Assembly (NCBI RefSeq): GCF_003073045.1
Contig: NC_037599.1
Span: forward strand, 23,750,555-23,814,554
Direction of reading: 5' to 3'
DNA length: 64,000 nt
DNA from: Pomacea canaliculata
Lineage: Eukaryota > Mollusca > Gastropoda > Architaenioglossa > Ampullariidae
The translations under genes were made by a program, and so were the position numbers. Positions within the stretch are counted from its first letter, which is position 1; the number at the start of each line of letters is the position of its first letter. Positions 1-64,000 of the stretch are shown here, piece after piece. The notes beneath the pieces are model-generated. The model saw only the letters and a list, made by a program, of their open reading frames with translations. It was not told the origin of the DNA and ran no database searches.

Positions 1-51
1 AGTAGAGGACGAGTACAAAGGGGAACAAAGGGAACTTCCGCTCCACGTGAG
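1..51 (+). repeat. 5' part of hairpin-tailed repeat, copy 1 (split by a hAT insertion)
   Basis: This stretch matches the start of the copy at 12950-13530 and continues at 3161 after the hAT element at 52-3160. The last eight bases, CACGTGAG (44-51), recur at 3161-3168 as the target-site duplication. The copy at 12993-13000 shows the same site without the insertion. Confidence 0.85.
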
Positions 52-1099
52 CAGGGATGGGCAAGCTACTTTTAATTTGTAGCCGGCTAGGCTACAGCTA
101 CTTTTTTTCAAAATGTAGCCGGCTACACTACAGCTACAATTTTGCAAAAAAGTAGCCAGTTTCTTTGGGCTACTTTTAAAATGTAGCCAGCTTCTTTTGG
201 CTACTTTTAAAAGCGTGATGTTATAACAAGTTAGCTGTAGCCAGCTGGCTGTAGCAACATACACAAACATCAAACACACAAAACACTATTACTTGCTTTA
301 CAAAGTTTTTATTATAATAAGAAACGGAGAACTGCGATATATACCGACAATTTTATTTAGTGAATCCATAAATGCTTTCATTCATTCCTTGCCCCCTTCC
401 TCCCCGGCCTTTTTCACACAATAAGTACACGTATTTTACGATTATATTAAACATTTCTGGATCTTTTTCCTCATCCTGTTTTTAGTGACAAAAGAAATTA
501 TATAAGTTTTCCGATAAACATTTGTTTTCTATAACTATTTGTTCCCTATTACTTAGAAATGAAAACTAAACAGATGCTTAAGTATCAGGTACCTGGTGGA
601 ATTTTCAATAAGTTAGGTTATGTGGTGATGAAAAATGTCAACCTCTTATCAATACTGTGACAATGAACAACAGACCATTGAAATAAATGAGTTTGCATGG
701 AATATAAGTAAAACACTGCTTAATCTAATTTAGGCAAGCAGATCATAAGGCATTTTTTTTCTAACACTGACACTGAAAACAAAGAAAGGAACACAAACTG
801 TTTCCAAAAGCTGATAGGGTGAAAAGTATAGTCCTGGCATACTAGAATAGACTTTAATTATATAGTAGGATGTCAAATGTAGCATATAAACACTGAAATA
901 TATTTTTCAAAAATGATCTGATACAAGATATATTTATTTTAAATCTTTAAGCTTGAATTTCTCTGTTTGTCGTTTTTGACATCCAGTCCTAAACTATAAA
1001 AACATATTTCTCAAGATTGGCTTGTGCTTCAGCAGTAAAATTTTGCAATTTTGTTTAGAAATGCATAAGCTACAAAGTGATGCATTTGAGAATATGGTA

Positions 1100-1835
1100 C
1101 AGTCAAATCTCCCTACTATGCCACCTACCGGGACCGAGCAAAAGTGGCATAGTAGCGAGAGTGGCATAGTAGAGAGGGTTCGTAAAAACGGCTTTATTTG
1201 CTCAAGTTACCCGTCAGTCCAAAGCAGGGGTGGGCAATTAATTTTCCCAAGGGGCCGCATGAGAAATTGGGATGGTTTTAGAGGGCCGGACTAATATAGT
1301 TAACTCAGTTTTACCTAATACTGTATATATAGTATATATACGGCGGGCGGGCCGGTCAGAGACTGCAGGAGTCCTTTGCCCAGGTCTGGTCCAAAGCTCT
1401 CAAGAATCGTCGCTTCGCTAGCTGTCTCCTCTCATTCTCCCCTCACCTCTTCATCCTCCACCCCTTCCAACACATCGCGCACCTGCATCCTGTCGCTAGT
1501 CGACCCTCACACCTTCCCTCTGTCACGTGGCTGTCACCCGGCTAGCGACCATCCCCCCCCCCACATTGCCAGCCTCCACCCTCCCTGTGTGCGTGCTATG
1601 TTCCATCCCACCTAACTGCGATGTCACACACTACCATACAGTATAATAATCGAGCACTGCGCGGAATTTTACAACTTGTGTCTTTTAACAGTCACAAAAA
1701 AGTGGCATAGTAGCGAGAGTAGGGGTGGCATAGTAATTTTTTTTTTACATTGAATTTATAGTCGGGACCGAGCAAAAGTGGCATAATACCGAGAGTGGCA
1801 TAGTAGAGGGGTGGCATAGTAGGGAGATTTGACTG
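1100..1835 (+). mobile_element. pogo/Tigger-like non-autonomous element, nested in the hAT
   Basis: Terminal inverted repeats begin CAGTCAAATCTCCCTACTAT, and the right end is the exact reverse. The element is flanked by TA (1098-1099 and 1836-1837), the target duplication of Tc1/mariner/pogo elements. The motif AGCAAAAGTGGCATAGTA recurs near both ends. No transposase is visible. A 164-bp hAT element interrupts it at 1225-1388. The reverse-oriented copy at 4497-5035 lacks that interruption. Confidence 0.85.
1225..1388. mobile_element. Small hAT MITE (third nesting level)
   Basis: It starts CAGGGGTGGGCAA and ends TTTGCCCAGGTCTG, flanked by the 8-bp duplication GTCCAAAG (1217-1224 and 1389-1396). 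The copy at 4497-5035 has the unfilled site. The inner part carries GGGCGGGCCGGTC, shared with the hAT MITE at 24160-24246. No coding capacity. Confidence 0.9.
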
Positions 1836-2258
1836 TATAGACATTACTTTTGATAAAATTAACATTTTTCTAAATATTTTCTAAATATTTAATTGCCACA
1901 TTCACACTGAGTCGGGGGGTACCATGTCTGATTTTTTAAATCTCCTAGAAATCTTGAGATATCAAAACGCCTTATGCATCAGTTTTCTTATCAGTGCCTC
2001 TAGTTTACAAAAAATCCAAAACCTTTGGTATATGACTTATGGTATTGTGTAAATTTGTTTTTTTTAAATGATTGTACGTTTTGAAACAAAATCGTTGATT
2101 AAAGTCACAATATTTCACTTTAGGTACTCAAAACAGTTTTGAAAGTGCTATATTTATGTTATTTGTTACTCTATATTTAAAAACCCTTAAAGATATTTAA
2201 AATATGGATTTTTAATTTTTGGAGTGTACCGGTAACCTTAAAACAAATCTACATTCTT

Positions 2259-2400
2259 TTAGTCCTTCATGGAATTGAATTTGAGCAGAACTTTGGCCTC
2301 GAAGTTGCTGTCTGTCACCCTAGTTCGCAGCTTTTGTCATGATAAGTCCTGCCAGACTGAACAATCTCTCAACAATTCTTGCATTTGAAACTATACCCAC
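2259..2400 (-). pseudogene. hAT transposase C-terminal remnant
   Basis: On the minus strand one frame reads RIVERLFSLAGLIMTK and the neighbouring frame continues RTRVTDSNFEAKVLLKFNS before a stop. This is the C-terminal hAT dimerisation region, whose usual form is a SERLFS-x-AG core followed by RNRL and LLLK-like segments. The frame changes between the two halves, so the gene is broken. The catalytic part was not recognised in the rest of the element. Confidence 0.7.
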
Positions 2401-3160
2401 ATTTTGTGGCTTCGCAAAATGTAAAAAATTTCAAATAAGGCTGGAAATTGATGGTACGTCCATCTTCGTTTTTCAAATCGCTCCGCGCACATGGACGACC
2501 CGGTACTTCCGGTTACTGAGCGTGCGAGACACGTGGTGTCTGGCTGTCAAGACACCGAGCAGTGACAGCAGTGGCTGTCGTCGTCTTGCTGACACGCTGT
2601 CGACGAATGGTCGTGTAACCAACACTTCAAATGGCTACGTAGAGTGCTGTCGTACCAGAAATAACACAGAGATTGAATTCCACACTGAAGTTTCTTTAAT
2701 TCAGTATCTTTTTCTCAGCAGCTGGCCTAACTTCTCTCTCTCTCCAATTCACAAAGAGGTCCCACACCACTATCAGCCCTGCTATTTATTCTCCTCCCCT
2801 CGAACATTCTAGCACAGACATTCTATTTCGTCGCAATAAAGACATTTTTGAACATCGCTACATTGTTGAACATCATTTCCTCCCTCGCACAAAGACATTC
2901 TATCTTTTACATTGCTGCCGTGCTGAACATTCTGGAATATAGATGCAAATCTACAACCCAAAGACATTATACTTTGTACACTACTAGAGTGCTACAGTCG
3001 TGAAAGTAGCCAACATGTAGCCAAGCTACAGCTACTTTCTAAAATGTAGCTACGGCTACAAGCTACTTTTTTTAAATTTGTAGCCGGCTAAGCTACAAGC
3101 TACAAAATTTGTAGCCGGCTACAGTAGCTGTAGCTAGGCTACAGCTACTCCCCATCCCTG

Positions 3161-3660
3161 CACGTGAGTGACGTCATGACAAACAGGTAATCGGCAGGTT
3201 CCGCTTTTGTTGCCAGTGACAATAAATGTCAGAAGACTTTAACATTTCAATATAATTAATCTCTTCTTGTCAAGGTGTTCAATAATTATTAAATAAATAT
3301 AACAAGATTTCACGATAGTGAAGGATATTAATTTTCTAGAACTGGTTGAAAAGTGTTGTCGAACTTTTTCAAAAAGTAGTTGCTGACTGCATGGAGGGAA
3401 ACTTAAGCTGTACAGATTAATTTAAAGAAAATGTGGGTTTAAGGCCAAAACATGAATACAATTACCTTAAGGCGGTCCGGAGTGCTCATGGTTACTGTCG
3501 GAGACGACAGCGAGTGCCAAGATTTTCATCTGATCCTTTCCAAGAGCAAAGCAGTAGACTGCCGCAAAATTTTAACTAACAGTTCGTTTCATAAACACTC
3601 ACGTGTTTATGTTTTTATAGCATTTGCTTCTACGTCCATTTTCTTGCTTGGATGTTTTCC
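3161..3660 (+). repeat. Hairpin-tailed repeat, copy 1, main part
   Basis: This is nearly identical to 12993-13460. The head motif AATCGG is at 3189 and the tail motif GGCGGTC at 3471-3477. The tail can fold into three nested stems: outer GGCGGTC (3471-3477) with GACTGCC (3557-3563), middle GCTCATGG (3484-3491) with CCAAGAGC (3540-3547) with one mismatch, and inner CTGTCG/CGACAG (3495-3500 and 3505-3510) closed by a GAGA loop. Confidence 0.8.
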
Positions 3661-4496
3661 ATTTTAATAGTTTTGATTAACGACAGCGGTTTTCGTGTTG
3701 TGATATCGAATGAACGTTTGTTGTGAAGTAGTTAACAAAGGAGACTATTGTTATAATACTGACATTATTAGCTCATATAGCCCTACATCCTATTGTGTTC
3801 AACTCAGGTGTGGGCAAAGTATTGTCCTCGGATATCTTACGACCGGCCCGTCTTCCAAAGTGTGAAGTGCACTTACTTTCTTTTTTTCTATTGAGCTTAG
3901 GTTAATTTGATTGAAATTTAATTTATGAAGTACAACAGCTTTAGAAATTGGCAGTTTGTAATATTCTAACACAAACAAGATACAAAGATAACAAATAACA
4001 AGCTGACATGTCTGATGGAGTCGCTAGAGACCGTCAGCGGCGGCTGCCTTCAAAGGAAAGGCTGGCTTTAAAGTTTTATTTTTATTTATTTATTTTTCCG
4101 CCAAACATTCCATCACGCAAAGTGAACCGTTACAGTCCACTAGTCTTAATCACGTGACAGACACGCTAGGTGTTGTCTGTAGGCAGGGCAACGGGTAAAA
4201 ATCTGCTTTAGTGTGAAAGTAAGGAATTTCACACGCTATACGTGTTAATTTGTCATTAAAAAGTTTCTTTACAAATCGAGTGGCATTGTCGCCTGACTTT
4301 CCGTATGACTGCGAAATGTTTGGGCTGCATGTGTGATGGGAGTGTCCGTCCCGAGGCAGAGCACGACAAACATTTATTGGTAATATGTAAGTTTATGTTT
4401 TAAAGTTGCAGTTAAAAAAGAGAACTGAGCTTTAACGTGCAATATTTTTGTTTATAAATGGTTCACTTTTGGAGAGAGAGAGAAGGTGGCGTAGTA
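3661..4496. other. Non-coding, no gene seen
   Basis: AT-rich sequence. The stretch 3805-3870 has a diverged look of the small hAT MITE family (GGTGTGGGCAAAG and CGGCCCGTC), but I could not find a duplication for it. No coding exon is supported. Confidence 0.4.
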
Positions 4497-5035
4497 CAGT
4501 CAAATCTCGCTACTATGCCACTCTCGGTACTATGCCACTTTTGCTCGGTCCCGACTATAAATTCAATGTAAAATAAATTTACTATGCCACCCCTACTCTC
4601 GCTACTATGCCACTTTTTTGTGATTGTTAAAAGGCACAAGTTGTGAAATTCCACGCAGTGCTCGATTATTATACTGTACGGTAGTGTGGGACATTGCAGT
4701 TAGGTGGACGGAACCTAGCACGCACACAGGGAGGGTGGAGGGTGGCGATAGGGGGTGGTGGTCGCTGGCCGGGTGACGGCCACGTGACAGAGGGAGAGCG
4801 GGAGGGGGTCGACTAGCGACAGGATGCAGGTGCGTGGATGTGGCTGGGAGGGGTGGAGGATGAAGAGGTGAGGGGGAGAATGAGAGGAGACAGCTAGCGC
4901 CAGCCGACACTTCTTGAGAGCTTTGGACTGACGGGTAACTTGCACAAATAAAGCCGTTTTTACAAACCCTCGCTACTATGCCACTTTTGCTCAGTCCCGG
5001 TTCCCGGTAGGTGGCATAGTAGCGAGATTTGACTG
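4497..5035 (-). mobile_element. pogo/Tigger-like non-autonomous element, second copy
   Basis: It is reverse-oriented relative to 1100-1835. Ends are CAGTCAAATCTCGCTACTAT and its inverse, flanked by TA (4495-4496 and 5036-5037). The interior matches the first copy closely, including the C-rich stretch, and carries the uninterrupted CTTTGGAC site where the other copy took a hAT MITE. Apparent reading frames inside are composition artefacts. Confidence 0.85.
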
Positions 5036-5962
5036 TATTTGTCTTTAGCCAAAAGTGCAGCCCTGATCCGATCTTCAGCGATTATTAACACCATGGTTGT
5101 GTCCCTGGAAACAGTCGAGAGCTTATCATCTGTGATTAACATCCGACAGGTAATCATCCCCATCACCATCTCACTTCACGATGTACCATTGCTGACTCAG
5201 TGGGTGTGGGGTCAAACCCCGAGCTAGACACTGTGTAGGGGACGTCACCGACACGTGAGTCTGTAATTCACTACTGGTAAAGGTAGACAACTGCTATTAA
5301 ATTCTCTGGGTGTCATAACCCTCCTATCCCCCCCATCCTGCACGTGCTCGCTTGCGGGCTTGCATCTGTAGTCTGGGATCTGTGCATATTGCTTTCTTTT
5401 GTTTGTTTTTTTTTTTTTGTTTGGTTTTGTTGTTTTCGTTTTTGTTTGGTTTTGTTGTTGTTTTTTGTTCGAAAATTTTATTTTTGCTTTTTTAATTTTT
5501 TCCCAAATTATATAAGGTCCCCATGTTCTAAAGTCCGTGTTTTCTAAATACTGAGAACGTAACCTGTGTTGTATATTGAAAACCACATACTACCTTTATT
5601 TACAGCATGACAGGTCCGGTTTAACTCCACAAACATAACGGAGTAAACAAAATCCAAATAAAGCTAAAATATTTTATGTTGGGGGTGGGGATTACAAAGT
5701 GGGTAAATATTATCAGGAATTGTCTGAATAGGTTCGTTTCTCTAATGTATGATCACTAATGAAAAGTAATAAAATGTCAGCAGCAATCTGTTATTAATAA
5801 AATGAAAAAAATTATTTATTGCCTTTACTATTCAAACTTTTGTGTGTAAGAAAAAGAAAAAGGGAAAGGCTAATGTAATGGGTTTGTGAAGGTGAATGTG
5901 TGTGAGATAGAGAGAGAGAGACTAAGTGTAAATGTGTGAGGGCTGATGTGAAAACATGAGTA

Positions 5963-6456
5963 CAGGTAGTCCTCGGGTTACGACGGTCTCGAGTTACGTC
6001 GTTTCGTGGTTACGACGCTCATTCCGACTTACGAGGTCAGTGCATCAAAGAAAAGGAAGGTCATCACCATGGAGGTGAAAGTGGATATCATAAGGCAATC
6101 TGAGAAGGGGAAACAGCAACAGAAATTGGCATGTCTTTAGGACTTAGTCGTTAGACTGTCGCTACGATTATCAAGGATAAAGATCGCATCCTTGAACACG
6201 TGACAGGATCTGCTCCTATGAAAGCGACAGTGATAACAAAGCGTACTGTACGGCAAACTATTTTACTGTACTTATGTTTATTGATAATTATGTAGGGCAC
6301 TGTGTTAGGATAGGTGTTTGGATAGGCTAAGTGTTTGCAGTACTGTACTGTTATTATGGTACAGTACTGTATGAACGTATGATCCGACTTACGTCGAAAT
6401 TCGGTTTACGACGCCACGTTAAGAACGGATCCCCGTCGTAAGTCGAGGACTACCTG
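5963..6456 (+). mobile_element. Internally deleted Tigger (pogo) transposon
   Basis: Inverted ends start CAGGTAGTCCTCG and finish CGAGGACTACCTG, flanked by TA (5961-5962 and 6457-6458). From 6042 to about 6240 the sequence encodes the start of a Tigger transposase: KKRKVITMEVKVDIIRQSEK, then in a shifted frame IGMSLGLSR, then TVATIIKDKDRILEHV. This is the CENP-B-type N-terminal helix-turn-helix. A frameshift and a stop break it, and the DDE catalytic domain is absent. Confidence 0.88.
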
Positions 6457-7540
6457 TATAAGTTAATAAGTTATAATTCATGAAATGACTATAAACAAAT
6501 GAAGAAATAACAACTGGCAAATCAACTAAACTCAAGAATTTCGGACCGAAAATTCCTCTTACCAACAGACACAAGCACCTGTTCAAACTATTTCAGGTGA
6601 TGAACTACATATATCAGGCTCGAATCAGAAACAGAAATAAAGATGCCGTCACCAACGGAGATTACACCCGACGACGACTCGTACAACATGAAGAGGCCAC
6701 ATTGATGTTCTTCTGTCCTTTCAGTCAGCCTGAAGCTCTGTGTAATGTAGCTTGAAATACTTTAGATGAACGAAACCAGAAGACAGATGGGAAGCATGTT
6801 GTACACCTTGCTGAAGTATCTCACCCTCGATCTCTCTCTCTCTCCCCCTCACACACGCACACACACAAAAGCGCGCGCGCGCGCGCGCACACACACACAC
6901 ACACACACAAGCGTGCCCCTTCTTGTCAGATGAAGTCCTTTTGTTTTAAAGACACAGGTAGGTGAAAACAATATCACCTGTGACTTGCTGACGTGATCTG
7001 AACAACTGACTTCGACATACATAGATTACCCTTTGAAGGTGGGCTATAAATTTCAGAATCAAGGCTGCGTGAAAGCTGACGACACTCGGGTGGCGGAACA
7101 TAATCAGGTATATCTGAATAAGTGCTTAAAGAATGGATAGGAGTAAAGAAACATCGTAGTTTTTCTTCAAATGAAGGATTCGATCATTTTTAATGCTAGC
7201 CATTCTGAACATAATATAATAATAACTATGTATATTGTACAATAACTTTTTATGTTTCAGAGAGTGATTTAGTTAAAATGAAAACTTGTTCGAAGATCTC
7301 GAGGTTAGCGACATTAAAAGATGATCTTAATTTTCTCCCGTGTTTGTAACCAATGTTCTGTGTGTTTTTAAATAAACTGCTTGGCTGAAGCGAAAAATAA
7401 ATATTTATCTGTGCAGTCAGAGTAACCCGCATTCGGAGCGAAAGCGTAAACAAAAGTTTGTTTGTATCTCTGGCTACCGAGCGACTAGCAACTAGACAGC
7501 AGGAATTCAAAGCTTCTGAGATCGCAACCGAGAGGGAAGA
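6457..7540. other. Upstream region of regucalcin 1, no further gene seen
   Basis: It contains a CT/CA/CG dinucleotide tract and AT-rich sequence. The promoter of the gene starting at 7541 should lie here, but no clear TATA box or other distinctive element was identified. Confidence 0.4.
6831..6910. repeat. Compound dinucleotide microsatellite (CT)n-(CA)n-(CG)n-(CA)n
   Basis: A CT run, then CA repeats, then about nine CG units, then CA units. Alternating purine-pyrimidine tracts like this can adopt Z-DNA. A related TG/CG tract lies in intron 2 of regucalcin 1, near 8186-8212. Confidence 0.9.
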
Positions 7541-9541
<2,001 letters not shown>

Positions 9542-9604
9542 CCGACCAGTCCCGAGTTTTCGAAGGTACCCCAAAAAACTTGAGATAACAACATGGGTGG
9601 CTGT

Positions 9605-9610
9605 AATAAA
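9605..9610 (+). promoter_or_regulatory. Candidate polyadenylation signal of regucalcin 1
   Basis: AATAAA, about 65 bases past the family stop position. A second AATAAA overlaps two bases upstream. Confidence 0.5.
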
Positions 9611-9620
9611 TAAAACCTAA

Positions 9621-11160
9621 AATATTCCTAATGAACCATGAGAAAAGGACAGGTTTTGAGCTAAGTATCCTATTTCCCGTTGTCGGTTAGTACTGACTGC
9701 TTGACTACTTATCATTGTGTGTTTTTGGCATAGAATGATTTAAACTTCCATAATTTTTAGTCCTTATAACTTACTGCACTATTTAGGTTTTTATTATTCT
9801 TTTATACGCAATCGATTATTTATTGATTCATATATTATGCTCCTTCTGATTGTGATTGTGCAATAAAACGCATTATTTCAATGAAGTCTTTACTTAAAAA
9901 ACCTACTACTTGAGAAGAACATGTCAAATACTATAAAGAGACAACACAGAAATGACTGACACATGAAACACAAATGTCATTATAAAGACTAGAAATCACA
10001 AGCAAAACACTATCTGTCTTTGTTCTTTTTCTATTTGTTCTTGAATCTCTCCCCCTCACTAACCAACACACACACACAAGAACACAATCTGATATAATAA
10101 GTACAACTCTGACACATTATTTCTTGTCTTCAACGTTGTAGACTGTTAACATCTTTTCATGTTCTAATAAAGTATTTAAAAACATACTTGGTTCTTGTTA
10201 TGTCTGTCCTCCGAAAGCAAAAATGATTCTATCTTTTGTTGCTATTTATAGTCCGACTTTATTATTAATATTAGGAGGGTAGTCTAAGAAATTCTGGAAA
10301 CTGAGGACCCATCGGCTCTCAGCAAATTAAAAGACTCCATCACCTTTGAAACATGCTTAAACAAGTAGGAAACAAGTATTAACAAAAAAAGATAATTATA
10401 TAATTTCTCACAAAATTATGGCACCAAGCATCCTTAACCAAAATCGGAAAAAATCAAATTAATAAATTACAATGATTTAATAAATTTATAAATTGAACAA
10501 AACATAAATCCCAAGGTCTGAAAGCTTAGAGACAATCTCCATTAAAATTAAAGCAAGAAGGTTCATTATACAAGTAATAGCCAGATATGATCTTTATTTG
10601 TCTGCTTGCCGGCTGCCGTTATACATTCTTCACAAACTCCAGAAAAGTACAGAACTCCTCTGTCTGGTGTTTAGAGACAAGAAACGGGACCATGTCTCTC
10701 CTCTCTTTCGTTTTCTACCATTCGCTTTTGCATCCAGTCAAACTGTCCGTGCTGTATTTTCATTTCATTACTGGCTGTTATTCTCATCCCCCTCCCACAT
10801 TCCCCATTTTCCACTTTACTCTACAGCGTAAAATCGCCTTTAGGGGGAAGCACTTTTCCTCTTTGAACTAAATGACACCAATAAAATCATCAACAATAAT
10901 AGTTCACAGTGTGATGACTTCCCTTCTCCTCGTTTTTTCTTACTCTCTCTCTGTACATAAATATATTTTCCTTCTTTCTTTCTACATCAAGAAACTATTT
11001 ATCTGATCATATACATACACGCCTATGTTTCTATATTTAAATGTAAATGTTCATGTTTATTATCAATATATATTCCCTGAGTCTGTTTAACCATAGATAT
11101 GTAAATAGTGTCGATGGTCTAACCATGACTGTGGCCGTGGACTATGTCCCTTGTCCTACA
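9621..11160. other. Intergenic, AT-rich, with possible old LINE pieces
   Basis: No gene is supported. At 10282-10370 one frame reads LETEDPSALSKLKDSITFET before a stop. At 10598-10830 another reads ACRLPLYILHKLQKSTELLC and onward. Both weakly recall the C-terminal end of LINE reverse-transcriptase proteins (LHWLPV-type and SAFK-type segments). These are suggestions only. Confidence 0.3.
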
Positions 11161-11164
11161 CTCC

Positions 11165-11545
11165 AATAAATCGGGAAACTCCACATTAGTGTTACTCATA
11201 ATAATCAAACCTAATTCCGATTATTCTGTTTACTTTTCAACAAATATTTAGCATTTCATAACCCTTAATTACTTATTTATAATTATTTCTGAGAGCCATG
11301 TAGCCAATTTTTACTGTCCTAAAGGTTATGGTCCTTGTTCGTTTATTTATTTAGAAATTTAGTTTTGAATGGTATGAACAAATAAAGCACCTTAGCACAG
11401 CTTGATATGCCTATTACATTGTTTATAATTGTAGATAAACAATTAATATGTAAGGCGGTCCGACAGTCGGGTGGTTATAGTCGGAATCGACAGCAGTACC
11501 CGGTGCTGCTAAACCTGTCACCTGGCGACAACCTAGACTGCCGTT
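11165..11545 (+). repeat. Hairpin-tailed repeat, copy 2 (old)
   Basis: Head AATCGG at 11169 and tail GGCGGTC at 11454, 285 bases apart. The outer arm GACTGCC is at 11535. The tail also has GTCGGGTG facing CACC and CGAC, an inner GTCG-GAAT-CGAC hairpin and an extra CAGCA/TGCTG hairpin. A T-run follows. Confidence 0.65.
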
Positions 11546-12222
11546 CGAAAATTCTTTTTACCTGATTTAAAATAAGAAACATTCTTTTTGTTATTTTTTT
11601 CAATGTTATTTCTTCTGCTGCGTCACCGACAACCTACACAAACATTTATAATAATTATCTGCAGTAATTCGTTATTTCCTGTGAACATCGGTTTTGTAGT
11701 TTAAATGCTTCCTTTGCTAACTGCATTCGTCAATGAGAAGCTTGGATACCTTGGATACAGGACGAGGAACATTTGTTTTTCGAAAAGAAGTATCATACAT
11801 GGGTATGTTTGTTGCTGCTAAATAAGTCACGTGACAATAATTATACCATCACCTCTTTTTCTGCGATGTTGAACCAACGATTTATAGTTTATTCTTCTTT
11901 TTCCTTCTGCAACATTTATCATTCCTTCTCACCGATTTAGTGTTTCGTTGAATTGTTAATTAAACATAAGATAATTATTATTTCATACCTCATCTCAAAT
12001 AGTAGTTGCTGATAAATTTCTGAAGAACCTACACGAAACTTTTCATGTTTGTTCGTTCTTGTAGTCGAATACATGAGGAATACAGACTACTGGAGAAATA
12101 ACAACAAAGTGGAACAGACTACAGAAGAATGTTTGAAGAAGACGGCAGTCGCTGCTGTTGACGACCATTGGGTTTGTAAGGTTTAAAAATAAACTGTCGG
12201 GTGCAGGCCTCGTACAGTTATA

Positions 12223-12595
12223 GTCAATCGGGAAAGTCAGATCAATAGCTAAAGGGCGATCATACATTTGTTTAGTTTCACAAGTCATAATGACAATTTT
12301 TCATGGAATTTCATCAAGATATCGAAAAGCATTTTTCATCAGTTTTGAGCATAAGGATGCTCAAGTTTGGTTATTTCGACTCTTTGTTGACAGTAAAGTG
12401 TTTAATATGTAAATTTAGTCGCTGACTGTATGAATAAAGTGAAACGTTACATAACACAACAAATATTTGTTTGTACTTTATAAGGACCTCGTTGTCTACA
12501 TGCGTAAGGCGGTCCGTGTGCTTGTGGGTTCTCGTCCTTAGTGGCTCTCCACCTACTCGCTTGACCATTAGACCGTCGTCAATGACTTTTTTTTC
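12223..12595 (+). repeat. Hairpin-tailed repeat, copy 3 (old)
   Basis: Head GTCAATCGG at 12223 and tail GGCGGTC at 12508, with AATCGG-to-tail spacing of 282 bases. The outer arm GACCGTC (12571-12577) pairs with one mismatch, and a run of eight T follows. The inner GAGA hairpin is lost in this copy. Confidence 0.65.
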
Positions 12596-12949
12596 GCAAC
12601 TTTTGGTTTGTTCTGAATAATAAAGTGCAGGGTTACATTTTTATAAGTTATTTTGATGACATCGGAACAGTTGCTTAATATCTTTAACAGTTTGTAGGAC
12701 AGTGGTACTTTATGATACATCGAATCCTGGTCAGGGCAAGAAGTGTGTGATTGATTCTTTAGTCTGCTAAGTCAGGAGTGTGGGTGTGTATACATATATA
12801 TATACACACAAAGTTAATTAAACAAAGAACATCTCAGGATACTTCTAGGCATGACGTCCGTGCTGAGTTTTTGGTCGGCGGCCGACATCTCTTCAAATTT
12901 CTTCGACTCCAAGAGACTTGTAGTCGAGACCAACTGAGGACGTTATTGG

Positions 12950-13530
12950 AGCAGCGGACGAGTACAGAGGGGAACAAAGGGAACTTCCGCTCCACGTGAG
13001 TGACGTCATGACAAACAGGTAATCGGCAGGTTCCGCTTTTGTTGCCAGTGACAATAAATGTCAGGAGACTTCAACATTTCAATATAATTAATCTCTTCTT
13101 GTCACGGTGTTGAATAATTATTAAATAAATATAACGAGATTTCACGATAGTGAAGGATAATATTAATTTTCTAGTACTGTATGAAAAGTGTTATCGAACT
13201 TTTTGAAAAAGTAGTTGCTGACTGCATGGAGGGAAACTTAAGCTGTACAAAGTAATTTAAAGAAAATGTGGGTTTAAGGCCAAAACATGAATACAATTAC
13301 CTTAAGGCGGTCCGGAGTGCTCATGGTTACTGTCGGAGACGACAGCAAGTGCCAAGATTCTCATCTGATCCCTTCCAAGAGCAAAACAGTAGACTGCCGC
13401 AAAATTTTAACTAACAGTTCGTTTCATAAATATTCGTGTATTTATGTTTTTATAGCATTTGCGTCTACTTCTGAGAATATTGAGACCAGCCGGCAAAATG
13501 GAAACTTTGCCCACCTCTGCTTAAATTGAT
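12950..13530 (+). repeat. Hairpin-tailed repeat, copy 4 (young, intact)
   Basis: This is the best complete copy, nearly identical to copy 1. It holds the uninterrupted CACGTGAG site (12993-13000), head AATCGG at 13021 and tail GGCGGTC at 13306, 285 bases apart. The tail has the same three stems as copy 1, including the inner CTGTCG/CGACAG stem with a GAGA loop, and the outer arm GACTGCC at 13392. Confidence 0.8.
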
Positions 13531-13749
13531 AAACGTATTTGACATTTCTTCTCGTATCTAAATCCCTCGTCTATTATACGTGTTTCCATGCAACAATTAG
13601 TCTACTTTTGTAATACACACACACTGTCACAAACTTGCCGTATATTTTTTTACATAAAAGCGAAATTTAAATTTGGTAGAAGCAACTGCTAACGACTACT
13701 GGTGTATACAGAATCCAAACTACACCCAGTAACACCGTGTATATAGACA

Positions 13750-14125
13750 CATAGTCAATCGGAAAAACCAGTTTGAATGGTTTCGAATAGACATCTGATT
13801 CATTTCATTATTTTGCAAAATATAACAGTTTTTGTAAGAAAACATACGAATGAGACAACTGTAATTTTATTAGTTTAAAGAGATAAGTATATAAGTCTTG
13901 CTCTTGGAGCTTTGTTTAAACAGATGTGTATTGGCTTTGTTAATTTAGTTAATAACGGTATGCAAACACTGAACAGCTTACTCACAGCAATTAGTAGACT
14001 TCACTGGTTTATAAGAGACTCGTGTGTCTATCATAGTAAGGTGGTCCGGAGTCTTGTGGGTTACTGTCGAGATGACTTCTTGTCCATAGACGATAAATTT
14101 GCGACCACCAAATCATGTTTTGGTG
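13750..14125 (+). repeat. Hairpin-tailed repeat, copy 5 (old)
   Basis: Head AGTCAATCGG, with AATCGG at 13757. The tail GGTGGTC is at 14040-14046, 283 bases away, and pairs perfectly with GACCACC (14103-14109). GTCT and TGG (14051-14059) face CCA and AGAC (14084-14091). The inner stem is reduced to GTC-GAGAT-GAC. Confidence 0.65.
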
Positions 14126-14559
14126 TTTTCTTTTATTTTATCTACTTTTAACAGTTTCTCTTTCCTCCATGTCTCCGACTATTTTATGTTTAAGTCCACA
14201 GATGGCTGTGTTCATCTGTATGCAAGAATTAAATTATTATTTGGTGTTAATGTTTAGGATAGCACTAACAAGAAGGAAACTATAACAATTAGTTAAATAT
14301 TAATTTTAATAAGGACAGCTTTTACGGAACATTGAATTGTTTGTTGCTGCAAGATATCTAAGGGTCCTACCTGAAATGGCTACCTGCATTTCTACTGCTA
14401 TTCAGAGGTCAGAAAATGTGTGAAATTTAGTGTCCAGTAACAACAAACTGTCATTATCTGGTGACGGTGACAGAAAGTGAAGGGAAGTAATCTTTGTGGC
14501 ACATAGATACCATGATCTGCGCATGCGCACTGCGCCACTCCACCTACTCTTCGCCCCTT

Positions 14560-14880
14560 TCTCTCCTGCCAGGCCTGACGAGAGGGGGGGACAGGGGGGA
14601 CTGGTGTACCCGGGCCCGCGGCTGTCAAGGGGGCCCGCCTTGGTCAGTGGATTTTTTTTTCTTCTCCTTTTCTTTTTCTTTTAAAGAAAGGTCTAAGGAC
14701 AGAACACCCAAGCGTTACACATGCACAAGTTGAGTTTGAGTGTAGATATTGAGATTCGAATTGTAAACATACATTATATACTGGGAAAATAATTTACGAT
14801 TACAAGTGCAAGGGGCCCGGAGAGGTCTGTCCCGGGGCCCGGGCTGGCTCTCGGCGGCTCTGTCTCCTGCTGACATTAAA
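14560..14880. repeat. GC-rich GGGCCC-bearing segment, possible DNA-transposon remnant
   Basis: Two GC-rich blocks with repeated CCCGGGCCC/GGGGCCCGG cores (about 14580-14640 and 14810-14860) enclose AT-rich sequence within an AT-rich surrounding. This resembles the ends of a non-autonomous DNA element, but I found no clean inverted termini or target duplication. Confidence 0.35.
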
Positions 14881-15489
14881 GGGACAAAACGGGTAACAGT
14901 GTGTTTACTTCTTTTGAAAGTACAAGCTAACTACAGGGAGAAGCTTTTAAACCATATATAAAATCATAAAATAATTGAGGGCTTAAACACCGAGATTAAA
15001 ATTAGATTATGTCAGATTGTTTCTGGGTGTCTGTTGTCAACAACAGCGAGGGGTTCGGTGTTCACCTCTCATCATGTCCATCTTCCAGAGTATTAAAAGA
15101 TACTGCTGCCAAATTTTTACGTTTCTTTTTTTCTGTTAAATCTGTGGTAAATATTTTAGACCTCCTTTGGGTTTTTTTTAAATTGTTTGTTTGGTTTGGT
15201 TTTGGTTTTACATGATCACTACATGACACCAGTTTTAATGAAACGAAATCGTAATTTCTTTCTCTAATTTTTTTAAACTTTCGTCATGGAAAATGAACAG
15301 CGTTCACCAACCCACACCCTGTCCCTACAGCCATTTTCCCCACTTTGTGGTGCTGCTTATATTGATAACAATATACAACAGTCGTGTCTCTGACGACGAG
15401 GAGTGCGCGAGATGAGATGAGTGTGAGGGAGGGGGAGTTCAGCTTCGCGCGCGCGGTGACGTCCCTTGCGGGCGGCTTGACCTATCGGG

Positions 15490-15910
15490 TCACGTAGTCA
15501 ATCGGGGAATTCCATTTCTCTGGCTCAATCGCCTGACATGTAATGCAATTTAACATTTAAACATTAAAAATTAATTCTTCACTACAATTGTCAATAATTA
15601 CAAGCAAAATATAACGAGATTGCACGAAATGAAGCGATAATCTTGATTTTTAATTACTGTCTGCAGATGTTTTTTAGAAGTTGGTTTAAAATTAATTACT
15701 AACTACATGGATGGCTTCCCAGACCAGACCCTAACTGCAGACGGGTGAAGGGTTTAAATAAAGGAGAACGTACAAGCTTTAGTTTAAGGTGGTCCGGACT
15801 TGATCCTGGGTTCTTGTTGGAGACAACAATGCTCGCCTCCCTACCTCCCCCCAATTCCGCCCCAGGATCGTACCTATAGACCACCGCACAATATTTTTTT
15901 TTCCAGAATT
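15490..15910 (+). repeat. Hairpin-tailed repeat, copy 6 (old, long stem)
   Basis: Head GTCAATCGG, with AATCGG at 15500. The tail GGTGGTC (15788-15794) is 288 bases away and pairs exactly with GACCACC (15879-15885). The middle stem GATCCTGGG (15802-15810) pairs exactly with CCCAGGATC (15861-15869). The inner TTGTTG/CAACAA (15814-15819, 15824-15829) closes on GAGA. A T-run follows at about 15892. Confidence 0.75.
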
Positions 15911-16149
15911 TATTCTCTTTCGTTTTGCAAATATATTTCTACCTCCTTTACCACTTTCGCCATTTTGTTTCATATAACTTCTACAGAAAATAAATCCCTT
16001 AAAATTAAGCATTTCCTGCTTTTTTTTTCCATCGTTTATGGAGGGTTAGAGGGAAATGTTTTCTTGTAGTTGCCTTGAGTCAGGGTTAGTCTGCCCTGTC
16101 GTTTGAACTGTAATAGCTAGCAGAACAGATTATGATTACTGGCAATATG

Positions 16150-16205
16150 ATTGACATTCTTACTGACATTATGACTGACATTCTTACTGACATTATGACT
16201 GACAG
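16150..16205. repeat. Short tandem repeat, unit about 24 bp
   Basis: The unit TGACATTCTTACTGACATTA recurs, with TGACT joining successive units, a little over two copies. Confidence 0.8.
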
Positions 16206-16725
16206 CCCAACATGTTATTAGCTATTTCGATACAATGTCGACCTCGTCTTTTATCTTGTTTGATCTGTCACCTCCCTGTGTAAAGGTGTCGATACCAAAC
16301 ACTTTTCACTCAGGATGTAAGCAAAGGATATCATGGACATCTACACGAAATTACCTGTTCTGGCTTGAGACTTTCTGTCGCCAACAGTCAACAGCCATCG
16401 ACCATAGACCCCCAACCCCTCACACACACACTCTCCCAAAGACAGTACGCAGTGATGGAAGAAGTGTGGTCACCAAAAGAAGAACGCCAGACAGTCAACC
16501 ACGTCGTAGAACCAGAAGCTTATATCAGAAATCAAGATTGCCAGCACCAGCAACCGGAAAAAAAAGGAGAAACAGTTTTCGACGAAGTTTCAGATGACAG
16601 ATTCTCGTCTGCATAGAGGTCACGGTGGGTCATGTCAGGCTCAGGTCAGCCTGTCTGTACATACACGATCGAGCGCGCGCGGTGTTTGTGTGTGTGTGAC
16701 GAGCGCGTAGGCACAAACACCGTTA

Positions 16726-16735
16726 GTGACGTCAC
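16726..16735. promoter_or_regulatory. Full palindromic CRE (GTGACGTCAC)
   Basis: A perfect CREB/ATF-type site in a locally CpG-rich patch (16665-16735). Nine bases downstream an ATG (16744) opens MAESDRHK followed by a GT (16768), which could be a first exon. I could not join it to a coding exon; the stretch ending at a GTAAGT donor at about 16954 is open in one frame only. Whether it serves regucalcin 2, 3.2 kb downstream, is unknown. Confidence 0.4.
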
Positions 16736-16799
16736 ACGCAAACATGGCTGAAAGCGACAGACACAAGGTACACTAATGACCCTGCATTTTTCCTAATGG

Positions 16800-19700
16800 T
16801 CTTTTTTACGCTATAAATAAACTCTAGTCTTGTAAGCTCACGTGACTTGCATGTGACCTGTACATCAGTCTCGCTGGAGGCGGAGCCGTTAAGAGTGCTG
16901 GCAGCAGGTCCCCCTCCTTTCACCAGAGCCTCGTCACTGCCTGAACCCGACACAGTAAGTCTTCTCTCGCAGTTCTGCTTTTGTACAGTTTGCGAGCTAA
17001 TAATTTAATGCTAATTTACTTTCTGCTGTATAGGAGCCTGCATGAATAACGAGGGTTTAGAGAAAATGGTGAACTTGCGGACAGAAAACTGAAACACGAA
17101 ACGGAAACATTGCAGCAAGTGTTGAAAGTTTTGCTTCTTCTCCTGATGTGTGTGTGTGTCACAGATTCTCACGGTCTGAATTATTCCTTCAGTTTTAGTC
17201 CTTTAGGCGGATATAGTTTATTGAAGATATTTTCGTTGGTTGGTTGAAATTTTATTATAATCGAGCAGCACAGTCTGCAGACAGGACATTTCCTTCAGGA
17301 CTGGAGCCAAGCAGTTACAGAACTGCTGACGTTTCATGTGACACTGGCATCTCGCACTTTCGTGTTTTCTTTTGCCTTCTCTCACCGGCAGTGGCATAGC
17401 ACTTTTCTTACGGTCAAATTCCTTTTCCTACACTACTGGTATCTTCATCTTATCCAGGCATTTTTTTGAGTGTTAATTTTTTAGTTGAGAGTTATCATTT
17501 TCTTTCGTGTGTTCCTTTAGACACGACCTTGTCCCCTAATCTCTTTCTCTGTATTCTCTGTATTCTCTGTGTGTGTGACTGTTGATTTGCTTCTGCACTC
17601 TTGTCATTTTCTTGTAAAATGCTTTTATTTTTCTGTGTACGTGACTTTCATCTTGTTTAATTGTGGTATCTACCTCGTCAAATTTATTGTCTTTTTATAG
17701 AGTTTTATGCTTTCTTTAAAGCACCATATACTCTCGGTTATTGTAACTCTCCATCTACTGTATCGTGATAAACTTCGTTCTTGACAATCAGACTTATGGT
17801 TGACAAAAGCAGTATTGTGGACTGTGACTCTGTGACCTGACATAAAACCTTTGTGTGGTCCCACGATGGATGTGTAAACTGCTTTCCAGGACGATGACGG
17901 GGCTGATTGTGGCTGTCCATTTAGCCTTCGTCTTGCTTTCGAAACAGCTCTTGTCGGAAATATTCAGTCAAATCAAATAAAATAGAAAAGTTTCTCGCAA
18001 AAACAAATTCAGCAGGTTTTGGTACTGTCTTTTACTCACATACCCACGTTGAACCGCCTTGTCGTGTAATTTCATATTTAAAGTTTGATTATTCTAAGTT
18101 AGCAACTGAACGAAGTATCACACACATATACACACTTTTATTGTGTTTTTTTTTTATGGTGTACAGTTTTCTTGTTTGTGGTTTCTCAAGGACCAAGGAT
18201 ATTGTTACTGTGATATCTTGAGGGATATTTCTTCGTACTTTATATGAGCGAGAACTATAAAGGCAAGCTTTATGATATGAATATGTGCTTCATTATGTAC
18301 TTTTGGTCTCCGCTTTTTTTTCAAAGAAGGATGCACAGGGTGATAAGGGAGTTGTGTACTGTCCTTAATAAAGCATGACAGAGGGGACCGGCCAACGGTT
18401 GCTGGTTTGAAACTTGCAAAATTCCACACCAGCCTTCAGTTTTAGAGGACTTTCTAATCAGTGCTTTTCTATTTGTGTGTCAGTGTGTTTGTGAGTGTGT
18501 GTGTGTGTGCGTTTTTGTTTTTTTGTAGTTGGGTTGTGGGTTCCCTTCAGCTCGTGCTGCCTGCGCTCCTATCAAGCTAGTTCTCTGTGACTGAATTCTT
18601 TCCTGGCACAAAATTCTTGTCTGTAACCTCATTTACAGCCTGCAGCTGGCAGAATCTGCTCCACTGTATATGCTTTCACACCATCGTGGGTCTGTGTCAG
18701 GCTGCACGCTCGCACGCAAGCTCGTAGATACGTGTACACACACACACATACACACGCGCGCGCGCACACACACACACAGAAAGACTAGAAACCCGCTACA
18801 CAAAGAGTCTGGAGTTCTGTATCAGATTTTGGAGGCTACAGTTGTTACTAAAAGCAGCCAGCAGTGGGTGTTCAGTAAGGTTTAACATCTGTACTAAAAG
18901 TTCTACATGAACATTTCGCTGACATCTATTATCCGGGCTCTAAATGGAAACTATTTCCAGAGCCGCCAAACCCTGACCTAGATTGTGTACTGCATCTCAC
19001 ATCCTCTGGTCTGCTGTGCAAACACTTTGTGCTGGAACTCACAGACACGACAGACACGTGAGTGGAAATGTAAGCTGGAGCATTCTCCAAAAGTTTGTTC
19101 ATTCGTGTGTACTCTCCCCCAACCCCCTCATCCATCTGCACACACAAACACGTACACACGCACATAGAGGTTTTATCCCTCCCTTCCCCCTTCTCTCTCT
19201 TTCGAGCTGATGACATACATAAGCAAGTAACACGATGACAATCAAACCTCGTGTAAACTAGTACAGTCACCAGTCTGTCATGTATGTGTGATGATGACAA
19301 GGAATCAGTAACGGTATGATGAGAGAATGCACTGTGGTACATGTCTACAATGTCTTTTCATGACTGATGACTGAATCTCACTCCTGAGTACGTGTGTATA
19401 TTTTCATTAAGCATGATCCGTCAGTAGACATGAGAGGTTAGCCGGTCAAGGACAAGAGGTGGGGGGAGCGCTCTGAGATGTTTCGCGCACACGTGACTAA
19501 AGGGAGGAACAATGCGCGCTCAGGTTTCTGCTCAGGCTATCGTACAGACCTTGACTGTCCAGACATGTGTGAATAACTGGATTCACACACAAAACACACT
19601 TCTACCATTATAACTTTAGATATCCATATACATAGAGTAAGTCACCTGATTTAAAATTTATATTTTTGATATTAGCTAATAATTCCAATAAAGTACATCA

Positions 19701-19953
19701 CTGAACAGTGGCTGTATCTCTACTAGCTAGAGCTCAAGTTATCTGCCTGAGTAACCAAAAATATTATGTGGATCCTTTCTCTGTTCTCTTCATTCCCAAT
19801 ATCTCCCAAATCTTACCGTTCGAAGACAAACGTTCGGTACTGGTCCGGCCAGGTTCGATTCTCGGAGAGACCTTTTTTATTTTTTGAGTGTATGACAAAT
19901 ATTTTGACTTTAATACTTCTGTCAGGTAGATTGAACTTACACCATCAGTCGCC
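16800..19953. other. Intergenic, no gene supported
   Basis: AT-rich sequence with CA/TG microsatellites near 18735-18780 and 18490-18510. Several short frames exist but none resembles a protein. The upstream region of regucalcin 2 lies at the right-hand end. Confidence 0.4.
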
Positions 19954-22178
<2,225 letters not shown>

Positions 22179-22719
22179 CGAGTGAACTGAACATTTGTAC
22201 ATCTCCATCTCCTTTCCCCAGCACTCTCTGGAGTGAAACTCAGCTTCATCGTTTAAAAAAATTTTTTTTGCTATTGATTCCATAATGGAAACATGAATTT
22301 TGAACTTCTGATATGTGCTGTTGTCCAAAGCTTTCTACATACATGAAGAATAATAGTGAGATCATCCCCAAAGAGGTTGTGACTAATTAATTAACCATTG
22401 TGTTTAGTTTGTGTATTTTAATCGTTAACTATGGAATTGTGCAAGATAAACATGGAAACAGCCTGCAGAGTCCAACGTCGTGCCATCATGTGATGTGTGC
22501 TGCATTTTGTAGATGATAAAAGGTAGATGATATACGTTAACTACAGCTGTACATTCAGCTCAAAATAATCTGACCACCGATGTGCAGTGTCCCGGCTGTG
22601 TTTCACAACAAGAGCATCCTTTGCTAAGCATCTTGAACCATGATTAAACAGAGCGTGTATACCTTTGTGTGTATAACAGAAATACTTCTTCGCCACATTG
22701 TATCTATTATTCATGATGA

Positions 22720-22725
22720 AATAAA
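22720..22725 (+). promoter_or_regulatory. Candidate polyadenylation signal of regucalcin 2
   Basis: AATAAA about 540 bases past the stop, with another at about 22779. No coding sequence lies between. Confidence 0.45.
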
Positions 22726-22739
22726 TGTTTATTGAAGTT

Positions 22740-23904
22740 TTTCTGTATTCCTTTCTTGTGTTTTAGAAAGACACAACAAATAAAAAAAAAAATACTGTAA
22801 CTTGCAATATAAGGTATTGCTGCAGCAATATTTCCGATGATGGAATTCGAAGAACAGCAATAATCATCACTTTATCATCTTTCTACTGGGAGCTGGGACT
22901 TGAGGGAGAACTATAGTCTGGATGGATGTCTGTCCATTGGTTAGCCGGTTGTTTCCTTCTTTTTTGTTTTGAATATTTATCTGAAAACAATCACTATATG
23001 ATAACTTCCTAACAGATTTTTTTTTAGTCCGCTGATGTATTTTTTTTTACAAGAAATCTCGCGATAAAAGTACACCTCCAACCACGCTTGTCAAAATGTT
23101 AGCGTGCTCGTTCATTAATCGAGGATGCTCACGTGATATTCCCCTTATCTACCCCTTACCTACCCGGCGTAAGTGTGACAGCTGACCTACAGCTTGCTGC
23201 TAAATCACACACGTAACTGTGTTGTCATTTGCCTCGAGAGCGAAGTGTGTCGAGAAGTAAGTGATACTATTTAACTTTTGTTACTAAATCACTCGGCCTT
23301 CTCCTACCTGTCGTGTTTAACCTACTCTCTCCTCCTCTTCGTCGTCCTCGTCGTCCTCCTCCTCCTCTCTTAGACAGAAACTCGTAACAAAGCGTGAGCA
23401 CCAAGCGCAAAAAATAAGCAAACACCGATATCAGTTTAATTTCTGCTGAGTTCCTTGACCTATGTGACAGTGGAGTATCTAACAAAACTGTAACAACCAA
23501 ATGTTACAATCTGTACACCGTTGGAGGTCATCATGTCAGTCATGGTCATAATGAATTCATCGTCTACACTGACAAGACTGGCGTGACTGTCTGCAAAAAG
23601 TTTTATCTTATCTGACGTCTGCATCAGTTCGAAAAGTCGAGACAGTCTTTCCTGCCCATGATTACACAAAATCGTAAATAAAAATCTCAAAATTTTATCA
23701 TAATAATAATTACTGTTTTGACAGAATCTCAGACAGCAGTGCACTTTAAAGAACATTTTTTCCCCATAAAGTACAAACTAAATTATACTCACAATCGTTA
23801 AAACAGTATTCTCTTGATTGTTCTTTACCAGACCTTCGTTTCACGCCTATAATGACATAAATAATAGTATTGTTTGCCAATTCTAGGTAAATACCTGGGT
23901 AAAT
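22740..23904. other. Intergenic, upstream region of regucalcin 3
   Basis: No coding exon seen. A possible non-coding first exon ends at GAGAAGTAAGTG near 23255-23262, a donor-like sequence in a locally CpG-bearing stretch. This is weak. Confidence 0.3.
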
Positions 23905-26404
<2,500 letters not shown>

Positions 26405-29065
26405 CCAATATTTATAGAAAATACTAATTTTCTTCTTTTATTATATTAAATCCAGTGCGAGTCAGCGATTCAGCTTGGATAATCTTTTTGCCGGTGTGTG
26501 CACAATCTTATCTTTTCTTCAAAGTAGACGTACTCTATCTTTTCACACATTACACCATTAAATAATAGCCAACCACCTGCAATTTTTTGCCAATGACTTA
26601 TTTTACAATTTTGTAAAATTTTAGGTAATAAGAAAGAAAAATGAATATTAAAGACAGCTAAAACCCACCTTTATTTTTAATAAATATTTTCGTAATCCAG
26701 CAAACGTCACCGTTTCCTCGTCAGTTCTTCACCAGCCTTTTCCATCCACTTCTTCCCTCTTTTCCGCTCTATTATTTGCTAATGTTTGCGTTTCTTTCTT
26801 CTGTGGCCAACTCCTATATTATATTTTGGAGCTGTGTGGTTGTTGATTAGTTTTACTAGAACTGCTGATCTCTCTCTAATACTCCTTTGGGATTCTATAT
26901 CATGTAGTGATAATTCCATGGCATTTAGCGCTTAAGACAAGAATAGAAAGCATGTAAAGGACCAGAGCCGGCGCGCGTGGGGAGGGGGTCGAGCATGAAG
27001 GCCTCGTACTACGCACGTTCGATCGCAAACACATGCACACACTCACGCTTGCACGCACACACGCACGCTCTCATGTGCACACACGTATGAACACACGCTC
27101 GATGTACACCTTTGTGACACTCTGATCATGCTCTGACCCTACGGTTGACCGCTCAACGATAATGCGACCTTGACAGCTGCTGCAAGTAAACTATGGGGCA
27201 AAGTACGAGCGCGGACTTGTATTTTCTACACCCGAGGTACGAGTCGGGGTCCACTTCAGGTCAAGGCCAGGATGCCAGAGTCGCAGACGGTGAGCAGCGG
27301 AACAATGCGCGAGCGGCACACCGTTGAGTAAGCACCAAGGAGAACACGATCTAACTGGTTATAAAATCATGCACTAAGGTAAAAAAATTCAACCCTTTAC
27401 ATTATTAATTAGCGAAAAATTAGTGATTCATTGATATCTTCTTCCCTTCAAGGATATTAAAGTACCTGTAAAGGGAACAAACTCTGGGGTTTGTTGTCTT
27501 TTTTTTAATCGTCGTTGCTTACCTGCCCTTGGGTGGGACTTCCGGTCCCAGGTAAGTGCTTGTGACACTTGTATATTTTCAAAATACAGTAATTCGAGCT
27601 CTTGTGGCAAGGATGCATGTTTTTGCATATTAAAAAAGTCTATCTGCACGTTTTTAAATTCTTGCAAGTTATTAGCACTGTATGGGTTAGTTTTGTTCTA
27701 TTATCAGGATTATCATGAGGTAGTCTGCTACAATCAGGGTCGCCCTATCTCAAGTGGCATTCAAATGGCAGTGCGTAGGTGAGAATGCGAGATAATTTGC
27801 CACTAAAATTTACTAGGACACATAAAAATATATTTTACTGACTGCTGCATAGTCGACAGTCACATATCGCGGCATTATGTGTGCCATGTAAGACAAAAAT
27901 GCCCACGTTAACTGTCGTAAACATATAAACTCAAACCGAGTCGGATTAAAATAAGCATATAGTTTAACAGTCACTATAGATGCTCATATCAGTAAAATAA
28001 ATCATTCGTAGACCACTTATGTGCGCTTATAGAAGGGATTGTTCTCCTAGCTCATAAAGCTACAAGACTGTTTGAAACAGATTGTCAACATTGAATGGTC
28101 ATCTGCACTCATGCACGGTGGTGGCAACGGGTTTCAGTGAAACATAAATTTCCTGTTTGTACTTATAGCATCCATAACATGTTAGCTCTGTTCCAAGTGT
28201 TTAACATGCTGTTACATAATTTAAGTAAATAGTATCATTTTAGAATAGCAGTATATGATGCAAACAATTGCATAATATATTAACCTCTAAACTAAAATAC
28301 AGTTGAATTTTTATATTCTGTTTCATTCACATGTATTTCTTAAAATATAATCTGTTACATATCAGACTGCTCAACAAAAGCAGCAGAGAAACCATCGGGA
28401 ATGCAGCAAGACTTTATTAGCCACCACTGTTAAAAAAGGTGCTCTTCTTAGTTGCTGTTCATTTATATACTTCCTTTCCTTGACACCAAAGCTCTTCACA
28501 CCCATTCTCTTTCAATCATTCTTTAGCCAAAAGTAACTTCGTTATGGTTTTTGTTATCTAATTTGGTCTAGCTATCTGTGCTCTAAGTGAAAAATTTAGA
28601 ACTAGAAGGGAGTGTACATGTAACAGTATTTTTCGAAAAATTTCCAAGCAATTACTTAGGGCTTCTGGTGAGCACTGTTTAATTTCTTTTATTAGCATCA
28701 TATAAACGTCACTAAACTTTTTAAAAAATTAAACTCTTTGCCAGCTTCATATTCTTCTAGAACTAAACTGTTCATATGTACATAACAACCTAGTAAAAAC
28801 TGAGCTGGCATTAATTTAACAACTGGCAATTAATACCTATCATAACAGTCATACAAAAGGAACATTTGTGAAGCATAATAAAGCTCAGGGATGCATGTGC
28901 ATTTATCTGTATTAAGTTATTTCAGCAAAGTGTATTAAGTCTCAGAAGAATTGATTTGTGCCAATTAGGTATTGATAAATTTATGAAACTTTTGAGCTTT
29001 GAGCATTCCTTCTTTTTAATTATACTTTTTATAGGAACTGATGAGCAGAAGTTCAAGGTAATAAG
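26405..29065. other. Intergenic, no gene supported
   Basis: AT-rich, with a CA-rich microsatellite-like patch at about 27025-27090 and a G/C-richer patch at 26965-27320. The 3' UTR of regucalcin 3 and the 5' UTR of the zinc-finger gene lie at the edges. I see no recognisable transposon. Confidence 0.4.
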
Positions 29066-32000
29066 ATGGCTAGTTACCAGCTTATGTGCTCTGTAGTACG
29101 CCCAAAGAACCCTACAGAAGCCTGCAACATCAGCAATTTTGAAGAAAAGATCAATCAACATTCTTCAGCTGTAATTCATGATGTCTCTGTCACCAACAGC
29201 ACCAGCAGTCACATTTCAAGCCAGACTGAAGCACATGAAAGCAAATCAGAGGAACTGAACGATGACTCAGTGTTGTTTGCTTTGTTGCCAAGACAACTGC
29301 CAGGTTTTCAGGTGGAGTACATAGGTTCATCATCCTCTTTCTTGTTCTTTTTTGTGTACAGAAGGTTCTTGTGGTCTCTCTCTCCCCCCCACCACACTCC
29401 TGACTCACCTGGCCTCTCACTGAAGATGTCTGCTTTATTTGGAGGTTGTTTTTATTTCTATTGTGGTCAATAAATTTTTGTACAAACTGCTGTAAAATAA
29501 TGAAATGAAATCAGTAATTTGTAAATAATGTTTATTCTTTTTAATAACTTTATGGATTGATTTATTTTTAACTTTTACTTATATAGGTGCAGAGGAATTT
29601 GGTTCACAAGTTGAGCTACCACGATACTGGTGTAATATGTGTCCATTCGATACCCCTAGCAAACCTTGCTTGCTGCAACACCTTGTTGACCAACACTGCT
29701 TTATGTGCCCTTTGTGTCCATTTGCTGCATTTACTCGTTCTGCAGTAGTGAAACATGGCCTAAAGGAGCATCATGTCTTTCAGCAAGAGGTAAAAATCGT
29801 CTTTTGAGACAGAGGAAAGATAGTTATGGGTGTGCACATGCTTGGGTTTGTGCATATGGGCAAGAGAGAGAGACTGTGTGTGAGATATGATATTGACAGC
29901 ATCATTTCTGAAATGCTTCTATTAGAGTTTTCTTTCCTTACAGCGGCTGTGTAACATTTACATCCTTAACTACTGTTCTTATACTCAGTCTGAGTACTCC
30001 ATCATGCTCAGCATGTGTATTCCATCATATTCAAATGTATGATTAATCTTTTAGTTTTGCCATCCTAACAGACTACTCAGACCACCCTTTATGCTTTATG
30101 TGATGTCACTAAAATGAATGACACATGTTCATATTGTCAGAGACTAAGTGAAGACAATTATTTTGCAGATGTCTATGCAAAAACTTAGGGGACTCCAGCT
30201 TAATCGTCACAGTTTTCAAGACCTCTTTGAACCAGTCAGAACTACTGCTCGAGCTTCCAAAAGAGGCAGCGAGACTTGTGGTGAAAGTAGCGTAGGCAGC
30301 AAACCTGCCAAACAGATGCGAATGTGTGATCAAGATAAAAGAGGTGAAACAAATTCTACTCCAGGGTCTGGTTTTTCTGGAAACCAGAGTGCTTTTACAT
30401 CTGACGATAACGTGGTGGGAACTGATGGAAACAGAGACTTTGACCTGTGGGGGAGCAGTGCATCAAAACTTCTGGCTGATTTGGCAAGCAGTGCAAATTT
30501 GTGCAGTGAAGGAAAGTTGCTTGGTGAAAACATTGTCAGTTCCTCGGGCATGGAAGCTGATAGTGGAGTTGATACGTGGTCAGTGAACCGTGGGGACAGC
30601 AGAGAGGCACCCTATCTTGGCTCATCTCCCCAAGCTGCAATGCAGGCAACAAGAAAGATGGAGGGAGAGGAGGCAGTTGTCAGCATTAAACAGGAAGTGA
30701 TGTGGCCAGAAGACTGCTGCAATCACACTGGGAAGCTAACTGGTGGTGATGATGACCCTTCAAAAGAGGTTCAAGGTCAGCATGTCATTCACATTCCTTC
30801 GGAGGTAGACGTCTGCATCAAGATGGAGATAGACCCTGAGAGACAGGATCTTGGGCAGACCGTGCCAAGTGGTATCTTCCCTGACCACACGCAGCAAAAT
30901 GTTGGTGTCATGAGCTGTCAAGTGCAGCCATCTACCAGTCCACCGCTTTCATGCATCAGGGTTGAAAACTTGCAGAGACAGTTTGAGGAATCAGTTCGCT
31001 CTATAGACATGTTTAAATATCATGAACAAGATGCTTCCTCCCTTAGCCCAAGTCAGCATAAAAGGACGAAACCACCATCAACTGAGCCACACTGTCAAAG
31101 AAAAAGCAGTTTAGTCTCAAGTTTCAACCACATCCATTCAGACAGTAAAGAAGTAAGTGTTTCCAATCAGTCAGCTGTGGAGAATTTTCTGCTGGTGAAG
31201 CCTTCAGGAAAAAGCATGAGAGACCCATCGCAGAATAGCAGTCAGTGCATGACCAACGTGCTTCGACGTCTTTTAACAAAAGCCCAGTACTCAGACAAGG
31301 AAAGCTCTTTAAATGATGACAGTGGCAGATATTTGCAGGACAGGACCACAAATCAGTCTTCAGAAGATCAGACCACGAAGACTGCTATTTGCAGGCCAGT
31401 CACTTCAGGCTCTCCAGTCAAGTCTGCATGTGATGTTGAAGAAAGCAGAATTTTGATTAAGTGCGCTTCAGCTTCACAAGCATCCAGCGTGCAGAGATCA
31501 CCTCCTGATAGATTTGCTTATAATTTGCTGTCCTCACTACTCACTGCAGACAGATGTGGGGTCCCAGAAGATGTTTGCCCAATAGATGCGAAATCTGTGT
31601 CAGTGTATCAGAGTCAAGAGCCTCAGAAGATTGAATCTATGAAGACTTTCAAACAGGAACCAGATACAGCAAGCTCAGAATACAACCAAGCTCTGCCTGA
31701 TTATACTAAAGATCAGCAGCAGCAACTTTCAGACTGTGATTCTGGAAACAAATGGTCTGCTGCAACATCCAGGCAAGATTTCACATCCGTGGCCTCACAC
31801 GAAAACATCTTTGTGACATCGCACTTGCAGTCTTGTGCACCATACCTGAGAGTCAGAGATATTTTGAAGCTGCCAGCCAGCCACACACCACTGTTGCCTT
31901 CGCTTTTATTAGCTTCCGAATCTTCACGTTCATGCCCAGAGCAACCTAAACAGTCGAGACTGCTCAGCTTGGCTCTGAGCACCCCACTGGCATCAGCGCA

Positions 32001-34725
32001 GAAGAGAATAGATTCTTTCAAGTCCTACTCCAACATGTCACTGAGAGACATACTGACCATGAGGGTTCCACCCAACCTTGAGCTTGGTGGTGCCGCTAGT
32101 GCATCAAGCAAAGATGATCATGAGAATAAAGATGTTGGTGAAGAGGATGAAGAAAAGGTAGGGGGTGAAAGCCAGGTTGTATGGGAATGTGATTTTTGTG
32201 ATTTCTCAGGAGCAGAAAAGTCAGTCGTTGCAAGCCATCGAGCATCCCAACACAATGATTTTGTGGATGGCAGCTGTGAGGCAGAAAAAGGCTCTGCTCC
32301 ATGGCAAAGGTCTCCATTCAGCTCTGTCCCTGAGACACAAACTGGTTTGCCGCAGACAGGTAACTTACTGGATGAGGATGAGGATGGGAATGAAGAAAAT
32401 CCAAACCGAAAGATCTTTAGTCCTTCCAGACATTGTGTAAATAAAAGAAAACTTAAAAGGGAATCCTTAAGTACCCCAAAAACTGAAGATTCTGAAAGTG
32501 AAATGGACGATTCTACAGGAGGAAGAAAGAGCTTATTAGCCTCATCATCTGAGCCAGATGATCCTGAAGATGGTAATTACATTCCTCCAAAGTCATTGCA
32601 ACAGTCTGACAGCTATGACAGCGAATCTTTTTCGGATACCGATGCAGAACAAGATAGCTTCTCTCCCAGGAGAAAAGAAGCAAAGAATGGAGGGGAATCA
32701 AGGCTAACTCTCTTCAGCAAGACCATGGACAAGAGATTAGAGGCTGGTGTGATGTCGTTGAAATCAGAGCATACTGCATTTCCAGTTTGTTTGCCTGTAC
32801 TGTGCCTTAAAGGTAAGCTCTTTAAAACTTATAAAAGACCATATTCGATGCAACACAACCACGGTGCCACATTATTTCAAAGCCAAAACTCAGCAAGCCA
32901 GCGACCAGGAGTGTCACATGTTTCTTTGCCCCAGAGAGGAGTGTTCTTTCACAAGCCCGAATCCAAAGTTTTTTCTCCAGCATGTTTTAAAATGCCAGGG
33001 ACACATCTTTGGTGCCTGCTCCTTTGTGCTGAAAGTGCTGACCACACCCCTCTGTGTAAGCTTTAGGAAGTCAAGTGCTGCTCAGTGTGTGGTGGCCAGC
33101 TGCTACTTTTCCTCATCTGACTTGATGGTGATGCGCAGGCACCTGTTTGGCCATATTTTGCAATGCATGCCATGCTTATGGTTTTCATGCGCACCATTAC
33201 CAGTGCTATCACTGACTCTCATGCAGGCTCTAGTGACTTGTGCCCTTTCCTGTGCTTTTTGTGCAGCGAAAACCTGTCTACTCTGCAGTCAGCATGTGTT
33301 CACATGGAAAGCGAGCATGGAGGGTTGACTACTGGGGTCTTTTATCTCCAGAATCAGCCTGACGTCATCTGTGGGTCTGATGCTAGACCTGCTGTGTCTC
33401 TGTGTTGCACAAAGTGTAAACAGATGATGCTCCAGTTGGGACAGTGGCTGTGCCATATGTGTGAAATAACTGCTTCAGCTGCAGACATCAAGGACAGCAA
33501 GCATGAGACTCATCTCAGTACCATGTTATGGTCCAGACTATTGCAGCCTGCAGCTTACGACACTGACAGTGATGCTGATGTTAATGTGATGTCCCTTCAA
33601 CTTAATGAGTGGCCTTGGTACATCAAAAGCAGTACAGATGTGCTAGCTGCAAGAATTCCTAAGCCTGATTCAAGAACAGCTGAGCAAGTGCCTCTCATAC
33701 GACGCATCTTAACTGAGAATGCCCTGCTATCGTTGCCTGTTTTTCCATCAGCGTCTGTCAAATCTCAGGTCCAGAGTGATTGTTCAGAAAGTTTAGATTC
33801 ATTAAATGTGTCACAAACTAAAGTTATGACCAGAGTCCCTGCACCTTTCACAAACTCTGATGAGGCGGATCAAAGGTCTGGTGTTTTTGAAAAGAGTTCT
33901 TTCCCCTCAAAAGCAGGCAACACACAAAAGAAATCTCACAATCAGAACTCAGCTTTTGAGCGATGCTCATTTTCTTTGTTGAGGTCACAATTGCAAGGAG
34001 TTACTGCCACGCCACCTTTGATACACATGTGTGAAAACAAAATCTCAGACAAGGATTGTTCATATTTTAATAAAGCTGTTAAGTGGGCAAAAGACAGAGG
34101 TACCCCTGGTGAGTCTTCAGTTTCCAGAGCATTCTTTTCACTAGGAGCAAGCTCTGAAAAAAAGAAAAGTTTCACAACTTCTAACTCTATCCCCATTACT
34201 TCTGACGTGGCCTGCTGTGAGACAGTGGTGGAAAAGCAATACACTGATGCCAGTGACATTGATCATAGAGTCCAGCCAGATGATATTACTCAATCAAGTA
34301 GTTCTCAGAAAGACTCCAAGCTTGATCTGATGAATGGAGTATGGGCTTGCGGACCACTGTTGCGGTCATCGCTGACCAATCCAATAGCAGATAATACCAG
34401 CAAACGACACTGTCATTCTTTGGGTACCAGTACTTTGGAGGCAGCAGCAGCAGAAAGAAGGGATCATTTCCAGACAAAGGATGATGGTCAGTCCCAAGTT
34501 GATCAGAGCAGTGCCACACCATCTCATCATGCATCTCAATTGTCCAACCCCCTGGCAAAATCTTGCCATTGCTCCCAGCCCCACTGTCAGTCAGAACTTT
34601 GTGACCCTCTCATTGCTGGGAAGGAGACAGAAGACATGGTTGCATGGTTGGATCAGCAAGGCAGCCACATGATGCGTGTTTTAGGTGATGCCATGGATGA
34701 CTCCAGTAATGAAAAACAGTTTTGA
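29066..34725 (+). CDS. Large C2H2 zinc-finger protein, family not recognised
   Basis: Likely exons: 29066 to about 29300, about 29587-29789, 30169-32812 and about 32898-34725. The ATG at 29066 has a good context (AAGATGG). Exon 2 encodes two adjacent C2H2 fingers (CNMC...H-x4-H and CPLC...H-x4-H). Exon 3 is long, low-complexity and Ser-rich, with one finger at 32188-32253 (CDFC...H-x4-H) and acidic stretches. Exon 4 adds a C2HC-like finger, a CVVASC...H-x3-H finger and, in a second frame, CFLC...H-x4-H. The frame changes by one base around 33150-33165 between two finger-bearing stretches; no splice pair fits, so an indel is likely. The exon 1/2 junction is uncertain. A nuclear DNA-binding or chromatin role is likely from the fingers; the target is unknown. 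Confidence 0.75.
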
Positions 34726-36879
34726 GTATGAATGTATTTTTAGAATTCCTGTCACATTGAAACATTTGTGTAAGCTATAGTATATTCTAGAATTTTTCTT
34801 TCAAATGACTCAGAAAAATTTTCTTTCCATTCCGTACTATTCAGATTTGTGATTGTCTTTGTGCAAAAAAGGCCACTAAACATTAATTAAATTTCACCAC
34901 CAGACATGTGGGTGCTAAATAGCTTCTAAGTCAAACTGCTTTTTCCTATTTCCTTTGATGCATCCAAAGATGCAGATGAATGAGTTTTTAAAGTCTTCTG
35001 TAAATATATCTAATAATTTAAAAAAACAGCTTTTTTTCAAATTAATCACAAATATTGATCCTGTCTTGTCATTGATAGTGTCCTTTATTGTTTAAGTTTA
35101 GCTTAGCAGATGTAATATTTAGCTAAAGTTCATAGTTTGGGCTTATAGCACAGTATTTTCTGTGATACACATTTAGTGGCTAAACTTTTATTTGTCATTA
35201 CTATGATTATCCTCTTCTTCCAGGTGAAAAAATAATTCAAAATCATTAATATGATTATTTTATGCAATCAAAACTTCACTTTTTATGTCCAATTGGTGTG
35301 ATATATGAAAGTGCATTCTGTTAAGGCAGCCATTCCATGAAAATAGTGGTTTCCGGTGAGATTCTAGCATGTTACTGTTGACATTTATGTATTAAAGGAT
35401 AATGAACTTTTTCTTTGAGAAATTAAAAAAAATTCTATTGGACAAAATACTTTTAAAATATTTTGTTACACAAGGCTCGGCCCCAGCCCAGCCTGACCCT
35501 TTGAAAGGGAGTGGGGGGTAGGGAGAAGAGAATTGGTGTTTTAGGCCAAGGCAGCAACTAATGGCAAGGCAGCCACTATACCACAAATCCCTTTCAGTCC
35601 TTTGCCCACAGACACCACAGCGATGACGCTAATTTCCGTTACAGGCGTTTATCAGATCCGTGATGAAAGGTGGTGATGCTCCTGGTGGTGATGGTGGCAG
35701 CAGATAGTGGTGGAGTCAATCCTCACATTATCATAAATCTCAGTATGGGTATGAATTTGTATACACGTAGGTGGTGTGAGGATAGCAAAGCTTTTGCTCT
35801 TGGACATTCCACAGGATGTTGCAAAACTTGGTGTCAAAGGTCAGGTTCTCACGCCCCTACAGGATGCTTTGAAATGTCGATTACTTCGCAGCAGCAGAGC
35901 TGATTACAGTAATGACTCCATCCTCGAGGTATCAGCCTGCTGTTATCACTGTCTTGCTCTGGTTATATGTGTGTTTGATTCTGCTTAGTCAGAAAGGCTA
36001 CTACTTAAGTGAAAAGAAAACTTTTTCTCAGGCGAAATGTTCTGTCGTGGAAATGTCTGTGCCTGACCTTAGAGACCCTGCAACAAAATAAGCCATTTAG
36101 TGGTTGTGATCCGTCAGCCACAATCTTACTCCCCTTACAATTTGGTTGCTTGGTTTCTTCTGTGGTTTAGATTGATTAGTCACTTTTGTTTGTCTGGTTT
36201 GGCCTTGTGACCTGGCACAACACTTTGTCTTGCATTGTTCTTCCGGACACCCTTGAGTGAAAACAGATTAACAGAGAAGAACAGCAGACGACATTGCTAT
36301 GGAGGACCTACTTCCAGACCCTCATCTAAGGCCCCTGTAGTGAGCTTTGCCAGCTACCCGAGGACCAGGACCAGGTCCCCAGCACAGGTCAAGGGACTGA
36401 ACTAAGATGAATAGTCATCTCCCTTTGACTTGAAGCATGCCTCACAACACACGACAAAGGGTACTGAAAGCGCTTGTCATCCAAAAGTAATAAAACATTG
36501 ACGTGTTTATACATCTTAACTTTTAATGGAGCAGACTAGTTTTGTTGTGTCCTCTTGTGTCTCGAAAAAAGCCACCTTTGGTGTTTCATTAACAGCCAGT
36601 GTCATCATCAGCACGTCTTCTGAACATACTCCTCGTTAAGATAAGGCAAGGGTTTGTATACAAATTAACGATTTGCTTTGGTCATAAACTTCTCTAATCC
36701 ACAGAATTCCTCATTATCTCAGCATTAAGTCATGTGAGATACAGCTACACCCAAAAATAAATTACTTGCATTATTTTCATCTCAGACAAAAACTCGCTCA
36801 TGGCTCCTGCGATCATGTAAACCGTGTGTACAAAACTTCCCAGCAGAGACTGTAGCTTTTAAGGCTATTTCGCAGCTTC
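34726..36879. other. 3' UTR of the zinc-finger gene and intergenic sequence
   Basis: AT-rich with no coding exon. The patch 36240-36430 looks repeat-like, but I could not assign it. Confidence 0.35.
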
Positions 36880-37335
36880 GATGTCAGTGCTGGAGGCTTT
36901 ACACGGATTCCATGTTGAACACATTCTCACTATCTCCTCATCAAATACAAGGCTGGGCAGTCATCAACCGGACAAGGAAGATGATTGGCATCACAGCTAT
37001 CAGCATCTGACTTACACTTCCGTTAATACGCCAAATCATGCCTTACACACCTTACACACCCTGTCCATTCCCACTTTCAGTTGCTGCCTTCTGGCACAAG
37101 ACACAAAGTGCCACTTGAACTAAGAAATGCATTCCAGAGGTCCATCGTGCCAGCAGCCATCACCATCCTCAGTTCTAGGCACAATATCTCATGGTGATGC
37201 TGTGTTAGTTTGGGGTTTGAGCTCGTGTGTGTATATAAATATAATCAACGTTGGCATGTTTGTAAGTGTTCTTGTGTGAGCTAAATACAAATTTGTGTTC
37301 TAGCATCATTGTACAGGAAATAAAACTGAACTGAA
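36880..37335 (+). mobile_element. LINE 3' fragment (reverse-transcriptase C-terminus plus tail)
   Basis: One frame gives WAVINRTRKMIGITA. A later one gives RLLPSGTRHKVPLELRNAF then QRSIVPAAITILSS and a stop. This is the typical end of a non-LTR retrotransposon protein (LLPSGRRYRVP...NSFIPSAI). The following sequence ends AAATAAAACTGAACTGAAC, like a LINE tail. It is a truncated, frame-broken copy. Confidence 0.65.
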
Positions 37336-39049
37336 CAGCAAACTGCAAGATTACACAAGCAAGCTGACTGACAAGAACACTGCTAACAAAGTGGTCAAGG
37401 TCTCTGAGATCTGTCTTGTATCCTGACATCTTCAGGTCCGCTTCCTGTCTTTTTAGCGCGTAAAACCTGATTCTATTTTTACTGTCTGCTAATCAAACGA
37501 AAATCTGTTGATAATAATGCTGAGACGGAAGCACGAGTGAAAGAAAGAGATAAAAGGACTACGCCGACGAAAATAGGAAGAAAGTCTAAAAGAAGGAATT
37601 TATTTCAAGCGGATGTGAAGTTGAATTTGATCATGAAAGGCTTTAGGTTAATATGTTAGAGAAATAAAGCACTTTGCATTTCTCTAAACTCATTCAGCTC
37701 CATCTCTTCATATCTGTAACGGTTTTAAGCAACGACTATCTGTTCGTACTTCGAGCGTCCAGCTGACTTAATGACAGGCACTTGATGACACTTGTTGTCC
37801 GCGTGTATCTGGCGACAACAAAATAAAGACCTCGCCTTTCCCTTGTATGCTGGTTGTTTAAATTGCTGCTGATGTCAGCTTCTAAACAACCATGGTAATG
37901 TAACCAAATGTAAGAAATAAATTGTCCAACACAGAAATTTTTATATGTGGGTGAGTTTTCTTGACACAAGAGACAAGCACAGACATAAGTGACTTGAATT
38001 TCATTTAAAATATTCAAATTATTATTCTTATTCCTGCACCGGAAGATCCTTGCCGACCACGAACGGACGACTGCGTCAGTGATGTAAATGTAGATAACAC
38101 GATGAGACTTATCGAGCGCGCACGGATGAAGCCCTGCGTTCCTCGATAATCACCAGACTGCACGCAGTTCACAAGTTTAAGTAGACTGGCAATGATGGAT
38201 TAATAATCCAAGTGGGTGAAGTTGATCAGCATATATACCGCATTTACAGCTACAACTAAGGGTTAGAACAAACCCACTTTAGGGGACTGTGCAATGTGTG
38301 AAGGCTAGGAATAGAGAGGTCTGCAAGGTGTATTTTGAAATAGAAATATTCTTGGTATTACAAGTGTTCAAAATCTAGAGTTCAACTTGCTTTCTCTCAA
38401 CATTCGTCCCATCCAAACGTTTGGCGAGAGGCGAGGGTGGTGTCATCGAGAAACAATTCCAAGTAAGAAATAGAACACGAACAAATTCAATCCACAATCA
38501 CCTGGTCTTGAGAGCAGTGAATGGGTTTCATCTTCTCTGGTGTTTCCTAACAACCGTTTCGTCACTGAAAAAAGAAAAGTCGGCAGCGAGACAACATCCT
38601 GCTATCATCCCGGACCTTTTTCATGTGTGTCTATATTGCGGGTTATGTTTCTGCTAACAGAGGTACTAACACACGAAAATGATTTTATTGTCAAGTCTTT
38701 CTTTGACAGGTGTGTCTTATTTAAACAAGTATAGCTTTTAAAGTTCTTAATTTGTGTTGTCCAATGTGCTTCTATAAACTATCTGAAACAATTTAGGGCA
38801 TAAAAGTGTTTAAAATTAGAAATGTGTTGTACAATCACCCCGTGGTTCTTTGTTAGAAAATGTTCCAGCTGAAGGAGGCAGCAAAACTGACTTTGAATAA
38901 CAGTTTTGAAGATTTTACCGACGGAGAACATCGGGGAGTGACATTAGAAAAAAAAAACAACAGCAACATATATTTCTGAGTTATTATTAAGTCTGGATGT
39001 GGGGATTACATGTTCGATGGGATTAGAAAATACTTATGTATCTTGTAAG
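37336..39049. other. Intergenic, no gene supported
   Basis: AT-rich with scattered short frames; nothing recognisable. Confidence 0.35.
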
Positions 39050-39140
39050 TCTCATATACGACAAGGAGTTGGACATCGTCCCTAATTTTCAATACCTGGG
39101 AATCATTTTCGATAGGAATTTTTGCTTAAAGTTTTTCTGT
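39050..39140 (+). mobile_element. Small LINE reverse-transcriptase fragment
   Basis: The frame reads KELDIVPNFQYLGIIFDRNF, matching the conserved VxxFKYLGVxFD segment after the polymerase core of LINE reverse transcriptases. Too short to place in a clade. Confidence 0.55.
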
Positions 39141-42100
39141 CTCCCAGTGATTTCTTCAGCTGTTTTATGAATCGCACGTAGAGAGTGGGATGTCCTTGTT
39201 TATCTGTGTTTACAACAGTTTATCAGTGAAGGACAAGAGCAGCTTACATGGGAGTTTGGCGGAGATGGATATGTTGTGGTATTATTGTGTGCTTTTACAT
39301 CGAGATGCCCAGCATTGCCCTCTGGGATAAATAGAGTGTTATCATATTATCCATCAAATTCTATTTCTATGAGCTGGAACATTAAATAATGAATGACTTA
39401 CTATAAATGTCTGTCACTTCCATAAGTTAATATTTACTTATTGCCGGATGGAAACACATTTTACATCAGTTAAAAAATGCACTCTAGGTTCACAGCAACG
39501 TTTATGGCAATTTGTCCCTGTCATCTGGTCTGAATAAGATGACAAGATATGATGACAGGATGTGATCACAGAAAGATAGCACTGGCAGTAAGGACTCCAA
39601 AGTGAAAGCTATACTCGGCTGTTGCTCAGACATAAGTGATGAGACAAGAGAGTGAAGTAGTCTGTCAGTTCCACCCGGTCTCAAGACACACCCAACGGCA
39701 TTCTGGGAACAACGAAAAACCTTAGCGATGGAGGGAGCACTCTAGGTATTGAAAGTTTTTGCTTTGTTTTGTTTTGTTTTGTTTTATTTTAGGCGTAAAA
39801 CTTTAATATGGAATGAAGAAGGGGAAGAAGTGTTGTATAATCTAGAGACCTAGCTACGGCAACAGTCAAATAGCGACAAACTCAGTAAGCGAGTTAGCTC
39901 CCCATGTTCTCAAATTCCTTGTGTTTCTTGCTGAATACGTATCTGTTTGACTGCATGCCAGAAAATTATGCTTTATGGTCGTCTGCTAGAGAATATGATT
40001 CTTTATGTCTGTTTACATGCTAGAGAATGATGATTTATGTTTGGATCGTTGAGTTCCTGATAGAGGTCCTGTGTCGACAACAATAAACACGAAGCATTAA
40101 TTTTCAAAATAATACCGAGATGAAGACTAAAAGGAATGCGAAATAATCGAAATGTTAAAATGTGAATATTGTCATTTACTTAAAACTATACTGACAAATG
40201 AGAAATGAGCAATTTTATTGGTCCAAGTCGGAAATTAGTACTTTATTTTAGTTTGGAAAGTGAGCTGAGTAACAAAAGTTACAGCAAAGGTCTAACATGT
40301 ATTGGTTACAAAATTATGATGATTGATTTATTGCAAAACTATTGTATTCATGTATAGGTTGATAACAAAAAGTTAATGACATTCATTCTCTGTGTATGTA
40401 TCAAGATTATGATTGATTAAGATTTCATATTTTAACTGTCATGCCATCGATGGTTGTCAGTTATTAGTAATGTTCAAAAGTTTTGTTGTTATTGATATTA
40501 CATTTAACTTAAAGCAAACATAAACAACACAATTTTCCGCTGTTTGGAAACTACAATGTTCTTTCATTTAAAAAAATTTTCCGAAATAACAAAAGAAAAT
40601 AACTCATAGCAGCGATCTACTTGGGTTCATTTTATTAAAAACAAAGAAACTATTTTACACCATTTTAGTCACAATAGATACAGCAACTCGAAGGCTGGAG
40701 ATAGATATATGAAAGCTAAAGACAGTGAAAATGTTCGTATCATTTAGTAATTTAGCGTAAATAAAAATACTTTTAAATCATTAGTCCACATACCATGAAA
40801 AGTGTAAAGTATAATTGAAACTACTCTCTATTTAGCATAGCTGAAATATGTGTACTATTTAAACTAGAAATGTGGTGAAATGAAGAGATGGCAGGAATGA
40901 ATCGTATGTAGATTGTAATATTGAGGCAGCTGGGGGAGGTTCTCCAGTACTGGCCAACACACCTGCCACATCATTCAGAAGCAGGGAGTAGAGACAAACA
41001 AAGCCTGGAGTTGAGCCCCAGTGTTGTCTCCTGCATCAAACATGGTTTGGAGGCAGAATAAAACATTTCAGCTGGTGAGCATCACTGTTGTCTGGGACTC
41101 AGCTGCCTGCAGAGAAACTAGAACACCAGTTCGAATTCCATCTTCCTCGTCGGACTGCCGGTCGGTCACCCTTGGGATCACGTGGTACTTGTGGCAGCAT
41201 TGTTGACATCACTGGCGAGGTCGCCGGGCGAGCCAGGATGCGCTGAGTACAACACGCAGCGAGACAGTCCAGCAAAGTACTTCCTCCTCTCACTCCATCA
41301 TCTACAATCATGTGGTGCAGGAGCAAAACACAAAGAAATCTCACAACCCAACAACAAGATCGCTTCCTTTGAGTTGACAGAGAGCGGGAGAGGACATCGA
41401 GAACATCGCTGACAAAAAGACTGAAGGTTATGCTTGGACAGGCAAGATGAGGGTCCGGGAAGAAACTCTGCTCCTGCTGTGGGTGGTGAGTATGACGAGT
41501 GTAGAAGAGAGATCCTATCTAAGAAGGAAGATGCGAGATGGTGTCATCTGAAGCACAGATGTGACAGTTATGTCAGCTCATCTCTGATAATATGTGCTCC
41601 TAAAGTAATTGTTGCAAAATGTCTTTGTTGTTGTGGAGATGGCTTCCCCAGTTGTCGTGGTGGCTGTCCACAAATCCACGCAACTGTGCAGTGATGCACA
41701 ATGATATCATGTTACCCACGTGCATGAACTGTGATGGCGACAGGATAAGAAACCATGCGATCATTTCTCTTCTTTCTCTTTGTTTTACTCTAATATTTTT
41801 ATTTTAAACATTTTTGCGTAATTGAGTACACTTAAATAAATGTTACTTCTAAAAAAAATTCTAAACCCATAAAATGTTTTTATTAGAAGATTTAAACTAA
41901 ACTGAGTGGTTTTTTTTAGGCGGGGTTATATTTTCGAAACCCAGGGAGCCGTATAGTGAGAGTTAATTAACGATAACTGTTATTTAGCTAGTACCTAAGG
42001 CATCTACTAGAAACTTCCATTTTCGTCTGTCAGCAACAAGTCAAGGTGTTGTTCCAGAACAGCTTTTGGTCTTTCAGTTCTCTCTCTACTGACTTTCATC

Positions 42101-42380
42101 ATGGTTTTGTTTGGCCAACCACGTTTCATCTTGCCATCAACTGCCAATGCCATTTCCATCTTCTTTTGGATTGTGGTTGTCGCATTTGCGCAGCTGGTTT
42201 GTGTACAGATTTTATCATGAGTATTTATGTTTGGCTAGAATATCTCGAAAATGTTTCTCAGGCGTCTGCTTGGAAGGTCTCTAGTGCTCCTGTCGCCATA
42301 GTTCTAAGGATCATCGGCTACATCGTTTTACAACATATCGAAAGATAACTTTTACGAACAGTTAATAATAACAGTACAGT
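39141..42380. other. Intergenic, no gene supported
   Basis: AT-rich, with a more GC-balanced stretch at 40920-41700 holding several medium-length frames. None has a recognisable domain or a consistent set of splice sites. Confidence 0.35.
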
Positions 42381-42389
42381 TGATTTTGT

Positions 42390-42932
42390 TTAATCGGACT
42401 GCACTTGAACAAAATCACCACAAACATCTCACGCCCCTTGAAAAGGCGGCGCAGTTCAATGCCTTTCCCGGCCTCCTGTGTTGTCATTGGCATCAACTCA
42501 TTAGGGTCATCATCATCACTTTCCTAGTCTGTTGATGCTTTCATGGGTTTCGCTTTAATTCGAGCAACAATGGCAAGAGTTGTAATTTTCATTTTCATCG
42601 TAGTATTGAAGCTTGCTGTGTCGATGGATAAGAATTCCTCGAAATTTTCGACCTGTTGAAGTTCCGAATTTCCGTCATTATTTTCACTTAGAATCCGCAT
42701 GTTCACATCCATTGTCAAGACCAAATGCTTAAAGCTACAGTAAGATAAAGGTGTTTTGCATTGTCTCACTGCTTATTTTTCTCCAGCTACCGGCCACATG
42801 TCTCAGACCTAACCCTGCTTTACGCGGGCGACTTGGGGCTTCTTATTTCTTATTCATTTTCGGGAACTAACAATTAATTCGATATAGGGAGGTTTTCGAC
42901 TTAGGGAAGGTTGACTTATCGAGGTCCGACTG
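42390..42932 (-). mobile_element. Tigger/pogo transposon remnant, transposase C-terminal part
   Basis: On the minus strand the right end begins CAGTCGGACCTCGATAAGTC, a Tigger-like terminus. From 42769 leftwards a frame reads ENFEEFLSIDTASF and later, after a stop, ESDDDDPNELMPMTTQEAG then IELRRLF. That matches the acidic stretch and EA-x-x-AIE-x-LR motif at the end of Tigger transposases. The middle is missing and the left terminus was not found. Confidence 0.6.
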
Positions 42933-43593
42933 TCTTAAATTGTGTGGACTCAAACATTAACACACTGTTACCTATGTATTTTGTGTGACACCAGAAGCAA
43001 AGAGAAGATCAGGAGCAAATAGCAAGTATAGAGCTTCTAGAGCCTCAGTTCTGGGAATACTACAGGTCAAGCGAATATTTTCTTTTTTCCACCAAATTTT
43101 TTTCCGACAAATATAAAATAATGTGGTTTAACTGTTATCCTAAAGCTGTGAATATTTTAAAAATATGTCTAAATTCTGTTTGAAACGTGTACATCTATGG
43201 TGACTAAGTAAATTAGCTTAAGGGCTTAAGCTTTTGTCAGAATTACGGTCAGGGTTAAAGGTTGACTGTGTGACTCATCATAGGAAGCTATCATCTCAAA
43301 CCATAAAGTAAGAATAAGAAGATAACTTTGCTTTTGTCTACGTGGAGAATAATGAATTGTTTATTTACATTTTGTTTATTTGCGTTTACTCCCTATATAT
43401 TTTATACATAATATTCCAAATATTCTGTACCTTTCTTTATTGTGTATGATACAGTTTATTCTAAATGCTGAGTGCTCCTTTCCCCAAAGATTTACGAATT
43501 AGGAAATAAAAGACAGTCGTCTAACTAGGTTGCGAAAATAATAGTCGCAAACAGGCGGTGAATCCGGAAGAATTTTCAGTTCTGGGCAACGAG

Positions 43594-46500
43594 ATGCACC
43601 TGAGCTTGTCCGTGTTGCTGACATCGTTATTCTTTCTATCAACTGCTAGAGGGTGTGGTGGTATTACAACAATCTGTATTCCTGAATCCAAGTACTCTAT
43701 AGTTTTGTGATGCTAGCTGGCTAGCTTGCTAGCTAGACCAGTGTCTAGTTATCTGGCTTGTTTGCCTGCTTGCTTGCTTGTTAGTTGAAACTGGAGTGGC
43801 AATATCGCTAGGATCACAGTGCTTTCCACGAATGATCGAGGGCGCAGCGTCTACGCCTCAATTCGGAAATGCTCACTTGAGCGGCCGTGACATCAACATG
43901 GATGTGGCGACAGACCTGCAAAAATGTTATTGAGTCCTCTTGTCCCTGTCGCAACAAATGTCAGAGTCGGGGAGAACACTCACATGGCATGCGATGTGAC
44001 AGGCTCAGCATCTCCTATAGGGGTGGAGGAGAGGGGAGAGAGGGTAAAAGTTCGGAATTGCGGACGCAAATAATTTTTCCTCTACGGACTTCGATTGGAG
44101 AGAAAATGATGTCGGTCACGTGATCCATCTAGTCTTAATTTTTGCCATGAAGTGAAATGATCAAATTCTACACTTGGAAACATTCTTTGTGAGCAACAAT
44201 TGTTAACAACAAAATGATAGTTAGTGGTAGGTTTACAGCACAAACGTCGGTGCCTGTTATCTTCCATCCTACATATAACATGTTTGAGACCTGAAGATGG
44301 CTTAAGAGATAGCAAATGGACGGTCAGCTATCCATCCATGTAGATCAAAGCACTTCGCAAAAAAAATTTACTCATAAACTAACATTGACAGGATTTTAAA
44401 GACATTTTTAATGATTATTTAATTCCATTTCTGCTCCTAACCCATATTGAAACAGCTTCATTTCTGTTCTTCTCCGAGTTCCTTCGTGTTGGACTATACA
44501 GTCTTGAAGACGCCAGCAGATTGAAACCATTTTGCTTCCGCCTTCATATTGCTCTCATTCTGTTATAGAGTCTCAGAGATGGTCTACTATGCTACTTCCG
44601 CCTTCATATTGCTCTCGTTCTCTGTGTTATAGAGTCTCAAAGATGGTCTACTATACTACTTCCGCCTTCATATTGCTCGCATTTTCTGTTATAGAGTCTC
44701 AGAGATGGTCTACTATACAGTGGAACCTCGGTTAACGAACTTAATCCGTTCTGGAAAGCTGTTCGTTATCCGAAATGTTCGTTATCCGAAACAATTTTTT
44801 CCATAAGAAATAAAGGAAATATATTTAATTGGTTCCCAGCCCCTGTTGACTCGCTAATATTTGAAAGTTACAGGCTATATAGGTATTTGCTTTAATGAGA
44901 ACAGTTAGAATGCAATATAAATGGAGTTAAATAAGCATAAAAACATTAACGAAAGCATTTAAATATCAGAAAACTTGCCATTTTGATGGCGTGGTTGGAA
45001 GCAGGTGTGGGGAGGAAGGGGTGGAATTACTGCTTTGATTCCCCCTCCATGAGCACACGTGACATTATAAAATCGGTGGTGACTTCCCTTTTCTGTAGCT
45101 TTGAGGTTAAAGGACAAAACTTGTCCAGTGTCTGTTCCTTCTGCCTTTTTTGTAAAACTCTTCGGTAAGACGACATCACATATCCGACAGACGCATGCCA
45201 CCTTCATACTTTGAAATCATTTCCTTTTACAATTCAATTGTTGGCCGCTTCCTTGTCATTACCTCACTACTATTAATTGCTCTTAATCTTCTTTGGAGCC
45301 ATGATTGAGGATTATCTTATTAAACTAAAGTACAAAAATCACTAAATAAGAAGGATGCGCACAGATAAGGAACGACCGATCGTAACTGTGTCTCGAGCGC
45401 GAATGATGACATGCTGGTCGGTCACGTGCGGTTCACGTGGCTGTTCGTTATCCGAAATTTTGTTCGCTATCCGAGACAAACTTTTAACGAAATTTTTGTT
45501 CGTTAACCGAAATATTCGCTATCCGAGGCGTTCGCTAACCGAGGTTCCACTATACTACTTCCTGTCATATTATGATATATTCGCATCTACGCGTGGAATT
45601 AGCGTTACTTTAGCTTGAATTGTTTTAATATTTATGTTTATTTTGTGATATACGACCACTGCTTACTACGTTACTGTACGATTAAATATCTTTTCCACTC
45701 TTTTATTTGGACACAACAGTCTTTTGAAAACCTTTTTCTATCCTGAAACTAATTTGTGACCTAGCTTCAAACGTGTTTGGTGCGGAGTCTTTCCTACTTA
45801 AGAATAAAACCAGATCCTGATGGATGGCCGCTGGTTAATATCAACATTGGAGGCTCTCAGTTCTGGGTAGGATTTCTTCAAATATTTCTTCAGATGTTAG
45901 TTTTTGTTCAAACGCTGTTTTTTCGACCAGCTTGTTTTTCTTTTTTCCTAACCAATCTTTCTATTTCTTACATTTCTCTATTTTTCTTTTCTTTCAATGC
46001 AGACCGTGTGCCGTGTACAGCTGCAGAACACGCAGTTCCAGAACGGTGAGTGCCTGTACGATGGTGTGTGTGTGTGTGTGTGTTTTAATGTTTGAAAGTG
46101 TGTATCAGTAACAACTTTACATCTATTTGTACACATAGACTTTGTGCTGAAGGCTTAATTGATGAGTGGCTGACTCAGAATACATTTTGATGTGTAGATG
46201 GATGGACTGGTGGATAAAGAAAAGTGTTTGTATGCATAGATAAAGGTGTGTCATATTAACCTATAAACAGATTGTGTCCAATAATTAATATTTGAATCTG
46301 TAAACCCACTTTAATAAAGGTCTCTTTTTTTCAAGGAGAACAACCAGACGCCATCGAAATAGTGTACAAACACAATTGGTATAGTGTGTGTTCGACTCAC
46401 TACCTCAATGTTATCAACGAGCACTGGACTAACCACATGACAGAGGTCTGTCATCACATCAAGGCTTCATGTCAGCTTTTCTTTCAAACGACTTGTGTCA

Positions 46501-46673
46501 AAAACGGTGGAGTAAAGCTAATCGTGAGACGTCTGGACAGTCCGTAAGTGATTTTTCTCTTTCTGATTTACTTCCGTTATCGGCAGCTTCCTCTATCTTC
46601 ATTCATTCTTTTTACGTCTTTTATTAATTATCGGTACTGTTGTTTATCCTTCCGTCTTTCGTATGTTGTCCAT

Positions 46674-46753
<80 letters not shown>

Positions 46754-49351
46754 AGGAAAGATACAAGTGCAAACATTATAATGAGTAGGATAACTGTGTG
46801 TGTGTGTGTATGAGAGAGAGAGATGCTGTACATTTCATTATACATGTATTTATATCTAAGTATATGTTTGAGTTCTAACCTCTAACATTCTCATTTTTTG
46901 TAGAGACATCGAGGAAGTTTACCACGTCATCAACGAAACAACTGTTAAAGATGTAAGCCTCACAGTCACAATACTCAGTTTATCACATTAAGTACGAGGG
47001 GTTATTACAAGGTGGACATGCATGTTTTAGTCCCTCATTAATCTGTTTAGACATCAGACGTTTAACTTGCTTAATTAGGTTCATGTATTTTCCTTTTTCA
47101 TACTTAATTAATTTATTAATGTTTTGATGCAGTGTGTTTCTGACTGTTCTTTTCTTGTGTAATCTAAGTCAGTGAGCCAGTCGTTAATCCTACCTCCTAT
47201 ATTTTCAATGTCCAGATCGACGGTTTTACCATCATGAGTTTTAAGACGTCCACCATCACAGAAGTAACCAGTGAGTATTGTAGATTGTATGTACCTGTCG
47301 TTCTCAGCGGTCACACCTAGGTCCGTCTTGTATCTGATTATTTGTTCGAGATATACCCACTGGCTGTATATATATATATTTGCTTGTTTATTTGTTGCAG
47401 TTGTGGGGTTTTTATTTTGTTCTGGTGTTTTTTCTGTTGCTATTTTTTGCTGCTCTCCTTATTCTCTCCTCCTCATTCTCCTGCAGTTTATCATTGCACT
47501 TTACATACTGAGCAGGGTTAAAGCTTCAACCAGCTTTACATACTTTGAGACCAAACACACAGACAACATACAAATGCCACACATGCTAAACTAACATAAT
47601 TGTCTATATTTTTCGGACTGCTAATAGGCTGAAAAACTTTCAATTTCTTATAACTTACCGGCAAAGACAAAAGATTAGGCTAAGATTACACAAAGCTTGG
47701 GGATCCATTGACATGCTTGGCATGCCACCAAGTTCCAGGCAGTCGCCAGGGAACAGTTGGCATGCGTTATCCCCAAGCGATGTGGCGAGACTGGAAAACC
47801 TTATTTGAACTTCCGAATTTGAACTTCAGACTTAGCCAGTGATGATGATGATGATGATTGATGATTGATTGATTGATGATGATGATTGATGATGATGATT
47901 CCTAATCTATATAATTTTAGATATAATCTGTATAATTTTTAGATAATCTAATAATAATTTGAAAGCCTGTAAAACTGAGTTACTAACTTTAGATAGGGAA
48001 GATGCAACACCTTTCAGGACGTTTATAAAAATGTCTAACTGGAGTAGACCCATGATCTAAACTCATGATTCAGCTAATCTTGGGCCAACACTGAGCCAGT
48101 TTTCTCCCAATCTTCGACCAGTATTGCAGCCAATGAAAACCCCCAAACGGCTCCAGCGTTGGATTAACGTTAGTATATTAGCTGGATAAGTAATAGTTGT
48201 CAATCTTCTTCTCTACCTAATGTTTGAATTTCTCCGTGTATTTTATTCACAGCTACAGCGACTCCTCCTGTCCCCGCAGTTTCCATGACAATGATAGGAA
48301 CCATCATAGGCTGTGCCCTGGGTCTTGTGGCTGTAACCCTTCTTGGCTTCATTGCCCTGAAACTGCTGCGGTGTGTTGCTGCACTTGTTCTCAAAGACAT
48401 GCATGCAGTTCTTCATAGATTACTAGTCAGTCTGTCATGTTTCTTTCTTTCTTGTTACACAACCACTCACATCACAGTCTCCCAGTACATGTATTTGTTT
48501 TTTGATGACCAGACTAAGCTCATTCATTGCTTGCATCACTTCCGTTCTATATTTCACTTCTTCTTCATGTAGCACATTCAACTTAAATGCCCTTTCTACA
48601 CCTGGCACCACGGTACCTGAAAACCTTCCTCTTTCGACCTATCGACGTCGGGAAAGGTACACACCGATGCCAGGGGAACCGCCAAGGGGCCGCCCGCCAA
48701 CTCTTCCCGCCTCCAGGTAAACAAAATCTCAAAAGTAAATACTTAGATTAATCCCAAAATTTGTGGATGACAAAAAGTCGAAAATTGCTCGCCTGATTGT
48801 TATCGCGCACCCACCACACAGCTACACCAGCCCGCATGACAAACAAGGATGTAGGCTTTTATGTCTGTTCTTCCTCTCTTCCCACGAACAGACCTCCGAC
48901 CAAGAAGCAGGAGCTAAACGATGAAGACAGCGTCTACGACTCCATCGACCCGGAATCGAAGGCTACAAACGAAGACGATGGCTACATGCAGCCAGTGCAG
49001 GTGGACCTCAGCCTCAGCTGCAGCTTCACGAAACACGAGAAGATCGACAAAAAGATCATCGACGACATGGAAGACGGCTACTTGAAGCCGTCCCTCTTCT
49101 CCGACCCTCCGCTCAAGCGCGCGCCAGAACCTCCGGGCGCCGTGGGTCGTGTGCGCGACGATGCTGTGGGGACCGTGGCTGTCAAGCGGCCAGCACAGAA
49201 GGACGGCGATGAAGATGATGCGTGGGAAGAGGACTACATCTCGACGATCGCTTACGTCAACATCAACCTAACGGCCCGCACCTCCCGTGTGCCACCAGTC
49301 GACAGCAAGCGCCTCCCTTGCAAGAATCGAGGAGGAGGAAGAGGACCCTGA
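43594..49351 (+). CDS. Type I membrane protein with SRCR-like ectodomain and tyrosine-motif tail
   Basis: Nine exons fit by splice site and phase: 43594-43691, 45803-45866, 46003-46045, 46336-46543, 46904-46952, 47216-47270, 48253-48370, 48573-48716, 48892-49351, giving 412 residues. Residues 1-20 are a signal peptide (hydrophobic LSVLLTSLFFLSTA). The ectodomain (21-183) has seven cysteines (21, 28, 57, 87, 107, 114, 122) and one N-glycosylation site at 148. Residues 59-107 weakly resemble an SRCR domain (VQLQN...IEIVY...W-x-x-VC). A single membrane helix spans about 184-207. The cytoplasmic tail has tyrosine motifs: YDSI (274), DGYMQP (290), DGYLKP (322), YIST (375) and YVNI (381), the last fitting a GRB2 SH2 site (Y-x-N). 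A signalling receptor or co-receptor is inferred. Exon 1 uses a weak donor, GTACTC. Family not recognised. Confidence 0.75.
44535..44717. repeat. Tandem repeat, unit 60-64 bp, three copies
   Basis: Copies begin at 44535, 44595 and 44659 with CTTCCGCCTTCATATTGCTC and end with a GGTCTACTAT segment. A Tigger element inserted at the end of copy 3. The flank after it, CTACTTCCTGTCATATT, looks like the start of a fourth diverged copy. Confidence 0.85.
44718..45552. mobile_element. Tigger-type non-autonomous element in intron 1 of the receptor gene
   Basis: It starts CAGTGGAACCTCGGTTAACG and ends TAACCGAGGTTCCACTA, with one change in the terminal base triplet. TA flanks both sides (44716-44717 and 45553-45554). 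GTTCGTTATCCGAAA-like motifs recur inside both ends. No transposase readable. Confidence 0.85.
46675..46752. repeat. (ATT)n microsatellite, about 26 units
   Basis: A pure ATT run in an intron of the receptor gene; it causes poly-Leu and poly-Ile frames that are not genes. Confidence 0.97.
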
Positions 49352-49591
49352 GCGCAAGTACGATCGCATCTCGGCAGGCGCATCCATCGCGCGAAAGTGA
49401 GGTCACGTGACTGTCAAGATAGATCGACCCACCCACCTCACCATTTTGTTTTTTTTTCCTTCGTCAAATGTTTTTGGTCCGAACGGACAGACTAGGGGAT
49501 TTTAAGGAAACCCACGCTCATTTGTTTGTTTGCTTGTTCGAAGTATTTTTTCATTTGTCTAGAGGCAGGTATAATCTTATTTTTGCCCCAA

Positions 49592-49597
49592 AATAAA
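49592..49597 (+). promoter_or_regulatory. Candidate polyadenylation signal of the receptor gene
   Basis: AATAAA 240 bases after the stop codon. Confidence 0.45.
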
Positions 49598-49599
49598 GC

Positions 49600-50450
49600 A
49601 GATGAGAGACAAGAAATGATTTAACATGATTCCGCTGAGGGAACAAATGTCACGAGATCTTGAGAAATGGAAGGACCGCTCAACTTTTATTTTTGGCTTG
49701 TGTAAGTTTTTTTCATGTTTGGTGACATACTCTTCTCACCACCACCAATACACAAAGCTGTGATCTGACACAGACAAGAAGTAAGATGAGTGATTCCACA
49801 GAGGACACAGACTTTGAATCTCTCGGGAAAAGTGTGTCAAGCTTTTGTGATCTTACAGAGACAAGTGTCACGATTCCACAGATGAAAAATGTATTGAGAA
49901 GAACGGAAAAGTCACGTTCAATTGCGTTATTATTATTTACTCGTTCTTGGCTGTTGTTAGATTTTTTTTTCTAGTCTAGGGGCATTCAGCCTTTTTTCCC
50001 CGAGATCACATCTTATATTGTCAAGTGATCTTGTATGGACAAGAAGTGATATATGTCATGTTTCCATGGGGGAAAGAAATGCAGTGAGCTCTTCAGACAC
50101 CAAAGTTTTTTGAACTTCACAATCCCACACAGACAAAAAGTGATATGAAGAATGAAACAAATGCCGAGACATGCTAAGTTTCTCTTACTATTGTGATCTC
50201 ACAGAGATAAAACGTGAGATAATTCCACAGAGGAAACGATACAAGATTTTTTGTCAGACTGTCATCTCATACAGACACCTGGGGTGACTTCACATGGAAA
50301 CAAGACAGACATGTCAGCCAGGATTCACCTTGCAGAGACAAAGTTGTCGGCTCTGGCAAGAGGCACAGAAGTTGTCAGCCATGATCTCAGAAAGGATTAA
50401 AGTTGTGATATTGGTTGTCATCTGGTATTACTGAAGACAGCTGGGATTAC
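49600..50450. repeat. Degenerate tandem repeat, unit about 70-95 bp, roughly eight copies
   Basis: The motif GTGATCTCACACAGACAAGA, continuing AGTGATATGATTCCACAGAGG, recurs in diverged form near 49758, 49846, 50026, 50118, 50195, 50262, 50320 and 50380. Spacing is uneven and copies have drifted strongly. The array lies just downstream of, or within, the 3' UTR of the receptor gene. Confidence 0.6.
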
Positions 50451-52164
50451 CGGAACATTTTCAAGTAGGCTACGTGTTTGATTTTTGGTTTTACTTATAC
50501 CAGGATGACTCTTCTCAAGATTAGTGCTTAGCTTACAGGTCTTGGAGAGCATCACAAGAATAACACTTTTGCATTGTGCAACTTATTAGCTGACCTAATT
50601 TTAATGCAGGTAATCACTTTCGCTGACCACACAAGCATTGCCTTAACCAGAGCAAATATATATATGATATTTGTGTGTATGATTATTTCCAAACAGTTTA
50701 ATCGTCTTGTATCTAAATTTACTATATATTTAAAAACAGTTGTCAAATTATTGAGCAGCAACCGCACACTATGCATGCATGAGAACCTTATTTTCATACA
50801 CACCCTCTCTCTACATGCACAATACTCTTTTTCCCACTTCAAAGAGTGTGAGAATGGAATGAAAGAATGTAAAAACATATTTTTATATTGTTGTACATTT
50901 GTAACATAATTCGCACAAAATCGTGTTCTTATTGATGTTTTGCTGTTCATATATCGAATATCATGTATATTCATTCAGTGTATCACACTGCTAACATACG
51001 ACCATACACCATACTTTCAAGTATCATCACATGCATGCTGGCACCTAAATGACAAAGATCTTTTGAAATAATCATATTTTAAAGCACTTACATAATTCTG
51101 CTATCAAGGAAATATCATCATCAATCGAGTACGTTTGTTTTTAGTTCTACATAATTTTTCTAATTTTTAAAAAATAATTAGACTCTAAGGGATCAACATC
51201 TAATGAACATAATGTTGATTTCATGCACAAGGCCACAGCAAAACCTTACAAATAAAGTCTGTAGAGTAACAAATAGTCAGCTTTACATATTTTTTACATC
51301 AAGTATTACATTTTCTTTTTCCCATTATGCACTGCTAAATTTGCTTCCCAAATAAACACAAAACATACAAGTCTTAAGACTTTGAAAAATGAGAAGAAAG
51401 CATGTGATAACTGTGTGCAGATGTGATGGTTATGTCATAAACTCATTAATAGTAAACTCTGCCACTGTGGATCCCATTTTGTACATGGTAATAGATGCTT
51501 GCTGCTCCAACTCTTGTCTTTCTCCGCAGTTTCCAGAAACCTTACTTCACCATTATCTCATTTAAATGAGTCAAAAAAAAAAAGACTGTAGAATGTCATA
51601 AAATATTGTGACTAATAACCGAATGAAAAGGTAAACAATGTGCATTCATTCCCCCCCCACTTTATCCCCCACCAACCCCCAGCCAAACAAAAATCAAATA
51701 AAAACTCATTTAACAGGACCCTTGCCCACTTTTCCACCTATTCTTGATTTAAAAAAAACACCTTAGGCATATTCTTTATGCTGAAGCCCCAAGTCTGTCT
51801 TTATGTGGTTCACTGAGTCAGAGTTGCAATTAAATCTTCCCACCTCAATCTATCCTACAAGAATTACCTACAAAAAAATTGAAAGGCGATAAATGATTAA
51901 AAATTGAATCAAAGGCATTATTACAACTTGTCAATACAAAAGTGTAAAATCATTGTATGCTGATACATTATTTCATGACTGATGCACAGATATTCACCTA
52001 TTAAACCTGCTATGGTCTTTAGTAGTATGTCAACACTAAACATTTCTGATTCATAAGATCATAACAAACAGTATTTTTGTAAGATAAGACACTTTTATGC
52101 TATCAACTGCAATCATAAAATTCTTCAATGTAAATATATGCTACTCTTAAATGGTGAAATCTGC
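50451..52164. other. Intergenic and 3' UTR of TGS1 (minus strand)
   Basis: AT-rich convergent region between the receptor gene and TGS1. The two overlapping open frames of 140 codons (-) and 111 codons (+) near 50552-50974 have no recognisable domain. Confidence 0.4.
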
Positions 52165-60799
<8,635 letters not shown>

Positions 60800-62073
60800 T
60801 TGTTGCCTGTAAACTGCCACAAAACATAAGTTTTCATTAATGTTATAGAACATAAACTTCTATTTCAATTTTCACAGTAATTTACAGCTATCATTTATTT
60901 AATCTACATTTTCTATGCAACATTTTTCCTAACAAGATATTAAAATTCACAGGAGAAAATATTTCTTTGAACATTTTTACTAACTCTATGAAGTATAAAA
61001 CTGGAATGTGTTTTAAAAACTGATGACCTTTGCATTTTTTTCAAACTCTATTCTTCCTAAATATTCACAGGCATACAATTACAAATTTACCGATCACTTA
61101 TGAAAATGAACAAATGCATGGTAATTGTCCATATTTCCTAGAATTTAATGAACAGTAAATGTGTTCATATTCTCCTGTATGACTCATGACTAAATATAAA
61201 TAAATTTTAGGTGTAAATTTTCCACTTCAAAACAGCAAACCTTTGATCATATAAATCTACACTCAATAGTCACTATGCACAAAGTAAGGACTAACCAGCA
61301 GAATGACTACGCAACACATTTCAGAACATCACTGTGTCATCCTTACAGAGTCCTGAAGCCGAATAAAACACAATTGAACATAACTAACATAACAAAATAA
61401 CTGACCATCAGAGTAGTCAGACTCCCCAACCCCAAAGCATAATACTAATTATGCTTATTATTTATGTCACATTGCAAAACTTTTGAAATGGAAAGCTTAT
61501 TGCATTCTAGAATTCCTTTTTGTAACTGTGGCACTAAGATGTTTTATAAAAAGCATCACAATAATGAATGAACTTCCTGGCAATGATGACACACTAGCTT
61601 AGATTTTCCACTATCATAATCACGTTGAGCATAATCGTTACAGATGAACTTCGTGTTGTTTGGGCGAGTAAACGCATGATCAAATTCGTTTTGTACACTA
61701 ATAACTGATGGTACCCTACTTTGACGGCCGGTGGATTATTATTAATAATATATTTCAGCGATCATTTTCCAATTATTAATCAAATGCTGATAAGAAAGCT
61801 TCAGTTGTAAGAATATGCATCTCAAGGACCTCCACCTTACTGAAATATGTATTTCTTTCACTTGCTGTTTCAGAACAAAACAATCCATGTGGAGCGAAAC
61901 CGGAAGCAGTGGTAGTGCTCTCCCCTGACACTTGCTTTATGCGTTTAGACTCGCAAGACTCGCGTTCAATTTGAAAATGTGGTATCCTGAGTTTTCTGTC
62001 AGTCATTGTCCACAGGCGAGGAAATACATACTCAGAATTTAACTGGACTTTATTTTTCTGAACCAGCTATTAA
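60800..62073. promoter_or_regulatory. Divergent intergenic region between TGS1 and LIG4
   Basis: The two start codons face away from each other, 1.27 kb apart. The LIG4-proximal third (61620-62070) is less AT-rich and holds an ETS-type ACCGGAAGC at 61899-61907. A 76-codon minus-strand frame at 61776-62006 has no recognisable domain and most likely overlaps LIG4 5' sequence. Confidence 0.45.
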
Positions 62074-64000
62074 ATGGCAGACGCAGCCGTGTCATCTGAT
62101 GTGAACCCTACATCAAGCACAGTAGCAAGTCTAGTTCCCTTCGCCGAACTCTGTGGTCTTCTCGAAAAAATATCCAAAACCCAAGGCAACGATAAGAAAA
62201 AGCGCGTGCTGAAGGATTTTGTTGATCGCTGGAGAAATCTTCACGATGACTTGCATAAAAAAGATTCTGATACCACCGTAAGTAGAAAAATACCTGTTGT
62301 CCAAAATGAAGATGTTTTCATCGAAATGTGAAAATACAACGCTTAAATTCATATCCTCACGTAGGATACTTTGATGCCTAATTTGAGTAATTGCACGAGA
62401 ATCGACTAGTATAATGCGAAGTTTTAAAGACGAAAACTGTCAGATAATTGACTGGCTTCTCAAACTATCAGTGAATTCGAAGAACCCTAGATGATCACTA
62501 GCTCCTGGGTGAGAATATTATAAGATTCAGTAAGAGAGACTGGGCCACGCCCCCGTTTGTTTCTGTTCCAAAGTTGATTGCACCAAGCCACACACACACC
62601 ATCCTGTGTATAAACTACTTCTTAATGAAAAGAGATACATGTACTTTGATGCACACAAATGTGTATGCTTAACTGTAATCGGCAGATGGACTCCTTTTAT
62701 CCTGCCATGCGACTGCTGCTACCACATTTAGAACGAGAGCGAATGGCATATGGGGTCAAAGAGGTATTTTTTTTAAATTAAAGATTATTGTTAAGAATGG
62801 TATAGAAGATGTTGATAACTTAATTAAAATTTCATAGCCATAGAGAAGTGAATCACAAATGGTTTATTATGTCTAGGGCATAGCACTGGAAAGAGAGGCT
62901 AATAATTTATCTCTTTCTGCTACCTTTTATTATACATGATAAATAAAGTGCCCACTACTGTTGGTTAGACAAAGTAAGATTTCAAACATTGGCCTCCCAA
63001 GTGAGCTTCAAAACACCACCTTTCCAAAGTCTCCCTAAACATTAACTATATGAGTAAAAAAAGATACAACTTCTGGATTTTTTGTGTCATGGAATTTGAA
63101 TGATTTCTCCCAGAATGGCTTAGCACGGCTTATGATAAAAGTACTGTGTCTTGCTAAAGACAGCCAAGATGCCCAAAGACTTCTTAACTACCGAGCAGTA
63201 AAGACAGTGCAAGGGGTGAGTTTGTAATTTGTCGATAAAAGGGATATAATTCTTAGGGTACTTCTTTTCAGATTATAGTCCAATAGAGTTATGTATGTTG
63301 CTAATGGGTCATCTGCTTAAACAGTAGGCTATAGCTGATTAATTTTGTTTTATGAGGTTGTGCACATATGCAGAGGCACTTATATCATTACTTGTCATAC
63401 TCTTATTATTCTTAATAGTTAAAATAAATTAAAGAATATATATGTAACAGGGTTAGATGCGGGCTTTTCCCCCAATCCTTCCACAACAACAAGACGCAAC
63501 ACTCTAATGGGTTCCAGGTCGTTTATTCTAATGTCAGTCGATAGTGCTGGCTCTGGTGAACCTCGACACAAACACTCTCTCTCCGACGCTCGACGCTCAA
63601 CGACCCTACTCGTGTGTTTGGGAAAAGGCCCGACTACCGCTCTGTCCCACCGCGCTATACTCGGGTACCTATGACATCTACCGTTCCTCTTTCTCACGGT
63701 CGGTCACATCAACCTCTGACTGCCACGACACTCAGTCATTCAGCACCGGTGTCCCGTTGGTGGTAAAGAAAACAAAACTGTTCGCACGGCCGTGTACCGG
63801 TCTTTCAATTAACACCTGCACCTGTGAAGTGGCGACTGCGCTATCTCACTAACTTCGCCCACGACCCCGGCCTGTCGTCCGCCCCCCCCCCCGATCGGCG
63901 ATCACTCGTCACCCACCTATTGTTTCAACTTGCTCCCACGCCGCCCGTCATTGTTTCACTGGGTTGGCACCCGGCCAGCGACCACCCCCCACCCATCGCC
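62074..64000 (+). CDS. LIG4: DNA ligase IV, N-terminal exons (runs off the window)
   Basis: Exons: 62074-62277, 62686-62763, 63114-63215, all phase 0, continuing beyond 64000. They encode 128 residues of the N-terminal ligase DNA-binding domain: [18 protein letters not shown] near residue 22, [39 protein letters not shown], and [20 protein letters not shown] then [14 protein letters not shown]. These line up with human LIG4 [38 protein letters not shown] and LLNYRTPT. LIG4 works with XRCC4 in the nucleus to seal breaks in non-homologous end joining. The nucleotidyl-transfer and BRCT domains must lie to the right. Intron 3 holds LTR-like sequence from 63443. Confidence 0.92.
63443..64000 (-). 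mobile_element. Possible LTR of a retrotransposon, cut by the window end
   Basis: From 63443 the base composition changes sharply from AT-rich to GC-balanced. Read on the minus strand, an AATAAA lies about 75 bases before the boundary, and the edge reads CTAACCCTGTTACA, like the end of a Gypsy-type LTR. The element would lie inside LIG4 intron 3 and continue off the window; its state cannot be judged. The last 35 bases, near 63965-64000, also resemble the C-rich interior of the pogo-like elements at 1100 and 4497. Confidence 0.35.

Follow-up and report, generated by a model that had tools for sequence, protein, structure and literature searches.

The window (the whole 64,000-nucleotide stretch of Pomacea canaliculata DNA analyzed here) contains six same-strand copies, c1 to c6, of a unit in which AATCGG at positions 3189, 11169, 12226, 13021, 13757, and 15500 is followed by GGYGGTCCG at positions 3471, 11454, 12508, 13306, 14040, and 15788. 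The distances between the two motifs were 282, 285, 282, 285, 283, and 288 bases, reproducing the fixed head-to-tail distance of 282 to 288 bases of the original prediction. The units very probably represent a cluster of Y RNA/stem-bulge RNA (sbRNA) genes of the golden apple snail, six in the window and eight in all, with two further genes (c2' and c3') lying just upstream of these six on the same strand. The window genes are listed below from the first paired base to the end of the T-run; each was assigned from motif distances, folding, and the genome pattern, together with any further evidence given.

3471..3573, + strand: Y RNA-like gene 1 (c1); arms located by hand
11454..11559, + strand: Y RNA-like gene 2 (c2); full-length RF00019 match below gathering
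12508..12594, + strand: Y RNA-like gene 3 (c3); full-length RF01656 match below gathering
13306..13408, + strand: Y RNA-like gene 4 (c4), a recent duplicate of c1
14040..14121, + strand: Y RNA-like gene 5 (c5); sbRNA primer words
15788..15902, + strand: Y RNA-like gene 6 (c6); arms located by hand

According to passages in PMC4450293 and PMC4726728, members of the Y RNA superfamily have a 5' end that pairs with the 3' end, a length of about 100 ± 20 nt, and a poly(U) tail. End pairing, length, and T-run all agreed with this description in the six window copies. The T-run, defined as the first run of at least four T past base 70, had been predicted for most copies and was found after the hairpin in all six, giving predicted RNAs of 82 to 115 nt. 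Further features given in passages of PMC4450293 for sbRNAs and Y RNAs are a bulged C, a UG-CA upper stem, and, in typical cases, UUA(U/C)C as the loop motif.

The nested stems with paired changes proposed for the hairpin tail were confirmed. Across the six window copies, all 42 cells of the outer 7-bp stem are paired; both sides are altered in one pair (C-G to U-A), and G-C alternates with G-U in two pairs. This terminal stem is intact in all eight genes, including the two upstream copies. GGUCCG is invariant in the six window copies and both upstream copies, and C8 is unpaired in five of the six minimum-energy folds, so that GGUCCG looks like the putative bulged-C Ro60 site of the Y RNA/sbRNA lower stem. 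In the inner stem, 83% of cells are paired, and two of the six pairs are altered on both sides. The claim that it always closes on GAGA where intact was only partly right. Read from the letters, the closing sequence is GAGA in c1, c4, and c6 and GAAT in c2; in c5, a GUC/GAC stem would close on GAGAU, and c3 is reduced to a 3-bp core. The perfect nine-pair middle stem of c6 was also found as described, and its counterparts in the other copies, said to be shorter, had 7 to 9 pairs when the arms were located by hand. By the same means, the upper stem had 7 to 9 pairs in all eight genes. Its UG/CA element is formed by standard A-U and G-C pairs in six of the eight and includes a G-U wobble in the other two, c3 and c3'. 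The loop motif is UUAY in five of the eight genes and UUCU in three; the complete UUA(U/C)C motif was found in none, the final C being absent in all eight.

The folding z-scores of the six window copies ranged from −1.5 to −3.4. When the partners in the outer and inner stems were slid by 1 to 3 columns, pairing fell to 20 to 75%. Column shuffles were less decisive than this sliding test. Of 500 shuffles, 40 reached the real covariation score for the outer stem and 19 for both stems together; the corresponding counts were 312 and 75 for the number of doubly changed pairs, and 500 and 407 for the number of additional pair types. The covariation is modest. As c4 is a recent duplicate of c1, five of the window copies count as distinct, and these five also share ancestry. 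When upper-stem 3' arms were exchanged among five copies, the real total energy was reached in 2 of 120 permutations, one of which was the real order; taken singly, the upper stems of c3, c4, and c5 showed no pairing in excess of shuffles.

A scan of the window against 4,227 Rfam families gave no match at gathering, and no copy reached the score of 38 bits required for RF00019 (Y_RNA) and RF01656 (ceN72-3_ceN74-2). Passages in PMC8477234 and PMC4450293 name CeN72 and CeN74-2 as sbRNAs, CeN72-3 itself being unseen there. Below gathering, the best match of c2' scanned alone was RF00019 (18.6 bits; E value of 0.087; model positions 1 to 96 of 96), and c2 matched RF00019 at full length in a 5.2-kb scan (18.2 bits; E value of 4.8), fourth by bits of the seven matches listed. 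RF01656 was the sole match listed for c3 alone (15.1 bits; E value of 0.55; positions 1 to 130 of 130) and the only one for c3' alone (13.4 bits; E value of 1.6; positions 1 to 130 of 130). No Rfam match was found for c4 alone, and no Y RNA match for c5 or c6 alone. The 5.2-kb scan also listed mir-297 (twice), pRNA, U8, NPPA-AS1_3, and COG3860, all below gathering and taken as chance; three of these non-Y matches outscored Y_RNA in bits, and all lay outside the six RNAs except COG3860, which fell inside c2 at 15.0 bits. Four other families in the c5 scan and three in the c6 scan, likewise below gathering, were also taken as chance. A search of the whole genome with RF00019 gave no match at an E value of ≤0.001 (51 of 72,747 candidates scored), and the control genomes likewise gave none.

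With such scores, the copies might belong to a mollusc-specific Pol III small-RNA family that is unrelated to Y RNAs and has the same shape by chance, as would also suit the absence of Y RNA matches for c4, c5, and c6 alone. However, the two Y-superfamily models both match at full length, on the right strand, and in the same register, and c5 is identical to C. elegans sbRNAs over words of 11 and 8 bases. The word GGTCCGGAGTC is common to c5 and the published CeN75 and CeN77 primers, and TGGGTTAC to c5 and the published CeN73 primers. An 11-base primer-word match was reached by 4 of 2,000 shuffles for c5, and likewise for c1; the match was unremarkable for c2, c3, and c6 (121, 164, and 37 of 2,000). 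The Pomacea canaliculata genome also appears, from sequence similarity, to encode Ro60: a stretch of 182 aa on C11 has a match to solved Ro60 with an E value of 5e−30, and a stretch at 28.08 Mb of C5 matches as well. TROVE exons near 13.28 Mb of C5 were left uncalled as Ro60 because two of these exons found no counterpart among PDB sequences. Given the model matches, the c5 identities, and the Ro60 gene, we regard an unrelated family as quite improbable.

From the place where the Y RNA match begins, we infer that the AATCGG "head" belongs to the 5' flank, about 285 bases upstream of the RNA, and that the intervening 282- to 288-base "body" is probably 5' flank with a TATA-like box and lies outside the RNA. 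The candidate promoter elements are as follows.

3183..3200, + strand: distal conserved element (AATCGG core) of c1, at −282
11163..11180, + strand: distal conserved element of c2, at −285
12220..12237, + strand: distal conserved element of c3, at −282
13015..13032, + strand: distal conserved element of c4, at −285
13751..13768, + strand: distal conserved element of c5, at −283
15494..15511, + strand: distal conserved element of c6, at −288
13211..13232, + strand: second conserved upstream element (TTAGTNNCTRACTGYATG-like) of c4, at about −95 to −74
14008..14015, + strand: TATA-like box TTTATAAG of c5, at −32

Counterparts of the TTAGTNNCTRACTGYATG-like element occur at a similar place in the other copies and are weakest in c2. 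A TATA-like box, by a pattern picked after inspecting the sequences, occurs at −31 to −35 in all six window copies, as TTTAWA or, in c1 and c4, TTTAAG. AATCGG, ATCGGG, and CAATCG were sought on the coding strand in the 330 bases upstream of seven U6 loci (those over the cut-off, of 13 listed), and a single CAATCG was found (L019); no −95 element was seen by eye at these seven loci. A promoter in common with U6 (snRNA type) was rejected, as these seven snail U6 loci gave no AATCGG distal element. A 3.1-kb insertion lies directly upstream of c1.

The original prediction had suggested a SINE-like element with a Pol III-type end. A folded RNA with such a T-run end is supported, because most of the features tested in the tail agree with those of the Y RNA/sbRNA family. 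A SINE-like retroposon family would likewise be repeated and yield a folded RNA ending in a T-run, and GGTTNNNGTY bears a faint likeness to a tRNA B box. Such a family would, however, be expected to leave many dispersed copies on both strands, whereas the exact motif pattern occurred in 440 Mb as one same-strand cluster of eight, two beyond the first six, and three other places scoring 14 to 17 bits versus 49 to 92 for the cluster. The c4 unit searched as DNA found c1, itself, and part of c6 only, the copies have common 5' flanks and segmental duplication, and ARAGORN found no tRNA in the window. A retroposon origin is thus extremely unlikely. A tRNA-like gene was also rejected, as ARAGORN found none in the window or at L001 to L003 and L012.

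The eight-gene cluster was partly made by segmental duplication. c1 and c4 are 94 to 95% identical, their RNA cores differing at 4 of 93 bases and their 300 upstream bases at 12 of about 297. The corresponding differences were 10 of 70 and 28 of about 299 for c3/c3' and 2 of 89 and 12 of about 298 for c2/c2', so that the core was no cleaner than the 300-base upstream flank in c3/c3' and c1/c4 and was lower in c2/c2' only. The divergence of the c3/c3' cores, like the insertion upstream of c1, might indicate decayed Y RNA genes, true relatives that have lost expression. Against this, the terminal stem is intact in all eight genes, the sole c3/c3' difference within it is G-U to G-C, the T-run and TATA-like box are retained in all six window copies, and the insertion lies outside the conserved distal element. 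Decay is accordingly very unlikely.

The anatomy, the family-level sequence matches, the gene clustering, and a Ro60 gene in the same genome were observed directly; we infer that the snail RNAs are transcribed, by which polymerase, that they bind Ro60 and La, and what they do. Every gene would have an upstream RNA polymerase III promoter of its own, and transcription would stop at the T-run. In the resulting RNA of 82 to 115 nt, the two ends would form a lower stem with one bulged C. This stem would be the Ro60 binding site, and the U-tail that of La. The upper stem, with UG/CA, and the variable loop may carry the other Y RNA functions, which include RNA quality control and replication initiation.

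Like the nematode sbRNAs (RF01656; CeN73, CeN75, and CeN77), the snail genes form a multi-gene family with a GGUCCGG bulged-C lower stem, a UG/CA upper stem, a T-run and, in c5, GGGUUAY at the loop entry. They differ in their scores (15.1 and 13.4 bits, below 38), in the missing final C of UUA(U/C)C, and in the letters of the outer terminal stem relative to the RF01656 model. Each C. elegans sbRNA has its own putative Pol III promoter, according to a passage in PMC4450293. With the vertebrate Y RNAs (RF00019) they have in common clustered genes, a length of about 100 nt, the GGUCCG terminal stem, the U-tail, Ro60 in the genome and, in c5, GUGGGUUA as in the RF00019 consensus. They depart from these in their scores (18.2 and 18.6 bits, with gathering at 38) and in numbering eight genes rather than the one to four per vertebrate species given in a passage of PMC4726728. 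The 3' arm reads UAGAC in five of the six window copies, where RF00019 has UuGAC.

Since most knowledge of Y RNAs comes from vertebrates and nematodes, a mollusc set informs the age of the family. A 2009 survey of two schistosome genomes reports no Y RNAs there and states that they were known only from vertebrates and nematodes (PMC2770079). Two insects and amphioxus are added in a 2015 review (PMC4726728), and a tunicate survey ascribes its failure to find Y RNAs to limited search sensitivity (PMC5006418). No described mollusc Y RNA was recognized in a limited literature search, mostly of titles and the beginnings of abstracts, which is weak evidence of absence; the main text of PMC5908917 contains neither "Y RNA" nor "Ro60." With some reserve, we favor the view that this is the first lophotrochozoan Y RNA cluster and that the ancestor shared by vertebrates, nematodes, and molluscs already had Y RNAs with the Ro60 stem, UG/CA in the upper stem, and GGUUAY at the loop entry. 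The snail lineage would then have expanded these to an eight-gene array with diverging loops and a Pol III promoter whose conserved far-upstream element near −285 is absent from the snail's U6 genes. Such a cluster would supply seeds for a better covariance model, help to explain why Rfam annotation overlooks such genes, and make bilaterian-wide Ro60 binding and replication activity testable.

The six copies on the forward strand of the window (c1 to c6) had been predicted to keep a fixed distance between an AATCGG head and a hairpin tail, and the distance from AATCGG to GGYGGTCCG was indeed found to be 282, 285, 282, 285, 283, and 288 bases. The outer, terminal stem of 7 bp was paired in 42 of 42 cells and the predicted T-run was also confirmed, as a run of at least four T's ending 82 to 115 bases from the first paired base. 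The inner stem was paired in 83% of cells. When the six copies were used to train a covariance model, a scan of the window with it returned exactly these six (49 to 92 bits); as the model was scored on its own training copies, this shows just that no seventh was detected in the window.

The whole genome (440 Mb, 24 contigs) was searched with the pattern AAGGYGGTCCGN{8,14}GGTTNNNGTY at zero mismatches, which would overlook more diverged relatives elsewhere, and 11 places were found compared with 1 for the reversed control. Eight of these lie on one strand of contig C10, of which the window covers 23750555-23814554, between 23749050 and 23766372, namely, the six window copies and two further copies on L012, a stretch just upstream:

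Further copies upstream of the window
L012:8053, same strand as the window copies: c2', 72 bits
L012:9121, same strand as the window copies: c3', 51 bits

With c2' and c3' included, the terminal stem was paired in 8 of 8 genes. The remaining three places (L001 to L003) scored 14 to 17 bits. Their heads resemble the Y RNA pattern and by eye appear tRNA-like, perhaps belonging to a tRNA-derived SINE; ARAGORN called no tRNA at any of the three.

The letters invariant in the six copies include the lower-stem GGUCCG and, preceding the loop, GGUU; both are also Y RNA letters according to the consensus lines of the Rfam models. Scanned alone against Rfam, c2' gave Y_RNA (RF00019) as its top family (E value of 0.087, full length), while the sole family listed for c3 and for c3' was the Caenorhabditis elegans stem-bulge RNA (sbRNA) RF01656 (E values of 0.55 and 1.6, respectively, both full length). 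Within 5.2 kb of sequence, c2 matched RF00019 at 18.2 bits (E value of 4.8), with three unrelated matches ahead of it by bits. The single-copy scans of window copies, which covered c3 to c6, gave no Y RNA match for c4, c5, or c6, and no match reached the Rfam gathering score. A whole-genome RF00019 search at an E value of ≤0.001 gave zero matches among the 51 candidates scored of 72747. Eleven consecutive bases are common to C. elegans sbRNA primers and c5, and also c1 (4 of 2000 shuffles each); TGGGTTAC is common to the primers and c5. For c2, c3, and c6 the longest common word was 8 to 9 bases (121, 164, and 37 of 2000 shuffles). Among the sbRNA and Y RNA features described in PMC4450293, namely, a bulged C in the lower stem, a UG-CA upper stem, a UUA(U/C)C loop motif, and a poly(U) tail, the snail genes share the bulged C, the UG-CA upper stem (wobble-paired in two of the eight), and the tail. 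The loop motif differs, its first four letters being present in 5 of 8 genes and the full motif in none.

Compensatory changes had also been predicted. Both-sided changes were found in one pair of the terminal stem and two of the inner stem, but shuffle support was modest. For the terminal stem, 40 of 500 shuffles reached the covariation score and 312 of 500 the number of pairs changed on both sides; for both stems together the corresponding figures were 19 and 75 of 500. When the structures were slid, paired cells dropped to 20 to 75%. Swapping upper-stem arms among five copies (omitting c1, a near-duplicate of c4) reached the true total energy in 2 of 120 permutations, the true order included. 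Taken singly against 1000 shuffles, the upper stem of c6 stood out (1), that of c2 less so (64), and those of c4 (109), c5 (262), and c3 (482) did not. The paired changes are real, yet insufficient alone to carry the case.

A tandem segmental duplication was evident, L012 1222-9606 matching window 4125-13000 in four pieces at 85 to 93% identity. It pairs c2'-c3'-c1 with c2-c3-c4, c1 extending the match to c4. The window side carries SMP-30-like exons as well as Y RNA genes. A DNA search with the c4 unit yielded just three matches: the unit itself, c1, and a portion of c6. The fixed distance most likely arose when entire genes were duplicated together with the 5' flank of each. Core differences between duplicates were 2/89 (c2/c2'), 10/70 (c3/c3'), and 4/93 (c1/c4) bases, compared with 12, 28, and 12 differences in the 300 bases upstream, so that whole cores are not clearly cleaner than flanks.

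Three blocks could be aligned in the 285 bases 5' of the RNA:

Aligned blocks in the 5' flank
near -290 to -280: distal block, TAGTCAATCGG-like
near -95: second block, TTAGTNNCTRACTGYATG-like, weakest in c2
-31 to -35: third block, TTTAWA/TTTAAG

The distal and second blocks scored 51 and 45 (without c1) versus a best of 41 among 40 mononucleotide shuffles, which is not proof of function because the copies are related by descent. AATCGG was absent from the 330 bases upstream of the seven U6 loci over the cutoff. The layout would fit a gene-external Pol III promoter.

Pfam TROVE matched 11 places genome-wide. A stretch on contig C11 matched solved Ro60 with an E value of 5e-30 over 174 residues and one on C5 with an E value of 3.5e-21; two other C5 TROVE exons had no PDB match. 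Several TROVE-domain matches, among them the C5 stretch that matched Ro60, cluster at G000:C5:28079102-28101990 and are possible Ro60 paralogues. Downstream of a Ro60-matching stretch, reverse-transcriptase-like frames were seen by eye (L034 4163-6832, minus strand), possibly an intronic retroelement. Most likely, each gene would give a Pol III transcript, with La predicted to bind its U-tail and Ro60 its bulged lower stem, while the upper stem and loop would serve further partners.

The snail genes belong to an established gene class, in a phylum for which the literature searched gave no description of a Y RNA, although other papers may already report some. PMC4726728 lists Y RNAs for vertebrates, nematodes, two insects, and amphioxus, and PMC2770079 reports none in schistosomes.

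Neighbors in the window include exons matching SMP-30/gluconolactonase, an RNA-cap guanine-N2 methyltransferase domain match, and an open frame (30148-33066) with 100% identity over 99% to Pomacea canaliculata LOC112573960. A 3.1-kb insertion (window 44-3168) separates the region upstream of c1 from its c4-like flank. Its ends are CAGGGATGGG and CCCATCCCTG, with an 8-base duplication, CACGTGAG, and it appears hAT-like; the uninterrupted counterpart of the site lies on the c4 side at window 12990. Within the insertion, at about 1099-1838, another element was seen by eye; its inverted ends read TACAGTCAAATCTCCCTACTATGCCAC, and it resembles the pogo/Tigger type.
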